From Qipengyuania sp. YIM B01966 (GTDB lineage: Bacteria > Pseudomonadota > Alphaproteobacteria > Sphingomonadales > Sphingomonadaceae): a DNA stretch of 64,000 bases. The position numbers were made by a program, and so were the translations under genes. This document shows, piece after piece, positions 1 to 64,000 of the stretch; position 1 is the stretch's first letter, and every line of letters starts with the position of its first letter. The notes below the pieces were generated by a model. That model was not told the origin of the DNA. It searched no databases and worked only from the letters and a program-made list of their open reading frames with translations. The stretch is from NCBI RefSeq assembly GCF_016461955.1, contig NZ_JADMNM010000004.1:1-64000 (forward strand), written 5' to 3'.

Positions 1-363
1 CGCCGCGCCCGAGCGGTCGGCCCGCCCGGTCGAGGCGGCGCGCGGGGCGGCGCTGGGCCGCGGCACCGGCACGCGCGGGGTGGGCGCGGCTACTTCGCGC
101 GGGGTCGCTTTGGGCGCAGGCGCGCCGGCGGCCCCTTCATCGGGCGCGCTGTTCTCTTGTGCCGGCGGCGGGGGTGGCGGTGGGGGGGCAGTGACGGTGA
201 CGCTGAAGGTGGACAGCACGCTGTCCTCCACGCTGCGGGTGATGTCGGGCGCGAACGCCCGCACGAGCCCGTAGAACACCGCGAGGTGGAACAGCGCGAT
301 CAGCACCAGCGTGCCCGGCTTCAGCCGGCGCCTCCCGTCGGTAAACCTACCCTGTTCGCTCAT
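1..363 (-). CDS. tonB: Energy transducer TonB, N-terminal part (cut by window edge)
   Basis: This is the first 121 codons of a TonB-like protein. TonB couples the inner-membrane proton motive force to outer-membrane receptors. The start is ATG at 363. A short basic N-terminus (MSEQGRFTDGRRRLKPG) precedes one hydrophobic segment at about residues 18-34 (LVLIALFHLAVFYGLV). After it come a run of eight prolines at about 60-67 and an Ala/Pro/Arg-rich linker, as expected for the periplasm-spanning part. The frame stays open to position 1, so the C-terminal receptor-binding domain lies outside the window. Next to a TonB-dependent receptor the assignment is likely, but without the C-terminal domain it rests on architecture alone. 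Confidence 0.75.
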   Translation of the reverse strand, partial: MSEQGRFTDGRRRLKPGTLVLIALFHLAVFYGLVRAFAPDITRSVEDSVLSTFSVTVTAPPPPPPPPAQENSAPDEGAAGAPAPKATPREVAAPTPRVPVPRPSAAPRAASTGRADRSGAA

Positions 364-416
364 TCGCGCTGCCCGCCCTCGCCAGTTACGCGTTATCCCT
401 ACCCCGCTTCGCCGCG

Positions 417-459
417 CGACAAAAGAGAACGGCGGCAACCCCGCAGGGCTGCCGCCGTT
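417..459 (-). terminator. Rho-independent terminator of the TonB-dependent receptor gene
   Basis: A perfect 10-bp inverted repeat (AACGGCGGCA at 428-437, TGCCGCCGTT at 450-459) has a 12-nt loop. On the minus strand it is followed by CTCTTTTG. It lies about 30 nt beyond the receptor stop codon, where a terminator for that gene is expected. Confidence 0.75.
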
Positions 460-487
460 GCTGAACCCTCGCGGGTGGTGTTGGCGC

Positions 488-3400
488 TTAGAATTCGTAG
501 CTGACGCCAACCTTCAAACGCCATGCCGACGAGCTGACATTGACGAAATTGTCGCCCGCAATGTCGTCCGCCCCGTTGAACGCGGTAAAGATATAGCGAC
601 CCTGCGGATCAACCCCGCTGACGCGCGCCACATCCTGCAAACCGCTGAAGTTCCGCCGACGCTGGAGGTTCCAGCTATTGTCGAGGAAGTTCAGGAAGTT
701 GTCCATCGTTGCATATAGCTTCAGCTTGTCGTCGCGGCCGAACAGCCGGCCCGGGCCGGGGATTTCCTGCGAAAGCGACAGATCGAGGTCGTAGTACCAG
801 TCGTTGTCGCACGTGTTGCGCTCGATCGTGCGGCCAGCATATCCGGCGGCGCAGCTCTCGGTCGCGGCCCAGGCGGCGAAGGCATCCGCCACGCCGGCAG
901 TCGACAGCGGCGAGACATTGGGATCGCCCGCCCCGGTCGGGATATAGGCCAGCGCGTTGTCGCTGCCCGACGCGTCATCGTTGAAGATGCCGCTGCCACC
1001 GAACGTCAAGCTGTACGGACGGCCCGAACGCGCCACGAAGGTGAAGGCCAGCCGGGTCGAGAGGTCTTCAAAGAACTCCTCGCGGAAGGCGAGACGGCCG
1101 GTGATGTTGTGCTTGCTCGAATAGAAGCCGCGGCTCGGCGCCGGGTTCTGCCGGTCGAACGCGGCCGAAAGGTCGTAGTTCGAGCCCGCAGTCGAGCTGT
1201 ACATGTTCCGCCGGTCCTGCGCGTCGGAATAGGAATAACCGATGTTGAAATCGACATTTCCGCCCGGCGTCAGCAGGCCGCCTTCGAAGCTCTTCGACAG
1301 GATGATCGATGCGATGTGGCTTTCATACCCATCGGCGTTGGTCAGCTGCAACTCGTCATCGCGGCTGGTCGCGAAACACGGCGCGTTGACGCCCTGGAAC
1401 ACCGGTGCCGGATTCAGATCGACCAGCTGCGCCGTACATCCGACATTGTTGGCATCGATCGCGCGATAGATCGGGCGCCCGTCGATGGTATACCCATTGA
1501 GGCCCAGCGCCGGGTTCACCACCTGCGACAGGTCGACGATGGTGAACGGATTGCGATACTTGCTGTAGATGTAATCGAGGTTGAGGTTCCAGCCGTTGAA
1601 GAACCCGCCCTCGCCGGTGCCGAGCAGCGCCTGGAAGCCGACATTGGCCCGCAGTACCGAAGGCTGCTGGATGTTCGGGCTGATTGACTGGGTATCACCC
1701 AGCCCGCGCGCGGCCGAGGCCGAGGCGGATTGCTGGAAACAGGTCGGCAGGCCGGTAAAGCGGCCGTTCTGGACCACGTCGATCCGCGCAGTGCCGCAAG
1801 CGGCGTCCTGCGTGGTGCCGGTGGCAAAGCCGCGGCCATCGTTCTGGAAGGCATTGCCGAACCACACCAGCGGGTCACCGCCCGAGAAAATGCCGACGCC
1901 GGCGCGCAGCTTGGCAAAATCCATGAAGCCGAGCTGGCCGACATCATAAGTCAGCGCGAGGCGCGGCATCACCAACGGATCGAGGTTGCTGAACCCGGCA
2001 TTGTTGTTGATACCGTACCGATCGACGAACACCGTGTTGAGCGCCGGGCGGCCACCATCGTACCAGTCGACGCGCACGCCGAACACCGCCTCGAGCCGGT
2101 CGCTGACCTGCCATTCATCCTGCGCGAAGATTGAGAAGATCGTGCGCGTGAACTTGGCCGCGGCGTCGTTGACATCGCCCGTCGCCGAGAAGTTGCCGAA
2201 GGCCCCTTCGGTAGCGCCCGAAACAACGTTGGCCGGCGTCGTGCTGGTCTGGAAGTTGCCCGTGCCGGGCGACAGCAGCCCTTCGCGCAGGTCAGCGATG
2301 TTGCGGAAGACCAGCGTGCCGGTAGCGTTCTGGACGAACAGGTTGAACAGATCGGCGTGGTTCACTTCCGCGCCGATCTTGAACTTGTGATTGCCGGCAA
2401 AGATTGTCGCCGCGGCGCGGAACTGGTCGATCGTGGTGCGCAGATCGTTGCCCGAACGCGAGATACCGGGGCCGGCGAGGACGGTGCCGTCGCGGCCGGT
2501 CGGGTTGTCGATACCGACAATAATGCGCGGGATCGGATTGTCCGACTGCGCTTCACCGCCTCCGATCGGATCCTGCAGATCCTGCACCTCGGCCCGCGAA
2601 TAGCGCAGCTCGGTGTTGAACCGGTCGCTCCAGGTGGAATAGAGGCGCGCCGAATAATAATCCGACTTCGTGCCGCTGATCCGGAAGGTGTTCTGGCCGA
2701 TAGCCTGGGGCGAGGTGCCGGTGAACAGATCGTCCGGCAGGGTCGAGCTTTCCTCGAGCCGCTGATACGTCCCTTCAAGACGGTGATCATCGGTGATCTG
2801 CAAGTCGCCGCGCACGAAATAGCGGTCGTTCTTAAACGGGCGACTGGTCACCAGCGGGCCGGTGTCGATCCCGTACACGGTACGCAGCACATCGGAGATT
2901 TCGTTGAACTGCTGGACCGTGATGCCCAGCTGTTCGTTAGCATAGCCGGCGCCGACCGGGCCATCGTCCTGCGACTGGCCGGCTTCCTGATGTTCATATG
3001 CGCCGAACAGGAACAGGCGGTCGCGAATGATTGGGCCACCAATCCACGCACCCCAGTTCTTTTCCGGTTCGATCGGCGCGACGGGAATGATGGTGCCATT
3101 GTTGTCGAGCGTATCGCCACGCATCCCGCTGTCGGAATATTCGAAGAACCCGCCGAAGCGGATGTCGTTCGAGCCCGACTTGGTAACCACGTTGATCGCG
3201 CAACCGGTAAAGTTGCCGTAATCGACATCGAACGGGGCGAACTGGACCTGCGTTTCGCGCACCGCGTCATACGGCAGAGGGGTCGACGAGCGCGAAGAGA
3301 AGCCGGTGTCGTTAAGGCCGAACACGTCGCCCTGGCTGATCCCGTCAACGGTGAAGGCGTTGCCGCGGTCATTGCCGCCAAGGCACGAGATGCGGTCCTG

Positions 3401-3925
3401 GCCCGAACCACCATCGTCACGGTCGAGGCTGACGCGCGGGTCGAGGCGGATGATATCGCGGATATCGCGGCGGAAGCTCGGCGCGCTGACCAGCGTTTCG
3501 GTGGTGAAATTGGTGCCCGGGCCAACGGCGAGCTGGGTGACCCGCACCCGCGCGGCGGTCACGACGATTTCACCGCCGCCAGCCGTCAGGTTGAAGGTGA
3601 GGTTGGTCGCACCCTGGAGCGAGGTGTAGATATCGTTGATCGTCTGGCCTTCGAAGCCGTCAGCATTGGCGGCAACGGTGTACGGGCCGCCGGTGACGAG
3701 GCCCGTGGCGTTGAAGGTGCCGCCCGCGCCCGTGGTGATGGTGCGCGCTGCGCCTGTACGGGTATCGGTGATGGTCACCGTCGCGCCGCTGACCGGGTTG
3801 CCAGCGTCGTCATAGACAGTGCCCTGAACAGCCGAGGTGATCTGCTGCGCCATAACAGGCGCAGGCATGATGGCCGTGGCGGAGAGGCTGACAACGCTCG
3901 CGGCGAGGAGGTATTTGAGCTTCAT
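488..3925 (-). CDS. TonB-dependent receptor with N-terminal carboxypeptidase-regulatory-like domain (Oar-like)
   Basis: Large outer-membrane receptor of 1145 aa. The start at 3925 (MKLKYLLAAS) is preferred to an in-frame ATG at 3955 because it begins a clean signal peptide ending PVMA/QQ near residue 26 and has AGGGA about 10 nt upstream. Residues about 30-110 look like a CarboxypepD_reg beta-sandwich (GTVYDDAGNPVSGATV). A plug follows (FTVDGISQGDVFG, INVVTKSGSN) and then a long beta-barrel ending in aromatic Phe (VGVSYEF), typical of outer-membrane insertion. This architecture matches the Oar-like receptors of Myxococcus and sphingomonads. The substrate cannot be read from the sequence. A tonB-like gene lies downstream on the same strand. 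Confidence 0.9.
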   Translation of the reverse strand: MKLKYLLAASVVSLSATAIMPAPVMAQQITSAVQGTVYDDAGNPVSGATVTITDTRTGAARTITTGAGGTFNATGLVTGGPYTVAANADGFEGQTINDIYTSLQGATNLTFNLTAGGGEIVVTAARVRVTQLAVGPGTNFTTETLVSAPSFRRDIRDIIRLDPRVSLDRDDGGSGQDRISCLGGNDRGNAFTVDGISQGDVFGLNDTGFSSRSSTPLPYDAVRETQVQFAPFDVDYGNFTGCAINVVTKSGSNDIRFGGFFEYSDSGMRGDTLDNNGTIIPVAPIEPEKNWGAWIGGPIIRDRLFLFGAYEHQEAGQSQDDGPVGAGYANEQLGITVQQFNEISDVLRTVYGIDTGPLVTSRPFKNDRYFVRGDLQITDDHRLEGTYQRLEESSTLPDDLFTGTSPQAIGQNTFRISGTKSDYYSARLYSTWSDRFNTELRYSRAEVQDLQDPIGGGEAQSDNPIPRIIVGIDNPTGRDGTVLAGPGISRSGNDLRTTIDQFRAAATIFAGNHKFKIGAEVNHADLFNLFVQNATGTLVFRNIADLREGLLSPGTGNFQTSTTPANVVSGATEGAFGNFSATGDVNDAAAKFTRTIFSIFAQDEWQVSDRLEAVFGVRVDWYDGGRPALNTVFVDRYGINNNAGFSNLDPLVMPRLALTYDVGQLGFMDFAKLRAGVGIFSGGDPLVWFGNAFQNDGRGFATGTTQDAACGTARIDVVQNGRFTGLPTCFQQSASASAARGLGDTQSISPNIQQPSVLRANVGFQALLGTGEGGFFNGWNLNLDYIYSKYRNPFTIVDLSQVVNPALGLNGYTIDGRPIYRAIDANNVGCTAQLVDLNPAPVFQGVNAPCFATSRDDELQLTNADGYESHIASIILSKSFEGGLLTPGGNVDFNIGYSYSDAQDRRNMYSSTAGSNYDLSAAFDRQNPAPSRGFYSSKHNITGRLAFREEFFEDLSTRLAFTFVARSGRPYSLTFGGSGIFNDDASGSDNALAYIPTGAGDPNVSPLSTAGVADAFAAWAATESCAAGYAGRTIERNTCDNDWYYDLDLSLSQEIPGPGRLFGRDDKLKLYATMDNFLNFLDNSWNLQRRRNFSGLQDVARVSGVDPQGRYIFTAFNGADDIAGDNFVNVSSSAWRLKVGVSYEF

Positions 3926-4020
3926 CGCAAAGTCCCTGTGTTTGCCGTTTGCCATAGCTGGCCGGCCGGATCAGAAATCTGTGGCCCCGTTAGGAGCGAT
4001 GCGCGACGCACAGAAGTATG

Positions 4021-4044
4021 TTTTGTTACCGCCGCGTGACAAAA
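4021..4044. promoter_or_regulatory. Palindrome upstream of the TonB-dependent receptor, possible operator
   Basis: TTTTGTTAC (4021-4029) and GTGACAAAA (4036-4044) form 9-bp arms with one mismatch around a 6-nt spacer. The site lies about 100 nt upstream of the receptor start, in the 250-nt gap between two minus-strand genes. It could bind a dimeric regulator. No regulator is identified and no convincing -35/-10 pair was found nearby. Confidence 0.3.
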
Positions 4045-4177
4045 CGCTGCCAAAATGCGGCTGCGCCCATAGACGCATATTTTGCGTTACACTTCAACGG
4101 TTTACCGCTGTTGCGTCAAAGCCACAGTGGATAAGATTTTCGCGCAGGCGAAAGGCATGCCGCGCACCGCGTCGCGA

Positions 4178-5101
4178 TCAGGTCAGATTGATCTCGCGCA
4201 GGCGCTGCATCAGGAAATCGTGGCTGGAAATCGGGGCCGGATGCGATTCGCCCTTCGCGATGCACGAAGGCAGCGTCTCGATCGTATAATCGGGCCGGAA
4301 ATGGAGGAAGAAGGGCATCGAATAGCGCGCCCGCCGCGCCGCCTCACCGCGCGGATTGACCACCCGGTGCGTGGTCGAGCGCAGCCGGCCGTTGGTCAGC
4401 CGGTCGAGCATGTCGCCGATATTGACCACCAGCGCGCCCTCCGGCGGGTCGATCGCCAGCCATTCGCCCTGCCGGGTCAGCAGCTCCAGCCCGGCCTCCT
4501 CGGCCCCGAGCAGCAGGGTGATGGTGTTGATGTCGCCATGCGCGGCGGCGCGGATCGCGCCCTCGGCATCGGCGCCGGTCAGCGGCGGATAATGCAGCAG
4601 ACGCATCACCGAATTGCCATCGGCCACCGTGGGCGCGAAGAAGGTCTGCGGCAGGCCCAGATGCAGGGCCACGCCTTCCAGTACGCGGCCCCCGGCAGCG
4701 TCGAACGCGGCGTAGAGCGCCTCGAATGTCTCGCGGAATCCCGCCACCTCATCGGGCCAGACATTGGCCGGCATATATTCGCCGAGCGGGTGGCCCGCCG
4801 GCAGCGAACGGCCGATATGCCAGAACTCCTTGAGGTCGTGGACCTCGGCGTCCTTGGCCTTCTCGGTGCCGAACGGCGTATAACCGCGCGCACCGCCGCC
4901 ACCGGCGATGTGATAGGTGCGCTTGGCATCATCGGGCAGCGCGAAGAACTGGCGCGACAGGGCCTCGGCGCGGGCAATCAGGTCGGCCGGGATGCCGTGG
5001 TCGCGGATCACCGCAAAGCCGTATTCCGCGAAAGAGCGGCCAAGCTCCGCTGAAACCTCCTCCAGCGGGCGGGCGAGCGAGACGGTGGCGATGGTGTCCA
5101 T
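4178..5101 (-). CDS. 2-oxoglutarate/Fe(II)-dependent dioxygenase, isopenicillin N synthase family
   Basis: Cytosolic non-heme iron oxygenase of 307 aa. The N-terminal DIOX_N-type region reads FAEYGFAVIRDHGIPADL. The double-stranded beta-helix core carries the iron triad: HxD in AAHGDINTITLL, and the distal His in STTHRVVNP. The RxS 2-oxoglutarate-binding motif is RYSMPFF. Length is normal for the family. It starts 16 nt after the stop of an upstream CNT nucleoside transporter gene, so the two are probably co-transcribed and the substrate may be a nucleoside or base. That substrate idea is inference from context only; this family also includes oxygenases acting on many unrelated small molecules. 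Confidence 0.85.
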   Translation of the reverse strand: MDTIATVSLARPLEEVSAELGRSFAEYGFAVIRDHGIPADLIARAEALSRQFFALPDDAKRTYHIAGGGGARGYTPFGTEKAKDAEVHDLKEFWHIGRSLPAGHPLGEYMPANVWPDEVAGFRETFEALYAAFDAAGGRVLEGVALHLGLPQTFFAPTVADGNSVMRLLHYPPLTGADAEGAIRAAAHGDINTITLLLGAEEAGLELLTRQGEWLAIDPPEGALVVNIGDMLDRLTNGRLRSTTHRVVNPRGEAARRARYSMPFFLHFRPDYTIETLPSCIAKGESHPAPISSHDFLMQRLREINLT

Positions 5102-5117
5102 GAGAGATACTCGAAGG

Positions 5118-6431
5118 TCAGGCGGGGAGGAACAGGCCGGCGAGCGCGGCGCTCATCAGATTGGCGAGGCTGCCCGCCGCCAGCGCGCGCAGGCCGAGGC
5201 GCGCGATCACCGGGCGCTGGTTGGGCGCAAGGCCGCCCGTCACCGCCATCTGGATCGCGATCGAGGAGAAATTGGCAAAGCCGCACAGCGCGAAAGTGAC
5301 GATCGCCCGGCTCCGTTCGCTGAGCGCCGCCGCATCTAGTGCGCCCAGATCGATGAAGGCGACGAATTCGTTGAGCACGATCTTGGTGCCGAACAGCCCG
5401 CCGGCCGTGCCCGCTTCGGTCCACGGTACGCCGATCAGGAACATCACCGGCGCGAATACCCAGCCAAGGATGCGCTGGAACGACAGGTCGGGATAGCCCG
5501 CCAACCCGCCGGCCCAGCCGAGCAGGCCATTGGCGAGCGCAACCAGTGCGACAAAGGCGAGCACCATCGCGCCCACGGCAACCGCCAGCTTGACGCCGGT
5601 CTGCGCGCCCTGCGCGGCGGCTTCGATCACATTGGCCGGCTTGTGTCCGTCCTCGAACGTCTCGGCGACTTCAACCTCGTGCGGGCGCCCGCTCTCGACC
5701 AGCGCCGCCGGTCCTTCGGCGCTGATCCGCGCTTCGGGCAGTTCGATCGGCCCGTCCTCGAGCGGCGCCGGGGATGCATCGTCGGGCATGATGATCTTGG
5801 CCATCAGGATCCCGCCCGGCGCAGACATGAACGCCGCGGCCAGCAGGAACGGCAGATAGCTGGGGCCGAGCAGCCCGGCATAGGCCGCCAGGATCGTGCC
5901 CGCGACGCCCGCCATGCCGACGCTCATCAGGGTGAACAGCCGCGACGGGGTGAGCGCGGCGAGATAGGGGCGCACCACCAGCGGGCTTTCCGACTGACCG
6001 ACAAAGATGTTCGCCGCCGCGCCCAGCGCCTCGACCTGGCTGACCCCGGTCACCTTGCCGATCGCCCCGCCGACCCAGCGCACGATCAATTGCATGATCC
6101 CGAAATAATAGAGGATCGAAACCAGCGCCGCGAAGAACACGATCACCGGCAGCGCGCCGAAAGCAAAGGTGTTGGCGAGCGGGTTTTCCGCGCCGAACAG
6201 GAAGGCGGTGCCGGCATTGGCGTAGGACAGGAGCGCCGCCACCCCGTCGCTCATCGCGCCGATCACCCGCCGGCCGATGGCGGTGCCCAGCACCAGGAAC
6301 GCCATCAGCGCCTGAAGGGCGAAAGCCGAAAACACGATCCGCGGATTGATCCGCCGCCGGGCGGTGGACAGGACGAACGCGATCAACAGGATCGCGAGGA
6401 TGCCGATCAGGCTCATCACTACGGGCGGCAT
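5118..6431 (-). CDS. Concentrative nucleoside transporter (CNT/NupC family)
   Basis: Inner-membrane protein of 437 aa with many hydrophobic helices. It carries CNT-family signatures: a GQSESPLVVRPY segment in the central domain, an APGGILMAK stretch, and a C-terminal core with LNEFVAF and CGFANFSSIAIQ. CNT proteins import nucleosides with protons or sodium. A polar charged insert (about residues 210-260, PDDASPAPLEDGP onward) lies between the transport modules. It is the first gene of a likely two-gene unit with the dioxygenase 16 nt downstream. Nucleoside specificity cannot be read. An internal Met six residues in could be an alternative start. Confidence 0.9.
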   Translation of the reverse strand: MPPVVMSLIGILAILLIAFVLSTARRRINPRIVFSAFALQALMAFLVLGTAIGRRVIGAMSDGVAALLSYANAGTAFLFGAENPLANTFAFGALPVIVFFAALVSILYYFGIMQLIVRWVGGAIGKVTGVSQVEALGAAANIFVGQSESPLVVRPYLAALTPSRLFTLMSVGMAGVAGTILAAYAGLLGPSYLPFLLAAAFMSAPGGILMAKIIMPDDASPAPLEDGPIELPEARISAEGPAALVESGRPHEVEVAETFEDGHKPANVIEAAAQGAQTGVKLAVAVGAMVLAFVALVALANGLLGWAGGLAGYPDLSFQRILGWVFAPVMFLIGVPWTEAGTAGGLFGTKIVLNEFVAFIDLGALDAAALSERSRAIVTFALCGFANFSSIAIQMAVTGGLAPNQRPVIARLGLRALAAGSLANLMSAALAGLFLPA

Positions 6432-6570
6432 AGATTATCCGGACAAGAGCGCGCCCCCAATCCGGCGCTGAGCCCCTTTTGCGCTTTTGGCGGAAAACTA
6501 CAAGATGCGGGCGGAGGAGGCGGCCGGCGCAGGTCTTCCCTTTTGCCGCCCCGCGCAATAGGCACCGGCG

Positions 6571-7269
6571 ATGGACCTGCCCGACCACCACGGCGCCGCC
6601 GGCGCCCCGCGCTCCTTCCCCCGTGCCCTGTTCGTCATGCTGTTGCTCTATGGCGGGATGACCGTGCTGGCCGGCTTCCTCGCCTTCAAACAGGTCGCGC
6701 TGCCGATTGCCGAACTGGCGGTCGAGGCAGGGATCTTTGCCTTCCTGTTGCTGGTGGTGATCGCCAGCACGGTGACCCAGCTTTACGGCGAGCGGATTGC
6801 CAACCGGCTCGTCTGGTGGGGCTTCCTGCCGCTTGCGGTGTCGATCTTCCTGATGACCGTGGTTCTGGCGCTGCCGCCCTCGCCCGACATGATCGCCAGT
6901 CGCCCCGGCGCGGCGGAGGCGTTTGCACTGGTGCATGGCCAGTTCTGGCGCGTGGTTGCCTCGGGCCCGGTGGCTTACCTGGTCTCGCTGCTGCTCAACA
7001 TCTGGATCTTTTCGCGCCTGCGCGGCAGCGGTGCGGGGCAGAACACGCTGGGGCTGATGGTGCGCGGGGCGATTGCCAGCGCGCTCAGCCAGGCGATTGA
7101 TTCGGTGATTTTCATCACGCTCGCCTTCTATGGCGAGTTTCCGATCACCAATCTCCTCATCGGTCAGGTGATGGCCAAGGTGGTGCTGTCACTGATCCTC
7201 GTGCCGCCGTTGATCGCGCTCGCCGTGCGGCTCGCCCGCCGGCTCGACCAGCGCCCGCTCGCTTTCTGA
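6571..7269 (+). CDS. yhhQ: Queuosine precursor transporter (VUT/YhhQ family)
   Basis: Membrane protein of 232 aa with about six hydrophobic helices. YhhQ-family signatures include ASTVTQLYGE after the second helix and SALSQAIDSVIFITLAFYG in the C-terminal half. Family members import pre-Q0/pre-Q1 for queuosine modification of tRNA. The gene is monocistronic and divergent from the nucleoside transporter (139-nt gap). Its last 81 nt overlap the 3' end of the convergent DUF3482 gene. Confidence 0.85.
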   Translation: MDLPDHHGAAGAPRSFPRALFVMLLLYGGMTVLAGFLAFKQVALPIAELAVEAGIFAFLLLVVIASTVTQLYGERIANRLVWWGFLPLAVSIFLMTVVLALPPSPDMIASRPGAAEAFALVHGQFWRVVASGPVAYLVSLLLNIWIFSRLRGSGAGQNTLGLMVRGAIASALSQAIDSVIFITLAFYGEFPITNLLIGQVMAKVVLSLILVPPLIALAVRLARRLDQRPLAF

Positions 7270-8748
7270 GACGGCATCGGCCGCGCGCACCAGATGCGCG
7301 GCGGCGGGATAGAGCCGGGCCAGCAACGCCTCGGCCCGCGCCTGCAGGAAGGCGGTAAAGCCGGCGGCGCTGTCGGTATCGGCCCCGCGGCTGGCGCTGC
7401 GGCGCAGCGCACGCAATTCGCTCTCGTGCGCGGCTACTTCGCGCTGGACCATCTCGGGCCAGAACGGCGGATGCTCGCCTTCCGACCAGTCACCCCGCCC
7501 GCGCCCGAAATGGGCCACCGCGAGATAGCGCAGCAGCGCCGAGACGGCGAGTTGCTCGGTAAACTCTTCGGACCAGCCGAGCGTCGAATTGTCCTCGCCG
7601 CGCGCCATGTTGACGCCCTTGGCCACCCCGGTGGCGCCCAGTGCCCCCAGAATACCGCCAACGATCATCCCGCCGCCCAGCGTCAGCCCGCCCGCGGCAA
7701 GATCGGCCGCCAGCCCGCCGACCGCGCCCGAGACCAGCCCGCCCAAAGCCGCCGCCGGCCCTTCGGGCGTGGGCGCGGCATGGGCATAATCGCTCGCCAC
7801 CCGGTCCATCACCTTTCGCGCGGCATTGCCGGTCAGCGCATGGAGGCGGATCAATTCCTCGGTCGAACGGGCGGTCTCGTCGCTCAGGCGGCCGGCCAGC
7901 GCCTTCATCGCGCGGCGCACCTCGCCGCTGCCACCACGCGCACCGGCCAGGCTCTGCACTAGCTTGTCGCGCCAGCCGGGTTCGTCCACCGGCTCGCGGT
8001 CGGCAGTGGCCTGCGCCATGAAGCGGCCCAGCACCGCCATCGATTTGGCAAAGCGCGCAGCGTTGAGCGCGTGCCAGCGCGCCGTCAGCCCGGCCATCGC
8101 CGGCGCCTTGGCAGGCGGCAGCAGCGGGGCGATCGTTTCGAGCAGCACACCTTCCTGCACCCAGCAGCGGGCAAAGGCATCGAGCGGCAGCACCGCGCGA
8201 ACCAGCTCGCTCCCCACCGCATCGCGCCACAGATCGATCTCGCGCGCATTGTCGGCCCGCGGCGCGCCCATCTGGTTGAGCAGCAGCACCACCGGCTTGC
8301 CGATCCAGCCGAGCACCTCCATCTCGAGCTGGACATAACGCGCCGCCGCCGGGTCTTCGGCGGCATTGACCATATAGAGGATGACGTCGGCTTCCTCGCG
8401 CGCGTTCTTCACCGCCTGCTGGCTCGACCATAGCGGGCGCTCGCGAAAGCGGTCCCACACCTGGCTGAGGAACCAGCCGGTCGGATTGCCCGCCATGCGC
8501 AGCCGCGACAGCAGCCGCGCCGTATCGCCGAAGCCGGGCGTATCCCACAGCATCAGCGTATCGGCGCCGTCCTGCACCAGCACATAGCCGGTGGAGATAT
8601 CGGTCACATGCGCCTCGTCGCGGACTTCGCCGATATCGCGCCCTAGCAAGGTGCGCGCCAGTGTCGTCTTGCCGACATTGGTGTGCGATATCAGGCTGAG
8701 ATTGACCGTTGTGCCGCCCGCCGCGGGCACGGTTTCATAATCGCTCAT
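7189..8748 (-). CDS. DUF3482 domain GTPase
   Basis: P-loop GTPase-like protein of 519 aa. The G1 loop is SHTNVGKTTLA (about residues 21-31), the G3-like motif is WDTPGFGD and the G4-like motif is LLNQMG. The C-terminal half (about 250-480) is the DUF3482 region with hydrophobic, Gly/Ala-rich stretches (LVSGAVGGLAADLAAGGL, MIVGGILGALGATG) that could insert in a membrane. It overlaps the upstream DUF2868 gene by ATGA, an arrangement seen in other proteobacteria, which suggests a two-component GTPase/membrane system of unknown function. The final 27 residues are polar and lie within the convergent overlap with yhhQ. Confidence 0.85.
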   Translation of the reverse strand: MSDYETVPAAGGTTVNLSLISHTNVGKTTLARTLLGRDIGEVRDEAHVTDISTGYVLVQDGADTLMLWDTPGFGDTARLLSRLRMAGNPTGWFLSQVWDRFRERPLWSSQQAVKNAREEADVILYMVNAAEDPAAARYVQLEMEVLGWIGKPVVLLLNQMGAPRADNAREIDLWRDAVGSELVRAVLPLDAFARCWVQEGVLLETIAPLLPPAKAPAMAGLTARWHALNAARFAKSMAVLGRFMAQATADREPVDEPGWRDKLVQSLAGARGGSGEVRRAMKALAGRLSDETARSTEELIRLHALTGNAARKVMDRVASDYAHAAPTPEGPAAALGGLVSGAVGGLAADLAAGGLTLGGGMIVGGILGALGATGVAKGVNMARGEDNSTLGWSEEFTEQLAVSALLRYLAVAHFGRGRGDWSEGEHPPFWPEMVQREVAAHESELRALRRSASRGADTDSAAGFTAFLQARAEALLARLYPAAAHLVRAADAVSESERALVEPAGEPHGERDQRRHEDQ

Positions 8749-10235
8749 CGGCCGGCCCCCATCAGCGCATCGGCGGCGAGCGCGCCTTCCATCTGGCGCA
8801 GCAGCGCATCGCCCTCGCCGGCAAGGTCGGTGGTCAACTGCTCGACGCCGGCTTCGGCGAGCACCGCCGCCCAGGCGCGCTGGCGGCTGGCGAGCCGCTC
8901 GGCCAGCTCGTCCTGCCCGGCGAAATGGCGGCGGAAAGCGCTGTCATCGACCAGCGCGACGACCCGCGTGCCGGGCGTGCGTTCGGCGCGCAAGCGGGCG
9001 AGGCGGGCCGCCATCTCGCCGTGATTTTCCGCCTCGGGAGTGGCTGAAAGGCTGAACAGGAGCAAATGATAATCCTCGTCCGGGTCGAGCGTCACTGTGC
9101 CCGCCCACGCCTCTTCCTCGCCATAGCCGACCGGCGGGTCGATCCGCACCTCGGCCCGGTCGCCCAGCGCCCCGCGCAAGGCGGCGGCGAGCGCGGCGCG
9201 GATATCCGCCGCCGGGGTATAGGCATAGGGCGTCACGCGGATCGCCGGCGCCGTGCCGCCGGCATCGCGCAGCAACCGGCGGACATAGAAATCCTCGCGC
9301 CCCGGCACGGGAAAACGGCGCGCCATACGCCAGGCGCTGAGGCCGTGCCATGTGCTGAGGAGCAGGCGCGGCACCGCCACCGCGCCCAGCAGCGTCACCA
9401 CCCACAGATGAATCCACGGCGCGGCATTGACCCCGCCGCCCGCCGCGCCCGTCAGCGGGCCAAGCCAGCGCATCGCGGCAATCTCGGCCACTGGCGGGAT
9501 CGCCACCCCGGTCAACAGGCTCGCCGGGCCGAGCACCGCGGCCAGGATCGCGTGGACCGCCTCCGGCCCCAGAAAGGTGCTTTCCCACCCGGCGCGATAT
9601 TCGATCACCAGCGCGCGCAGATAGATACCGCCCGCCAGCCCCAACGCGAACAGGGCCGCGCCCAGATGCAGCGTGCGGGCATAAAGATGCGCGGTCAGCG
9701 GCGCGCTCGCCGCCAGCCAGTCGCGCCGGAACCGGGCGACCCCGCGCTGGACCACACTGCCTTCGCCCGGATCGATCGCGCCCGCCAGCCGGCGCAGCAC
9801 GAAGTGCGGCATCGCCGGCTGCCGCGGCAGCGCGCCGATCAGCGTCCACAGATAGACCGCGAGGTTCCATGCAATCGTGCCGAGCAGCGGCACCGCCAGC
9901 AGATCGAGCCGCCGGCTGTTGCCGAACTCGTTGGCGGCAAACCCCGCGGCCAGCGCCAGCACAGGGAGGACAATGCCCAGCCAGCGCGGGAAGCTGCGCC
10001 CGGCGAGCAGCCGCTCGATCCCCGGATGCCGCGTGGCGAGGCGCCCGGCGGCAAAGTCGGCGCGCCGCGCCAGCCAGCCCTCGGCCGCCCGCGCGCCGCT
10101 GCCGCCGCGATATTCGCCAGCATGGCGCACCGCCTGTGCGCGGTCTTCGGCCGTGAACAGCGTGCCCTCGCGGTCCTCGATCTCGACCGCGCGCACCAGC
10201 AGCATCTTGCGGGCTTCGTTCTCGTTCAACTTCAA
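8745..10235 (-). CDS. DUF2868 domain membrane protein
   Basis: Protein of 496 aa with a soluble N-terminus (about 1-80) and then paired hydrophobic segments (about 85-135 and 200-300, such as WLGIVLPVLALAAGFAANEF and LLGAVAVPRLLLSTWHGL). The C-terminal soluble domain (about 325-490) reads like a regulatory fold with DPDEDYHLLLFSLS and VVALVDDSAF. The arrangement matches DUF2868 proteins, usually encoded immediately upstream of a DUF3482 GTPase as here (ATGA overlap). A guess at function would be membrane-anchored partner of the GTPase. No catalytic motif is seen. Confidence 0.8.
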   Translation of the reverse strand: MKLNENEARKMLLVRAVEIEDREGTLFTAEDRAQAVRHAGEYRGGSGARAAEGWLARRADFAAGRLATRHPGIERLLAGRSFPRWLGIVLPVLALAAGFAANEFGNSRRLDLLAVPLLGTIAWNLAVYLWTLIGALPRQPAMPHFVLRRLAGAIDPGEGSVVQRGVARFRRDWLAASAPLTAHLYARTLHLGAALFALGLAGGIYLRALVIEYRAGWESTFLGPEAVHAILAAVLGPASLLTGVAIPPVAEIAAMRWLGPLTGAAGGGVNAAPWIHLWVVTLLGAVAVPRLLLSTWHGLSAWRMARRFPVPGREDFYVRRLLRDAGGTAPAIRVTPYAYTPAADIRAALAAALRGALGDRAEVRIDPPVGYGEEEAWAGTVTLDPDEDYHLLLFSLSATPEAENHGEMAARLARLRAERTPGTRVVALVDDSAFRRHFAGQDELAERLASRQRAWAAVLAEAGVEQLTTDLAGEGDALLRQMEGALAADALMGAGR

Positions 10236-10364
10236 GCGTCCCCGTGTCCGCGCGCTGCGCTGTAGCCGCCTAACGCGCCGGGCGGCAATGTGGCACCGGC
10301 GGCGCGGGCCATTGTTGGAAACAACGCTGCCGATGCGCGTTCGTTCTCGACAGCGGTATCAGCG

Positions 10365-10379
10365 GAACATATAGCGAAC
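10365..10379. promoter_or_regulatory. Alphaproteobacterial LexA-type SOS box
   Basis: GAAC (10365-10368), seven nucleotides, then GAAC (10376-10379). This is the exact reverse complement of the GTTC-N7-GTTC direct repeat bound by alphaproteobacterial LexA. It ends 2 nt before the ATG of the radical SAM DNA repair gene, so a bound repressor would block the start region. The DNA repair function of the downstream operon supports the call. Confidence 0.65.
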
Positions 10380-10381
10380 CA

Positions 10382-11626
10382 ATGCGTGATGCGCCGATTC
10401 TCGAACGGTTGGAAGTGCTCGCCGATGCGGCGAAATATGATGCGTCCTGCGCGTCATCGGGCACTGCGAAGAAGAATTCGCTCGGCGGGAAAGGCATTGG
10501 CTCCACAGAGGGAATGGGCATCTGCCATGCCTATGCGCCCGATGGCCGCTGTATCTCGCTGCTCAAGATCCTGCTCACCAACCAGTGCATTTTCGACTGC
10601 CATTATTGCATCAACCGCAAAAGCTCGCACGTACGCCGCGCGCGGTTCACTCCTCAAGAGGTCGCCGACCTCACCATCGCATTCTATCGGCGCAATTATA
10701 TCGAGGGGCTGTTTCTCTCCTCGGGGATCGTCAAAAGCTCGAATCACACGATGGAGCAGCTGATCGAAACCGCGCGCATCCTGCGCGAGGATTACGATTT
10801 TCGCGGCTATATCCATCTCAAGACCATCCCCGAAGCCGACGCCGAGCTTGTCCATCAGGCGGGGCTTTATGCCGACCGGGTGTCGATCAATGTCGAATTG
10901 CCGACCGATGCCGGGCTGACGCGGCTCGCACCCGACAAGGATGGCCGCCAGATCGAAGGGGCGATGGGCGGGCTGAAAGAGGCGATTGTCGAGGCGAAGG
11001 ATGCGCGCCGGCGTTTCCGCCATGCGCCGCGCTTTGCGCCCGCCGGGCAATCGACCCAGATGATCGTCGGCGCCGATGCGGCGAGCGATGCCGATATCGT
11101 CGGCAAGGCGAGCCGGCTGTATGACAATTTCCGCCTGCGCCGCGTGTATTATTCGGCGTTCAGCCCGATCCCCGATGCAAGCGCTGTGCTGCCGCTGAAG
11201 CGCCCGCCGCTGATCCGCGAACACCGGCTTTACCAGTCGGACTGGCTGATGCGGTTCTATGGCTACCAGCCGGGCGAGGTGATGCAGGCGACCGGGCCCG
11301 ACGGCAATCTGCCGCTCGATATCGATCCTAAGCTCGCCTGGGCGCTCAAGTTTCGCGAGACCTTTCCGCTCGACGTCAACCGCGCGCCGCGCGAAATGCT
11401 GCTACGCGTACCGGGGCTGGGCGTGACGGCGGTCAACAGGCTGATCGCCGCGCGCCGCCATCGTGCGCTGAGGCTCGATGATGTCGCCCGGTTGACCGTC
11501 TCGATCACCAAGGTCCGCCCGTTCATCTGCACGATCGATTGGCGGCCGACGCTGCTGACCGACCGCGCCGATCTGCGTGCCTTGCTCGCGCCCAGGCAGG
11601 AGCAGCTCGAACTGTTCGCTGCATGA
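10382..11626 (+). CDS. Putative DNA modification/repair radical SAM protein
   Basis: Protein of 414 aa. The radical SAM cluster motif is CX3CX2C (NQCIFDCHYCINRK, Cys 69, 73 and 76). Downstream are SGIVKSSNHTMEQL and HLKTIPEAD, and a C-terminal helix-hairpin-helix (LRVPGLGVTAVNRLIAAR, about residues 340-360) suggests DNA binding. It belongs to the family that accompanies UdgX-type uracil-DNA glycosylases (the rSAM_link_UDG type). Its stop overlaps the start of the UdgX gene (ATGA), so the two are translationally coupled. An SOS box lies directly upstream. The reaction it catalyses is not known; a role in DNA damage processing is inferred from its partner and regulation. Confidence 0.88.
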   Translation: MRDAPILERLEVLADAAKYDASCASSGTAKKNSLGGKGIGSTEGMGICHAYAPDGRCISLLKILLTNQCIFDCHYCINRKSSHVRRARFTPQEVADLTIAFYRRNYIEGLFLSSGIVKSSNHTMEQLIETARILREDYDFRGYIHLKTIPEADAELVHQAGLYADRVSINVELPTDAGLTRLAPDKDGRQIEGAMGGLKEAIVEAKDARRRFRHAPRFAPAGQSTQMIVGADAASDADIVGKASRLYDNFRLRRVYYSAFSPIPDASAVLPLKRPPLIREHRLYQSDWLMRFYGYQPGEVMQATGPDGNLPLDIDPKLAWALKFRETFPLDVNRAPREMLLRVPGLGVTAVNRLIAARRHRALRLDDVARLTVSITKVRPFICTIDWRPTLLTDRADLRALLAPRQEQLELFAA

Positions 11627-13083
11627 GCAGCGCGCGCCCCGCTGCCGACCTCGCGCCGCATTACGCGGTCAGCCTGCCCGCGCCCGACGATTTCGACGCC
11701 TGGCGCGATGCCGCGCGTCAGGCGATCCAGTGCGGCATCCCGCCCGAACGGCTCGCCTGGCTCGAACCCGGCACCACCAGCGATCTGTTCGGCACCGCCG
11801 GCACCCCGCTCCCCACCCCGCCACCTGACGCCCCTGCCGTGCGCGCCAGCAAGCCGTTCCTCGCTATTGCCCGCGACGCCGCGCTCCATAGCGACCCGGC
11901 GCGGTTCGACGCGCTGTATGCGCTGCTCTGGCGGCTGCAGGCCAATCCCCAGGCGATGGAGGATAAGGCCGACCCGCACGTCCGCAGAGTGGAGGAATGG
12001 GCCAAGGCTGTGCGCCGTGACAGCCACAAGATGCACGCCTTTGTCCGGTTCAGGGCCGTTTCTGTTACGGATAACGCTGCCATGGTCGATGACGGTCAGC
12101 ATTATGTCGCGTGGTTCGAGCCCGATCATCACATCGTGCGCGCCAATGCCGGCTTTTTCGTTCGCCGGTTCGCCAATATGCGCTGGTCGATCCTGACCCC
12201 GCGCGGCTCGCTTCATTGGGACGGCGAGACCCTCTCGGAAGGCCCGCCCGCGCAGCGCAGCGATGCGCCCGGCGGCGATCCGACCGAGGATCTGTGGCGC
12301 AGCTATTATGCCTCGATCTTCAACCCCGCGCGGCTCAAAGTGGGCGCGATGCTCAAGGAAATGCCGCGCAAGTACTGGAAAAACCTGCCGGAAGCCGAGC
12401 TTATCCCGCAATTGATCGCCGGCGCGCAGGCGCGCGAGGCGGTGATGGTCGCGGCCGGCGAACAAAGCTTCGGCGATAGGCCGCGCAGCGCCACCGAAAT
12501 CGCCGCCGGCTCAGCGCGCTGCCGCGCCTGCCCGATCGGCTCACTGGGCACGCAGGCCGTCCCCGGCGAAGGCCCGCTCGATGCGCGGTTGATGATTATT
12601 GGCGAACAGCCGGGTGACCAGGAAGACATCGCCGGGCGCCCCTTCGTTGGCCCTGCCGGGCAGGTCCTCGACCGCCATCTCGCCGCCGCCGGCATCGCGC
12701 GCGATGCGGTCTATCTGACCAATGCGGTGAAGCATTTCAAATACGTCCCGCGCGGCAAGCGGCGCCTGAACCAGACCCCGACGGCCAAGGAGATCGACAT
12801 CTGCCGCTGGTGGCTTGACGCCGAGCGGTCGGTCGTGCGCCCGCCGCTGGTGCTCGCGCTGGGCGCCAGCGCGGCGCGCGGCCTGCTGGGCCGCACCGCC
12901 AGCATAGCGCGCGAACGCGGCCGCGCACATATGTTGGACGATGGCAGCGAGCTGTGGATCACCGCCCACCCCTCCTACCTCCTGCGCCTCGAAGGCGAGG
13001 CGCAGGCGCGCGAAGACGCCGCCTTCGCCGCCGATCTCGCCGCGGTGGCGCAGCGTTTGCGTACGCTGGAGAGTGCTGGGTGA
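11623..13083 (+). CDS. UdgX family uracil-DNA binding protein fused to DUF4130 domain
   Basis: Protein of 486 aa starting at the ATGA overlap. Residues about 75-235 match the DUF4130 domain (RFDALYALLWRLQ, SHKMHAFVRFR). Residues about 270-480 are a family-4-like uracil-DNA glycosylase: Cys pair CRAC for the iron-sulfur cluster, motif A GEQPGDQED, GRPFVGPAGQVLD, and motif B AHPSYLLR. In UdgX the loop KRRIH supplies the histidine that bonds covalently to the abasic sugar after uracil excision. Here the loop reads GKRRLNQTP, with Asn (residue 383, codon 12769-12771) at that place. UdgX histidine mutants are reported to lose covalent trapping and behave more like ordinary glycosylases, so this protein may release its product. 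Confidence 0.88.
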   Translation: MSSARPAADLAPHYAVSLPAPDDFDAWRDAARQAIQCGIPPERLAWLEPGTTSDLFGTAGTPLPTPPPDAPAVRASKPFLAIARDAALHSDPARFDALYALLWRLQANPQAMEDKADPHVRRVEEWAKAVRRDSHKMHAFVRFRAVSVTDNAAMVDDGQHYVAWFEPDHHIVRANAGFFVRRFANMRWSILTPRGSLHWDGETLSEGPPAQRSDAPGGDPTEDLWRSYYASIFNPARLKVGAMLKEMPRKYWKNLPEAELIPQLIAGAQAREAVMVAAGEQSFGDRPRSATEIAAGSARCRACPIGSLGTQAVPGEGPLDARLMIIGEQPGDQEDIAGRPFVGPAGQVLDRHLAAAGIARDAVYLTNAVKHFKYVPRGKRRLNQTPTAKEIDICRWWLDAERSVVRPPLVLALGASAARGLLGRTASIARERGRAHMLDDGSELWITAHPSYLLRLEGEAQAREDAAFAADLAAVAQRLRTLESAG

Positions 13084-13084
13084 A

Positions 13085-13160
13085 TGGTGAGCCCTGCTGG
13101 GTTCGAACCAGCGACCTACTGATTAAAAGTCAGTTGCTCTACCGACTGAGCTAAGGGCCC
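13085..13160 (-). tRNA. tRNA-Lys (anticodon UUU)
   Basis: On the minus strand the 76 nt fold as a full cloverleaf. The acceptor GGGCCCT pairs with AGGGCTC (one G-U). The anticodon stem ACTGA/TCAGT encloses loop CTTTTAA with anticodon TTT. The T-arm is GCTGG TTCGAAC CCAGC. Discriminator A and CCA are encoded. The 3' end lies 1 nt from the stop codon of the convergent UdgX gene. Confidence 0.97.
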
Positions 13161-13174
13161 GACCGGGTGCGCAC

Positions 13175-13672
13175 TTAGGGAGCGGGGCGGGGCCGGTCAA
13201 GGCGCGTGGCGAGGTGCCGGAGGGTCAGCCCGGTAACCCGATCGCGCCAGCGCGGGGCAATGCGCGCTGCGGGCCCCACCACGAAGCGCCGCGAGCGGAA
13301 TGCCGGATGCGGGATGATCAGATGCGGCGTGGACCAGGCTCCGCCACTCCACAGCACGATGTCGAGATCGAGCACCCGGGCCTGCCAGCGTGCCCCGCGC
13401 CGCCTGCGGCCGAACGCACGTTCGAGCCCTTGCAGAATGTCAAGCAGCGCATCCGGCGCGAGCGTGCTCTCCACCAGCACCGCGCCATTGGCATAGTGCC
13501 GCCGCGAGGGGCCCAGCGGCGCGCTGGTGATGATCGGCGCAGCGGCGATAATCCGCAGGCCGGCAGCCTCGATCGACCGCATCGCTGCGCGCACCACCGC
13601 CCGGGGCGCGCCGTGGTGCGGGTGGCGGACGTTCGAGCCCAGCGCGATCAGATAGGTCTGCAGCGCGGTCAG
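13175..13672 (-). CDS. folK: 2-amino-4-hydroxy-6-hydroxymethyldihydropteridine diphosphokinase
   Basis: Folate synthesis enzyme that transfers pyrophosphate from ATP to hydroxymethyldihydropterin. The N-terminus YLIALGSNV and the signature RWQARVLDLDIVLW are diagnostic, and IPHPAFRSRRFV follows. No ATG, GTG or TTG exists near the expected start in this frame. The best start is CTG at 13672-13670, which overlaps the TGA stop of the upstream amidase gene as CTGA, with GAGGA a few bases upstream. That gives 165 aa, the usual HPPK length. Much longer in-frame starts exist but would encode out-of-frame amidase sequence. The start choice is inference; the function is secure. Confidence 0.9.
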   Translation of the reverse strand: MTALQTYLIALGSNVRHPHHGAPRAVVRAAMRSIEAAGLRIIAAAPIITSAPLGPSRRHYANGAVLVESTLAPDALLDILQGLERAFGRRRRGARWQARVLDLDIVLWSGGAWSTPHLIIPHPAFRSRRFVVGPAARIAPRWRDRVTGLTLRHLATRLDRPRPAP

Positions 13673-14532
13673 ATATCCTCGCAGATCCGGCCATAGAGCT
13701 GCGGCCGCCGGTCGCGGAAGAAGCCCATCCCGGCCCGGTGCCGCGCCGCCCGCGCGAGGTCGAGCGTGGTGACCAGCACGCCCGTTTCCCCCGCCCCGAA
13801 TTCGGCCACCCGATCGCCCCATTCGTCGGTGATGAAGCTGTGGCCGTAGAAACGCTGGCCGCCTTCGTTGCCTATCCGGTTGGCGGCGATCACCGGCATA
13901 CAGTTCGACACGGCATGGCCTTCCATCGCGCGGCGCCACATCCGGCTGGTGTCCAGCTCCGCATCATAGGGCTCGGAGCCGATCGCGGTCGGATAAAACA
14001 GCACTTCGGCCCCCATCAGCGCCATCACCCGCGCGCATTCGGGATACCACTGGTCCCAGCAAATGCCGACGCCGATCCGGGTGGTCCCGCCCGCATGGGG
14101 CACGTCCCACACCTTGAACCCGTCATTGCCGGGCCGGAAATAGTATTTTTCCTCATAGCCGGGCCCGTCCGGGATGTGGCTCTTGCGATAGGTGCCCATG
14201 ATGGCACCATCGGGGCCGATCATCGCCAGCGTGTTGTAATAATGATGCCCGTCACGCTCGAAAAAGCTGGTCGGGATGGTGACCTTGAGCCGCGCGGCCA
14301 GCGCCTGCATCGCCAGCACCGAGGGGTGCTCAGCGGTCGGGCGGGCGAGCGCGAACAGCGCTTCGTCCTCCTCGCGGCAGAAATACGGGCCGGCAAACAG
14401 CTCAGGCGGCAGGATGATCGCCGCCCCCTCGCCCGCCGCTTCCTCCACCAAAGCGGAGACAGCGGCGATATTGGCCTGCTCGTCCGCCGCGCCGAGCGGC
14501 AATTGCAATGCAGCGACGATGATCTGGGTCAT
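13669..14532 (-). CDS. aguB: N-carbamoylputrescine amidase
   Basis: Nitrilase-superfamily amidohydrolase of 287 aa that converts N-carbamoylputrescine to putrescine in the agmatine route. The Glu-Lys-Cys triad is visible: Glu in LPPELFAGPYF, Lys in YRKSHIPDGPGYEEKYYF and Cys in VGICWDQWYPE. These segments are highly characteristic of AguB. The start at 14532 (MTQIIVAALQ) overlaps the stop of the upstream methyltransferase gene (ATGA). It is probably translationally coupled to folK downstream. No agmatine deiminase gene is in the window. Confidence 0.92.
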   Translation of the reverse strand: MTQIIVAALQLPLGAADEQANIAAVSALVEEAAGEGAAIILPPELFAGPYFCREEDEALFALARPTAEHPSVLAMQALAARLKVTIPTSFFERDGHHYYNTLAMIGPDGAIMGTYRKSHIPDGPGYEEKYYFRPGNDGFKVWDVPHAGGTTRIGVGICWDQWYPECARVMALMGAEVLFYPTAIGSEPYDAELDTSRMWRRAMEGHAVSNCMPVIAANRIGNEGGQRFYGHSFITDEWGDRVAEFGAGETGVLVTTLDLARAARHRAGMGFFRDRRPQLYGRICEDI

Positions 14533-15407
14533 GACCGCTTGCGGAACAGCAGCGTCATGCGGTCGCTTTCGCCCACTGCGCGCAGCTCTTCGCGCTTGGT
14601 GCCCCAGGCCGGCGCCAGTTCCCACACGCCGCGCGGGTAATCGGCGGTGTCGCGCGGGTTGGCGTTGATTTCGCTGGTACCGACCAGTTCGAACCCGTGC
14701 GCTTCGACCAGCGCGATCACGTCGCGTTCGCGCATATAGCCCTTGCTGCCGTCGGTATACGCGGCGCTCGCCCAGGGCCGGGCGCGGTGCTGGACGATGC
14801 CGAGCATCCCGTCATCCTTGAGCAGACGGCGCAGGCGCGTCAGTTCGTGATGCATCACCCCGTTGCGAAACAGATTGTGCATTTCGCGGAAGATCAGCAC
14901 CCGGTCGATAGTCCCGTCGAGCGCGGCAAGCTCTGCCGCATCGGACGAGGCGACGCTGAACGGCGCTCCGTTGAGCGACCAGCCGGGGGCGGCATCGGCA
15001 AAGCTCTGGTTGAGGCGCCCGGCATAGGTGCGGAACCCCTCATTATCGGCCATCGCCGGCGCAGGATTGATCCCGATATATTGCCCCTGGGCGCCCAGAT
15101 ACGGCACCAGCACGCGGGTGTACCAGCCGCCGGCGGGCATGTAATCGACCACCTTCATCCCCGGCCAAACCTGAAAGAATGCCAGCGTTTCGACAGGATG
15201 GCGCGCGGCATCACGGGCGCGGTCAGCCTCGCGGCGCGGATCGGCCAGCGCCGCATCGAGCGCGGCGCGGGCGGCCATGTGGCGGGCGTGCATGGTGTCG
15301 GAATGGCCGGCGCTGCCCTGTGCGGGGGCGGTCTGCGCGGTGGCAGCGGCCGGCAGCGCGGCGAGCGCGCAGGTGGCGGCAAGCAGGATCGAGCGGACGG
15401 CCAGCAT
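14529..15407 (-). CDS. Exported class I SAM-dependent methyltransferase-like protein
   Basis: Protein of 292 aa with a clear signal peptide (LAVRSILLAATCALAALPAAATAQ, cleavage near residue 24). A methyltransferase-like fold follows, starting at GMKVVDYMPAGGWYTRVLVPYLG with a Gly-rich turn, and then RVLIFREMHN and LLKDDGMLGIVQHRA. Homologous proteins of this type occur in many alphaproteobacteria and are annotated as methyltransferases with a secretion signal. S-adenosylmethionine is not known to be available in the periplasm, so the activity is doubtful. It is the first gene of a unit with aguB and folK and is divergent from msrA. Confidence 0.8.
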   Translation of the reverse strand: MLAVRSILLAATCALAALPAAATAQTAPAQGSAGHSDTMHARHMAARAALDAALADPRREADRARDAARHPVETLAFFQVWPGMKVVDYMPAGGWYTRVLVPYLGAQGQYIGINPAPAMADNEGFRTYAGRLNQSFADAAPGWSLNGAPFSVASSDAAELAALDGTIDRVLIFREMHNLFRNGVMHHELTRLRRLLKDDGMLGIVQHRARPWASAAYTDGSKGYMRERDVIALVEAHGFELVGTSEINANPRDTADYPRGVWELAPAWGTKREELRAVGESDRMTLLFRKRS

Positions 15408-15521
15408 GATAAGCTCCTCGACGGCAAAAGGGTTCGCCCGCGTACCTTAGGCATGGCAGCGCCGATGACAAGCGGGCCGGCGATGCCTATCTCGCTGAGC
15501 GAACAAGGAGAGATCAGCGAG

Positions 15522-16061
15522 ATGGCAAGCGAACAGGCAATTGTGGCAGGCGGATGCTTCTGGTGCACCGAAGCGGTGTTCCGCGATGTTATCGGCGTCA
15601 GCGCGGTCGAGAGCGGCTATATCGGTGGCACAGTCGCGGACCCGAGCTACAAGCAGGTGTGCAGCGGCACCACCGGCCATGCCGAGGCGGTGCGGGTGAC
15701 CTACGACCCCGCCGTGCTCAGCTATGGCGATTTGCTCGACATGTTCATGGGCACGCATGACCCAAGCCAGCTCAACCGGCAGGGCAATGATGTCGGCACG
15801 CAATATCGCAGCGCGATCTTCCCGCTGGACGACGGCCAGCGTGCCGAGGCCACGGCGGCAATCGCCCGGTGGGACGCAGACCACCCCGGCCAGCGCGCCG
15901 TGACCACCATTGAGGGGCCGGCCGACTGGTATCCGGCCGAGGACTATCATCAGGAATATTGGGAGGGCGAAGGGCAGCGCAATCCCTATTGCCTGGCGGT
16001 CATCCCGCCCAAACTGGCCAAGCTGCGCAAGAGCTTCGCCGAGCGGGTCAAGGCAGGCTGA
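15522..16061 (+). CDS. msrA: Peptide-methionine (S)-S-oxide reductase MsrA
   Basis: Repairs methionine-S-sulfoxide in proteins. The start ATG at 15522 (MASEQAIVAGGCFWC) gives 179 aa, with AAGGAG at 15505-15510. The GCFWCTE motif places the nucleophile at Cys 12. Typical MsrA blocks VESGYIGG, YKQVCSGTTGHAEAVRV, DVGTQYRSAIF and DYHQEYW follow. It is a single gene, divergent from the exported methyltransferase. The partner msrB lies separately about 12 kb away. Confidence 0.95.
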   Translation: MASEQAIVAGGCFWCTEAVFRDVIGVSAVESGYIGGTVADPSYKQVCSGTTGHAEAVRVTYDPAVLSYGDLLDMFMGTHDPSQLNRQGNDVGTQYRSAIFPLDDGQRAEATAAIARWDADHPGQRAVTTIEGPADWYPAEDYHQEYWEGEGQRNPYCLAVIPPKLAKLRKSFAERVKAG

Positions 16062-16078
16062 GCGACCCTCAAAGGCAC

Positions 16079-17311
16079 TTAGCCGCGCCAGCGGGCGATG
16101 AAAAAGCCGTCGAGCGCGCCATCATCGGTCAACATCCCGGGATCGGTCCGTAGCCAGCCCTGAGCGGTGGGCGCGAGGCCCGCGGGTAGCTCCTCGGGGC
16201 GGATGGGATCTGGGGAGAGTTGCAAGCCGGCGACTTGCTCTTCGCCCTCGGCCGCTTCCAGCGAGCAGGTGGCATAGACCAGCGTGCCGCCCGGTTTCAG
16301 CCAGCCGCCGGCGCGGGCCAGCAGCGCGGCCTGCAACTCGGCCATCGCGGCGATTTGCGGGGCGTGGATGCGGTGGAGCACATCCGGGTGTCGGCGCGCG
16401 GTGCCGGTCGCGGTGCACGGCGCGTCGAGCAGGATGGCGTCGAACGGTTCGGCAGGCGCCCATTCCAGCGCATCGGCCACCACCAGTTCGGCGACAAGGC
16501 CGGTGCGGGCGAGATTTTCGGCCATCCGCTCCACCCGGCGGGCCGCCTGGTCGAGCGCGGTGACTTGCCAGCCGGCGGCGGCGAGCTGCATCGTCTTGCC
16601 GCCCGGCGCGGCGCACAGATCGAGCACGCGGCGGCCTTCTCCCGCTGCGCCGAGTAATCGTGCGGGCAGGCTGGCGGCGAGATCCTGCACCCACCAGCGC
16701 CCCTCGGCAAAGCCGGGCAGTTCCTCCACCCGGTCTCCGCGGGCCAGACGGACATGGCCGGGGGCGAGGCTGATGCCGCCAAGTTCCTCGGCCAAACCCG
16801 CCGTCTCCGCCGGCTCGCGCAAGGTGAGATCAAGCGGCGGCGGCACGGCGAGGCCGGCGGCGATTGGGTGTGCCCGTTCGCCCCAGCGCGCGGCCACCTC
16901 TGACGGCAGCGTGGGCACCGCCGGCAGCGAAGCCCCATCCCGCAACAATGCTGCGAACACCCCATGCGCCAGCCGGCGCGGCCCGCCCGACAGCAGCGGC
17001 AGCCCGGTCGCCACCACCGCATGCGGCGGGGTGCCGAGCCGCAGCCAGCCGGCCAGCATCAACCGCAGCACCGCGCGCGGCTTGGCATCATCGGGCAGAG
17101 TCTGGCGCGTGGCGCTGTCGATCAGCGCGTCGAAATCGGTCAGCCAGCGCAGCACCTCGCCCGCCAGCGCGCGGGCCAGCGCCTTGTCGGCCCCGCTCGC
17201 CAGCCCCTGCGTCGCGCCGCGCCCGGCCTGATCGAGCGTCTCGCCCCGGCGCAGCACGGCATCGACCAGCTTGAGCGCGGCGCGGCGGGCGGGGAGACCG
17301 GGAACATCCAT
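16079..17311 (-). CDS. rsmB: 16S rRNA (cytosine-C5)-methyltransferase, RsmB/NOL1/NOP2/Sun family
   Basis: Enzyme of 410 aa that methylates a cytosine of 16S rRNA. The start at 17311 (MDVPGLPARRAALKLV) leaves a NusB-like RNA-binding domain at about 1-130. The catalytic domain has the SAM site LDLCAAPGGKTMQLA, motif IV DAPCTATGTARRHPD and the catalytic-Cys motif VYATCSLEAAEGEEQ. The C-terminus GFFIARWRG is standard. It converges with msrA (17-nt gap) and is divergent from the small DUF1674 gene. Confidence 0.92.
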   Translation of the reverse strand: MDVPGLPARRAALKLVDAVLRRGETLDQAGRGATQGLASGADKALARALAGEVLRWLTDFDALIDSATRQTLPDDAKPRAVLRLMLAGWLRLGTPPHAVVATGLPLLSGGPRRLAHGVFAALLRDGASLPAVPTLPSEVAARWGERAHPIAAGLAVPPPLDLTLREPAETAGLAEELGGISLAPGHVRLARGDRVEELPGFAEGRWWVQDLAASLPARLLGAAGEGRRVLDLCAAPGGKTMQLAAAGWQVTALDQAARRVERMAENLARTGLVAELVVADALEWAPAEPFDAILLDAPCTATGTARRHPDVLHRIHAPQIAAMAELQAALLARAGGWLKPGGTLVYATCSLEAAEGEEQVAGLQLSPDPIRPEELPAGLAPTAQGWLRTDPGMLTDDGALDGFFIARWRG

Positions 17312-17357
17312 CGCGCCGCCCCTAGCCAGCGCGGCCGGCAATGACTAGCATGGCGCA

Positions 17358-17528
17358 ATGAACAGGCCTGCACCCGACCGGCCCGGCAGCTTCGTCAAGC
17401 CGGCCTACTGGACCGATACGCCCCCGCCTGCGCCCGCGCCGATCGATCCCGAACTGTCCGATCCCGCCGGCCCCAACCCGACCCGCTATGGCGATTGGGT
17501 GAAAAAGGGCCTGGCGATCGATTTCTAG
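17358..17528 (+). CDS. DUF1674 protein, succinate dehydrogenase assembly factor 4 type
   Basis: Small protein of 56 aa, ATG at 17358. The C-terminus GPNPTRYGDWVKKGLAIDF matches the conserved DUF1674/SDHAF4 block. In mitochondria SDHAF4 binds the flavoprotein subunit of succinate dehydrogenase during assembly. The N-terminal half is Pro-rich and variable, as usual. Its TAG stop shares a CTAG tetranucleotide with the stop of the convergent hemH gene. No sdh genes are in the window. Confidence 0.85.
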   Translation: MNRPAPDRPGSFVKPAYWTDTPPPAPAPIDPELSDPAGPNPTRYGDWVKKGLAIDF

Positions 17529-18547
17529 AGCCAGCCGGACAGTTCGCGGCGGATGATGGTTTCGAGCATCGCCATGCCCGCCGCGCTATCATTGAGGCAG
17601 GTGAGCGCGGCAAAGTGCTCGCCACCGGCGGCCAGAAACTGGTCGCGCCCCTGGATCCCCAGCTCCTCCAGCGTTTCGAGGCAGTCGGCACTGAATCCCG
17701 GGGCGGCAATCGCCAGCCGCTTGGTCCCCCGGGCCGCCTCGGCAGCGATTGTCGCATCGGTCGCCGGTTCGAGCCATTTGGCCCGCCCGAAGCGCGACTG
17801 AAAACTGGTTTCGCAGCGCAGCCCCGGCCGCGCGAGCGCCGCTTCCAACAGCCGCGCGGTCTTGCGGCACTGGCAGTGATAGGGGTCGCCCAGTTCGAGC
17901 GTGCGCTGCGGCATCCCATGAAACGACAGCAGCAGCACCTCCGGCGTAAAGGGCAGCGCATCGAGCTGGCGGCCGATATCCTCGGCCAAGGCCGCGATAT
18001 GCGCCGGGTCGTCATAATAGGGCGGCAGGCTGCGCAGCGCGTGCTGCCAGCGCATCGCCCGCAGCGCATCGGCGGTCTTGTCGGCCACGGTCGCGGTGGT
18101 CGCGCCCGAATATTGCGGATAGAGCGGGGCGAGCAGGATGCGGTCGCAGCCGGCGGCCTGCATCGCGCCGAGCCGCTCGGCAATCGCCGGCTGGCCATAG
18201 CGCATCGCCCAATCGACCAGCGCGCCCTCGCCCAGACGTTGTTGCAACGCGGCCGCCTGCCGGCGCGTGATCGCGGCCAGCGGCGAACCCTCTTCGGTCC
18301 ACACCTGCGCGTAGGCATGGGCGGATTTCTTGGGCCGCGTGTTGAGGATCACCCCGCGCAGGATCGGCTGCCAGACCAGTCGCGGAAGCTCGACCACGCG
18401 CGGATCGGACAGGAATTCGGCCAGATAGCGCCGCACGGCTGCGGGTGTCGGCGCGTCGGGCGTGCCGAGATTGACCAGCAGCACACCGATGCGCGCCGTG
18501 GCGACGGGCGGATGGGGGGTGGGCAGACTTTGCGGCTGGTGGGTCAT
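17525..18547 (-). CDS. hemH: Ferrochelatase
   Basis: Last step of protoheme synthesis, insertion of Fe2+ into protoporphyrin IX; 340 aa. The start at 18547 (MTHQPQSL) overlaps the upstream gene as ATGA. Family blocks are VLLVNLGTPDAP, FLSDPRVVELPR, LAPLYPQYS, LLSFHGMPQRTLELGDPY, and FQSRFGRAKWLEP with the conserved region around the catalytic His and Glu. Cysteines in YHCQCRKT, SADCLETL and LTCLNDS are placed like those that bind a [2Fe-2S] cluster in alphaproteobacterial ferrochelatases. It ends the operon mrp / molybdenum hydroxylase / hemH. Confidence 0.95.
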   Translation of the reverse strand: MTHQPQSLPTPHPPVATARIGVLLVNLGTPDAPTPAAVRRYLAEFLSDPRVVELPRLVWQPILRGVILNTRPKKSAHAYAQVWTEEGSPLAAITRRQAAALQQRLGEGALVDWAMRYGQPAIAERLGAMQAAGCDRILLAPLYPQYSGATTATVADKTADALRAMRWQHALRSLPPYYDDPAHIAALAEDIGRQLDALPFTPEVLLLSFHGMPQRTLELGDPYHCQCRKTARLLEAALARPGLRCETSFQSRFGRAKWLEPATDATIAAEAARGTKRLAIAAPGFSADCLETLEELGIQGRDQFLAAGGEHFAALTCLNDSAAGMAMLETIIRRELSGWL

Positions 18548-20793
18548 GCAGGGCTCATCATGAAGGGCAGGCGGCGCAGGCGGATGCCGGTCGCAGAATA
18601 GAGCGCATTGCCGAGGGCCGGCGCAGCCACCGCCACCGGCAGCTCGCCCGGATCGAAGGGCGGGGCATCGCTGGCGATGAAATCGACGCGGATGTCGGGC
18701 GAGCCGGCCAGCACCGGCAGCGCCAGTTCGCGCAATTTGCCATGCGTGGGCAGGCCGCCGGCATAATGGGTCGCGCTGCCGAGCGCGAGCGACAGGCCGT
18801 AGATCAGCCCGCCTTCGACCTGCTGCACGGCGATATCGCGATTGATGACCCGGCCGATATCCAGCGCAGCGGCGAGATGCATCACCTCGATACCGCGTGG
18901 CCCCTGCCGGGCAGTGGCGACACAGGCAATGCGCCCGCTGGTTTCGCCCAGCCGCATCCAGTGGCAGGCGAGACCCTGCCCGCTGCGATTGCCGCCGCCA
19001 TCCCAAGCGCCCAGCCGCGCGGCGGCCTGCAGGCAGGCGACCATCCTCAGATCGTGCGCCAGCAGGCGGATGCGATAGGACAGGGGTTCCTGCCCCAGCC
19101 GGGCGGCGAGTTCGTCCACAGCGGTTTCGGTGACGAAGGCGGTGATGCCATGCGCCCCGCCGCGCATCCGGCCAGCCGGGACCATGCCGGCGACCGGCAC
19201 ATGATCGAGCACCGCATCGGGGATGCCGTATTCCGGCAGGCCGCCCTCCACCGCCAGCGCATCGGCGGTATCGGCCACGTCGGCCAACGCCTCGGCCGCG
19301 CTGCTGTCGGCAAACAGCCGCGCGCCCAGCTCCTGCGTGCTCGCCTGCGTGGCGATGCGGGTGCGCCATGCGGCGATCGCGCCGCCGGTGGCCAGCCGCA
19401 CGCCGACGGTCGCCGCCGCCGGGGCGCGCGGGCGGGTCAGCAGTGTCTCCTGCCAGCGGGTGAGCGTCAGGCTGACGGGGCGCCCGGCCGCTATCGCCAG
19501 CCTGACCGCGATCCCCAGCTGATCATGCTCCAGCCGCCGGTCGAAGCTACCGCCGGCCGGCATCGGATAAAGCACCGTGCGAGCGGGGGAGATGCCGGCG
19601 GCCGCGGCGGCGGCCAGCCGGGCCTGTTCGGGGGCCTGGCTCGCCACCCACACTTCCAGCCGTCCATCGGCCAGCCGGGCGGCTGCGCTGGCATTTTCGA
19701 GCGGCGCGTGCAGCGCGGGGGCAAAATCGTAGCGCGCGCCGAAATCGACCTTGTCCAGCGCCGCATCGCCCGCGCCGCGCTCCGCAATGCGGGAGCCCGC
19801 GCCATGCCGGATCGCATAATCGAGCGTCGCGTCGATCCCGCTGGTGGCGGGAGCGCCGGTGACGATGAAGCGCGGGGCGGCGGCGGCCAGCACGCGCTCT
19901 GCGCTCCAGCTATCGGCGGCGGCAGCGGCGAGCCAGTTGTCGCCTTCGGCCAGCGCGATGAAGCCCGGCACCTTTTCGGCGGCGGTGCGGTCTAATCCGG
20001 TCAGCGCGCTTTCGCCCAGCGGACCACAGCGCACCGCGCCGAACACCATGTCGGGCAGGCGGACATCGCCGGCGAACAGATAGGATCCGTCCGACTTGCT
20101 CGGCAGGTCGAGCCGGGGGAAGACCGACAGCGCGCCATCCTCGATCGGAATCTCGGCATCACTCGGCGCCTGCGCGCGCAGCGGCGGCGGGTCGGGCGGG
20201 GGCAGGCGCGCGGCATCGTCGGCCAGCGCGCCGAAGCGCAGCGCCTTGCCCTGATGGCGGACCGTGCCGCCAATGACCTCGCACGCTTCCCAGTCGACGT
20301 CCCAGCGCTCGGCCGCGGCCATCGCCAGCATCGCCCGCGCCGCCGCGCCCGCCTCGCGGCAGGGCTGTTCATAGGCGGCGAGCGTGGTGCCGGCGGCGGT
20401 CGCGGTGAAATTGCCATTGGCCGCCCAGCGTGCCGCCCCGAAGCTGCCGCTGCCGGGCGTTGCCCACAGCGCTGACCAGTATTCGGCCAGCGCGACATTG
20501 GGATAGGCGCCGCTCGGCGGGACCGGCTCGACCGCGATCTGGCGCCAGTCCGCGCCCAGTTCCATCGCCACGATCTGCGGCAGCAGCGTCGATACGCCCT
20601 GCCCCATTTCGAGCTGCGGCAGCGCGATGGTCACGATCCCGTCGCGCCCGATCCGCAGCCACGCGCCGAACGCGCTTTCGCCCGCGCGCGGGGCCAGCGG
20701 CGCGTCATATCCGCGCGGCAGCAGTGCAAAGGCGATCAGCAGCCCGCCGCCGGCCGCCGCGCCCGCCAACAGCCCCCGGCGCGACAGATGCAT
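18544..20793 (-). CDS. Xanthine dehydrogenase-family molybdopterin-binding subunit (IorB-like)
   Basis: Large molybdenum hydroxylase subunit of 749 aa. The start at 20793 begins MHLSRRGLLAGAAAGG, a twin-arginine-type signal with a hydrophobic core, so a membrane or periplasmic location is likely. The body matches the beta subunit of isoquinoline 1-oxidoreductase-like enzymes (LPQLEMGQGVSTLLPQIVAMELG, GSFGAARWAANGNF, RMRGGAHGITAFVTE, EGGLIYGLSLAL). Such enzymes need a separate small [2Fe-2S] subunit (IorA), but none is adjacent. It overlaps hemH by ATGA and starts 2 nt after the mrp stop. The substrate is unknown; an aldehyde or N-heterocycle is usual for the family. Confidence 0.88.
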   Translation of the reverse strand: MHLSRRGLLAGAAAGGGLLIAFALLPRGYDAPLAPRAGESAFGAWLRIGRDGIVTIALPQLEMGQGVSTLLPQIVAMELGADWRQIAVEPVPPSGAYPNVALAEYWSALWATPGSGSFGAARWAANGNFTATAAGTTLAAYEQPCREAGAAARAMLAMAAAERWDVDWEACEVIGGTVRHQGKALRFGALADDAARLPPPDPPPLRAQAPSDAEIPIEDGALSVFPRLDLPSKSDGSYLFAGDVRLPDMVFGAVRCGPLGESALTGLDRTAAEKVPGFIALAEGDNWLAAAAADSWSAERVLAAAAPRFIVTGAPATSGIDATLDYAIRHGAGSRIAERGAGDAALDKVDFGARYDFAPALHAPLENASAAARLADGRLEVWVASQAPEQARLAAAAAAGISPARTVLYPMPAGGSFDRRLEHDQLGIAVRLAIAAGRPVSLTLTRWQETLLTRPRAPAAATVGVRLATGGAIAAWRTRIATQASTQELGARLFADSSAAEALADVADTADALAVEGGLPEYGIPDAVLDHVPVAGMVPAGRMRGGAHGITAFVTETAVDELAARLGQEPLSYRIRLLAHDLRMVACLQAAARLGAWDGGGNRSGQGLACHWMRLGETSGRIACVATARQGPRGIEVMHLAAALDIGRVINRDIAVQQVEGGLIYGLSLALGSATHYAGGLPTHGKLRELALPVLAGSPDIRVDFIASDAPPFDPGELPVAVAAPALGNALYSATGIRLRRLPFMMSPA

Positions 20794-20795
20794 CG

Positions 20796-21758
20796 TCAGC
20801 CGATCTCGGTCAGTCGCGCCGCCACCCGCGCGGCGATGGCGGCGAACGCCTGCCCTTCGGCGCTGTCCGTCGCCGCCGAGGGCGTGCCGGCGTCGCCGCC
20901 GGTGCGGATGGCCATAGCCAGCGGCACCCGTCCGAGGAAGGGCACCCCCATCTCGGCCGCCGCCGCCTCGACCCCGCCGGCGCCGAACGGATCGCTGATC
21001 TCGCCGCAATGCGGGCAGGCATAGCCGGCCATGTTCTCGACCAGACCAAGCAGCGGCACCTTGCCCAGTTCGAACAGAGCGGCGGCGCGGCGCGCGTCGA
21101 TCAGCGCAAGGTCTTGCGGGCTCGACACGATCACCGCGCCCGCCGGCTTGTATTTCTGCAGCATGGTCAGCTGGATGTCGCCCGTGCCCGGCGGCAGATC
21201 GACCAGCAGCAATTCGACATCGCCCCAATGCGCGTCGATCAGCTGGCCCAGCGCGCCGGCAGCCATCGGCCCACGCCAGGCGATCGCCTGCCCGGCTTCG
21301 GCCAAATGGCCCATCGACAGCGCCGGGATGCCCGCCGCGCCGATCACCGGCATCAATTTGTCGTCACGGGCAATCGGTCGCTCGCCTGCCGAGGCGAGCA
21401 GTGTCGGCACCGATGGGCCGTGAATATCGGCATCGACCACGCCGACCTTGTGCCCCGCGCGGGCCAGCGCCACCGCCAGATTGACCGTCAGCGTCGATTT
21501 GCCGACCCCGCCCTTGCCCGAACCAACCGCGATGATCCGCCGCGCGGTCTTGGCGGCGAGCATCGCGATGCGCGCTTCGGCAATTGCCGGGTGCGCTTCG
21601 AGCGCGGCGCGGGCGGCCTGTTCCATCGCCTCGCGCGCGGCCGGGTCGAGCCCGGTTGCGTCGATCACCACGATTGCCCGCCCATCGGCCAGCCGCGCGC
21701 TGCTGGCGCGCGCGGCGATTGCGCCGGGGAGGAGCGCCTTGAGAGCTGCCTCGTCCAT
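20796..21758 (-). CDS. apbC: Mrp/NBP35-family P-loop ATPase, iron-sulfur cluster carrier
   Basis: Protein of 320 aa that carries and delivers Fe-S clusters to apoproteins. The N-terminal MIP18-like region is about 1-70. The deviant Walker A motif GSGKGGVGKST is at about 79-89, then VDADIHGPSVP and LLLVDLPPGTGD. The CxxC cluster-binding motif is YACPHCGE. The start at 21758 (MDEAALKALL) was chosen because it begins the family N-terminus; longer in-frame starts reach back into the antisense of hflK. It is the first gene of the mrp / molybdenum hydroxylase / hemH unit and divergent from hflK. Confidence 0.93.
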   Translation of the reverse strand: MDEAALKALLPGAIAARASSARLADGRAIVVIDATGLDPAAREAMEQAARAALEAHPAIAEARIAMLAAKTARRIIAVGSGKGGVGKSTLTVNLAVALARAGHKVGVVDADIHGPSVPTLLASAGERPIARDDKLMPVIGAAGIPALSMGHLAEAGQAIAWRGPMAAGALGQLIDAHWGDVELLLVDLPPGTGDIQLTMLQKYKPAGAVIVSSPQDLALIDARRAAALFELGKVPLLGLVENMAGYACPHCGEISDPFGAGGVEAAAAEMGVPFLGRVPLAMAIRTGGDAGTPSAATDSAEGQAFAAIAARVAARLTEIG

Positions 21759-21833
21759 CGCCGCTGCCTCTAGCAGCAAAATTGCCGCCGCCACCCCTGT
21801 TTTTCCCGGCGCACTGTCTCTACATGGCGACGC

Positions 21834-23003
21834 ATGGAGATGATGGACGGATGGAAACGGCGGATCGCGCTGGGGATGGCCGGCAAGAGCCCGTGGGGCG
21901 GCAAGGGCGACACGCCGTCGCCGGAACCCGGCGCTGGTGAACCGGGCCCGCCGCCTGCCGCCGACAATCGGGGCGGACCGCGCAATCCGTGGCTGCCAGG
22001 CGGCACCGGCAGCAGTGACGAGACGCCGCGCCGTTCGGCCAGTATCGAGGATATCTTCCGCCAGCGTGTGCGCGGCCCCGCGCCGGGCGGCGGTGGTGGC
22101 GGCGGAAGCAATTTCCGCCTGCCCGAACGGCCCGGCGGCAAGAGCTGGTTCCCGCTCGCCATCGCCGGCATTGCCGGGCTGTGGCTGCTGGTCTCGAGCA
22201 CGCATCAGGTCGCCCCGCGCGAGGAAGGGATCGTCACCACTTTCGGCAAATACAGCCGGACGCTCGATTCCGGGCTCAATTTCACCCTCCCTTGGCCGGT
22301 CCAGCAGGTCGATGTGACCGACGTGACCTCGATCCGGTCGGAAAAGATTCCCGAAGGCGGCGAACAGAAGCTGATCCTGACCAGCGACCAGAACCTCGTC
22401 GATCTGAGCTATGTCGTGCGCTGGAATATCAAGGACTTGAAGCAGTACAAGTTCCAGCTGGCCGAGCCCGAAGAAACCGTGCGCGAGGTGGCCGAGGCAG
22501 CCATGCGCGCCTCGGTGGCAGAACAGTCGCTCGACGCGACAGTCTCGGGGGCGGGCCGCGCGGAAATCGAACAGAACGTCCGCAGCCGGATGCAGGCGGT
22601 GCTCGACGCCTATCGGTCGGGCATTGCCGTACAAGGCGTCGAAATCGAACGCACCGACCCGCCCGAACGGGTGGTCGAAGCCTTCAAGGACGTGTCTGCC
22701 GCGCAGCAGGATGCCGATGCCGAAATCAACCGCGCGCGCGCCTATGCCCAGCAGGTGCTGGCGCAGGCGCAGGGTGATGCCGCGGCGTTCGACAAGATCT
22801 ACGAGGAATATCGCCTCGCCCCCGAAGTGACCCGGCGACGGCTGTATTACGAAACCATGGAAAGCGTCCTCGCCAAGACCGACAAGGTGGTGGTCGAGGC
22901 CGACGGGGTGACACCATATCTGCCGTTGCGCGAAATCCAGCGCCGGGCCCGCCCGGCGGAAGGTGCCGGCGCCGCGCCCGCCGCCCCGGCACAGGAGCAG
23001 TAA
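21834..23003 (+). CDS. hflK: FtsH protease activity modulator HflK
   Basis: SPFH-domain inner-membrane protein of 389 aa that with HflC forms a large cage around FtsH. The N-terminus is Gly/Pro-rich (about 1-100). One membrane helix is at about 105-122 (WFPLAIAGIAGLWLLVSS). The SPFH domain begins VAPREEGIVTTFGKYSRTLDSG, and a coiled C-terminal part contains AQAQGDAAAFDKIYEEY. The first Met may be 21834 or one of two Mets within nine nucleotides. It ends 1 nt before the hflC start. Confidence 0.95.
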   Translation: MEMMDGWKRRIALGMAGKSPWGGKGDTPSPEPGAGEPGPPPAADNRGGPRNPWLPGGTGSSDETPRRSASIEDIFRQRVRGPAPGGGGGGGSNFRLPERPGGKSWFPLAIAGIAGLWLLVSSTHQVAPREEGIVTTFGKYSRTLDSGLNFTLPWPVQQVDVTDVTSIRSEKIPEGGEQKLILTSDQNLVDLSYVVRWNIKDLKQYKFQLAEPEETVREVAEAAMRASVAEQSLDATVSGAGRAEIEQNVRSRMQAVLDAYRSGIAVQGVEIERTDPPERVVEAFKDVSAAQQDADAEINRARAYAQQVLAQAQGDAAAFDKIYEEYRLAPEVTRRRLYYETMESVLAKTDKVVVEADGVTPYLPLREIQRRARPAEGAGAAPAAPAQEQ

Positions 23004-23004
23004 G

Positions 23005-23850
23005 ATGACCAACCTGTGGCAGAACCACAAAGCATCGCTGCTGGCGCTGGGTGCGCTGGCCATCGCGCTGATGAGCGCGGTCGTGGTGGTCCCCGAAACC
23101 CAGCAGGCGGTGGTCGTGCGCACAGGCGATCCGGTGCGCGTGATCAACCGCTTCCGTCCCGACACGCCCTATGGCCAGACCGGCGCGGGGATGGTGTTGC
23201 GGATCCCGTTTTTCGAGCGCGTTCAGCGGATCGACAAGCGGGTGATGGACCTCGACATGGACCGCCAGCAGGTGCTGTCGAGCGATCAGCAGCGGCTCCA
23301 GGTCGATGCCTATGCGCGCTATCGGATTATCGATCCGGTGCGCATGGTCCGCACATCGGGCACGACCGACAATCTGGTCAACCAATTAAACCCGATCTTT
23401 ACATCCGTCCTGCGGCAGGAACTCGGCCGTCGCCCGTTCGCCGCCATGCTGACTGCCGAGCGGGGCACCGCGATGCAGAACATCCGCGCCACGCTCGACC
23501 GGCAGGCGCGGCAATATGGCGCGCAGATCATCGACGTCAGGATTAAGCGCGCCGATCTGCCCGACGGCCGCCCGCTCGAAGCGGCCTTCACCCGGATGGA
23601 AACCGACCGCGAGGAAGAGGCGGCGACGATCCGCGCACAAGGCCGCAAGAACGCGCAGATCATCCGCGCCGAGGCCGAGGCCGAGGCCGCCCGCACCTAT
23701 GCCACCGCGTTCGGCAAGGACCCGCAATTCTACGATTTTTACCGCGCGATGGAGAGCTACCGGCGGACGTTCGAACAGGGTCAGGGGGACAGCTCGTTCG
23801 TCCTCTCGCCCGACAACGAATATATGCGCCAGTTCCGCGGCCAACGCTGA
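23005..23850 (+). CDS. hflC: Protease modulator HflC
   Basis: Partner of HflK, 281 aa, ATG at 23005 (MTNLWQNHKASLLALG). A signal-anchor helix is at about 9-28, followed by an SPFH domain (ETQQAVVVRTGDPVRV, LDMDRQQVLSSDQQRLQVDAYARY) and a helical C-terminal half (RAEAEAEAARTYATAFGKDPQFYDFYRAMESY). The stop-to-start gap with hflK is one base, so the two are translationally coupled. It is followed by a degP-type protease gene after 121 nt, a common alphaproteobacterial order. Confidence 0.95.
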   Translation: MTNLWQNHKASLLALGALAIALMSAVVVVPETQQAVVVRTGDPVRVINRFRPDTPYGQTGAGMVLRIPFFERVQRIDKRVMDLDMDRQQVLSSDQQRLQVDAYARYRIIDPVRMVRTSGTTDNLVNQLNPIFTSVLRQELGRRPFAAMLTAERGTAMQNIRATLDRQARQYGAQIIDVRIKRADLPDGRPLEAAFTRMETDREEEAATIRAQGRKNAQIIRAEAEAEAARTYATAFGKDPQFYDFYRAMESYRRTFEQGQGDSSFVLSPDNEYMRQFRGQR

Positions 23851-23971
23851 TCGGGCGCCGTGGCCCGTTGGTCGGACCAGCGGGCCGCCATTCAATGCCG
23901 GTTCAGGGGTGCTCGCCTGAATCCGGCACGGGCCCGGCAAGATTGGCGGGCGGGAAGGACAGGAAAAGGAC

Positions 23972-25522
23972 GTGAGACGCGTGCGCTATGCTTATGGACT
24001 GACAACCGCGCTGCTGGTGGGCGGTGCGGCGCTTTCGCTGGTGACCGGCCATCCCGCCGGCGCTCAGGTGGCCCAGAATGACGGCAGCGAGATTGCCCGG
24101 GTGGTGCCGCGCGCCGGCGCGCCGGCGAGCTTCGCCGATCTGACCGCGCAATTGCAGCCGGCGGTGGTCAATATCTCGACCCGCCAGCGGATCGAGGTGC
24201 AGCAGAATCAGAACCCCTTTGCCGGCACGCCGTTCGAAGGGCTGTTCAACCAGCGTAACTCCCAACCCCAGCGCCCGCAGACGCAGGAAGCGCAATCGCT
24301 CGGCTCGGGCTTCATCATCTCGGCCGACGGGGTGGTGGTAACCAACAATCATGTTGTCACTGCCGGAGGGCGCGCGCGGATCGAAAGCATCACCGTGACC
24401 ATGCCCGACGGTACCGAATATCCGGCCGAACTGGTCGGCGCGGATGCCGCGTCCGACCTTGCGGTGCTGAAAATCTCGCGGCGCGAGCCATTCCCGTTCG
24501 TCAATTTCGGCGATTCCAGCCGGACCCGGGTGGGCGACTGGGTGATCGCTATTGGCAATCCCTTCGGCCTCGGCGGAACGGTGACCAGCGGGATCATCTC
24601 GGCGGTTTATCGCAATACCGGCATGGGCGGCGCCTATGACCGCTATCTCCAGACCGATGCGGCGATCAACCGCGGCAATTCGGGCGGCCCGATGTTCGAC
24701 ATGCAGGGCAATGTCATCGGTATCAACAATGCGATCTTCTCGCCGTCCGGCGGCAGCGTGGGCATCGGCTTTGCCATTCCGGCCGAAACCGCCGCTCCGA
24801 TCGTCGAGCGGCTCCGTCGCGGCCAGGCCATCGAGCGCGGCTATCTCGGCATCCGCATCGCGCCGCTGAACGAGGATCTCGCCGCATCGCTCGGCCTGCC
24901 GCGCAACCAGGGCGAATTCGTCCAGGCGGTCGAGCCCGGCCAGCCGGCCGAGCGCGCCGGCATTCGTGCGGGCGACGTGGTGCTGAGGGTCAACAACCAG
25001 CCGGTGACGCCCGAACAGTCGTTGTCGTTCCTGGTCGCCAATGTGCGGCCCGGCACCCGCATTCCGGTCGAACTGGTCCGTGACGGGCGACGGATGACCG
25101 TCACTGCCGAGGTCGCCCGTCGGCCGAGCGACGATGAATTGCGCCAGCAGCAGATGTTCAACGGTAACGAGGGCGACGATACGCCGCCGCCGGCCGAAGG
25201 CGACACCAACACGGTGATCGAAAGCGGGCTGGGCCTGAAAGTGCTGGCGCTGACTCCGCAGATTGCCGGGCAGCTTGGCGTCGGCCCCGAAACGCGCGGG
25301 GTGGTGATCGGCGCGGTGGACCAGAACTCCGATGCAGCGCGCAAGGGGCTTCAGCGCGGCGACATCATCCTCAGCGCCAATTACCGCGACGTGACCGACG
25401 CCGCGCAGCTTCAGGCGGTGATCGAGGAAGCCCGCCGCTCAGGCCGCGCGGCCGTGCTGCTGCGCGTGCAGCGGCGCGGGATGCCGGCGGCCTATGTCCC
25501 GGTGCGGCTCGGCAGCGGCTGA
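23972..25522 (+). CDS. degP: Do-family periplasmic serine endopeptidase (DegP/MucD-like)
   Basis: Envelope quality-control protease of 516 aa. It starts at GTG 23972 after GGAAAAGGA. The signal peptide is about 1-31 (LLVGGAALSLVTGHPAGAQ). The catalytic triad is His 127 (TNNHVVT), Asp 162 (SDLAVLK) and Ser 237 (RGNSGGPMF). Two PDZ domains follow, at about 280-375 (GYLGIRIAPL) and 420-510. The linker between them is acidic and Pro-rich. It sits downstream of hflKC and ends at a strong terminator. Confidence 0.93.
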   Translation: MRRVRYAYGLTTALLVGGAALSLVTGHPAGAQVAQNDGSEIARVVPRAGAPASFADLTAQLQPAVVNISTRQRIEVQQNQNPFAGTPFEGLFNQRNSQPQRPQTQEAQSLGSGFIISADGVVVTNNHVVTAGGRARIESITVTMPDGTEYPAELVGADAASDLAVLKISRREPFPFVNFGDSSRTRVGDWVIAIGNPFGLGGTVTSGIISAVYRNTGMGGAYDRYLQTDAAINRGNSGGPMFDMQGNVIGINNAIFSPSGGSVGIGFAIPAETAAPIVERLRRGQAIERGYLGIRIAPLNEDLAASLGLPRNQGEFVQAVEPGQPAERAGIRAGDVVLRVNNQPVTPEQSLSFLVANVRPGTRIPVELVRDGRRMTVTAEVARRPSDDELRQQQMFNGNEGDDTPPPAEGDTNTVIESGLGLKVLALTPQIAGQLGVGPETRGVVIGAVDQNSDAARKGLQRGDIILSANYRDVTDAAQLQAVIEEARRSGRAAVLLRVQRRGMPAAYVPVRLGSG

Positions 25523-25540
25523 CCTCGCATAGCCTGCCTG

Positions 25541-25579
25541 AAAAGCCCCTCCCGCCGGCATCGGCGTGGAGGGGTTTTT
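25541..25579. terminator. Bidirectional intrinsic terminator between degP and the PBP1A gene
   Basis: CCCCTCC (25546-25552) pairs with GGAGGGG (25568-25574), with further inner CGCC/GGCG pairing. AAAA flanks it on the left and TTTTT on the right, so it can stop transcription from both converging genes. It lies 19 nt after the protease stop and at the 3' end of the PBP gene. Confidence 0.85.
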
Positions 25580-27785
25580 ACTGCCGCGGGGCGGGTTCGA
25601 TCACCACCGGCGGGCGCCCGGGCGGCAGCTTGGTGCTGCCCTGCGAGGGGATCAGCGGGCCTTGTTGGCCCTGCGGCGGCGCCCTTTCTGCCGGTACGGG
25701 GCCGCGCGGCTGTGCGCGGCCAGTCGCCCGCTCGAGGAAATCGTCGCTCGCCGCCTGCTCGGCCTCGTCCACCGCGCGCGGCCGATCAGCTGCCGGCCGC
25801 TCACCCTCCACCGGGAACGGATCGCGCCCACTACCTGGCAGATCCGGCCCGGTCGGTTCGACCAGATTGCCCTGATCGTCCATGTAATAATAATCGTCAG
25901 GATTGCCGTACTGGTATTCGTCATCGGGCTCGAGCCGCCATTCGGGCAGCTTCACCTCCGTCACGAATTGTTCGACCGGGCGATCTTTCACCGCATAGCG
26001 CATGAAGGCGGAAAACGCCTGCGCCGGCGCCCGCCCGCCCTGCAGGCCAGCCACTGGCCGCGCATCATCGCGGCCCATCCACACGCCGGTGGTGATCCCG
26101 CTCGAAAAGCCGAGGAACCAGCCATCCTTGTTCGAATTGGTCGTGCCCGTCTTGCCCGCCACCGGGCGGCCGATCTGCGCCGCCCGGCCGGTGCCGTTGT
26201 TGACCGTGGTCTGCAACAGGTCAGTGATCCCGGCGGCGACATAATCGGGCACCAGCCGCACCGCTTCCTTGGGCTGGTGCTGATAGAGCACTTCGCCGCT
26301 CGCGGCGGTGACCTTGACGATGCCATAAGGTTCGACCGAGATGCCCCCGGCCGAGATCGAGGCGAAGGCGCGGGTCATGTCGATCACCCGCACTTCGGAG
26401 GTGCCCAGCACCATCGCCGGGAAGGCGGAAACGGGCGTGGTAATCCCGAAACGGCGCGCCATCGAGGCAACGGTCCCGAAGCCGACCTCGTTACCGAGCT
26501 GCGCAGCGACCGTGTTGGTCGAATAGGCAAAGGCGGTGCGGATATCGATTTCGCCGGCATAGCCGCCGGTCGAATTGCGCGGGCTCCAGCCGTTGATCGT
26601 CACCGGCTTGTCGACCACTCGGTCTTCCGGGCGATAGCCGGCTTCGAGCGCGGCGAGATAGACGAACAGCTTCCAGGCCGAACCCGGTTGGCGCAGCGCG
26701 TTAGTGGCGCGGTTATAGCTCGTCTCGACGTAATTGGTCCCGCCGACCATCGCGAGGATCGCCCCGTCGCGGTCAAGGCTGACCAGCGCCCCTTGCGCGC
26801 CCTTGGGCACGTTGGCGCGGATCGCGGCGGTTCCGGCCTGCTGCATACCGGGGTCGAGCGTGGTCAGCACATCGATCGGCTCGAAAGTTTCGGGCAGCAG
26901 GATTTCGAGCTGCGGCAGCACCCAGTCGGTGAAATAGCGCGCCGAGTTCTGGCTGCGATCTTCCTTCAGCCGCACCGTACCCGGATCGACCGCCGCCTGG
27001 CTGGCCGAAATCATCCCCTGTTCGCGCATCAGCCGGAGCACGACATTGGCGCGGCCCACCGCGTCATCGACATCGGCGGTCGGCGAATAGCGGCTTGGCG
27101 CCTTGACCAGCCCGGCGATGATCGCCGCCTCGGCCGTGGTCAGCTCGGTCGCCGGATGGCTGAAGAACTTGCGGCTGGCCGAATCCACCCCGTAGGCCCC
27201 GCCGCCGAAATAGACCTTGTTGAGATAGAGCTCGAGGATCTGGTCCTTGGAGAACTTGGTTTCCAGCGCCATCGCCAGCACCGCCTCGCGCAGCTTGCGG
27301 TCGAGCGAGCGGTTGGAATTGAGGAACACATTGCGGGCGAGCTGCTGGGTGATGGTCGAGGTGGCGGAAATGCGGCGGTCGCCCTGCACCGCAGTATAGA
27401 CCGCGCGCGCGAGGCCCAGCGGATCGACCCCCCAGTGCGAATAGAACCGCCGGTCCTCGACCGCGATCATCGCGTTCTTCATCACCTCGGGGATCTGGTC
27501 ATGGTCGAGCCACTCGCCGTAATTGGGCCCGAGTTCGACAATCACCGATCCATCACGCGCGCGCACGACGATGGTCTGCGCGGTTTGCGTCGCCATCAGC
27601 GCACTGTAGCTGGGCAGGGATCGCGCCGCGAACATGACCGCAATGCCAAGAAAGATCGCGCCGAGCAGCGCCAGAAACGCGCCCCAGCCGATAATCCGCC
27701 GCAGCCACACGCCCACGCTACCCGGCGGCGCTGCGCCTTGCGCTCTGCGCGCAGAAGCAGCCCGGCGCGACCCGCGCTGCGCCAT
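25578..27785 (-). CDS. Bifunctional penicillin-binding protein, PBP1A family
   Basis: Peptidoglycan glycosyltransferase and transpeptidase, 735 aa from MAQRGSRR at 27785. A basic N-terminus and one membrane helix (WGAFLALLGAIFLGIAVMFA, about 35-54) come first. The GT51 domain has the catalytic Glu in EDRRFYSHWGVD and TSTITQQLARN. The transpeptidase domain has SxxK in PGSAWKLF, SxN in YSTNT and KTG in GKTGTTN. The C-terminal tail after about residue 620 is acidic then Pro-rich. It starts 2 nt after the msrB stop, so it is likely co-transcribed with msrB and perhaps gst. Confidence 0.93.
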   Translation of the reverse strand: MAQRGSRRAASARRAQGAAPPGSVGVWLRRIIGWGAFLALLGAIFLGIAVMFAARSLPSYSALMATQTAQTIVVRARDGSVIVELGPNYGEWLDHDQIPEVMKNAMIAVEDRRFYSHWGVDPLGLARAVYTAVQGDRRISATSTITQQLARNVFLNSNRSLDRKLREAVLAMALETKFSKDQILELYLNKVYFGGGAYGVDSASRKFFSHPATELTTAEAAIIAGLVKAPSRYSPTADVDDAVGRANVVLRLMREQGMISASQAAVDPGTVRLKEDRSQNSARYFTDWVLPQLEILLPETFEPIDVLTTLDPGMQQAGTAAIRANVPKGAQGALVSLDRDGAILAMVGGTNYVETSYNRATNALRQPGSAWKLFVYLAALEAGYRPEDRVVDKPVTINGWSPRNSTGGYAGEIDIRTAFAYSTNTVAAQLGNEVGFGTVASMARRFGITTPVSAFPAMVLGTSEVRVIDMTRAFASISAGGISVEPYGIVKVTAASGEVLYQHQPKEAVRLVPDYVAAGITDLLQTTVNNGTGRAAQIGRPVAGKTGTTNSNKDGWFLGFSSGITTGVWMGRDDARPVAGLQGGRAPAQAFSAFMRYAVKDRPVEQFVTEVKLPEWRLEPDDEYQYGNPDDYYYMDDQGNLVEPTGPDLPGSGRDPFPVEGERPAADRPRAVDEAEQAASDDFLERATGRAQPRGPVPAERAPPQGQQGPLIPSQGSTKLPPGRPPVVIEPAPRQ

Positions 27786-27787
27786 CT

Positions 27788-28198
27788 TCAGTCCTGCTTC
27801 TCGGGCGCAAAATCGAGCGCGGCGCTGTTGATGCAATAGCGCAGGCCATCAGGCCCCGGCCCGTCGGGGAAGACATGGCCCAGATGCCCGCTGCACCGCG
27901 CGCAGGTCACTTCGGTGCGGATCATCCCGTGCGATATATCGCGCCGCTCATCCACCGCGCCCTCGGCCGCCGGGGCGGTGAAACTGGGCCAGCCCGATCC
28001 GCTGTCATATTTGGTCGCGCTGGCAAACAGCGGCGCGCCGCAACCGGCGCAGCGATAGAGGCCGGCGGCCTTGTTGCCATCATATTTGCCGGTGAAGGCC
28101 CGCTCGGTCCCATGTTCGCGCAACACGCGATATTGTTCGGGTGTCAGCCGTTCGCGCCATTCGGCGTCGGTCAGGTCGATCCTCTCGCTCATAGACAA
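27788..28198 (-). CDS. msrB: Peptide-methionine (R)-S-oxide reductase MsrB
   Basis: Reduces methionine-R-sulfoxide, 136 aa. Two zinc CxxC pairs are visible ([11 protein letters not shown] and [14 protein letters not shown]). The substrate region is [10 protein letters not shown], and the catalytic Cys is in [10 protein letters not shown]. The start may be the first Met or the Met two residues later. It lies between a glutathione S-transferase gene (12 nt upstream) and the PBP1A gene (2 nt downstream), suggesting an oxidative-stress and cell-wall unit. Confidence 0.95.
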
Positions 28199-28210
28199 AT
28201 CCTTCGCGGG

Positions 28211-28882
28211 TCAGCCGTCCATATTGGCGTAGTGCGGCGGGGGGTGAATGCCGTCCATCCGTTCGGACAGAAGCGGACGGAAGCTGGGCCGGCTCTTGAA
28301 CACCGAATACCAGCCGCGCGACTGTTCGTGCCCTGACCAGTCGATCCCGCCAAGATAATCGGCCACCGAAATCTGCGCCGCGGCGGCAAGATCAGCCAGG
28401 CTCATCTGCGAGCCCGCCAACCACGGACGGTTGTCGATCAGCCAGTCGAAATAATCGAGATGTTCGTCGGCCAGCTTCATCGCCGCGCGCAGCACGCGGG
28501 AATCCGGCGGCTGGCGCAGCACGATGCGCTTCTTCATCCGTTCGTGGAGCAGCGGCAGCACGACATCCTGATAGAAATTCTCGTCGACCAGGGCGACCAG
28601 CCGGCGGATTTCCGCGCGGGTCGCGGCGGTACCGACGATCATCGGCGCCTGATCGACCGTTTCCTCGAAATATTCGCAGATCGCCCGGCTGTCGCACAGG
28701 ACCATGCCCTTGCCCGCATCCTCGAGCACCGGGGTTTTCAGGGCCTGGTTGAGCAGGCCGAATTCCTCGCGCGCTTCCCACGGATTTTCGCGGACCAGAT
28801 CGTAAGCGACGCCCTTCTCCGACAGCAGCAGGCGAACCTTGCGGCTGAACGGGCAGAGAGGGAACTGGTAGAGGCGCCACAT
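28211..28882 (-). CDS. Glutathione S-transferase family protein
   Basis: Protein of 223 aa from MWRLYQFPLCPFSRKVRLLL at 28882. A thioredoxin-like N-terminal domain has the CPFS active-site-like motif, then DLVRENPWEAREEF, a cis-Pro region KTPVLEDAG and the DSRAICEYFEE glutathione-binding stretch. An all-helical C-terminal domain follows (LADLAAAAQISVADYLGG). An upstream in-frame Met exists but precedes the fold. Substrate unknown. It lies directly upstream of msrB on the same strand. Confidence 0.88.
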   Translation of the reverse strand: MWRLYQFPLCPFSRKVRLLLSEKGVAYDLVRENPWEAREEFGLLNQALKTPVLEDAGKGMVLCDSRAICEYFEETVDQAPMIVGTAATRAEIRRLVALVDENFYQDVVLPLLHERMKKRIVLRQPPDSRVLRAAMKLADEHLDYFDWLIDNRPWLAGSQMSLADLAAAAQISVADYLGGIDWSGHEQSRGWYSVFKSRPSFRPLLSERMDGIHPPPHYANMDG

Positions 28883-28955
28883 GGAAGGCTGTCCATGGCG
28901 CAAGCGCGGGCCAGCGTCCACCGGATTGCTGCGCAAATGCCCCCTTAAGGCGGGG

Positions 28956-29429
28956 TTATTCAGCCGGTCGGGCGCGTTCCATCGCCTCGCGCATCTTCTC
29001 GGCCATGTCGCGCAAGGCGGGCATCATTGCTTCCATGCCGCGCGCCATCCCGGCCATCGCGCCCATCATCTGCGGGGTGCGCTGGGCGATCTCTTCGGGC
29101 AGACGCTCGGCATCGCGGCCGGCGGCGCGGCGCAAGGTCATGTCAGGGTCGATGTCGCGCGCGTCCTTCCCTGCAGCCTGCGCGGCCGCCCGGGCCATCG
29201 GGCCGATCGGCAGGTCGAGCATGGCTTCGCTCATTACCGCCGCCGCGGTCGCCAGTTGCTGCTGAAAGGCCGGGTCTTCCATCCGCTCGGCCATGGCGGC
29301 GGCGGCACCCGCGCCCGCATCGACTTCGGCCACCCGCCCCGGCCTGTCTTGCGCGGGCACGTCCTGCGCCCATGCCGCACCGGGTAGCGCAAGCAGCGTG
29401 GCGGCAGCGATCAGGGTGAGACGAGGCAT
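28956..29429 (-). CDS. Small secreted protein of unknown function, Met/Ala-rich
   Basis: Protein of 157 aa starting MPRLTLIAAATLLALPGAAWAQ, a clear signal peptide cleaved near residue 22. The mature part is helical and rich in Ala and Met, with repeated Met in the C-terminal third (MMGAMAGMARGMEAMMPALRDMAEKM). No catalytic motif is recognised. Such Met-rich periplasmic proteins can bind copper(I) or act as oxidisable surfaces, but that is speculation here. It is separated by 82 nt from another small secreted protein gene on the same strand. Confidence 0.6.
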   Translation of the reverse strand: MPRLTLIAAATLLALPGAAWAQDVPAQDRPGRVAEVDAGAGAAAAMAERMEDPAFQQQLATAAAVMSEAMLDLPIGPMARAAAQAAGKDARDIDPDMTLRRAAGRDAERLPEEIAQRTPQMMGAMAGMARGMEAMMPALRDMAEKMREAMERARPAE

Positions 29430-29511
29430 GGCATTTCTCCATCCGCGCGGCAGGCAGCCGGCAGTGCGCGCGCGGCTATAGGCGATGTCCACTTGCGCGC
29501 GGCTGAACGGG

Positions 29512-29913
29512 TCAGCCGCCACTGGCTTCGAGCAGCATCGTGCACGGCGCGCGCAAAGCGGCGAGATCTTGGGGCGCCCGCACCAGCGCGACAGCCTCGC
29601 CGGCCATCAGCTCGGCCAGTTGCGCGCGGGACAGGGTCGCCTCGTCCATCGCCCGCGCGGCCGCCTGGACGAAGAATTCGCGGCCGCGTGTGCCGACCGG
29701 CGGCCAGTCACTCGCCCCGCCATCTTGCTGCTGCCGCGCAATCAGCGCGAACGCGGCCGAACAGCGCAGCGCCGTCCGGGTGGCGATGGATAATGCGGGC
29801 GGCGCTTCGGCCACCGGCGGCGCAGTCGGCGCGGCAACCTGCGCGGCGCCAGACACCGGCAGAGCGAGGAGCGCGGCACAGGCGGCCAGCGCAGCAGAGC
29901 GGATCGTGATCAT
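29512..29913 (-). CDS. Small secreted protein of unknown function
   Basis: Protein of 133 aa with a signal peptide (MITIRSAALAACAALLALPVSGAAQ). The mature part has two Cys (LRCSAAF near residue 51 and RAPCTML near 124) that could form a disulfide, and a helical Ala-rich middle. The spacing of TRTALRCSAAFALIA and ELMAGEAVALV recalls small alphaproteobacterial periplasmic proteins of unknown role. Function not recognised. It is divergent from the aldehyde dehydrogenase gene, with a 107-nt gap. Confidence 0.6.
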   Translation of the reverse strand: MITIRSAALAACAALLALPVSGAAQVAAPTAPPVAEAPPALSIATRTALRCSAAFALIARQQQDGGASDWPPVGTRGREFFVQAAARAMDEATLSRAQLAELMAGEAVALVRAPQDLAALRAPCTMLLEASGG

Positions 29914-30020
29914 CGTGCGGCCCTATAGCAGCAAAGCTGAACCAAAGCCGCAGCTTGATTGCGGCGCCGTTTGCCGCCAACGCTGGGATATCCACCCTTC
30001 CAGCTATCAGGTGCCCCGCG

Positions 30021-31451
30021 ATGCCCGAATATCCCACCCTCCATCTCCTGATTCGCGGCGAGAAGCTGGCGGGCGATGGGCGAGATGCCGACACGGTTTG
30101 CAACCCGGCGACGGGCGAGCGGCTGGGCGATCTGCCGCGCGCGACCGCCGCCGATCTCGACCGCGCGCTAGGGATTGCCGAACAGGGTTTTTCCCGCTGG
30201 CGCACCGCGACCGCCGATGAGCGCGCCGGCGTGCTGACCAAGGCGGCCGGCCTGCTACGCGAACGGCAGGACGAGATTGCCGCGATCCTGACGCTCGAAC
30301 AGGGCAAGCCGCTGCGCGAAGCGAAGGGCGAATGCCTCTATTCCGCGGCCTTGTTCGAATTCTACGCCGGCGAGGCCAAGCGCGCCTATGGCCGCACGCT
30401 GGTGCGCCCGGCGGGCAAACGGGCCGAGGTGATGTATCTGCCGGTCGGCCCGATCGCCGCCTTTGCGCCGTGGAATTTCCCGGTGCTCAATGTCGCGCGC
30501 AAAGTCGGCGGGCCGATTGCCGCGGGCTGCTCGGTTATCGTCAAGCCGTCGGAAGAAACGCCAGCGGCAGGCCTGGCGCTGGTCCAGTGCCTGCTCGACG
30601 CCGGGCTGCCGCCGGAAGTGTGCCAGGTGGTGTTCGGCGTGCCGGCGGATGTCAGCGAACATTTGCTGGCCTCGCCGATCATCCGCAAGCTGTCCTTCAC
30701 CGGCTCGACCCCGGTCGGCAAGCAGCTGGTCAAGCTCGCGGCCAATGATCTGAAACGCACGACGATGGAATTGGGCGGCCACGGCCCGGTGCTGGTGTTT
30801 GCCGATAGCGATATCGACAAGGCGCTCGACACGATGGTCCCGGCCAAGTTCCGCAATGCCGGGCAGGTCTGCGTCAGCCCGACAAGGTTCATTGTCGAGG
30901 ACGCCGCTTATGACCGCTTCCGCGACGGGTTTGCCGAGCGCGCCAAGGCGATCAAGGTCGGCAACGGGCTGGAGGATGGCTCGCAGATGGGCCCGATGGC
31001 CAATGAGCGCGGGCGCGACAATCTCGAACGTCGGATCAAGGCGGCGATGGCTGATGGCGCGCGGCTCGATGCCGGCGGCGAGCGGATCGGCAATGCCGGT
31101 TTCTTCTTCGCCCCCACTGTGCTGAGCGACCTGCCGCTCGATACCGAGCTGATGAACGAGGAACCGTTCGGCCCTGTCGCGCTGATCAATCGCTATGCCG
31201 GCGAGGCCGAGATGATCGCCGAGGCCAACCGCCTGCCCTATGGCCTCGCCGCTTATGCCTGGACGAACGACGCCGCGCGCCGCAGCCGGCTGGCGCACGA
31301 GGTCGAGGCCGGGATGCTGGTGATCAACGGTGCCTCGGCCAGCGCGGTCGATGCGCCGTTCGGCGGGGTCAAATGGTCCGGCCACGGCCACGAGGACGGC
31401 GCCGAAGGGGTGCTGGCCTGCATGGTCGCCAAGACCGTACACGAAGGCTGA
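30021..31451 (+). CDS. NAD(P)-dependent aldehyde dehydrogenase, succinate-semialdehyde dehydrogenase-like
   Basis: Cytosolic ALDH of 476 aa from ATG 30021 ([10 protein letters not shown]). Cofactor-binding and catalytic residues are visible: [13 protein letters not shown], the Lys/Ser of [18 protein letters not shown], the general base Glu in MELGGHGPV, the nucleophile Cys in [12 protein letters not shown], and EEPFGPV. The family resembles GabD-type succinate-semialdehyde dehydrogenases, but the true aldehyde is not certain. It stands 16 nt upstream of the formaldehyde dehydrogenase gene, which suggests a shared aldehyde-detoxification operon. Confidence 0.85.
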
Positions 31452-31467
31452 CAGGAGAGCTTTGAAC

Positions 31468-32580
31468 ATGAAAACCCGCGCCGCCGTCGCCTTCGCCGCC
31501 AAGCAGCCGCTCGAGATCGTCGAACTGGACCTCGAAGGGCCGAAGGCGGGCGAGGTGCTGGTCGAGATCATGGCCACCGGCATCTGCCACACCGATGCCT
31601 ATACGCTGGACGGATTGGACAGCGAGGGGCTGTTCCCCAGCGTGCTCGGCCATGAAGGCGCCGGGATCGTGCGCGAGGTGGGCGCGGGCGTGACCAGCGT
31701 TGCGCCGGGCGACCATGTCATCCCGCTCTACACCCCGGAATGCGGCCAGTGCAAAAGCTGCCTGTCGGGCAAGACGAACCTGTGCACCGCGATCCGCGCG
31801 ACGCAGGGCAAGGGGCTGATGCCCGACGGGACCACGCGGTTCAGCTACAAGGGCCAGCCGATCTTTCACTACATGGGCTGTTCGACGTTTTCGAACTTCA
31901 CCGTGCTGCCCGAAATCGCGGTAGCCAAGATCCGCCCCGACGCGCCGTTCCAGTCGAGCTGCTATATCGGCTGCGGGGTGACCACCGGGGTCGGCGCGGT
32001 GCTCAACACCGCCAAGGTCCAGCCTGGCGACACCGTCGCAGTATTCGGCCTGGGCGGGATTGGCCTCAATGTCATTCAGGGCGCGAAGCTGGCGGGCGCC
32101 AGGGTGATCCTCGGCCTCGACCTCAACCCTGCGCGCGAGGAATGGGGCCGCCGCTTCGGGATGACCCATTTCCTCAACACCGCCGGCCTGAGCCGCGAGG
32201 AGACCATCGCCCGCATTGCCGAGATCACCGATGGCGGGGCCGATTACAGCTTCGACTGCACCGGCAATACCGAAGTGATGCGCACCGCGCTCGAATGCTG
32301 CCACCGCGGCTGGGGTACCTCGGTGATTATCGGCGTTGCCGAAGCGGGCAAGGAAATCAGCACCCGCCCGTTCCAGCTGGTGACCGGTCGCAACTGGCGC
32401 GGCACCGCGTTCGGCGGCGCCAAGGGGCGGACCGACGTGCCCAAGATCGTCGACATGTATATGGACGGCAGGATCGAGATCGACCCGATGATCACGCATG
32501 TGCTGACGCTCGACGAGATCAATCACGGATTCGATCTGATGCATCAGGGTGCCAGCATCCGCAGCGTGGTGGTTTATTAA
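31468..32580 (+). CDS. adhC: S-(hydroxymethyl)glutathione dehydrogenase / class III alcohol dehydrogenase
   Basis: Oxidises the glutathione-formaldehyde adduct with NAD; 370 aa from ATG 31468. Catalytic zinc ligands are in [15 protein letters not shown] and the later CGVTTG region. The structural zinc site has four Cys in [16 protein letters not shown]. The Rossmann motif is [12 protein letters not shown]. The C-terminus [20 protein letters not shown] is diagnostic of class III enzymes. It is followed by a VOC gene and fghA, completing conversion of formaldehyde to formate. Confidence 0.95.
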
Positions 32581-32596
32581 AACAAGGGAGAGAGGA

Positions 32597-32977
32597 ATGT
32601 TCAGTCACGTGATGGTGGGGTCGAACGATATCGACCGGTCGAAGACCTTTTACGATGCGACCTTCAAGGCATTCGGCGGGCGCGAGGCGATCAAGGATCC
32701 CAAGGGCCGGCTGATCTATATGCATAATGGCGGGCTGTTCCTCGTCACCCCGCCGATCGACGGGCAGCCGGCAACGCATGGCAATGGCTCGACCATCGGT
32801 TTTGCCATGACGCCCGAACAGGCCGATGCCTGGTACAAGGCGGGCACCGAAAACGGCGGCACCGCGATCGAGGATCCGCCGGGCGTGCGCGATCCCGAAG
32901 GGTTCAACTTCTACCTCGCCTATCTGCGCGATCCCGACGGCAACAAGCTGTGCGCGATGCACCGCATGGGCAGCTGA
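32597..32977 (+). CDS. VOC family (glyoxalase/bleomycin resistance fold) protein
   Basis: Protein of 126 aa from ATG 32597 with the SD-like GGGAGAGAGG just upstream. Two beta-alpha-beta-beta-beta modules are apparent, with MFSHVMVGSNDIDRSKTFYDATF at the N-terminus and FNFYLAYLRDPDGNKLCAM at the C-terminus. The candidate metal ligands His 4 and a late Glu/His are visible. It is inserted between adhC and fghA (16 nt after adhC, 5 nt before fghA). A role in glutathione-adduct handling is inferred from this position only. Confidence 0.85.
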   Translation: MFSHVMVGSNDIDRSKTFYDATFKAFGGREAIKDPKGRLIYMHNGGLFLVTPPIDGQPATHGNGSTIGFAMTPEQADAWYKAGTENGGTAIEDPPGVRDPEGFNFYLAYLRDPDGNKLCAMHRMGS

Positions 32978-32982
32978 GCGCG

Positions 32983-33813
32983 ATGGAGCAGGTGACGGCC
33001 TGGCGGGCCCATGGCGGTACGCAAGGGGTCTATCGGCACGCGTCGGCGGAAACGAAGACGGAGATGACCTTCTCCGTCTTTGTCCCTGACCATCCGCCGG
33101 GCGCCCGGCTGCCGGTGCTATGGTATCTCTCGGGCCTCACCTGCACGCACGCCAACGTCACCGAAAAAGGAGAGTTCCGCGCCGCCTGCGCACGGGCCGG
33201 GATCATGTTCGTCGCTCCCGATACCAGCCCGCGCGGCGACGACGTGCCGGACGAGGAAGGCTGGGATTTTGGCAAGGGCGCGGGGTTCTATGTCGATGCG
33301 AGCGAGGCGCCGTGGGACCGGCATTACCGGATGCGGTCCTACATCGAGCGCGAATTGCCGGCGCTGGTTGCAGGCCGTTTCCCGGCCGATATGGCGCGGC
33401 AGGGGATTACCGGCCATTCGATGGGCGGCCACGGCGCGCTGACCATCGCCTTGCGCGATCCGGCACGGTTCGGGTCGGTCAGCGCCTTTGCCCCCATCTG
33501 CGCGCCGTCGCGGGTGCCGTGGGGCGAAAAAGCGTTGGGCCGCTATCTCGGCCCCGACCGCGCGGCGTGGCGCGATTATGACGCGGTGGCGCTGATCGAG
33601 GATGGCGCGCGGGTGCCCCAAATCCTCGTCGATCAGGGCGGCGCGGACGAGTTTCTCGAAGGCCAGCTGCGCCCCGACCTGCTGGCGGCTGCCTGCACCG
33701 ATGCCGGGATCGACCTGACATTGCGGATCCAGCCCGGCTACGACCATTCCTATTATTTCATCTCCAGCTTCATGGCCGACCATATCGCCTGGCACGCCGC
33801 GCGCCTTGGCTAA
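32983..33813 (+). CDS. fghA: S-formylglutathione hydrolase
   Basis: Esterase-D family alpha/beta hydrolase of 276 aa, ATG at 32983 ([12 protein letters not shown]). It hydrolyses S-formylglutathione to formate and glutathione, the step after AdhC. Family blocks are [23 protein letters not shown] and [16 protein letters not shown]. The nucleophile Ser is in [10 protein letters not shown], the acid Asp in [11 protein letters not shown] and the His in GYDHSYYFI. Only 5 nt separate it from the VOC gene. Confidence 0.95.
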
Positions 33814-33925
33814 GGCAAAAGCCGCGCTCTTCCCGCCCGCAGCCGGAGCCCCGTCCTACAAAAGCGGCAGGACAGGATGGGCCCCTGCGCGCCGCGCGCG
33901 GCCCGAGCGAGGGAAAGCGCACATT

Positions 33926-35197
33926 ATGGACTGGTTCGTACAGAACGCGCCAATCCGGCAGAAAATGCTCATCGTGGTGTGGACATTCGTGGGCTTGATC
34001 GCCCTTGCCGCTGCCTCATCGCGGGTCGGCGGGACGGCCGGCATGATCATGGCTGGCGGCGCGATCCTTGCCGGGGCGGCCATCGGCCTCTGGTTTCGCA
34101 AGGGCATCTGCGACCCCTATGTCACCACGGTCGTGCGGATGGAGGCGCTGGCCGCGGGCGATCTTGAAAGCCCGATCCAGTTCACCGACTATAAGGATTG
34201 TGTCGGCCGGATGACCCGCGCGATGTTCACCTTCCGCGATACGGCGGTCGAGGTGCAGACCAATTCGGCCAATCTGCGCGACATCATCCAGTCGGTGAAC
34301 GAAGGCGCGCAGGGCATCCGCACCGGCAGCCACGAAATCGCGCAGGCATCGGAAGATCTCGCCCGCCGGACCGAAACCAACGCAGCGACCTTGCAGGAAA
34401 CCTCGGCTGCGCTGAGCCAGATCGACGAGCGGCTGCGGGCCACCGCCAGTGCCGCCAGCCGCACAGTGACGCGTGCCGATGAAGCGATCGGATCGGTCCG
34501 CTCCGGCCGCTCGGTGGCGGACGATGCGGTGCAGGCGATGGGCCGCGTGTCGGAAAGCGCCAAGGGCATCGATAGCGTGATCGAAGGGCTCGACAAGATT
34601 GCCTTCCAGACCCGCGTACTGGCGATGAACGCCGCGGTCGAGGCGGGACGCGCGGGCGAAGCGGGGCGGGGCTTCGCGGTGGTCGCCGATCTCGTCTCGG
34701 CGCTCGCCATGCGAGCCGAGGAAGAGGCGCAGACCGCGCGTGACCAGCTGACGCTGACGCAGGCCGATATCGGCACCGCGGTCGAGGCGGTAACCAAAGT
34801 CGACAGCGCACTTGAATCCATCAACGAAGGCGTTGGCGAGGTGCATACGCTGCTGTCGAGCATGGCGGCGGACAATCAGGCGCAATCGGCGGCCGTGACC
34901 CAGATCAGCGGGGCGATCTCGACGATGGATCAGGCGACCCAGCAGAACGCCGCGATGGTCGAGGAAACCAGCGCCGCAGCGCGCAACCTGCTGACCGAGG
35001 TCGATGCGCTGTCCGGCAATGCCGCGAAGTTCGACATGGGGGGCAGCGCGAGCGCCAGCCGGCCGCGCGCGGTTACCCCCGCGCCCGTCGCGCTCGCCAA
35101 GCCGGCGCGCAAGCAGGTTTATGTCTCGCCCGTGGCGGCGCTCGCCAATGGCAATGGCGCGGCGAACGGCCATGCGGCCGACTGGAGCGATTTCTGA
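33926..35197 (+). CDS. Methyl-accepting chemotaxis protein without periplasmic sensor domain
   Basis: Signal transducer of 423 aa from ATG 33926 ([12 protein letters not shown]). Two hydrophobic helices (about 14-31 and 36-56) are joined by a very short loop, so there is no ligand-binding domain. A HAMP-like segment at about 62-105 ([20 protein letters not shown]) is followed by a long coiled coil. The signalling tip resembles the MCP hairpin ([35 protein letters not shown]). The last five residues, DWSDF, fit the xWxxF CheR/CheB tether of receptors such as Tar. It has no neighbouring che genes. It lies downstream of the formaldehyde operon after a 112-nt gap. Confidence 0.88.
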
Positions 35198-35225
35198 CCG
35201 CGGTCTCCCCGTGATCGGCCGGTCG

Positions 35226-35264
35226 GGCGGGCCGTCGCCCCTGCAAAGGGATCGGCGGCCCGCC
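35226..35264 (+). terminator. Possible terminator of the chemoreceptor gene
   Basis: GGCGGGCCG (35226-35234) and CGGCCCGCC (35256-35264) form a perfect 9-bp stem with a 21-nt loop, 29 nt after the stop codon, followed only by a weak TTGTCC tract. The stability is good but the T-run is poor. Confidence 0.4.
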
Positions 35265-35274
35265 TTGTCCTCCC

Positions 35275-35385
35275 ACCCTTCGACAAGCTCAGGCTGAGCG
35301 GGGAAGCCGATGCTTCGACAAGCTCAGCATGAGCGGTGATTAGGGAGTTTATAACCCCCCGCTCACCCTGAGCCTGTCGAAGGGT
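35275..35385. repeat. REP-like palindromic repeat cluster (three copies)
   Basis: Three copies of a CTTCGACAAGCTCAG...GAGCGG element lie between the chemoreceptor and kynU. Two are direct (35275-35303, 35312-35337) and one is inverted (35355-35385, CCGCTCACCCTGAGCCTGTCGAAGGG). The outer pair could fold into a long hairpin at the 3' ends of the converging genes. This sequence type is common in sphingomonad intergenic DNA. Confidence 0.8.
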
Positions 35386-35403
35386 CGTGTAGGCTAGAAC
35401 TAC

Positions 35404-36627
35404 TCACGTCACCGCATTGCGCGCGTGAAACTCGGGCCGATCCCACGCGCCGCTGGCAAGCAATTCGGCCAACAGCTCTGCCGCCCGCGCCACATCGGCG
35501 AACCGCAGATAGGCAGGGGCGAAGCCGAGGCGCAGGATGTCGGGGTCGCGGAAATCGCCGATCACCCCTTGCGCAATCAGCGCCTGGCTGAGCGCATAGG
35601 CGTGCGGGTGCCGGAAAGAGAGCTGACTGCCGCGTTGATGCGGGTCGGCTGGGCTGACGAGTTCCAGCTGCGGGGCCAGCGCGCCGATCGCCGCGCGGAA
35701 AAATTCGGACAGCGCGCGTGATTTCTCCGCCAGCGGCGCCATCCCAATGCGCCCGATCAGCTCCACCCCAACCTCAAGCGCGGCGAGGCCGAGGATCGGC
35801 GGTGTGCCCGCCAGCAGGCGATTCATCCCCGGCGCGGGCGCGTAATCATCGGCAAAGGCGAATGGCGCGGCGTGCCCCATCCACCCGGTCAGCGGCTGCG
35901 CCAGCGCATCCTGATGCCTAGCCGCGACATAGGCAAAGGCCGGCGCGCCCGGCCCGCCATTGAGATATTTGTACCCGCATCCAACCGCGAAATCCGCCGC
36001 GCACGCATCCAGCGCGACCTCCACCGCCCCTGCACTGTGCGACAGATCCCACAGCACCAGCGCGCCCGCACGGTGCGCCGCGCGGGTCAGCGCCGCCATA
36101 TCGTGCAGCCGCCCGCTCTTGTAGTGGGCATGGGTCAAGAGGAGCAGCGCCACGTCGTCGTCCAGTGCAGCAGCCAGATCGCCCGGCGCCGCCAGCCGCC
36201 GCGTCGCCAGCCCCTGTGCTTCCAGCCCGGCAATCATGTAAAGGTCGGTCGGGAAATTGCCCGGCTCGGACAGTACCACCGTGCGCCCGGGCCGCATGGC
36301 CAGCGCCGCGGCGATCAGCTTGTAGAGGTTCACCGAGGTGGAATCGCAGGCGATCACCTGCCCCGATGCAGCGCCGATCAGCGGGGCGATTTTCTCGCCC
36401 ACGGAAACCGGCCAGTCGATCCAGCCCGCCTCGTTCCAGCTGCGAATCAGCCGTTCGCCCCATTGGCGTTCGACCACCTCGGCCAGCCGCTGGGGGGTGG
36501 CGGCGGGCAGCGGGCCCAGGGAATTGCCATCGAGATAGATGACCCCTTCGGGCAGGCGGAACGCCTCGTGCCAGCGGGCCAGCGGATCGGCGGCATCACG
36601 CGCGCGGGCTTGGTCGATCAGGCTCAT
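35404..36627 (-). CDS. kynU: Kynureninase
   Basis: PLP enzyme of 407 aa that cleaves kynurenine to anthranilate and alanine. The fold-type I core is visible: YLDGNSLGPLP at the N-terminus, ACDSTSVNLYKL, WDLSHSAGAVEVALDA and the PLP Lys in AVGCGYKYLNGGPGAP. The start at 36627 overlaps kynB by ATGA. Order kynA-kynB-kynU on the minus strand is the complete tryptophan-to-anthranilate pathway. No anthranilate-degrading genes are nearby. Confidence 0.95.
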   Translation of the reverse strand: MSLIDQARARDAADPLARWHEAFRLPEGVIYLDGNSLGPLPAATPQRLAEVVERQWGERLIRSWNEAGWIDWPVSVGEKIAPLIGAASGQVIACDSTSVNLYKLIAAALAMRPGRTVVLSEPGNFPTDLYMIAGLEAQGLATRRLAAPGDLAAALDDDVALLLLTHAHYKSGRLHDMAALTRAAHRAGALVLWDLSHSAGAVEVALDACAADFAVGCGYKYLNGGPGAPAFAYVAARHQDALAQPLTGWMGHAAPFAFADDYAPAPGMNRLLAGTPPILGLAALEVGVELIGRIGMAPLAEKSRALSEFFRAAIGALAPQLELVSPADPHQRGSQLSFRHPHAYALSQALIAQGVIGDFRDPDILRLGFAPAYLRFADVARAAELLAELLASGAWDRPEFHARNAVT

Positions 36628-37256
36628 GGCAGTTCCCGCAATACCGCGCGTACTGGCGAGGCATCGGCGCCCGCAATCGGCAGCGGCAGGGCAATCAGTT
36701 CGTAGGGGCCGGGCGGCACATCATCGAGCACCAACCCCTCCAGGATCCGCATATCGGCCGCCAGCACCGCCTGATGCGCGGCCATCTCCTGCGAGTTTTC
36801 CGGGTCGAGCGAGGGCGCATCGGTGCCGATCAGCACTACGCCTGCCGCTGCCAGATGGGCGATGGTGGCCGGCGCGATAGCGGTGAAGTCGCTGACCCAG
36901 CGATCATGCGGGAAGCGGTCGAATGTCCGCAACAGCACGCGCCGCGCGCCGCCCAGCGGCGGCAGATCGCCCGGCTCGACCCTGCCAGCGGCATGGCGAG
37001 CATCGACCACCAGACATTCGCCCAGATACGGCTCCAGCGTGCACGCCGCGCTGTCCGCCGCGCCGGGCGCATAATGCAGCGGTGCATCGCCATGCGTGCC
37101 CGCGTGAGTGGACATCGTTGCCCGCGCGACATTGACCGGCGTACCCCTCGCCATGTCCCACACCCGTTCGAGCGCAAATGGCGTATCCCCCGGCCAGACC
37201 GGCAGGCCTGGGCGCAGCACCTGCGAAATGTCCCAAATGCGCCTTGTGCCGCTCAC
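36624..37256 (-). CDS. kynB: Kynurenine formamidase (arylformamidase)
   Basis: Metal-dependent cyclase-like hydrolase of 210 aa that converts N-formylkynurenine to kynurenine. The start is a GTG at 37256 overlapping the kynA stop as GTGA; the protein begins MSGTRRIWDISQVLRPGLP. The metal motif HAGTHGDAPLHY is characteristic, with DFTAIAP and LIGTDAPSLDPENSQEMAAH in the C-terminal half. It overlaps kynU by ATGA, so the three genes are translationally coupled. Confidence 0.95.
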   Translation of the reverse strand: MSGTRRIWDISQVLRPGLPVWPGDTPFALERVWDMARGTPVNVARATMSTHAGTHGDAPLHYAPGAADSAACTLEPYLGECLVVDARHAAGRVEPGDLPPLGGARRVLLRTFDRFPHDRWVSDFTAIAPATIAHLAAAGVVLIGTDAPSLDPENSQEMAAHQAVLAADMRILEGLVLDDVPPGPYELIALPLPIAGADASPVRAVLRELP

Positions 37257-38056
37257 AGCGCGGTCCGCACCGAGAGCAGTTCGGGAAAGAAGCTCTGTTC
37301 GAGCACCTTGGCGAGATAGGGCACGACCGCCGTGCCGCCAGTGCCGGTCTTGAAACCGATGATCCGTTCGACCGTCTTCAGATGGCCGAAGCGCCAGCGC
37401 TGGAAATGATATTCGAGATCGACCAGCTTTTCGGCCAACTCGTAGAGATCCCAATGCGCCGCCGGATCGAGGTAGATCGCGGCCCAGGCGGCCTCCACCT
37501 CGGCGCTGGCCTGCCACGGCGCGCGGCTGCCGGCATGGGCGACATCCGCCGGAATGGCGAAGCCGCGCCGTTCGAGCAGGCGGACGACCTCTTCATAAAG
37601 GCTCGGCCGGTCTAATTCGGCGCGCAGCATGGCGGCAATGTCGGGCGTCGCCTCGTGCAGCGTCACCATGTCGGGATTGCGCCCGCCCATGATGAATTCC
37701 ATCAGCCGGTATTGCGCCGACTGGAACCCGCTCGAACTGCCCAGATGCGGACGCACCTGCGAGTAATCGTGCGGGGTCATGGTCGAGAGCACGTCCCAGC
37801 TCGAAATCAGCTGCCCCTGCGCGCGGGCAACGCGGGCGAGCATCTTGAACGCCGGGCGCAGATTGTCGGCGATGATCGCCTCGCGCGCGGCCATCAACTC
37901 GTGCAGACACAGCTTGAGCCACAATTCGCTCGCCTGGTGAATGATGATGAACAGCAATTCGTCATGCGCGCCCGACACCGGGTGCTGCGCAGCGAGCAGC
38001 CGGTCGAGATCGAGATAGGAGCTGTAAGTCACATCGTTCGCCATGCGCCCATTCAT
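37253..38056 (-). CDS. kynA: Tryptophan 2,3-dioxygenase
   Basis: Heme dioxygenase of 267 aa that opens the indole ring of tryptophan. Distal and substrate residues lie in DELLFIIIHQASELWLKL and FQSAQYRLMEF, and the proximal region is VDLEYHFQRWRFGHLKTVERIIGFKTGTGGT near the C-terminus. The start may be the Met at 38056 or, more like other family members, the Met at 38044 (MANDVTYSSYL). It is first in the kynABU operon. Confidence 0.93.
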   Translation of the reverse strand: MNGRMANDVTYSSYLDLDRLLAAQHPVSGAHDELLFIIIHQASELWLKLCLHELMAAREAIIADNLRPAFKMLARVARAQGQLISSWDVLSTMTPHDYSQVRPHLGSSSGFQSAQYRLMEFIMGGRNPDMVTLHEATPDIAAMLRAELDRPSLYEEVVRLLERRGFAIPADVAHAGSRAPWQASAEVEAAWAAIYLDPAAHWDLYELAEKLVDLEYHFQRWRFGHLKTVERIIGFKTGTGGTAVVPYLAKVLEQSFFPELLSVRTAL

Positions 38057-38081
38057 GGCGCAAAAGCGGCGCGCGGTGAAC

Positions 38082-38555
38082 CTATTGCTCGATCAGCCGG
38101 GTTTCCGGATGATGCTTGTCGAGATAGCGGCGGATGATCTTCAGATTCCGGCTGTTGGAACGGTAGAAGAAGTCGAACGCATCGCCCAGCAGCGGGATCG
38201 CGCCGATCGCGCTGTCGAAGGCGACATTGCCGCCCATCCGCACCAGATGCCAGCGGCTCATGCCCAGATTGCGCGCTTCCCAGACGATATAGGCACCCAT
38301 CGCGGCGGTGATCAGGTCGCCGACGACCGGGACCAGCCCGGCGATCGCATCGAGGCCCACCTTGCGCCCCACCCCCGGCACCACCAGACTGCCCTCGAGC
38401 AGACGCTCCATCTGTTCGATCCGGCGGCGGCACGAGGCGATATCGCGCCCCAAGGGCAGATCGAACCCCATTACCGCCGCGCGCAACGGCGGGGGCGGCT
38501 CCATCCGGGTGGGGGTTACAGCCGTCGGATCGGGCTGGGCCATCGGCGTCTCCAT
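38082..38555 (-). CDS. DUF4112 domain membrane protein
   Basis: Protein of 157 aa. The core matches DUF4112: RRRIEQMERLLEGSLVVPG, then IGLDAIAGLVPVVGDLITA-like sequence, VWEARNLGMSRWHLVRM and SAIGAIPLLGDAFDFFYRSN. Two membrane-associated Gly/Pro-rich hydrophobic segments are predicted. Function unknown. The start may be the first Met or the Met four residues later. It lies 25 nt downstream of the kynA 5' end on the same strand and may be transcribed into the kyn operon. Confidence 0.85.
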   Translation of the reverse strand: METPMAQPDPTAVTPTRMEPPPPLRAAVMGFDLPLGRDIASCRRRIEQMERLLEGSLVVPGVGRKVGLDAIAGLVPVVGDLITAAMGAYIVWEARNLGMSRWHLVRMGGNVAFDSAIGAIPLLGDAFDFFYRSNSRNLKIIRRYLDKHHPETRLIEQ

Positions 38556-38585
38556 GCGCGGCGCGAAAGCCGTCCGGCGCGCGCT

Positions 38586-40091
38586 CTAGATGGGGCGCTC
38601 GGCCAGCGGCGGCAAGGGGTGGATGCCCCAGCCATTCTCGGCAAAGCCGGTCAAATCGCCGCGCACCAGCGACCAGCGGATCGGCGGGCCCAGCGGAATG
38701 TAGATTTCCTCGGACGTCAGGCGCACCTCGGCCTCGCGCAGCAGCGTCGCCCGATTGCCTTCGGCCGCCGGCCCGAGCGCCGCCCGGACCAGCGCATCGG
38801 CCTCGGGCGAACAGGGGCCGCGCCGCAGGACGCAGGCAAACTGGTTCAGATACCAGCTCGGCCCGGCATGGCGCGCCAGCGTGTCCACCAGGGCGAGATC
38901 GGCTGCCTCGCCCGTGCGCGCGCGGCGCAGCGTCACCCCAACCGGGACAAGATTCTCGTTGAGCCGGGCGAGCAGCGTATCCATCCCCGGCCCGGCGGGC
39001 AGATTGATGGTCAGCACCGCGCCTGTGCTGCCGGCAACCCCGCGCAGCCGCCGTGCGGCCTCGGCGCGGCGCGCCTCGATGGTCGACCCGCTCCAGCGGC
39101 CCGGTGCAACCGCCTCCCCGCCAGTACGCGCACCGGCGTCGCGACCCAAGCCGACAGGAACAATCTGCGTCTGCGGCTGCCACCCGCCGATGTTGAACGG
39201 TTCGAGCAGCGTGTCGCGGTCGATCGCCATTGCCAGCGCCTCGCGCCGGGACGCTTCGGCCAGCACCCCTTGCTTGCGCAGCACGCGCAGGCCGAACAAC
39301 CCCTGCGCCGGGTCGAGCCGGATGGTTCCGCGCGATAGCGGCCCGGTATCAGCCAGCGGCAGATCTGCCAGCCGCCCACCGAATACCGCATCCACGCTAT
39401 TGTCCCGAAACGCGGCGACCGCGCCCTTGGCCGGCATCACCCGCAATTCGACCGGGCGGATGCGCGCGCGCCATTCCGCCTCCAGCTCCTCGCTGCCCAG
39501 ATCGGGTGGGACCAGGCTGAGCAGCGCGGCATTGCCCTTGCGCTCGGCGCGCATAGCCCCGACCACGCGGCCGTCGATCGGCACGGCGAGTTCGGGCTGG
39601 GCGAGCAGTTGCAGGAAGCCGGGCATCGGCGCGTGGAGGCGGATTTCGACCACTCGCCCGGTCATTGCGCGGATGTCGCGAATGGCGCCGAGATCGAGCG
39701 CCAGCGACGTACCGCCGAGCCCGTTGATGGCGGATTGCAAGGCGCGCTGGACCGCGCGGCCATCGGCGGGCTTGCCGCCCGGCCAGCCGGATGTGCGCAG
39801 GCGGAAGATATAGCTCAGCCCGTCATCGGTGACGATCCACCGTTCGGCAAGGGCCGGCACCACTTCGCCATGCTGGTCGAGTGCCACCAGCCCCGCGACG
39901 GTTGCCGCGCGCAGGTGCTGGGCCGGAGGTGAGAGCCGCGCGCCGCGTTCGAACTGGCTGCCCGGCTCGCCGATAAAGGCTGCGCGCACCGGTCCATCCT
40001 TGTTGCGACCGCACGACCCGGCGATCAATGCGAGCGCCGCCAGTACAAGGAGGCGCGCCGGGCGCAGTTTTCTCGCAGCATGTCGCATCAC
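38586..40091 (-). CDS. Solute-binding lipoprotein, family 5 (peptide/oligopeptide type)
   Basis: Protein of 501 aa with a lipoprotein signal (LLVLAALALIAGSCG, lipobox Cys near residue 27). The SBP_bac_5 fold is recognisable: HLRAATVAGLVALDQHGEVVPALAERW, RLRTSGWPGGKPADGRAV, REALAMAIDRDTLLEPFN and a C-terminal lobe with FACVLRRGPCSPEAD. It lacks a neighbouring ABC permease or ATPase, so it may serve another transporter or have a signalling role. Several stretches are divergent from well-known DppA/OppA proteins. Confidence 0.8.
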   Translation of the reverse strand: MMRHAARKLRPARLLVLAALALIAGSCGRNKDGPVRAAFIGEPGSQFERGARLSPPAQHLRAATVAGLVALDQHGEVVPALAERWIVTDDGLSYIFRLRTSGWPGGKPADGRAVQRALQSAINGLGGTSLALDLGAIRDIRAMTGRVVEIRLHAPMPGFLQLLAQPELAVPIDGRVVGAMRAERKGNAALLSLVPPDLGSEELEAEWRARIRPVELRVMPAKGAVAAFRDNSVDAVFGGRLADLPLADTGPLSRGTIRLDPAQGLFGLRVLRKQGVLAEASRREALAMAIDRDTLLEPFNIGGWQPQTQIVPVGLGRDAGARTGGEAVAPGRWSGSTIEARRAEAARRLRGVAGSTGAVLTINLPAGPGMDTLLARLNENLVPVGVTLRRARTGEAADLALVDTLARHAGPSWYLNQFACVLRRGPCSPEADALVRAALGPAAEGNRATLLREAEVRLTSEEIYIPLGPPIRWSLVRGDLTGFAENGWGIHPLPPLAERPI

Positions 40092-40136
40092 TGCCTGTCT
40101 AGCAGAACAGCGCGGCGCGGTCAGCCTCTCGCCCGG

Positions 40137-40523
40137 TCAGATCTTGCGAAGATTGCGGGGGTCCACCTCGGCGTCGGGCGGCAGGATCGAGGCCGGGCGG
40201 ACATAGCGCGGGGCGTGGGCATCGCTTTGGGCCGGGGTGGACTGCCGACGGGGAGCCACGGGGTCGATTTCGTGATCGAACGCAATCCCGAACCGGTTGC
40301 CCTGAACCCAGGCCACAGAACCTTCGACCAGGCCGACATTGCGCAAATCAACCGCCAGCCGCGTGCCGCGTTCGACCGCCAGCCCGTCCACTTCGGCCAT
40401 CATTCCGCCGGTGGACAGATTGCGCACCTTGACCCGGTGCGTGGCGACTTCGCCAGCGACACGCAAGTCCGCCAGCAGGAACAGGCTGTCCCTCTGCTCG
40501 TGGCGGGTATCGACATTGCCCAT
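40137..40523 (-). CDS. PilZ domain protein, probable c-di-GMP receptor
   Basis: Protein of 128 aa. The ATG at 40523 (MGNVDTRHEQRDS) is preferred to an upstream GTG at 40553, because GAGGG lies about 10 nt before it. The PilZ c-di-GMP signature is present: HEQRDS before the barrel, then NLSTGGM in place of the usual DxSxxG. A Pro/Arg-rich C-terminal tail follows. Partner and output are not visible; it stands alone between the solute-binding lipoprotein and dksA. Confidence 0.8.
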   Translation of the reverse strand: MGNVDTRHEQRDSLFLLADLRVAGEVATHRVKVRNLSTGGMMAEVDGLAVERGTRLAVDLRNVGLVEGSVAWVQGNRFGIAFDHEIDPVAPRRQSTPAQSDAHAPRYVRPASILPPDAEVDPRNLRKI

Positions 40524-40631
40524 TGAACCGCAACCCTCGGTGAAAAGGCCCACTCTCTCACCCGTGGCATAAATCCAGGGTGCATAAGGAACGATTAACC
40601 CGCCGATGCGGGCCGGATCCGCAGGCCCGCG

Positions 40632-41090
40632 TCAATCGTCGCGCGAAATTTTTTCTTTGCGTTCATGCGCTTCCTGCGCCTCGACGGTCATGGTGGCGAC
40701 CGGGCGGGCGATCAGCCGGCCCAGCCCGATCGGGTCGCCCGTCACTTCGCAATAACCATATTCGCCTTCGTCGATGCGGCGCAGCGCCGAGTCGATCTTG
40801 GCGATCAGCTTGCGCTGCCGGTCGCGGGTGCGCAGTTCGATGCCCCAATCGGTTTCGCTCGACGCGCGGTCGTTGAGGTCGGGTTCGCGGATCGGCCCGT
40901 CCTGCAGTGATTGCAGCGTCGTGCTGGCCGCCTGATGGATCGAGCGTTTCCATTCCAGCAGCAGCATCCGGAAATAGGCCTGCTGGCGCTCGTTCATATA
41001 AGGCTCGTCGCTGGTCGGGGCGTAATCGGGGTCAAGGCCCCGCCTGACCTCCTCGAGCTTCTCGGACACCTCTGCCGCAGCACTGGCCAT
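40632..41090 (-). CDS. dksA: RNA polymerase-binding protein DksA, zinc ligands lost
   Basis: Transcription factor of 152 aa that works with ppGpp on RNA polymerase. The start at 41090 (MASAAAEVSEKLEEV) has GGTGAG about 10 nt upstream. The coiled-coil and tip region are clear (YMNERQQAYFRMLLLEWKRS, ETDWGIELRTRDRQRKLIAKIDSALRRI). The C4 zinc-finger position reads GYCEVTGDPIG...ATMTVEAQEAHE, so only the first of the four Cys found in E. coli DksA remains. Zinc-less forms are known in this class of bacteria. Confidence 0.9.
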   Translation of the reverse strand: MASAAAEVSEKLEEVRRGLDPDYAPTSDEPYMNERQQAYFRMLLLEWKRSIHQAASTTLQSLQDGPIREPDLNDRASSETDWGIELRTRDRQRKLIAKIDSALRRIDEGEYGYCEVTGDPIGLGRLIARPVATMTVEAQEAHERKEKISRDD

Positions 41091-41356
41091 AAATCGCATC
41101 TCACCCAAGTCGAGGCCACGGTCAGCAATGGGGCCCGATATTGTGGCCTGACACCAGACGCCGGGTTTTCCCGGTCGCGCGCAGCCGACCCGTGGCGCGC
41201 CTATAAGCGGGTGGCTAAAGCCGCACAAGCGACCATTCGCGCGGCCCTTTCCCCTGCGGATTGCGCGCGCTGCCTCCGCCCGAAGCGGCGTTAACCCTTT
41301 GTTGACCATGTTGGCCGACATTTGCCTGGCAGGGCGGCTGGGGGGTCGCCCATCGG

Positions 41357-41701
41357 ATGGGGGCAAGGATGGAACTTTCGCATATTGATCTGGCGCAGGC
41401 TGCTGCGGCGGACGCACTGATCATCAACGATCTGGTGCTGGCGGGCTGCCTGGCCGCCGCCGCGGCCGGCGATACCAGCGCGCTGTATGATCTGGGCGTG
41501 GTTTATTCGACCGGCAGCCACGGGGTCGCCTGCGATCTGGTCGAGGCGCATAAATGGTTTAACCTCGCCGCCGCCCGCGGGCACGAGGAGGCGCATTGGT
41601 GCCGGGCCGACATTTCGGACGAAATGAGCGCGCGCGACATCGCCGAAGCCCAGCGCCGCGCGCGCCAGTGGCTCGCCGAAGGGCACTTGCGCGCCGCCTG
41701 A
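41357..41701 (+). CDS. Sel1-like repeat protein, small
   Basis: Protein of 114 aa with one clear Sel1/TPR-like repeat (ALYDLGVVYSTGSHGVACDLVEAHKWFNLAAARGHEEA, about residues 42-79), a typical helical repeat for protein contacts. An alternative start Met lies four residues in (41369). It is divergent from dksA, with a 266-nt gap in which I see no gene or clear signal, and converges with the GNAT-family gene. Function unknown. Confidence 0.75.
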   Translation: MGARMELSHIDLAQAAAADALIINDLVLAGCLAAAAAGDTSALYDLGVVYSTGSHGVACDLVEAHKWFNLAAARGHEEAHWCRADISDEMSARDIAEAQRRARQWLAEGHLRAA

Positions 41702-42841
41702 TCATCCCCCGCGCCGGAACGGGCCGGCGCGTTCGAGATAGAGCCGATCGGCGGCGATGCCCTGCCGCTCGCGCTCGAGGAACTCAGCCACCGCCCGGCG
41801 AAAGCCCGGATCGGCGATGAAATGGGCCGAGCGCGTTTCCACCGGCTCGTAGCCGCGCGCCAGCTTGTGACCGCCCTGCGCGCCTGCCTCCACCCGGCCA
41901 AGGCCGAGCGCGATGGCAGCATCGATCGCCTGGTAATAGCACAGCTCGAAATGGAGGAACGGCACGTCCCGCGTGCAGCCCCAATACCGCCCGTAGAGCG
42001 CATCGCCGCCGATGAAATTGAGCGCGCCGGCGATCGGCTCCCCCTCCTGATAGGCCAGCACCAGCAGGATCTGGTCGGCCATGGTTTCGCCGACGAGGTC
42101 AAAGAAGCTGCGGGTCAGGTAGGGCGTGCCCCATTTGCGCGCACCGGTATCCTGATAGAATTCCCAGAACGCATCCCAATGTTCGGGCCGCAGATCGCTG
42201 CCGGTGAGGTGCCGGATGGTCACCGCGCTCTGGGCAGCGGCGCGTTCCTTGCGCAGCGCCTTGCGCTTCCTCGATGCCAGCGTGCCGAGAAAATCGTCGA
42301 AGCTGGCGAAACCGCGATTGTGCCAGTGGAACTGGATATCGCGCCGCGCAAGCCAGCCGGCGGCGGCGAAATGGCCGGCGTCGCCTTCGGTGAGGAAAGT
42401 CGCGTGGGCGCTGGAAAAACCGCTCGCCAGCGTCACCTGCTCGGCCGCCGCAATCAGCGCCGGGGCGTGCGCCGGATCGGCCAGCAGCAGGCGCGGGCCG
42501 GTCGCGGGGGTAAATGGTGCGGCGATCTGCAGCTTGGGGTAATAGGCCCCGCCCGCCCGCTCCCAGGCATCGGCCCAGCCGTGATCGAACACATATTCGC
42601 CCTGGCTGTGCCCCTTGGCATAGGCTGGCAACAGGCCAAGCAGCGCGCCGCCTTCATCTTCAAGCGCGATCGGCGCGCTCTGCCAGCCGGTGCCCGGCCC
42701 GACGCTGCCCGATTGTTCGAGCGCGGCGAGAAAGGCGTGGCGGGTGAACGGGTTGGCAGTGCCCGCCAGCGCATCCCATTCTTGAAGGGCAAAGTCGCTT
42801 ACCGCGCTACCCACCCGCGCGCTGAGCGGCGATGCGCTCAT
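41702..42841 (-). CDS. GNAT/FemAB-like protein (DUF482, peptidogalycan type)
   Basis: Protein of 379 aa. It belongs to the large family annotated as GNAT N-acetyltransferase or peptidogalycan biosynthesis protein: NPFTRHAFLAALEQSGS, EYVFDHGWADAWERAGG, FHWHNRGFASFDDFLGTLASRKRKALRKERA, and ELCYYQAIDAAIALGLGRVEAGAQGGHKLARGY. The substrate is unknown, but the fold resembles FemX transferases. It is last in the five-gene operon; its start overlaps the GDPD stop by ATGA. Confidence 0.85.
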   Translation of the reverse strand: MSASPLSARVGSAVSDFALQEWDALAGTANPFTRHAFLAALEQSGSVGPGTGWQSAPIALEDEGGALLGLLPAYAKGHSQGEYVFDHGWADAWERAGGAYYPKLQIAAPFTPATGPRLLLADPAHAPALIAAAEQVTLASGFSSAHATFLTEGDAGHFAAAGWLARRDIQFHWHNRGFASFDDFLGTLASRKRKALRKERAAAQSAVTIRHLTGSDLRPEHWDAFWEFYQDTGARKWGTPYLTRSFFDLVGETMADQILLVLAYQEGEPIAGALNFIGGDALYGRYWGCTRDVPFLHFELCYYQAIDAAIALGLGRVEAGAQGGHKLARGYEPVETRSAHFIADPGFRRAVAEFLERERQGIAADRLYLERAGPFRRGG

Positions 42842-43614
42842 CCGAGGCCATCGCCTTCGGCAATCGGCGCGTCGGCATGTAAAGCCGCACGTTGCGCCAG
42901 TTCCTGGGTCCGCACTGTCCAGGTCAGCACCGGGAGCCCCCGCGCGCGCTGGCTGGCGGCAAAGCGCGACGGAAGATCGCGGACGTCGTAGGCCAGGAAT
43001 TCGGGTTTCGCCTGCCACAGCGCCAGATGCCGGCGTGCGCGCCCGCCAAAGCCGCGCGCACGTTCCTCGGTCACGACCAGCCCGCGCACGATATGTGGAG
43101 CGTGGCGCGCGAACCAGGCGCTTACGCGGGGATCGAAGCTCATCACCGCATGTGGGCCGTAATACCCTTCTAGCGCGCGGCGCACCGCGAGGCACGCGGT
43201 CGATACCGGCCGCCCTGCCCGCGACTTGATCTCGATCAGCAGCGCGACCTTGCCACCGATCAGGCGCAGCAGCATCTCGAGCGTGGGGATCGTCGCTTCT
43301 GTCCCGGACAGCGTCATCCGGGCAAGCGCGTCGGCCGTGTGCGCGACGACCGGTCCCGTTTGGGCGGTCAACCGGTCAAGCTCCCAATCGTGGAACACCA
43401 TCGCCCGGCCATCGGCGCTGCGCTGGATGTCGCATTCGATGCCGAGCCCGCGGCGCATCGCCTCGGCAAAGGCGGGTAGCGAATTTTCCGCCAGCGTCCC
43501 GCCCGCCCCTCGATCGTGCACCCCGCGATGGGCATATTGCCAATCGCACAGCCATCCGACCCGCGCCGCAGCGGGCGGCGGTGCCGCAAACCCGTCAATC
43601 AGGCGTAACAGCAA
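42838..43614 (-). CDS. Glycerophosphodiester phosphodiesterase
   Basis: Protein of 258 aa from a probable TTG start at 43614 (LLLRLIDGFAAPP); no ATG or GTG is near, and it lies inside the 3' end of the ridA gene (20-nt overlap). The GDPD core is complete: AHRGVHDRGAGGTLAENS, GIECDIQRSADGRAMVFHDWELDRLT, LLIEIKS and VLTWTVRT. It hydrolyses glycerophosphodiesters to glycerol-3-phosphate and alcohol. The start is uncertain, the family is not. Confidence 0.9.
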   Translation of the reverse strand: MLLRLIDGFAAPPPAAARVGWLCDWQYAHRGVHDRGAGGTLAENSLPAFAEAMRRGLGIECDIQRSADGRAMVFHDWELDRLTAQTGPVVAHTADALARMTLSGTEATIPTLEMLLRLIGGKVALLIEIKSRAGRPVSTACLAVRRALEGYYGPHAVMSFDPRVSAWFARHAPHIVRGLVVTEERARGFGGRARRHLALWQAKPEFLAYDVRDLPSRFAASQRARGLPVLTWTVRTQELAQRAALHADAPIAEGDGLG

Positions 43615-44056
43615 GGATCGCGTCCACCTCGACTGCGGCGCCGAGCGGCAGCGCGGGCACGCCGACCGCCGCGCGCGCGTGCTTGCCCGCATCGCCGAAC
43701 AGGTCGGCCATCAGATCCGACGCGCCATTGGCGACCTTGGGCTGGTCGGTGAAGGTGCCCGCCGAATTGACGAACACGCCCAGTTTTACCACCCGTTCCA
43801 CCCGGTCGAGCGAGCCGAGCGCCGCCCTGACCTGCGCCAGCACCATCAACCCGCAGGCGCGTGCGGCGGCGGTGCCGTCCTCGAGGCTGACATCTTCGCC
43901 CAGCCGCCCGGTGACCAGCTGGCCGCCGACGAAGGGCAATTGGCCCGAGACATGGGCCAGCCCGCCGGCGACCACCACCGGGACATAGCTGGCGACCGGG
44001 GCGGCAGGCTCGGGCAGGGTGATGCCGCGTTCGGACAGGCGTGCTTCGATGCTCAT
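43595..44056 (-). CDS. RidA family protein
   Basis: Protein of 153 aa from MSIEARLSERGITLP at 44056. It has the YjgF/RidA fold with GLAHVSGQLPF, LGSLDRVERVVKLGVFVNS and HARAAVGVPALPLGAAVEVDAILAV, including the conserved Arg of the deaminase active site. The leading LPEPAAPVASYVPVV is typical of the subgroup whose substrate is not settled. It overlaps the upstream HAD gene (ATGA) and the downstream GDPD gene. Confidence 0.9.
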   Translation of the reverse strand: MSIEARLSERGITLPEPAAPVASYVPVVVAGGLAHVSGQLPFVGGQLVTGRLGEDVSLEDGTAAARACGLMVLAQVRAALGSLDRVERVVKLGVFVNSAGTFTDQPKVANGASDLMADLFGDAGKHARAAVGVPALPLGAAVEVDAILAVTPD

Positions 44057-44682
44057 TGCGGGAATGTCTCCGTTGTCAGGCGCGCCAGCAGCCAGGGCAG
44101 CGCCTCGTTCCAAGTGTCGATCCGTGCGGCGGCGTCGCCGGCACGGTGGGCGCAATCAATCCGCCCGGCAATCAGCGGTTCGCCGCAGAAATGGAGCCGG
44201 GTGACATCGGGCGCAATTTCGCCGACCGAACGGTGATGCTGCGCCAGATCGTCGATGAACAGCGCGCGCGGCGGGGCGTATTCGTCGAGGATCGCTTTAA
44301 GCGCCGGACCTTTGGGGCCCCTATTGGTGAACACGCGCGCGTGAATGCCGTGATCGGCCAGCTGGCGCGCGCGGGCATCGCGGTGGCCGTCGGTCAGATT
44401 GGTCAGGATGACGATATCGGCGTGCCGGCCCAGTTCGGCGAGAGCAGCGGGCGCGCCGGCGATCGGCAACTGGCGCGGCATTTCGGTGTCGAAGAAGGCG
44501 CGCAGCAGCCGCCAGATTTCCGCCGGTTCGAGCGCCACCCCATCGCGCCGCAGCGCATTGGCGAAGCTGTTATCCTCCATCACGAATTCGATGCCATGCG
44601 CCTCGTCCAGCCAGTCGCGGAACGGGACGACCATGTGCAGCAGCACCTCGTCGCAATCGGAAATGATCAGCGGCCGCCTCAT
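44053..44682 (-). CDS. HAD family hydrolase
   Basis: Protein of 209 aa with the HAD nucleophile motif near the N-terminus (LIISDCDEVLL), motif II Thr in VILTNLTDG and a late acidic motif FIDDLAQHHR. Length and a helical cap fit a small phosphatase. The substrate is unknown. It overlaps DUF3572 upstream and RidA downstream by ATGA, in a five-gene minus-strand operon. Confidence 0.85.
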   Translation of the reverse strand: MRRPLIISDCDEVLLHMVVPFRDWLDEAHGIEFVMEDNSFANALRRDGVALEPAEIWRLLRAFFDTEMPRQLPIAGAPAALAELGRHADIVILTNLTDGHRDARARQLADHGIHARVFTNRGPKGPALKAILDEYAPPRALFIDDLAQHHRSVGEIAPDVTRLHFCGEPLIAGRIDCAHRAGDAAARIDTWNEALPWLLARLTTETFPQ

Positions 44683-44987
44683 CGCGTGCCCGCCGCCCGC
44701 GCCAGCGCGTCCGCCGCCGCTGCCAGCGTGGCCGGGGCGACATTCAGTGCATCGGCCGCCAGCACCAGATCTGGTTCGTGCCCGGCAAGGAATTCGAGCA
44801 CCGCGGCCTGCACCCCGGTATCGCCGAGGCCTGCGCGCAGCGCGTCGGGCGTCAGGCCGGTCAGCGCAAGTAGCCGCGCCGCGCGGTCATCCTCGGTCAG
44901 CACCCAGGCCAGCGCCGACAGTGCCAGCGCACCAGGATCGAGGGGTGCATCGGCCGGTTGTGCGTCTGAGGGATGGTCGATTGTCAC
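44679..44987 (-). CDS. DUF3572 domain protein
   Basis: Protein of 102 aa starting at GTG 44987 (MTIDHPSDAQ). The helical core ALALSALAWVLTEDDRAARLLALTGL with DTGVQAAVLEFLAGHEPDLVLAADAL matches DUF3572, a small alphaproteobacterial family. It is divergent from divK with only 44 nt between starts; such adjacency is common in related bacteria. Function unknown. Confidence 0.85.
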   Translation of the reverse strand: MTIDHPSDAQPADAPLDPGALALSALAWVLTEDDRAARLLALTGLTPDALRAGLGDTGVQAAVLEFLAGHEPDLVLAADALNVAPATLAAAADALARAAGTR

Positions 44988-45031
44988 GCGCGCTGCGGCT
45001 TTCTAGGGAGAGGCAAGGAGTAACTGGCGCA

Positions 45032-45421
45032 ATGGCAAACCGCATCCTGGTTGTCGAGGATAACGACCTCAACCGGAAACTGTTCTGCGACGTGTTGCGC
45101 GCGAACGGGCACGAGGTGGAACCCGTCGCCGATGGCGAGCTGGTGCTGAACGGCGCGCGCGCCTTTGCCCCTGACCTCATCATCATGGACATCCAGCTGC
45201 CCCATGTCTCGGGCCTCGACCTGATCGAGGCGCTGAAACAGGATCCGGCGCTGCACGATGTGCCGGTGCTGGCCGTCACCGCCTATGCCGGTAAGGGCGA
45301 TGAGGAGCGCATCCGGGCGGCCGGCGCCGCCGATTATCTGGCGAAACCGGTGTCGATCGGGCCGTTCATGGCCGCGGTCCGGCGGCTGTTGCCCGCCCCC
45401 GCGAGCGCAGGCGGCGCTTGA
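45032..45421 (+). CDS. divK: Cell-cycle response regulator DivK
   Basis: Single receiver domain of 129 aa from ATG 45032 (MANRILVVEDNDLN), with AAGGAG at 45015-45020. The phosphoacceptor is Asp 53 (LIIMDIQLPHVSGLDLIEALK), Thr/Ala lie in VTAYAGKGDEERIR, and Lys in LAKPVS. The sequence closely follows Caulobacter DivK, which controls asymmetric division through PleC and DivJ. It has no output domain. It shares a short intergenic region with the divergent DUF3572 operon. Confidence 0.95.
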   Translation: MANRILVVEDNDLNRKLFCDVLRANGHEVEPVADGELVLNGARAFAPDLIIMDIQLPHVSGLDLIEALKQDPALHDVPVLAVTAYAGKGDEERIRAAGAADYLAKPVSIGPFMAAVRRLLPAPASAGGA

Positions 45422-45493
45422 CGCGAGCGCCGCGCCGCGCTTTGCCCGCTCGCATGGATTGCCGGCAGCGCCCGGCCGAACGAGGATGACCCA

Positions 45494-45733
45494 ATGGACC
45501 GTGCCGCCACCGACGAGCGCATCCGCGCGCTGATCGAACCCTTCAACAAGAAGGGCATCGCCATTACCGAGGCGACCACCTTTGCCGGCGACCTCGAATT
45601 CGACAGCCTGACAGTGATGGATTTCGTCGCCGAGATCGAAGACGCATTCGACATCATCATTTCGATGAACCAGCAGGCCGAAATAGAAAGCTATGGGCAG
45701 CTGGTCGATGCTGTCAGCCAGATGGCAGACTGA
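45494..45733 (+). CDS. Acyl carrier protein for sphingolipid synthesis
   Basis: Acyl carrier protein of 79 aa with the phosphopantetheine Ser 38 in LEFDSLTVMD. It begins MDRAATDERI. It ends 4 nt before the serine palmitoyltransferase start, so it most likely supplies the acyl thioester to that enzyme rather than to general fatty acid synthesis. This pairing is known in Sphingomonas species. Confidence 0.9.
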   Translation: MDRAATDERIRALIEPFNKKGIAITEATTFAGDLEFDSLTVMDFVAEIEDAFDIIISMNQQAEIESYGQLVDAVSQMAD

Positions 45734-45737
45734 CGCG

Positions 45738-46994
45738 ATGAGCGAAGGTGTCTTCCAGCCCGACCAGCCGCCCGCCGCGCTTGATGGCGAAGGCCGCGAT
45801 CTATTTTCCAAGTTCGACGAACTGATCGCCACGCGCGAGAATCTGCTGGCACAAGGCGTGGAAGATCCGTTCAACCTGGTGATGGAGCAAGTCCTGTCGC
45901 CCACCCGCGCGATCTGCAACGGGCGCGATACGATCCTGCTCGGCACGTACAATTACATGGGGATGACCTTCGACCCCGAAGTGATCGCCGCGGGCAAGCA
46001 GGCGCTCGACGATTTCGGTGCGGGCACCACCGGCAGCCGCGTGCTGAACGGGACATATCAGGGCCACCGAGAGGTGGAACAGGCGCTGCGCGAATTTTAT
46101 GCGATGGACCATGCGATGGTCTTTTCGACCGGCTACCAGGCCAATCTCGGGATCATCAGCACCATCGCCGGCAAGGGCGATTACATCATCCTCGACAAGG
46201 ATTCGCACGCCAGCATCTGGGATGGCTGCGCGCTCGGCAATGCAGAGGTGGTGCCGTTCAGGCACAATGATATCGAGGCGATGGACAAGCGCCTCGGTCG
46301 CATCCCGGAAGGCGCGGGCAAGCTGGTCGTGCTCGAAGGGGTCTATTCGATGCTGGGCGATGTCGCCCCACTGGCCGCGATGGTTGCGGTGGCCAAGAGG
46401 CACGGCGCGATGGTGCTGGTCGATGAAGCGCATTCCATGGGCTTTATCGGCGAGTACGGCCGCGGCGTCGCCGAAGCGCAAGGGGTGCTGGGTGAGGTCG
46501 ATTTCGTCATCGGCACCTTTTCCAAGAGCGTCGGGACGGTCGGCGGCTTCTGCGTGTCGAACCATCCCAAGTTCGAAATCCTGCGGCTGGTGTGCCGGCC
46601 CTACGTCTTTACCGCCAGCCTGCCGCCTTCGGTGGTGGCGACCGCCGAAACCAGCATCCGCAAGCTGATGCACGGGTCCAACAAGCGCGCGCATCTGTGG
46701 GAGAATTCCAAGCGGCTGCATGGCGGGCTCAAGGCGCTCGGCTTCCAGCTCGGCACCGAGGAGCCGCAAAGCGCGATCGTGGCAGTGATCATGCCCGATC
46801 TCGAACGCGGCGCGATGATGTGGGAGGCGCTCCTGAAGGAAGGGCTCTACGTCAACCTCGCCCGCCCGCCAGCCACGCCCGACAACATGACGCTGCTGCG
46901 CTGCTCGCTCTGCGCCGAACATTCAGCCGAAGAGGTCGAGACGATCCTCGGCATGTTCGAACGCGCCGGCGCCAGGGTGGGGATTATCGGCTGA
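45738..46994 (+). CDS. spt: Serine palmitoyltransferase
   Basis: PLP-dependent alpha-oxoamine synthase of 418 aa from ATG 45738 that joins serine and an acyl chain to give 3-ketosphinganine, the first step of sphingolipid synthesis. Visible motifs include GTYNYMGMTFDP, GTTGSRVLNGTYQGHREVE, VLVDEAHSMGFIGEYGRG and the PLP lysine in GTFSKSVGTVGGF (about Lys 263). The soluble form is typical of sphingomonads, whose outer membrane uses glycosphingolipids instead of LPS. It is paired with the preceding ACP. Confidence 0.95.
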   Translation: MSEGVFQPDQPPAALDGEGRDLFSKFDELIATRENLLAQGVEDPFNLVMEQVLSPTRAICNGRDTILLGTYNYMGMTFDPEVIAAGKQALDDFGAGTTGSRVLNGTYQGHREVEQALREFYAMDHAMVFSTGYQANLGIISTIAGKGDYIILDKDSHASIWDGCALGNAEVVPFRHNDIEAMDKRLGRIPEGAGKLVVLEGVYSMLGDVAPLAAMVAVAKRHGAMVLVDEAHSMGFIGEYGRGVAEAQGVLGEVDFVIGTFSKSVGTVGGFCVSNHPKFEILRLVCRPYVFTASLPPSVVATAETSIRKLMHGSNKRAHLWENSKRLHGGLKALGFQLGTEEPQSAIVAVIMPDLERGAMMWEALLKEGLYVNLARPPATPDNMTLLRCSLCAEHSAEEVETILGMFERAGARVGIIG

Positions 46995-47057
46995 CCGACT
47001 GGAACGATGCGCGCGAGGGCACTCCCTGCGCATTTTAACCCATATGGCACTTTAAAC

Positions 47058-47086
47058 TTGACATCGTGACGCTCTTCGGTTACATA
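47058..47086 (+). promoter_or_regulatory. Candidate sigma-70 promoter upstream of the GTA cluster
   Basis: TTGACA (47058-47063) matches the -35 consensus, followed by a 17-nt spacer and TACATA (47081-47086) as a weak -10. It lies between the palmitoyltransferase gene and the first GTA gene and points into the cluster. A terminator-like hairpin sits 30-60 nt downstream. Confidence 0.45.
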
Positions 47087-47116
47087 AGAGCAACATCGCG
47101 ATGGTGTGATTCTAAC

Positions 47117-47146
47117 GGCGGCCCGGTTTTCCGGTGCCGCCTTTTT
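47117..47146 (+). terminator. Intrinsic terminator between spt and the GTA cluster, or leader attenuator
   Basis: GGCGGC plus CCGG (47117-47126) pair with CCGG plus GCCGCC (47131-47141) around a TTTT loop with one bulged T, followed by TTTTT (47142-47146). It may end spt transcripts, but it also lies just downstream of the candidate GTA promoter, where it would act as a leader terminator. Confidence 0.75.
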
Positions 47147-47187
47147 CGTGCCCGCCAGCCGCGCCCCCACATTCAAAGGAGGTGCCG

Positions 47188-47979
47188 ATGCCCGGCCTCA
47201 ACCTATCGCGTCCCGGTGCTCGCCGGCGGCGCAGCCCCGACGCGCCGAACCGGCGGATGGTCTTCACCGAAGCCCAGAAAAAGGCCGCCGGCGAAGGGCG
47301 CGTAAGCCGCAACTGGCGCACGGTTTTCCTGCTGGCGCTGGCCGAAACCTCGTGCGTCAAGCACGCCGCCAAGGCTGCCGGCGTCGCCCCGGCGCGTGCC
47401 TATTCAGGCCCGGCGCGAAGAGGCGGATTTCCGCGCCGACTGGCTCATCGCCCTGGGCGCGTGCCTATTCAGGCCCGGCGCGAAGAGGCGGATTTCCGCG
47501 CCGACTGGCTCATCGCCCTGGGCGCGTGCCTATTCAGGCCCGGCGCGAAGAGGCGGATTTCCGCGCCGACTGGCTCATCGCCCTGGGCGCGTGCCTATTC
47601 AGGCCCGGCGCGAAGAGGCGGATTTCCGCGCCGACTGGCTCATCGCCCTGGGCGCGTGCCTATTCAGGCCCGGCGCGAAGAGGCGGATTTCCGCGCCGAC
47701 TGGCTCATCGCCCTGGAAGAAGGCTACGCGAATCTTGAGCAGGAAATGCTGGCACATCTGCGCGGCACGCAGACCGACCACCGGATAGACACCGGCAGCG
47801 CGCTGCGCCTGCTCGCGCATCATTCCGCCACCGTGGCCCAGCAGCGCGCGGTTCCGCAGCAGGATGCTGATCCCGAAGAGCGCGCCGCGCGCACGCTGGA
47901 GGATTTCATCCGCCGCGTCCGCCCGGCTGCATTTGCCGCGCTTCCCCGGCCGGGAGGGGAGGATGGACCGGCGGCCTGA
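47188..47979 (+). CDS. GTA small terminase (gp1) with in-frame 65-bp repeat expansion
   Basis: First gene of the GTA cluster, 263 aa, ATG at 47188 after a near-perfect AAAGGAGGT. The N-terminal part (RNWRTVFLLALAETSCVKHAAKAAGV) is a helix-turn-helix as in TerS proteins, and the C-terminal part (ARREEADFRADWLIALEEGYANLEQEMLAHLRG) continues the usual TerS fold. Between them five 65-bp units insert a low-complexity basic peptide read in all three frames (YSGPARRGGF, VPIQARREEADF, ACLFRPGAKRR). Related TerS sequences would go straight from the AY of PARAY to QARREE. Function in DNA recognition may be altered. It overlaps the terminase large subunit start by 17 nt. Confidence 0.75.
   Translation: MPGLNLSRPGARRRRSPDAPNRRMVFTEAQKKAAGEGRVSRNWRTVFLLALAETSCVKHAAKAAGVAPARAYSGPARRGGFPRRLAHRPGRVPIQARREEADFRADWLIALGACLFRPGAKRRISAPTGSSPWARAYSGPARRGGFPRRLAHRPGRVPIQARREEADFRADWLIALEEGYANLEQEMLAHLRGTQTDHRIDTGSALRLLAHHSATVAQQRAVPQQDADPEERAARTLEDFIRRVRPAAFAALPRPGGEDGPAA
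47391..47716 (+). repeat. Five tandem 65-bp repeats inside the GTA small terminase gene
   Basis: The unit beginning GTGCCTATTCAGGCCCGGCG starts at 47396, 47461, 47526, 47591 and 47656. All copies are identical over 65 bp; the last ends at 47716. Because 65 is not a multiple of three, each unit shifts the reading frame, and all three frames of the unit are open. Only copy numbers of 2, 5 and so on keep the downstream terminase sequence in frame. Confidence 0.95.
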
Positions 47980-49300
47980 GGACGCCATCGTCCGCGAGCA
48001 GCTCGGTTCGCTGACCGAACCGGAACGCGACGCCCTGTCTGCGCAGCTGGCGGCGGAGAACTCCGACCCCGCGCTCATCCGCCTGTGGCGCTATCTCGCG
48101 CGGCCGGCGCAGCTGGCCCCGCCGGGGAACTGGCGGCTGTGGCTGGTGATGGCCGGGCGCGGCTTTGGCAAGACGCGGGCGGGCGCCGAATGGGTTCGCG
48201 CGCTGGCCCGCCGCAACCGCTTTGCCCGGATCGCGCTGGTCGGGGCCTCGCTCGCCGAAGCGCGCGCGGTGATGGTCGAGGGGGAAAGCGGCCTGCTCAA
48301 TCTCGGCCCGCCCGAACAGCGCCCGGTGTTCGAACCTTCGACCCGGCGGCTGCGCTGGCCCAATGGGGCGCTCGGCCTGCTTTACTCGGCGGCCGAGCCG
48401 GAAAGCCTGCGCGGGCCGCAGCACAGCCATGCCTGGTGCGACGAGATCGCCAAATGGGACATGGCCGGCGGAAGGGCCGATAATGCCTGGTCGAACCTCG
48501 TGCTCGGCCTGCGCCTTGGCCGGCAGCCGCAAGCCGTCTGCACCACCACGCCGCGCGCCGTGCCGCTGCTCCACCGCCTGATGGCGCGCGAGGGCACCGT
48601 GCTTTCGGGCGGCACCACGCATGACAATGCCGCCAATCTGCCGGGCGATTTCCTCGCCGCGGTGGAGGCCGATTTCGGCGGCACCGCGCTCGGCCGGCAG
48701 GAACTGGGCGGCGAATTGCTGACCGAGGTCGACGGCGCACTGTGGAGCCGCGCGCTGCTCGAACGCTGCCGCATGGGCGATCCCGAGGATGCGCCCGAAC
48801 GGGTGGTGATCGGCGTCGATCCGCCCGCTTCGGCGCGCGGCGATGAATGCGGCATCGTGGTCTGCGCGGCCTATCCCGGCGGGCACGCGGCGGTGCTGGC
48901 GGATTGTTCGATCCGCGGGGCCAGCCCCGAAGGCTGGGCGCGCGCGGTGGCCGAAGCCGCCTCGGCGTTCGGCGCCGACCGCGTAGTCGCCGAAGCCAAT
49001 CAGGGCGGCGAGATGGTCCGCGCGGTGCTGTCCGCCGCCGATCAGACGCTGCCGGTGCGGCTGGTCCATGCACGGCGCGGCAAGATCGCCCGCGCCGAGC
49101 CGGTCGCCGCGCTCTACGAAGCGGGGCGGGTGCGCCATGCCGGCCAGTTCGCCCGGCTGGAGGATCAGCTGTGCGGGATGATGGCCGGTGGCACCTATGA
49201 AGGCCCCGGCCGCAGCCCCGACCGCGCCGACGCGCTGGTCTGGGCGCTGACCGAGCTACTGCTCACCCGCCGCCGCGCCCCCAGCGTGCGGCGGATCTGA
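47963..49300 (+). CDS. GTA terminase large subunit (gp2)
   Basis: DNA-packaging motor ATPase and nuclease, 445 aa from ATG 47963 (MDRRPEDAIV). Walker A is WLVMAGRGFGKTRAGAEWV and Walker B is HAWCDEIAKW. The RNase H-like nuclease has IGVDPPASARGDECGI and later acidic residues, ending with SPDRADALVWALTEL. It overlaps the small terminase 3' end. This is the second gene of a compact cluster in RcGTA order. Confidence 0.93.
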   Translation: MDRRPEDAIVREQLGSLTEPERDALSAQLAAENSDPALIRLWRYLARPAQLAPPGNWRLWLVMAGRGFGKTRAGAEWVRALARRNRFARIALVGASLAEARAVMVEGESGLLNLGPPEQRPVFEPSTRRLRWPNGALGLLYSAAEPESLRGPQHSHAWCDEIAKWDMAGGRADNAWSNLVLGLRLGRQPQAVCTTTPRAVPLLHRLMAREGTVLSGGTTHDNAANLPGDFLAAVEADFGGTALGRQELGGELLTEVDGALWSRALLERCRMGDPEDAPERVVIGVDPPASARGDECGIVVCAAYPGGHAAVLADCSIRGASPEGWARAVAEAASAFGADRVVAEANQGGEMVRAVLSAADQTLPVRLVHARRGKIARAEPVAALYEAGRVRHAGQFARLEDQLCGMMAGGTYEGPGRSPDRADALVWALTELLLTRRRAPSVRRI

Positions 49301-49311
49301 GGCGGGGGACA

Positions 49312-49386
49312 AGCTGGACCCCGGGTCAAGCCCGGGGTGACGGAACCTTACGCTCTGTCGCCCCGGACCCGATCCGGGCCCCGCTT
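49312..49386. repeat. REP doublet 1 in the GTA cluster
   Basis: Between the terminase and portal genes lie AGCTGGACCCCGGGTCAAGC...GGTGACG (49312-49342) and, inverted, TGTCGCCCCGGACCCGATCC... (49356-49386). Each is itself palindromic and the second is the diverged inverse of the first, so together they can form a hairpin. The same pair recurs twice further down the cluster. Confidence 0.8.
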
Positions 49387-49412
49387 CTTCTGCCACCGCC
49401 GCGCTGCACCGC

Positions 49413-49509
49413 CTGGATTGCCGCGTCGGCTCCGCCTCCTCGCAATGACGAGAATTACAACGACCCTTCGTCATTGCGAGCGGAGCGATAGCGGAGCGCG
49501 GCAATCCAG
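49413..49509. repeat. Inverted pair of a second palindromic repeat family
   Basis: CTGGATTGCCGCG...CTCGCAATGACGA (49413-49452) and its inverse TCGTCATTGCGAG...CGCGGCAATCCAG (49468-49509) flank a short loop. The outer arms match over about 14 bp. The gap between the terminase and portal genes (250 nt) contains only this and the REP doublet before it. Confidence 0.8.
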
Positions 49510-49550
49510 TTCCGCCGCCTAACCCCTCCCTCCCAACCCGGAGAACCCCC

Positions 49551-50717
49551 ATGTCTTTCCTCGATAGTCTGGCCGCCGCCTTCAAGGGCGGGGGCGCGGC
49601 GGCGCGTGTGCCGTTGGCGCGGCCCTATATCTCGCCCTGGGCGGCCGCCTTTGCCGCCGCGCCGCAGGGGCGTGTGCCGTTCGATTACCAGACCGCGCTG
49701 CCCCGCGCCTTTGCCGAAAACCCGGTCGCCCAGCGGGCGGTGCGGATCGTCGCCGAGGGCGTGGGCAGCGCGCCGCTCGCCGCCAGCGATCCGGCGCTCG
49801 CCACGCTGGTGCAGGCGACCAGCGCCGGGCAGGCCCTGCTCGAAACGCTGGCCGCGCATCTGACGCTGCACGGCAATGGCTATGTCCAGATCGTCAAGGA
49901 CGCGGCTGGCCGCCCGGCGGAACTGGTCGCCTTGCGCCCCGAACGGGTCAGCGTGATCCCCGGCGATGATGGCTGGCCCGCCGCCTATGCCTATCGCGCA
50001 GGCGAGCGCACGCTGACCCTGCCGGTCGAGGATGAGCAGGGCTGGCCGGTGCTGATCCATCTGAAGGCGCTCGACCCGGCGTCCGATCATTATGGTGGCG
50101 GCTGCCTGTCGGCCGCGGCGCAGGCGGTGGCGGTTCATAACGAGGCCGCCCGCTGGAACCTCGCGCTGCTCGAAAACGCCGCCCGTCCGTCGGGCGCGCT
50201 GGTCCATGATAGCGGCGATGCCCCGCCATTGTCGTCCGATCAGTTCGAGCGGCTGAAGATCGAACTGGACGCTGCCTTTGCCGGTGCCGCCCATGCCGGG
50301 CGGCCGATGGTGCTCGACGGCGGGCTTCGCTGGCAGAGCATGGCGCTGACCCCGGCGGACATGGATTTCGCCACGCTGAAGGCTGCCGCCGCGCGCGACA
50401 TCGCGCTCGCTTTCGGGGTGCCGCCGATGCTGCTCGGCCTGCCGGGCGACAATACCTATGCCAATTACCGCGAGGCCAATCGCGCGCTGTGGCGGCTGAC
50501 GCTGCTGCCGCTGGCGGGCAAGATCCTGGGCGGCATCGCCGAAGGGCTGCGGCCGTGGTTCGCCGGCGCGACGCTCGGCGTTGATCTCGACCAGGTGCCG
50601 GCGCTCGCCGAAGATCGCGAGCGGTTGTGGGGCCAGGTCAGCGCGGCCGAGTTTCTGTCGCCAGCCGAGAAGCGCGCCCTGCTCGGCCTCGCCCCCGCAG
50701 AAGGGAATTCGCCATGA
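49551..50717 (+). CDS. GTA portal protein (gp3)
   Basis: HK97-type portal of 388 aa that forms the DNA entry ring at one capsid vertex. Typical blocks are ENPVAQRAVRIVAEGVGSAPL, HLTLHGNGYVQIVKDAAGRP, LIHLKALDPASDHYGGGCLS, and AFGVPPMLLGLPGDNTYANYREANRALW. It begins 250 nt after the terminase gene, following two repeat pairs, and overlaps the next gene by ATGA. Confidence 0.93.
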   Translation: MSFLDSLAAAFKGGGAAARVPLARPYISPWAAAFAAAPQGRVPFDYQTALPRAFAENPVAQRAVRIVAEGVGSAPLAASDPALATLVQATSAGQALLETLAAHLTLHGNGYVQIVKDAAGRPAELVALRPERVSVIPGDDGWPAAYAYRAGERTLTLPVEDEQGWPVLIHLKALDPASDHYGGGCLSAAAQAVAVHNEAARWNLALLENAARPSGALVHDSGDAPPLSSDQFERLKIELDAAFAGAAHAGRPMVLDGGLRWQSMALTPADMDFATLKAAAARDIALAFGVPPMLLGLPGDNTYANYREANRALWRLTLLPLAGKILGGIAEGLRPWFAGATLGVDLDQVPALAEDRERLWGQVSAAEFLSPAEKRALLGLAPAEGNSP

Positions 50718-51019
50718 CCCGCGACGAAAAGCTCGCCCGGCTGGTCGCCGATGCGGCCGAGGGGCGCTCGATCCCGGTGCTGCTGGGGCTGGTCGAGGAA
50801 GCCAGCGAACAGGGCGCCGAGCGCGCACTCCACCGGCTGGGCCTGTCGGACGACAATGCCAGCGCCGACATCGCCGATTTGCGCGAATTGCTGACCGCCT
50901 GGCGCACCGCCAAGACCAGCGCGTGGAAGGCGGTGGTTGACTGGCTGGTGCGCGGTGTGCTGGCGCTGCTGCTGGTCGGTATCGCGATGCGGATGGGCGT
51001 GGCGGAGCTGCTCAAATGA
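50714..51019 (+). CDS. Small GTA-cluster membrane protein (DUF6127-like)
   Basis: Protein of 101 aa starting at the ATGA overlap with the portal gene. The N-terminal two-thirds is soluble and helical (LARLVADAAEGRSIPVLLGLVEEASEQGAERAL), then one membrane helix (GVLALLLVGIAMRMGVAELL). It resembles the small protein encoded between portal and protease in sphingomonad GTA clusters, tentatively DUF6127. Its role in particle production is unknown; its position next to the protease suggests head assembly. Confidence 0.7.
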   Translation: MTRDEKLARLVADAAEGRSIPVLLGLVEEASEQGAERALHRLGLSDDNASADIADLRELLTAWRTAKTSAWKAVVDWLVRGVLALLLVGIAMRMGVAELLK

Positions 51020-51441
51020 GCGCGCCTGCCCCATTCCATTCAGCCCCGATCCGTTTCGCCGGCTATGCCGCATTGTTCGGCAGCGCCGATGCAGCGCGCG
51101 ACACGATCCGCCCCGGAGCCTTTGCCGCGACGCTGGCGGCGGTGCGCGATGGACCGTTGCCGCTGTGCTGGCAGCATAATCCGCGTCAGGTGATCGGCCG
51201 GGTCGAGCGCGCGTTCGAGGATGCACGCGGGCTGGCGGTGATCGGCCTGGTCGATCCGGCAGCCCGCGCCGCGCGGCTGCTGCTCGCCGGCGCGCTCGAC
51301 GGTCTCAGCTTCGGCTACCGCGCGCGGCATTGGCGTCGCTCGGCCACAGGGCGCGAGTTGATCGCGCTCGACCTCATCGAAGTCAGCCTGGTCGCCCAGC
51401 CGCTCCACCCAGACGCGCGGGTCCACTGGATCGCGCCCTAA
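51016..51441 (+). CDS. GTA prohead protease (gp4)
   Basis: HK97-family prohead protease of 141 aa that cleaves the capsid delta domain and scaffold. Family blocks are FAGYAALFGSADAARDTIRPGAF, the catalytic His in PLCWQHNPRQVIGRV, and LSFGYRARHWRRS followed by ELIALDLIEVSLVAQPLHPDA, with Ser in the EVSLV motif. It overlaps the membrane protein gene by ATGA. It is followed by a REP doublet before the capsid gene. Confidence 0.93.
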   Translation: MSAPAPFHSAPIRFAGYAALFGSADAARDTIRPGAFAATLAAVRDGPLPLCWQHNPRQVIGRVERAFEDARGLAVIGLVDPAARAARLLLAGALDGLSFGYRARHWRRSATGRELIALDLIEVSLVAQPLHPDARVHWIAP

Positions 51442-51442
51442 C

Positions 51443-51522
51443 CTGTCGCCCCGGACGTGATCCGGGGCCCAGCTCACCTTTTACCGCAAACAGCGGGACC
51501 CCGGGTCGAACCCGGGGTGACG
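51443..51522. repeat. REP doublet 2 in the GTA cluster
   Basis: CTGTCGCCCCGGACGTGATC... (51443-51474) and the inverse type GGGACCCCGGGTCGAACCCG...GACG (51493-51522) fill the gap between protease and capsid genes. The order of the two arms is reversed compared with the other two doublets. Confidence 0.8.
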
Positions 51523-51549
51523 ATTTCCCCCCAACCCGAAAGGCCCTTT

Positions 51550-52713
51550 ATGGATATTCCCGTTTCCACCCCCTCGCCCGTCACCGATCCGGCGGCGGCG
51601 AGCTTTGATATTGTCGCCCGGCAGGACAAGGCCGAGGCCGATATCACCGCGCTTTCGGCCGAGGTCGAGGAGGTCAAGACCCGCCTCGACCGCGTGGCCC
51701 GCGCCGCCACCCGCCCGGCCATCGGCGGGGCCGCCGGCGACATGGCCGCGCCCGAGGTCAAGGGCTTTGTCGACCGCTATTTGCGGCGCGGCGATACCTC
51801 GCTCTTCGAGGTGAAGGCGATGAACACGCTCGTCCCGGCCGAAGGCGGCTACGCCGTGCCGCGGCAGATCGACGCGCTGATCGCCCGCCAGCTCGTCGAG
51901 ATCAGCCCGATCCGCGCGCTCGCCCAAGTGGTCCAGACCGGCACTGCCGGCTACCGCAAGCTGGTCGCCCGCGGCGGCACCGCCAGCGGCTGGGTGTCGG
52001 AAACCGCACCGCGCCCCGAAACCGGCGCGCCCCTGTTTGCCGAAATCGCCCCGCCGACGGGCGAGCTCTACGCCAATCCGGCGGCGAGCCAGGCGATGCT
52101 CGATGATGCCGGGTTCGACCTCGAAAGCTGGCTGGCGAGCGAGATCGCGATGGAGTTCGCCCGCGCCGAAGGGGCCGCCTTCATCCACGGCAGCGGCATC
52201 AATCAGCCCGACGGCTTCCTCAACGCGCCCGCCACCGCGCAGGCGGACAGCGCGCGCGCCTTCGGCACGCTGCAATATGTCGGCAGCGGGGCGGCCGCCG
52301 GGTTCGGCAGCAACCCCGAAGCGCGGCTGATCGACCTTGTCCACACGCTCAAGGCCGGGCACCGGCAGGGGGCGAGCTGGGTGATGAATTCGGCGACGCT
52401 GGCCGAGGTCCGCAAACTCAAGACCGCCGACGGCGCATTCCTGTGGCAGCCGGGCCTGGTCGAAGGCCAGCCCGACCGGCTGCTCGGCTATCCGGTGGTC
52501 GAGGCCGAGGATATGCCCGACATCGCCGCCGGCGCCTATCCGGTGGCGTTCGGCAATTTCCGCCACGGCTATCTGATCGCGGAGCGCAGCGCGACGCAGA
52601 TCCTGCGCGATCCTTACACAAACAAGCCGTTCGTGCACTTCTACGCCACCCGCCGGGTGGGCGGGCAGGTGCTCGATTCCGCCGCGATCAAGCTGCTCAA
52701 GATCGAGGAATAA
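51550..52713 (+). CDS. GTA major capsid protein (gp5)
   Basis: HK97-fold capsid protein of 387 aa from ATG 51550 (MDIPVSTPSP). An N-terminal coiled delta region (about 20-60, QDKAEADITALSAEVEEVKTR) is followed by the HK97 core: SLFEVKAMNTLVPAEGGYAVP, SGWVSETAPRPETGAPLFAEI, FIHGSGINQPDGFLN and RVGGQVLDSAAIKLLKIE. It is followed by a strong terminator, which suits a protein needed in large amounts. Confidence 0.95.
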   Translation: MDIPVSTPSPVTDPAAASFDIVARQDKAEADITALSAEVEEVKTRLDRVARAATRPAIGGAAGDMAAPEVKGFVDRYLRRGDTSLFEVKAMNTLVPAEGGYAVPRQIDALIARQLVEISPIRALAQVVQTGTAGYRKLVARGGTASGWVSETAPRPETGAPLFAEIAPPTGELYANPAASQAMLDDAGFDLESWLASEIAMEFARAEGAAFIHGSGINQPDGFLNAPATAQADSARAFGTLQYVGSGAAAGFGSNPEARLIDLVHTLKAGHRQGASWVMNSATLAEVRKLKTADGAFLWQPGLVEGQPDRLLGYPVVEAEDMPDIAAGAYPVAFGNFRHGYLIAERSATQILRDPYTNKPFVHFYATRRVGGQVLDSAAIKLLKIEE

Positions 52714-52750
52714 CCGGGCCCGCCGGCCTGCTCTCGCCGGCTGCCTGACG

Positions 52751-52801
52751 CCGCGCCCCGCCGCCTGCCCCCTTCGGGCGGCGGGGCGCGGTTCTTTTTT
52801 G
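52751..52801 (+). terminator. Strong intrinsic terminator after the GTA capsid gene
   Basis: CCGCGCCCCGCCGCC (52751-52765) pairs perfectly over 15 bp with GGCGGCGGGGCGCGG (52777-52791), followed by TTCTTTTTT. It lies 38 nt after the capsid stop and 27 nt before the gp6 start. It would separate high capsid transcription from the downstream tail genes. Confidence 0.85.
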
Positions 52802-52827
52802 CCCCTCGCGCCAAGGATACCGCCTTC

Positions 52828-53373
52828 ATGGACCGCATGCCGATTTCCCCCACCGCGCCGCCCGCGCCTGCGTTGAGCCAGCTCAAGCACTGGCTGGCGA
52901 TCAGGAGCCCTGACGAGGACGCGCCGCTTGCCGCGCTCATCGCCGCCGCGCTCGAAGCGTGCGAGGCGTTCACCGGGCTGGTCCCGCTGATCGCCGATTA
53001 CGAGGCGCTGCTGCCCGCATCGGGCGCGTGGCAGCGCGTGCCGGCGCGGCCGGTCCACGCGATCACCAGGGTGGAAGCGATCCCGGCCGAAGGCGCCCAG
53101 CGGGTGCTGGCGGGCGAAGCCTACGAGATCGAGCTCGACGCCGATGGCAGCGGGCGGGTGCGGCTGCTGCGGCAGGGCGATGCCGGGCGGATCGCGGTCC
53201 GCTTCACCGCCGGCCTTGCGGGCGAATGGGCGGCGCTCCCCGCCAGCCTCGCCCATGGGATCATCCGCCACGCCGCCGCGCTCTATCGCCAGCGCGATGC
53301 GGGCGAGGACAGCCCTGCGCCCGCGCCGGCCATCGCCGCCTTGTGGCGGCCATACCGGCAGGTGCGGCTGTGA
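52828..53373 (+). CDS. GTA head-tail connector (gp6, adaptor)
   Basis: Protein of 181 aa of the phage gp6-like head-tail connector family, which joins portal to tail. Helical N-terminus (LSQLKHWLAIRSPDEDAPLAALIAAALEACEAFTG), a Pro-rich middle, beta segments with ITRVEAIPAEG, and helical LAHGIIRHAAALYRQRD near the end. Start ATG 52828 after AAGGA. It overlaps the next small gene by GTGA. Confidence 0.85.
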   Translation: MDRMPISPTAPPAPALSQLKHWLAIRSPDEDAPLAALIAAALEACEAFTGLVPLIADYEALLPASGAWQRVPARPVHAITRVEAIPAEGAQRVLAGEAYEIELDADGSGRVRLLRQGDAGRIAVRFTAGLAGEWAALPASLAHGIIRHAAALYRQRDAGEDSPAPAPAIAALWRPYRQVRL

Positions 53374-53540
53374 TCGCCGCCCGGCTGATCCCCGCGCCAG
53401 AACGGCTGACGGGCGCGCTGGCCCGCAAGGCCGCGCGGCTTGCCGCCGCGCACGCCGCGCAGGCCCTTGCCCAAGCGCGCGATGACCCGGCGCGCTGGCG
53501 GCAGGCCGACCTCCTCTGGCCGCTCTTCACGAAAGGCTGA
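53370..53540 (+). CDS. Short protein at the gp7 (stopper) position of the GTA cluster
   Basis: A 56-aa protein from GTG 53370, overlapping gp6 by GTGA. It is helical and Ala/Arg-rich (LTGALARKAARLAAAHAAQALAQ, then WRQADLLWPLFTKG). RcGTA encodes a longer head-closure stopper (gp7) here. This may be a reduced or divergent form, or an unrelated small protein. Because both neighbours overlap or abut it, it is very likely translated. Confidence 0.6.
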   Translation: MIAARLIPAPERLTGALARKAARLAAAHAAQALAQARDDPARWRQADLLWPLFTKG

Positions 53541-53545
53541 CCCCG

Positions 53546-53938
53546 ATGGAACTGCCCTTGCGCGCAGCCCTGCTGCGCTGGCTGGCAACCGGCCCCACGC
53601 CGCTCACCACGCTCAACCTGCTGGCCGAGGAAGCGCCGCTCGCCGCCAGCCCGCCCTGGCTCGGCATTGTCGCCAGCGCGGCGGTCGAATGGGGCGCGAA
53701 GGAGGCGCCGGGGCGCGAAATCCGCGTCGCGCTCGAACTGCATACGCGTGGCGACGATCCGGAAGGCGATGGCGCGCTGGTGCGGGCGATCGACACACGG
53801 ATCGAGGATTTTCCGCGCCGCCACGATGGCTGGCAGGTCGCCTCGATCGCCTTCCTGCGCTCACGCGCCGAACGCCGCCCGCGCAATCTGCGCGCGATGC
53901 TGATGGAATACCGCTTCCGCTGCCTCGCGCTCGCCTAG
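53546..53938 (+). CDS. GTA DUF3168 protein (gp8, tail terminator type)
   Basis: Protein of 130 aa matching DUF3168, the tail-terminator family: LPLRAALLRWLATGPTPLTTLNL, EIRVALELHTRGDDPEGDGALVRAIDTRIEDFP and VASIAFLRSRAERRPRNLRAMLMEYRFR. In RcGTA gp8 caps the tail tube below the stopper. It is 5 nt downstream of the gp7-position gene and is followed by REP doublet 3. Confidence 0.85.
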   Translation: MELPLRAALLRWLATGPTPLTTLNLLAEEAPLAASPPWLGIVASAAVEWGAKEAPGREIRVALELHTRGDDPEGDGALVRAIDTRIEDFPRRHDGWQVASIAFLRSRAERRPRNLRAMLMEYRFRCLALA

Positions 53939-53960
53939 ACCGACACGGTTGAGCTGAACC

Positions 53961-54032
53961 AGCTGGACCCCGGGTCAAGCCCCGGGGTGACAGCAAAACC
54001 CTGTCGCCCCGGACCTGATCCGGGGCCCGGCT
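53961..54032. repeat. REP doublet 3 in the GTA cluster
   Basis: AGCTGGACCCCGGGTCAAGC...GTGACA (53961-53992) and the inverse CTGTCGCCCCGGACCTGATC...CCGGCT (54001-54032) fill the 127-nt gap before the tail-tube gene. The inverted copy agrees with the first at roughly 26 of 32 positions. Confidence 0.8.
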
Positions 54033-54065
54033 ACCTTGCGGAAAATCCCCACGAAAGGACACACC

Positions 54066-54473
54066 ATGACCCCCCAGAAAGGCGCCGCCTTCCTGCTCAA
54101 GATCGGCGACGGCGCACAGCCGCCGGCCTACGACACTGTTGCCGGCCTCCGGACCACGCAGATGGCGATCAATGGCGACCCGGTGGTCGTCACGCACAAG
54201 CAATCGGGCGGCTGGCGCGCGCTGCTGTCGGGCGCGGGGACGCGCTCGGTTTCGGTCAGCGCGGCGGGCATCTTCCTCGGCAGCGCGGCGGAAGACCGCG
54301 TGCGCGGCCATGCGCTCGCCGGCACCATCGCCGAATACGAACTGAGCTTCGAGGATGGCGCGAAGATGCGCGGGCCCTTCCTCGTCCAGCGGCTCGACTA
54401 TTCCGGCGATTTCAATGCCGAGCGGACCTATACGCTGCAGCTCGAAAGTGCCGGGCCGGTGGTGCCCGTATGA
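54066..54473 (+). CDS. GTA major tail protein (gp9, tail tube)
   Basis: Tail-tube subunit of 135 aa from ATG 54066 (MTPQKGAAFLLKIGDGAQPPAY). The fold shows repeated beta strands (TTQMAINGDPVVVTHKQSGGW, RSVSVSAAGIFLGSAAEDRV, YELSFEDGAKMRGPFLVQRLDYSGDF) and ends with YTLQLESAGPVV. GAKMRGPFLV is typical of phage major tail proteins in GTAs. It overlaps gp10 by ATGA. Confidence 0.9.
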   Translation: MTPQKGAAFLLKIGDGAQPPAYDTVAGLRTTQMAINGDPVVVTHKQSGGWRALLSGAGTRSVSVSAAGIFLGSAAEDRVRGHALAGTIAEYELSFEDGAKMRGPFLVQRLDYSGDFNAERTYTLQLESAGPVVPV

Positions 54474-54793
54474 GCGCGCCTGCCGATAGCTTCGCCAACC
54501 CGCATCGCGGCGAGGCCAGCCTGATCGTCGCCGGGGCCCCGTGCACCTTGCGCCCGAGCTTCACCGCGCTGGTCGCGGCCGAAGAAGAGCTGGGGCCGCT
54601 GTTCGCGCTGGTCGAACGCGCCGGGGCCGGGCAGCTCAAACTGGCCGAGATCGCCGCGCTGTTCTTTCATTGCCAGCACGGCGCCGGCCACACACGCGAA
54701 GCTGTGGGCGAGGCCGTGCTTGCCGCAGGCCTCGCCGCCTGCACCGCGCCGCTGCGCGTTCTGCTCGGCCAGATCCTACGCGGGAACGCGTGA
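54470..54793 (+). CDS. GTA gp10-family protein
   Basis: Protein of 107 aa with the gene transfer agent gp10 block: NPHRGEASLIVAGAPCTLRPSFTALVAAEEELG, then AEIAALFFHCQHG and GLAACTAPLRVLLGQIL. Its start overlaps gp9 and its stop overlaps the next gene (GTGA). In related systems this family acts with the tail-assembly chaperone in tape-measure handling. Confidence 0.88.
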   Translation: MSAPADSFANPHRGEASLIVAGAPCTLRPSFTALVAAEEELGPLFALVERAGAGQLKLAEIAALFFHCQHGAGHTREAVGEAVLAAGLAACTAPLRVLLGQILRGNA

Positions 54794-54990
54794 CAGACGG
54801 CAGTTTCGGCGCCGAAGCCGCGCGGATGGCGGGCCTTGCCGCGCGCGCTTTGGGCTGGGCGCCCGCCACCTTCTGGGCCGCCACCCCGGCCGAACTCGCC
54901 GCCGCGCTGGCGCCCGCCGACCCCACCCCGCCGGCGCTGACCCGCGCCGAACTCGCCCGCCTGATGGAGCATGATGATGACCATGACTGA
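54790..54990 (+). CDS. GTA phage tail assembly chaperone (gp10.1)
   Basis: Small protein of 66 aa from GTG 54790 overlapping gp10 by GTGA. The motif ALGWAPATFWAATPAELAAALAP with a C-terminal LTRAELARLMEHDDDHD matches the small chaperone (TAC, rcc01693-like) that precedes the tape measure gene in GTAs. Its 3' end lies inside the start of the tape measure gene. Confidence 0.85.
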   Translation: MTDGSFGAEAARMAGLAARALGWAPATFWAATPAELAAALAPADPTPPALTRAELARLMEHDDDHD

Positions 54991-55579
54991 CGACACGCTC
55001 GAACCGCTGCTGGTCGAGGTGCGCGCCGGCACCAATGGCTTTGCCGCCGACATGGCACGGATGCGCAGCGCGCTCGACACGACGCTGGTGGACGGCTTTG
55101 CCGGGGCCGGCGCGGTGCTCGAACGCGGGCTGCTGGCGGCGCTCAAGAAAGGCAGCATCGGGTTCGAGGATCTGGGGCGGATGGCGCTGCAGATCATCGA
55201 CCGCATCGCCAGCCACGCGATCCAGGCCGGGCTCGAAACGCTGCTCGGGGGTCTCGGTGGCGGCGGGAAAGGCAGCGGGGATGGAGGGGGTATCGGCGGC
55301 CTGCTGGCCGGCGGGTTCGGTGCGCTGCTCGGCCTGCCGGGCCGCGCCACGGGCGGGCCGGTTGCGCCCGGTCGTGGCTACCTGGTGGGCGAGCGCGGAC
55401 CCGAACTGTTCGTCCCGACCAGCGCCGGCCGGGTCGAGGTCGCCGCCCCGTCCCGCCGCAGCGATGTGCGCGTGGCGATCAACCTGGCCGCCCCGCGCGA
55501 CACCACCACGCCGACCGCGCTCGCCCGCTCGAGCCGGCAGGTGGCGAGCGCGGTCCGCCGCGCGCTGATGGAGCATTGA
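54971..55579 (+). CDS. GTA tail tape measure protein (gp11)
   Basis: Protein of 202 aa, among the shortest tape measures, matching the short GTA tail. The start is one of three consecutive or nearby ATGs from 54971. The N-terminal helical part (LVEVRAGTNGFAADMARMRSALD) is followed by a Gly-rich low-complexity stretch (LLGGLGGGGKGSGDGGGIGGLL) and a conserved C-terminus (PVAPGRGYLVGERGPELFVP, then ARSSRQVASAVRRALMEH). Length controls tail length in phages. Confidence 0.88.
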   Translation: MMMTMTDDTLEPLLVEVRAGTNGFAADMARMRSALDTTLVDGFAGAGAVLERGLLAALKKGSIGFEDLGRMALQIIDRIASHAIQAGLETLLGGLGGGGKGSGDGGGIGGLLAGGFGALLGLPGRATGGPVAPGRGYLVGERGPELFVPTSAGRVEVAAPSRRSDVRVAINLAAPRDTTTPTALARSSRQVASAVRRALMEH

Positions 55580-55583
55580 GCCG

Positions 55584-57923
55584 ATGACCTACTGGCTTTG
55601 CCGCGAACGCCGCGGCCAACATGGCGACTGGCTCCAGCGGTTCGACCCGCGCTTCTGGACGGTCAATTTCCCCCGCCCGATGATGGCCTCGGTCGTCACC
55701 ACCGGGCCCGATGCCTTGCGGGTGGACTGCGAGTTTCACCATGCCGGCGAGCTCGCCGGGCTGATCTGGGACAGCGTGGACCGGCTGGACCACCCGCTGC
55801 TGGCCTATGCCACCGACCGCAATTATGCGCGCACCACCCTGCGTTTCCGCTGGCGATCAGGCGGGCTGGTGCCGCTCGACGCGCCGCACGGGCCGACGCT
55901 GACGATCGAGGGCCAGGATGCCGCCGGCAACGCCCGCAGCTGGTACGTCCGGCTGTGGAATTACGCGCAAGGCACGCCCGAAGATGCGGTGATCACGCTG
56001 CCCTTCTCAGGCCTGGCCGACGGCTTTGCCCCCGGCGGCGAGGCGGTGCACCCGTCGCGGATTGCGCGGATGTTCATCTCGCTGTGCCCGCCCGGTTATG
56101 TCGAAGGCAGCACCGCACCGCTCACGACACGCGCCGATGGCTGGGCGGAATTGAGCGACATAAGCTGCGACGGCGAACGCGCGATGCTGGCGCTGGGCGA
56201 TGTGCTGCTACCGCCGCATGGCGAACAGCTCGCCACCGCCTATGACGATTGCTTCAACCAGACCCCGGCGCGGCTGCTGCGGCAGGTGCGCGGCCTCGGC
56301 TATCGCGGGCGGATCGTCCATTATCTCGGGATGAGCCATTTCTTCCGGCTGGTGCCGGGCGAAGGGCGATTGCTGGCGGCGGGCGACGGCGCGCTGGCCG
56401 GCCCGGCGCTCGCATGGCACCGCGCGTTCTTCGCCGAATGCGCCGCGCGCGGGTTCGAGGCCATCGCCTCGCTCTCCTACGAACTGCTCGCCCAGCATTG
56501 CCCCGATGCCTGGCAGCAGCGCGCCGCCGATGGCACGCCCGCGCGCACCGGGTGGGAACCGCCCTCCGCGCTGCCGAGCCCGGCCCATGCGGGCGCGATG
56601 GACTGGCTGAAACAGGTCGCCGCACGTTTCGTCGCCTTGATCGAGGAGGCTGGCCTGCCGGTCCGTTTCCAGATCGGCGAGCCGTGGTGGTGGGTCACCG
56701 CCGATGGCCATATCTGCCTTTACGATGCGGCGGCCAAGGCGGCGCTGGGCGGCAATCCGCGGGTGATTGCCGATATGCGCGCGCCGCAAGGGCCGCAGGC
56801 CCGCGCCCTGCTCGGCATGGCCGGCAGCCTGCTCGCTGCTTCCACCGCCGGCCTGACCACAGCTATCCGCGAGGCCGCCAGTGGCCCGGCCGAAGTGCTG
56901 CTGCTGGCCTTCACCCCGACTGTGCTCGACCCCGCCATGCCCGACCTGAAGCGTGCCAATCTGCCGCTCGAATGGGCGCACCCCGCCTTCGACCGGCTGC
57001 AGCTGGAAGATTACGACTGGCTGACGGCGGGCAAGCAGGCGCTGCGCCGAGCGGCGCTGGCCGAGGTCGATGCCCGACTCGGCTACCCGCCGGAAAAACA
57101 GGATTACTTCGCCGGTTTCGTCCTCCGCGGCGAGGATGCTGAAACCTACTGGCCGCGGATCGACGCCGCGCTGGACGAAGCGCGTGCGCGCGGCATCGGC
57201 CAGCGTTTCGTCTGGGCGCTGCCGCAGATCGCGCGCGATGGCTACACCCGCCTCGCGCCCCCGCCACAGGAGAGCGCGGTGCAACCCTTCGACGATGTCC
57301 CCTATCCGCTCGCGCTGGGCCGCGACACCGCGGTCAGCCCCGAATTCTCGACCATGGTCGCCACCACCGCTTCGGGCCATGAGCGGCGCAACGCGCTGTG
57401 GTCGGATGCGCGGCTGCGTTTCGATGTCGGCCCCGGCATCCGCGCCGAAAGCGAGCTGGGTACGCTGATCGCCTTCTTCCGCGCCCGCCGCGGACCGGCA
57501 CGCGGGTTCCGGCTCCGCGACCCGTTCGACCATTCCTCGGCCGGGATGACCGGCGTGCCGGGCGCAACCGATCAGCTGCTCGGCACGGGCGACGGTGCGC
57601 GGGCCGATTTCCCACTGGTCAAACGCTATGGCGAAGGCGGCGAGCCGCAGATCCGCCCGATCACCCGCCCCGCCCCTGGCAGCGTGCTGGTGGCGGTGGA
57701 TGGCATCGCGACGACCGCCTTCGCGCTGCGCGAGGGCGGAATCATCGCCCTCGCCGCCGCGCCGCCCGCCGGCGCCGAAGTGACCGCCGGTTTCCTGTTC
57801 GACGTGCCCGTGCGCTTTGCCGAAGACCGGCTGGATGTCGCCGGCGTCAATTTCGCCGCCGGCGAGGCGCCTTCGGTGCCGCTGGTCGAATTGCGCGAAA
57901 CCACCGCCGAGCCTGCGCCATGA
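55584..57923 (+). CDS. GTA distal tail protein (gp12-type DUF2460) with large N-terminal hydrolase-like extension
   Basis: Protein of 779 aa. The last about 210 residues are the DUF2460/gp12 distal-tail domain (DVPYPLALGRDTAVSPEFSTMVA, AFFRARRGPARGFRLRDPFDHSS, QLLGTGDGARADFPLVKRYG). The first about 565 residues are not part of standard gp12. They contain a beta-rich N-terminus and then a region that reads like a TIM-barrel glycoside hydrolase (HYLGMSHFFRLVPGEG, FFAECAARGFEAIASLSYEL, RFQIGEPWWWV). The fusion is in one frame with no internal stop or start signal. It begins 4 nt after the tape measure gene. Confidence 0.85.
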   Translation: MTYWLCRERRGQHGDWLQRFDPRFWTVNFPRPMMASVVTTGPDALRVDCEFHHAGELAGLIWDSVDRLDHPLLAYATDRNYARTTLRFRWRSGGLVPLDAPHGPTLTIEGQDAAGNARSWYVRLWNYAQGTPEDAVITLPFSGLADGFAPGGEAVHPSRIARMFISLCPPGYVEGSTAPLTTRADGWAELSDISCDGERAMLALGDVLLPPHGEQLATAYDDCFNQTPARLLRQVRGLGYRGRIVHYLGMSHFFRLVPGEGRLLAAGDGALAGPALAWHRAFFAECAARGFEAIASLSYELLAQHCPDAWQQRAADGTPARTGWEPPSALPSPAHAGAMDWLKQVAARFVALIEEAGLPVRFQIGEPWWWVTADGHICLYDAAAKAALGGNPRVIADMRAPQGPQARALLGMAGSLLAASTAGLTTAIREAASGPAEVLLLAFTPTVLDPAMPDLKRANLPLEWAHPAFDRLQLEDYDWLTAGKQALRRAALAEVDARLGYPPEKQDYFAGFVLRGEDAETYWPRIDAALDEARARGIGQRFVWALPQIARDGYTRLAPPPQESAVQPFDDVPYPLALGRDTAVSPEFSTMVATTASGHERRNALWSDARLRFDVGPGIRAESELGTLIAFFRARRGPARGFRLRDPFDHSSAGMTGVPGATDQLLGTGDGARADFPLVKRYGEGGEPQIRPITRPAPGSVLVAVDGIATTAFALREGGIIALAAAPPAGAEVTAGFLFDVPVRFAEDRLDVAGVNFAAGEAPSVPLVELRETTAEPAP

Positions 57924-58738
57924 GCCGCGTGTTCCTGCGCCGCGAGCTGGAAGGGGTGGCGACTTTCTGGCGCGTCCACCGCCGCGACGGGGTGACGCTG
58001 GGCTTCACCAGCCACGACCGCGATCTGGCGTTCGGCGGCGTCACCCACCGCGCCGCGCCTGGCATGGTTCCGGCCGCGATCCGCCGCACCGCCGACTTCA
58101 CCGATGACAGCGCCGAGGCCGACGGCATTCTCGCGCATGACAGCATCAGCGAGGGCGACCTTGCCGCCGGCCGCTTCGACCAGGCGGCGATCGAAATGGG
58201 CGCGGTCGATTGGGAAACGGGGGAGCACGCGGTGCTCTATACCGGCACGCTCGGCGCCATCACGACGCAGAGCGGCGGTTTCTCGGCCGAATTGCGTTCG
58301 GCCAAGGCGGCGCTGGAGCGCGACCCGGTCCCGCGCACCAGCCCGACCTGCCGCGCCGAGTTCTGCGGGCCGGGCTGCAACCTGTCTCCCGCGCGGTTCA
58401 CCCGCGAGGCGGTGTTGGCCGAGGTCGAGCCGACGAGCGGTGGGCTGATCTTCGCTGGAATCGACCCCGCCCTCTACGCCGGCGGCGAGCTTCGCTGGCT
58501 CGACGGCCCGGAGTGCGGCCGCACCTTCGGCATTTGCGGCGTGGCAGGCGCGGCGCTGCTGATCGACGACGGCGACACGCCACCCCCGTCCGGCACTCGC
58601 GCGCTGCTGCGCGAAGGCTGCGACCGCACAATCGCCACCTGCGCCGCGCGGTTCGGCAATGCGCTCAACTTTCAGGGCGAGCCGTTCCTGCCCGGCAACG
58701 ATCTTCTGGCACGCTATCCGCAAGGGGGCGGGGCATGA
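57920..58738 (+). CDS. GTA hub protein (gp13, DUF2163)
   Basis: Protein of 272 aa at the baseplate hub. The N-terminal DUF2163 region (LRRELEGVATFWRVHRRDGVTLGFTSHDRD) and the C-terminal block RTIATCAARFGNALNFQGEPFLPG with CRAEFCGPGCNL match GTA gp13 (DUF2163 plus BR0599-like domain). Cysteines in CRAEFCGPGC and CDRTIATC may bind an iron-sulfur cluster, as reported for the RcGTA hub. Start ATG 57920 overlaps gp12 by ATGA. Confidence 0.92.
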   Translation: MSRVFLRRELEGVATFWRVHRRDGVTLGFTSHDRDLAFGGVTHRAAPGMVPAAIRRTADFTDDSAEADGILAHDSISEGDLAAGRFDQAAIEMGAVDWETGEHAVLYTGTLGAITTQSGGFSAELRSAKAALERDPVPRTSPTCRAEFCGPGCNLSPARFTREAVLAEVEPTSGGLIFAGIDPALYAGGELRWLDGPECGRTFGICGVAGAALLIDDGDTPPPSGTRALLREGCDRTIATCAARFGNALNFQGEPFLPGNDLLARYPQGGGA

Positions 58739-59157
58739 CCGGCGCGGCCATCGCTGCCGCTGCCGCCGCGCTGGTCGGCACGCCCTACCGCGCCGAAGGC
58801 CGCGCGCCGGGCCACGGGCTCGATTGTCTCGGTGTGGTGCTGGCCGCGCTGCGGGGCGCGGGCATTGCCGCCGCCGAGATGCCGTCGCCGCCGGGCTGGC
58901 GGCAGACCGCGATCGACGAGTGGCTGGGCCGCGCCGCGCAGGTCGGCCTGCGCCCGGCCAGCGGGGCGCCAATCCCTGGCGACGTGCTGCTCGTCGCCAG
59001 TGGCCCGGGGCAGCATCATTTGCTGATCGTCGGCCCGGCGGGCGACAGCTGCATCAGCGCCCATGCCGGGCTCGGCCAGGTGGTGGCGAGCCCGCTGCCG
59101 GCCCCCGCCACGCTCCGGCGCCACTGGCGCATGGCAGACAACAAGGATTCCGGCTGA
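58735..59157 (+). CDS. GTA cell wall peptidase (gp14, NlpC/P60 type)
   Basis: NlpC/P60-like cysteine peptidase of 140 aa that is thought to cut peptidoglycan during DNA delivery. Catalytic Cys in HGLDCLGVVLAAL (about residue 31) and His in GPGQHHLLIVG are visible. Start ATG 58735 overlaps gp13 by ATGA and the stop shares a base with the gp15 start (TGATG). Confidence 0.92.
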   Translation: MTGAAIAAAAAALVGTPYRAEGRAPGHGLDCLGVVLAALRGAGIAAAEMPSPPGWRQTAIDEWLGRAAQVGLRPASGAPIPGDVLLVASGPGQHHLLIVGPAGDSCISAHAGLGQVVASPLPAPATLRRHWRMADNKDSG

Positions 59158-61328
59158 TGGCTACTCTGGTACTCACCGCGCTCGGCACCGCGCTGGGCGG
59201 CCCGATCGGTGGTGCGCTCGGCGCAATGGTCGGCGGGCGGATCGACGGCAAGCTGATGGGGACCCGGTACGGCCCGCGGGTCAAGGAGCTGGCGGTCACC
59301 ACCTCCAGCTACGGCGCGCCGATCCCGCTCCATTTCGGGCGAATGCGCGCCGCCGGGACGATCATCTGGGCGACCGACCTTGTCGAACACCGCGAGAAGA
59401 GCGGTGGCAAGGGCCGGCCCGCCACCGCAACCTACAGCTACAGCGCCTCCTTCGCGGTGGCGCTGTCGGCGCGGCCGATCCGCCGGGTCGGGCGCATCTG
59501 GGCCGACGGCAATCTGCTGCGCGGCGCGGCGGGCGATCTCAAGGTCGGCGGCGCGTTGCGCGTCCATGACGGGCATGGCGACCAGCCGCCCGATCCGCTG
59601 CTGGCGGCTGCACTGGGGGCGCAATGCCCGGCCTTTCGCGGCCGCGCCTACGCGGTGTTCGAGGATCTGCAACTCGCCGATTTCGGCAACCGCATCCCCG
59701 CATTGACCTTCGAGATCATTGCCGATGAAGGCGAGGTGGCGCTGGGCGATCTGATGGGCGCGCCAAATAGCGAGCAGCCCTTTGCGGGTCTCGCCGGCTA
59801 CGCGCTCGAACAGGGCGCGCTGGGTGGCGAACTGGCAGCCATCAACCAACTCTATCCGCTCACCTGCCTCAGCGAAGCGGGCGCTCTGGCCGTGCAGGCG
59901 CGCATCGAACCGGCCAATGCGGAGGCGGCGCTGGCGCCGGTGTTGGGCGAACCGGCGGTGTCGGGCGAGCCGGAGGATTTCGGTGGCCCCGCCGGCCAGC
60001 GCAGCCAGCGCGACAGCGGGCCGCGCGCATGGATCGAAAGCCTGCGCTATTATGACCCGGCCCGCGATTACCAGCCCGGCGCGCAGCGGCCCGGCGGCCG
60101 GCCCGGCATGGGTGCCGGGCGGCGGCTCGATCTGCCCGGGGTTATTGAAGCCGGTGTTGCAAGGCAGCTGGTCGAGGGTGCCGCGCGGCGAGCGGAGCAG
60201 GACGGTCCGGTCGTTTCGTGGCGGGTGGCGGAACTCGACCCCTCGCTTGCCCCCGGCCGCGTCGTGCGGCTGCCCGACCGATCCGGTCTGTGGCGGATCG
60301 AGGAATGGGAATGGCGCACGCCTGGGGTCGAATTGACCCTCAGCCCCCTGTCCGGTCCGCGCGCCACACCGGTTGCGGCCGGGCCCGGCGACCCCGGCGC
60401 CATCGTTGCGCCGCTCGATTCCGCAACCGGCCCGACACTGCTTCGCGCCTACCGCCTGCCACCCCAAGGCAGCACCGTGCCTGGGCTCGCGATCGCCGCG
60501 TCGTCGGCGCAGGCAGGTTGGCGCGGCGCGGCACTGTATCAGGTCGAAAGCGACGCGCTGCTCCCCGTGGCGGCGAGCGGTCGCAGGCGCGCAGCGCTCG
60601 GCGCGCTTGTCAGTCCGCTGCCCCCGTCACCTGCAATGCTGTTCGAAGCTGCCGGCGAGATTATCTTGCAGCTGGTTTCCGACGAGTTCATCCTGTCTTC
60701 CGCCAGCCGAGCCGCGCTTGATACCGGGCACAACCTCGCGGCGATCGGCGCGGAACTGGTGCAGTTCGCGCAGGCCCAGCGCACCGCGCCGGGGTTGTGG
60801 CGATTGACAGGCCTGCTGCGCGGTCGCGGTGGAACCGAACCGGACAGCCGCCGCGGACACATTGTGGGCGCGCCGTTTACACTGCTCGACGAGGCCGTAA
60901 CCACGCTCCTGCCGAGCGAAAGCGGGATGGCGCCTGGCCGCATTGCCGCCATTGGCCTGGCCGATGAGGCACCGGTGATTTGCGACATCGAAGAGCTTGG
61001 GACGGGCCCGTTGCCGCCCGCGCCGGTGCATCTGCGGTTCGGCGGTTCCGCCGCGACGGGACTGACCCTCTCATGGGTGCGCCGCGCACGCGGATGTTGG
61101 CAATGGCCTGACCGCGTCGAAGTCCCCCTGGTCGAAGAGCAGGAACGGTATCTGGTCGGTGCCGGCACTGCCGACCGACCGGAGGCGCAATGGCTCACAA
61201 CCCAGCCGCATCTGCTGCTCGCCCCCGGATCGTTGCCGGCAGAGGTGCAGGGACCGCTGTGGGTGCGCCAGATCGGCACGCACGGATTGTCACTACCGGC
61301 ATTTTTCCCCGACCTGCCCCTGAACTGA
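59157..61328 (+). CDS. GTA tail fibre / megatron protein (gp15), short form without TIM-barrel domain
   Basis: Protein of 723 aa from ATG 59157 (MATLVLTALGTALGGPIGGALGAM). It has the N-terminal GTA gp15 block: VGGRIDGKLMGTRYGPRVKELAVTT-like sequence, YGAPIPLHFGRMRAAGTIIWATDLVEH, then a phage-tail-3-like core (RDYQPGAQRPGG, VEGAARRAEQDGPVVSWRVAELDPSLAPGRVVRL) and a C-terminal receptor-like part. RcGTA gp15 is about 1300 aa and contains a GTA TIM-barrel domain; I see none here, while gp12 carries one. Adsorption specificity is probable. Confidence 0.88.
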   Translation: MATLVLTALGTALGGPIGGALGAMVGGRIDGKLMGTRYGPRVKELAVTTSSYGAPIPLHFGRMRAAGTIIWATDLVEHREKSGGKGRPATATYSYSASFAVALSARPIRRVGRIWADGNLLRGAAGDLKVGGALRVHDGHGDQPPDPLLAAALGAQCPAFRGRAYAVFEDLQLADFGNRIPALTFEIIADEGEVALGDLMGAPNSEQPFAGLAGYALEQGALGGELAAINQLYPLTCLSEAGALAVQARIEPANAEAALAPVLGEPAVSGEPEDFGGPAGQRSQRDSGPRAWIESLRYYDPARDYQPGAQRPGGRPGMGAGRRLDLPGVIEAGVARQLVEGAARRAEQDGPVVSWRVAELDPSLAPGRVVRLPDRSGLWRIEEWEWRTPGVELTLSPLSGPRATPVAAGPGDPGAIVAPLDSATGPTLLRAYRLPPQGSTVPGLAIAASSAQAGWRGAALYQVESDALLPVAASGRRRAALGALVSPLPPSPAMLFEAAGEIILQLVSDEFILSSASRAALDTGHNLAAIGAELVQFAQAQRTAPGLWRLTGLLRGRGGTEPDSRRGHIVGAPFTLLDEAVTTLLPSESGMAPGRIAAIGLADEAPVICDIEELGTGPLPPAPVHLRFGGSAATGLTLSWVRRARGCWQWPDRVEVPLVEEQERYLVGAGTADRPEAQWLTTQPHLLLAPGSLPAEVQGPLWVRQIGTHGLSLPAFFPDLPLN

Positions 61329-61341
61329 CAAAGGAATTGTC

Positions 61342-61794
61342 ATGAGTGATCTGAACTGCGCCACTGAGCGCACCGCGCGCGTCGGCTTCCCGTTGCTCCA
61401 TGTTGGGCAGGCCCAGAAAGAAGTGACGATCAACGAAGCCTTCGCCTTGGCCGATGCCCTGGCTCAACCGCGCGTAAACGGTATAGCCGACACCCCGCCC
61501 GCTTCGCCTGCCGAGGGCGAGTGCTGGATAATTGCGGCCGGGCCGAGCGGTGCGTGGACCGGCCGTGCAGCGTCGCTCGCGATCTTTCAGGCCGGTACAT
61601 GGATTTTTGGCTCCGCGTTCGAAGGCCTCACTGTGTTCGATGCGGGTGCCGGCGTTCGCAGGATCTATCGCGACGGCGCGTGGCAAACCGTCCCGCTCCC
61701 GAGCAATGCGACGGGCGGCGCCGTGGTCGATCAGCAGGCGCGTGACCAAATTGCCACACTGTGCGCGGCACTGCGCATGGCAGGCGTTTTATAG
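61342..61794 (+). CDS. DUF2793 domain protein at the end of the GTA cluster
   Basis: Protein of 150 aa (MSDLNCATERTARVGFPLLHVGQAQKEVTINEAFALADAL). This matches DUF2793, common after gp15 in alphaproteobacterial GTA or prophage clusters, with the VGQAQKEVTINEA block and CWIIAAGPSGAWTG region. It lies 13 nt after gp15. A tail-fibre-related role is plausible but unproven. Confidence 0.88.
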   Translation: MSDLNCATERTARVGFPLLHVGQAQKEVTINEAFALADALAQPRVNGIADTPPASPAEGECWIIAAGPSGAWTGRAASLAIFQAGTWIFGSAFEGLTVFDAGAGVRRIYRDGAWQTVPLPSNATGGAVVDQQARDQIATLCAALRMAGVL

Positions 61795-62003
61795 GCTGCG
61801 CAACGGGAACAAGCCTTACAGAGTGTCGTTAGGCCGGCACAAGGGGCGATTACGCTGTTTTTGTGGCGGACTTCCGGCGAGTAAATCTTTCCGGACGCTC
61901 TGCAACTGAACAAAAGTATTGTCTGCTTGCCTGCCCATCGGGGAACCGGTACATCATCGGCCACTCGGTGGCTTTGAAGTTCGCAAAGAAGGGGAATCTC
62001 ATA

Positions 62004-63113
62004 ATGCGGAAACTCGTCATTGGTATGGCGATGGCCTCAACGGCCCTTGCCTCGCCCGCCCTGGCCCGTGACGGCCAGTGGTATGTTGAACTCGACGGCG
62101 GTGTGATGATCGTCGAAGATCTGGAATTCGATGTCGGTGCTGTCGAAAACGGCGTGTCGATCGATTCGGACTACGGCTCGGATTTTGGCGGCATTGTCGG
62201 TTACGATTTCGGCGCCTTCCGTCTCGAAGCGGAAGCTTCGTACAAGGAAGCCGACTTCGACAGCATCGTCAGCACGACGACGCTGGCCTCTCGTACCGTT
62301 GCGGCGCCTGCCGGCACCTACGTCACCGATGGTGACGTCAATGTGCTGAGCTTTATGCTGAACGGTATGTTCGACTTCGGTCCGGATGACGGGCTGCAGG
62401 GCTTCATCGGTGGCGGTGCGGGCGTTGCCCGGGTTGACACCAATGCAGGCATCCAGGTCGGCTCGACCGCGTTCGACGATTCGGACACGGGCCTCGCCTG
62501 GCAGCTTCTCGCCGGCGTGCGCGCTCCGCTGACCGACAACATGGATGTCGGCATCAAGTACCGCATGTTCACCGCCGAAGACGTCGGCCTGGTGGATACG
62601 CTGGGTCGCGACTTCGACGGCAAGCTGCGTTCGCACTCGCTGCTGGGGACGTTTACCTTTAACTTCGGCGCTCCGGAAGTTGTGCCGGTGCCGGCGCCGG
62701 TGGCTCCGCCCCCGCCGCCCCCGCCGCCCCCGCCGCCCCCGCCGCCCGCGCCGGTGGTCCAGTGCAACACGGGTCCGTACATCGTGTTCTTCGACTGGGA
62801 TCGTTCGGACATCACCGCGGAAGCTGCGACCGTGCTCGACAACGCTGTCAGCTCGTATCGCAACTGCGGCAATGCCTCGGTCATGCTGGCTGGTCACACC
62901 GACCGTTCGGGTTCGGCGCAGTACAACATGGGCCTCGCCCAGCGCCGCAACGCTTCGGTTCGCGACTACCTCACCGGTCGCGGTGTCCCGGGTGGGCGGA
63001 TCTCGAGCGAAGCGTTCGGCGAATCGCAGCCGCGCGTTCCGACTGCCGACGGTGTGCGCGAGCCGCAGAACCGCCGCGTCGAAATCACTTACGGTCCGGG
63101 TTCGGGCATGTAA
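62004..63113 (+). CDS. ompA: OmpA family outer-membrane protein
   Basis: Protein of 369 aa from ATG 62004 with AAGGGGA 9 nt upstream. Signal peptide ends ASPALA/RDG near residue 22. An eight-stranded OmpA-like beta-barrel follows (DFGAFRLEAEASYKEADF, GVRAPLTDNMDVGIKYRMF), then a run of prolines (about 232-249), then the periplasmic OmpA peptidoglycan-binding domain (FFDWDRSDIT, GHTDRSGSAQYNMGLAQRRNASV). It anchors the outer membrane to the wall. The proline codons form a 9-bp tandem-like run. The 209-nt gap upstream separates it from the GTA cluster; I see no clear promoter in it. Confidence 0.95.
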   Translation: MRKLVIGMAMASTALASPALARDGQWYVELDGGVMIVEDLEFDVGAVENGVSIDSDYGSDFGGIVGYDFGAFRLEAEASYKEADFDSIVSTTTLASRTVAAPAGTYVTDGDVNVLSFMLNGMFDFGPDDGLQGFIGGGAGVARVDTNAGIQVGSTAFDDSDTGLAWQLLAGVRAPLTDNMDVGIKYRMFTAEDVGLVDTLGRDFDGKLRSHSLLGTFTFNFGAPEVVPVPAPVAPPPPPPPPPPPPPPAPVVQCNTGPYIVFFDWDRSDITAEAATVLDNAVSSYRNCGNASVMLAGHTDRSGSAQYNMGLAQRRNASVRDYLTGRGVPGGRISSEAFGESQPRVPTADGVREPQNRRVEITYGPGSGM

Positions 63114-63138
63114 GTTTCGCGCAAGCGAATGTTACGCG

Positions 63139-63168
63139 AAAGGGGCCGGAGCAATCCGGCCCCTTTTT
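63139..63168 (+). terminator. Strong intrinsic terminator after ompA
   Basis: AAAGGGGCCGGA (63139-63150) pairs perfectly over 12 bp with TCCGGCCCCTTT (63155-63166) around a GCAA tetraloop, with a T-run 63164-63168. It begins 26 nt after the ompA stop. Confidence 0.95.
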
Positions 63169-63207
63169 CGTTGGTTTAAGGATCGCCGCTTCCATAGGAT
63201 CCTTCAC

Positions 63208-63744
63208 ATGACGCGCTACCACACTGCTTTCGCTTTTGCCGCCGCTGCCTCGTTGGCCGGCTGCGCCTCGCATTACGACGCCGCCCCGCGTACCGTGGCC
63301 AGTTCAACCATCGCCAACGCTGCCGGCATGCCGATCGGCACCGCGCAATTCGTCGACACCGCCGGCCGCTTGCACGTGAATGTGAGTGTCACGGGATTGC
63401 CCGCCGGGACGCACGCGGTTCACCTGCACCAGATCGGCCGCTGCCAGGCGCCCGATTTCACCTCTGCCGGGGGGCACCTCAATCCGGCCGGAAATACGCA
63501 CGGCACCCTGTCGCCCACCGGTCAGCATCTGGGCGATCTGCCGAATATCGAGATTGGCGCCTCGCGCACCGGATCGGTGACGGCCGAACTCGGCGCGGCC
63601 TCCACGCAAGCGTTGGCGCATCTTTTCGATGACGATGGCACCGCAATCGTGGTTCATGCCCAGGCTGACGACTACCGTACCGACCCGACCGGGAATGCCG
63701 GCGGAAGGATCGCGTGCGGCGTGGTCGGGCGCCTCAGCGGCTAG
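63208..63744 (+). CDS. sodC: Cu/Zn superoxide dismutase family lipoprotein
   Basis: Protein of 178 aa with a lipoprotein signal (TAFAFAAAASLAGCAS, lipobox Cys near 19). The Cu/Zn SOD fold is visible: copper His pair in THAVHLHQIGRC, zinc-loop ligands in GGHLNPAGNTHG, HLGDLPNIEIG and VVHAQADDYRT, then NAGGRIACGVV with the disulfide Cys. It removes superoxide in the periplasm. Its TAG stop shares CTAG with the stop of the convergent transporter. Confidence 0.9.
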   Translation: MTRYHTAFAFAAAASLAGCASHYDAAPRTVASSTIANAAGMPIGTAQFVDTAGRLHVNVSVTGLPAGTHAVHLHQIGRCQAPDFTSAGGHLNPAGNTHGTLSPTGQHLGDLPNIEIGASRTGSVTAELGAASTQALAHLFDDDGTAIVVHAQADDYRTDPTGNAGGRIACGVVGRLSG

Positions 63745-64000
63745 TTCGCCGGTTCACCCGCCTGCGCGGCGCGCGCTGCGATGGTCGCCTCCGCGCCGGG
63801 GAGCGCGCGATAGGCGTAGATCAGCAGGACCATCGATACCGGCACCACCGCCAGGATCGAGAGCACACCAGTGCGCATACTGCCGGTGAGGTCCGAAATC
63901 TGCCCGACCATATACGGGCCAAGGGCGAGCCCCACCAGCGTGGTAGAGAGGAAGAAGGCCGCAGTCGCCGTTCCTCGCATCCGGGGCAGCACGAGATCCT
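63741..64000 (-). CDS. MFS transporter, C-terminal part (cut by window edge)
   Basis: The last 86 codons of a membrane transporter; the frame is open to the window end with no start. It contains LPRMRGTATAAFFLSTTLVGLALGPYMVGQISD and a final hydrophobic helix TGVLSILAVVPVSMVLLIYAYRAL. The RGTATA / GLALGPYMVGQISD pattern is typical of the last helices of major facilitator transporters of the Spinster-like group. Substrate cannot be inferred. Confidence 0.75.
   Translation of the reverse strand, partial: DLVLPRMRGTATAAFFLSTTLVGLALGPYMVGQISDLTGSMRTGVLSILAVVPVSMVLLIYAYRALPGAEATIAARAAQAGEPAN

Follow-up and report, generated by a model that had tools for sequence, protein, structure and literature searches.

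A private 65-bp tandem array carrying an extra base in the small terminase gene of a gene transfer agent-type cluster of Qipengyuania sp. YIM B01966

The terS locus and its gene cluster

The window is the whole stretch of DNA that was analysed, i.e. positions 1-64,000 (64,000 nt, forward strand) of contig NZ_JADMNM010000004.1 of Qipengyuania sp. YIM B01966 (assembly GCF_016461955.1). The host belongs to the family containing Erythrobacter, Novosphingobium and Qipengyuania. The gene terS, encoding the small terminase (TerS) of a gene transfer agent (GTA), is open on the + strand from the ATG at 47188 to the TGA at 47979 (263 aa, including an insert of 87 aa). It is assigned according to its position directly upstream of terL and to its sequence relation to TerS: the insert-free sequence matches phrog_4044 (E 5e-7), and its identity to TerS of other genera of the family is 31-45%, the genus being represented by the source genome alone in this comparison.

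A promoter-like element, TTGACATCGTnACGCTnTT...GAACATCGCGAT (also given as TTGACATCGTnACGC...GAACATCGCGAT), is located upstream of terS (47058-47112, + strand). A strict pattern recovered it from the loci of 42 of 80 relatives, nearly always a short distance upstream of terS; it is strongly conserved across sphingomonad GTA clusters. Downstream, all on the + strand, are found terL (47963-49300; Terminase_6N/6C), which overlaps terS by 17 nt and has its own Shine-Dalgarno-like GGGAGGGGAGG, the portal protein gene (49551-50717; Phage_portal, E 5e-68) and the rest of the cluster (50714-61794), encoding a DUF6127 protein, a prohead protease, the capsid, an adaptor, tail proteins, a hub and an Rcc01698-like protein, all intact. 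Apart from terS, every gene can be aligned without interruption to the clusters of three relatives, and relatives also share the upstream element; the cluster as a whole is therefore not in decay. Its synteny in terS, terL, portal, protease, capsid, tail, hub and Rcc01698-like genes identifies it as a cluster of the RcGTA type, a domesticated phage that would pack host DNA into particles at random. The Rcc01698-like domain occurs only once in the genome, which indicates one such cluster. The 779-aa protein encoded by 55584-57923 carries a non-contractile tail sheath TIM barrel (PF23844/PF23845) fused to a DUF2460 domain; no large tape measure was seen in the cluster, only a tape-measure-like protein of 202 aa before the 779-aa protein.

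The 65-bp array, its reading frame and the assembly

The five identical 65-bp units that the preliminary description had placed within the small terminase gene were found again both by TRF and by a direct string check of the window. The units, identical to the letter, occupy 47391-47715 (+ strand); identity with a period of 65 extends to 47716, 1 nt past the fifth unit. No second location of the unit was found in the 2.44-Mb genome. Each unit has 65 nt instead of the 64 nt expected: one extra T (TATTCAGG; TAT-T-CAGG), located at 47403/47404 in copy 1, is repeated in all five copies. The unit-to-unit join reads CTG/GGCGCG (junction sequence CCCTGGGCGCG). The single-stranded unit shows no unusual folding (z about -1), and hairpin-driven amplification was rejected on this ground. 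Also rejected were a role of the array as pac site or iterons, since the array is found in no relative and RcGTA has no known packaging start site (PMC7947584), and a 63-nt slip on the imperfect repeat TCGCCCyGG combined with two separate +1 changes, both of which would need to spread to every copy.

The unit length is not a multiple of three, so that the copy number sets the reading frame, as in phase-variable genes. When units were deleted or added in silico, the native C-terminus was restored with 2, 5 or 8 copies only, among 0-8 copies; 0, 1, 3, 4, 6 or 7 copies lead to alternative short C-termini. This agrees with the earlier arithmetic, according to which five copies, or two, keep the frame and 1, 3, 4 or 6 lose it. 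A single copy with the extra T would lead to a stop after 96 aa, ahead of the C-terminal half, and would leave about 225 nt untranslated before terL. With five copies, the net insertion relative to the TerS of relatives (47404-47664, + strand; 261 nt, 87 aa) is in frame, and the C-terminal half is read again, because 1 + 4x65 = 261 is a multiple of three. A random copy number would be in frame one time in three; the in-frame sum thus favours selection over accident only about threefold, and the frame alone is weak evidence for selection. It had also been pointed out that the unit is free of stops in all three frames. This is true but unremarkable, since 44% of the 65-mers from the terS-portal region (68% G+C), when joined in three copies, likewise contain no stop in any of the three frames. 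The feature that is not cheaply explained is the array together with the shared +1 base in a conserved helix.

The assembly is a short-read-style draft of 43 contigs, many of them of 233-1400 bp, and the perfect 325-bp array is longer than ordinary short reads. A loop-traversal error made during short-read scaffolding or gap-filling could thus account for the array or, if not for the array, for its five copies; this rival is serious, and is considered unlikely. Five single-N joins were found in the 1.09 Mb of the genome's sequence examined for them. Exact duplications of 161, 129 and 78 bp stand on either side of three of these joins; at a fourth, the two flanks are near-duplicates over about 85 bp. 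The 78-bp duplication and its N split carA, encoding the carbamoyl-phosphate synthase small subunit (L269:4767-4923; about 24767-24923 of G000:C22), and are a scaffold-joining artefact mimicking a tandem duplication. (The joins besides that in carA are located at L216:2223-2481, L206:4680-5003, L250:1511-1682 and L266:7556; duplicated sequence lies on both sides of the first three of them.) By contrast, the terS array has no N and has five copies rather than two, its junction and its extra T are not derivable from the native sequence, and no other N-less, frame-breaking array within a gene was found in 1.16 Mb sampled. In general, an assembler could walk such a loop only if reads held the junction; two or more copies, and likely at least two to three, are therefore probably real. 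The array itself is probably real as well, and the copy number of five may be an estimate and is not secure. Elsewhere in the genome, a 100-bp unit is repeated about six times at L223:14365-14970 (95% alike, apparently intergenic).

TerS of relatives and predicted structure

The TerS profile alignment includes 190 loci: 29 from other genomes of the family or order, 80 from GTDB contigs, 80 from IMG/VR contigs and a distant TerS paralogue (L038) of the window's own genome. An insert at the boundary between Y72 and Q73 was found neither in the 189 relatives nor in L038. The 47-column TerS core is without insert in 187 of the 190 aligned loci; in the other three, all distant, two residues are inserted a few positions past this boundary. 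The alignment to terminase genes of relatives, proposed in the preliminary description as a check, thus indicates that the extra base is derived, and a stable unrelated insertion at the site was found in none of the 189. From this comparison, the T at 47403/47404 is read as a derived +1. No tandem array like that of the window was found in the terS of the 189 relatives, whereas a repeat maintained by selection would be expected to be kept at the locus. Since the relatives have neither insert nor array, the ancestral state would be a single 64-nt stretch reading ...ARAYQARREEADFRADWLIALEEGY.... A strong TerS match was found in 41 of the 70 family genomes drawn; only the match of the source genome starts late, at model position 63, which is the break point. 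Two exact-pattern scans of viral contigs, among which records very near the source genome are possibly absent, found neither the array nor DNA of the same species. The array junction is, on the sequences compared, private to the source genome.

Outside the insert, the residues conserved in relatives are all kept, including the invariant W43, F47, L48, Y72, F, W, EGY and LE. The AlphaFold model of the window's TerS was compared with that of one relative. In this relative (L042, mean pLDDT 89), the helices of the helix-turn-helix (HTH) domain span residues 43-54, 57-64 and 68-77 and are followed by a long helix (79-105). In the window's TerS, the N-terminal HTH part (W43 to Y72; 47314-47403, + strand) has its recognition helix cut after Y72, the third helix being restricted to 68-72 versus 68-77 in L042, and pLDDT is under 50 at residues 79-91 and 116-153. 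The C-terminal half (Q160-A263; 47665-47976, + strand), which contains EEGYANLEQEMLAHLR, is in frame according to the alignment and corresponds to a putative oligomerisation/TerL-binding region made of long helices; helices 166-191, 202-226 and 229-251 are intact, mostly with pLDDT above 75. The continuous HTH and coiled-coil fold of relatives was not recovered, and a fold search of the model against the PDB gave nothing significant. The 87-aa insert is thus predicted to split the HTH recognition helix and to leave the coiled-coil/C-terminal half intact. With its recognition helix cut, the protein probably differs from a normal TerS.

A cut in this helix is also what would be found if terS had recently been inactivated by the +1, if the array had grown by neutral slippage and if the in-frame sum were accidental, the 263-aa product, with its recognition helix split by 87 residues, being non-working. 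The chances of being in frame (1/3) and stop-free (0.44) leave room for such an accident, and the perfect copies indicate a recent event. Moreover, the GTA terS of Qipengyuania algicida (L078) has an in-frame TAG (L078:3088-3090) within the codons for the HTH recognition helix, the conserved Tyr of that helix following two residues later. This nonsense codon indicates that loss of TerS does occur, though rarely: it is the only one in the aligned set, and lesions of the TerS core are rare in the family. This rarity, the retention of all residues conserved in relatives outside the insert and the intact remainder of the cluster argue against a neutral pseudogene, which is a serious rival and is considered somewhat improbable.

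Frameshift, amplification and known systems

The explanation preferred here, held tentatively and falling a little short of probable, is that terS first suffered a +1 frameshift and that a tandem amplification private to this genome then returned the C-terminal half to frame. A T would have been inserted in the recognition-helix codons of the GTA terS, and the surrounding 65 bp would then have been tandemly amplified, to about five physical copies. The C-terminal coiled-coil/TerL-binding half, whose end overlaps the start of terL, would be back in frame; 2, 5 or 8 copies would serve equally. The protein would consist of the HTH N-terminus, a largely disordered tether of 87 residues and the intact C-terminal half of TerS; it would still recruit TerL, and selection would have favoured the in-frame state. 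Five identical units, a net +261 nt in frame and 189 relatives that are single-copy without insert are in favour of this explanation. Against it are the in-frame chance of 1/3, the stop-free chance of 0.44 and a draft containing artificial tandem duplications. The earlier suggestion of a +1 insertion rescued by duplication thus holds as to the gap-free single-copy TerS of relatives, the intact cluster and the in-frame sum; selection for the rescue is unproven.

The first gene of the RcGTA cluster of Rhodobacter capsulatus (gp1, rcc01682) is the closest term of comparison for the protein. Like terS here, it is immediately upstream of terL in an RcGTA-type cluster, in which the window also has an Rcc01698-like protein, and the same helical organisation, with a coiled coil and a C-terminal TerL-binding part, is expected. 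The difference is that gp1 has no HTH, whereas sphingomonad TerS has one, here split by an 87-aa insert of frame-shifted repeats. Although it has no HTH, RcGTA gp1 is required for packaging and has TerL as an interaction partner (PMC6854486); TerS may thus remain functional without an HTH. TerS is nevertheless sensitive to some damage, since g1 without helix 1 or helix 3 fails to complement (PMC6854486). By analogy, a working tethered protein is plausible.

A copy-number switch for DNA packaging had also been suggested, i.e. an evolved contingency locus in which slippage among the 65-bp repeats would switch GTA packaging on (2, 5 or 8 copies) or off in a minority of cells. Nothing beyond the arithmetic speaks for it: the unit length is not a multiple of three and the unit is open in every frame. 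The open frames are expected from composition, the in-frame state would arise by chance one time in three, the insert interrupts a conserved helix and none of the 189 relatives has the array; such a switch is thus very improbable. To our knowledge, no contingency locus controlling a gene transfer agent has been described. Frame-shifting repeat tracts are an established mechanism of phase variation elsewhere (PMC5320596). The tracts of Neisseria opa and pilC also have units not divisible by three whose copy number sets the frame, but these units are short and their strain-to-strain variation has been shown, whereas terS has one long unit in one genome. Reversible tandem duplications in capsule genes of Streptococcus pneumoniae (Waite et al. 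2001, 2003, as cited in PMC4243769) are likewise direct duplications inside an ORF that can alter gene function and revert; there, the duplication inactivates an intact gene, whereas the terS array overlies a +1 lesion and restores the frame. Under the frameshift and amplification preferred here, perfect repeats should gain and lose copies, giving reversible frame changes that would resemble a switch but arise as a by-product and not as an evolved one. The mutation is probably recent and private to the source genome, and probably not an evolved on/off switch.

Should the array prove to be an assembly error, it would caution against this draft and against deriving frame arithmetic from arrays assembled from short reads. 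Should it be real and the protein functional, the locus would illustrate neatly, in nature, how tandem amplification can offset a frameshift, and the DNA-binding head of sphingomonad GTA TerS could be uncoupled from the TerL-recruiting half, which would accord with the RcGTA TerS lacking that domain.

Some loci of Erythrobacter/Qipengyuania type (L067, L133, L139, L078, L011 and L012) encode a TerS that apparently has two tandem HTH-like domains.
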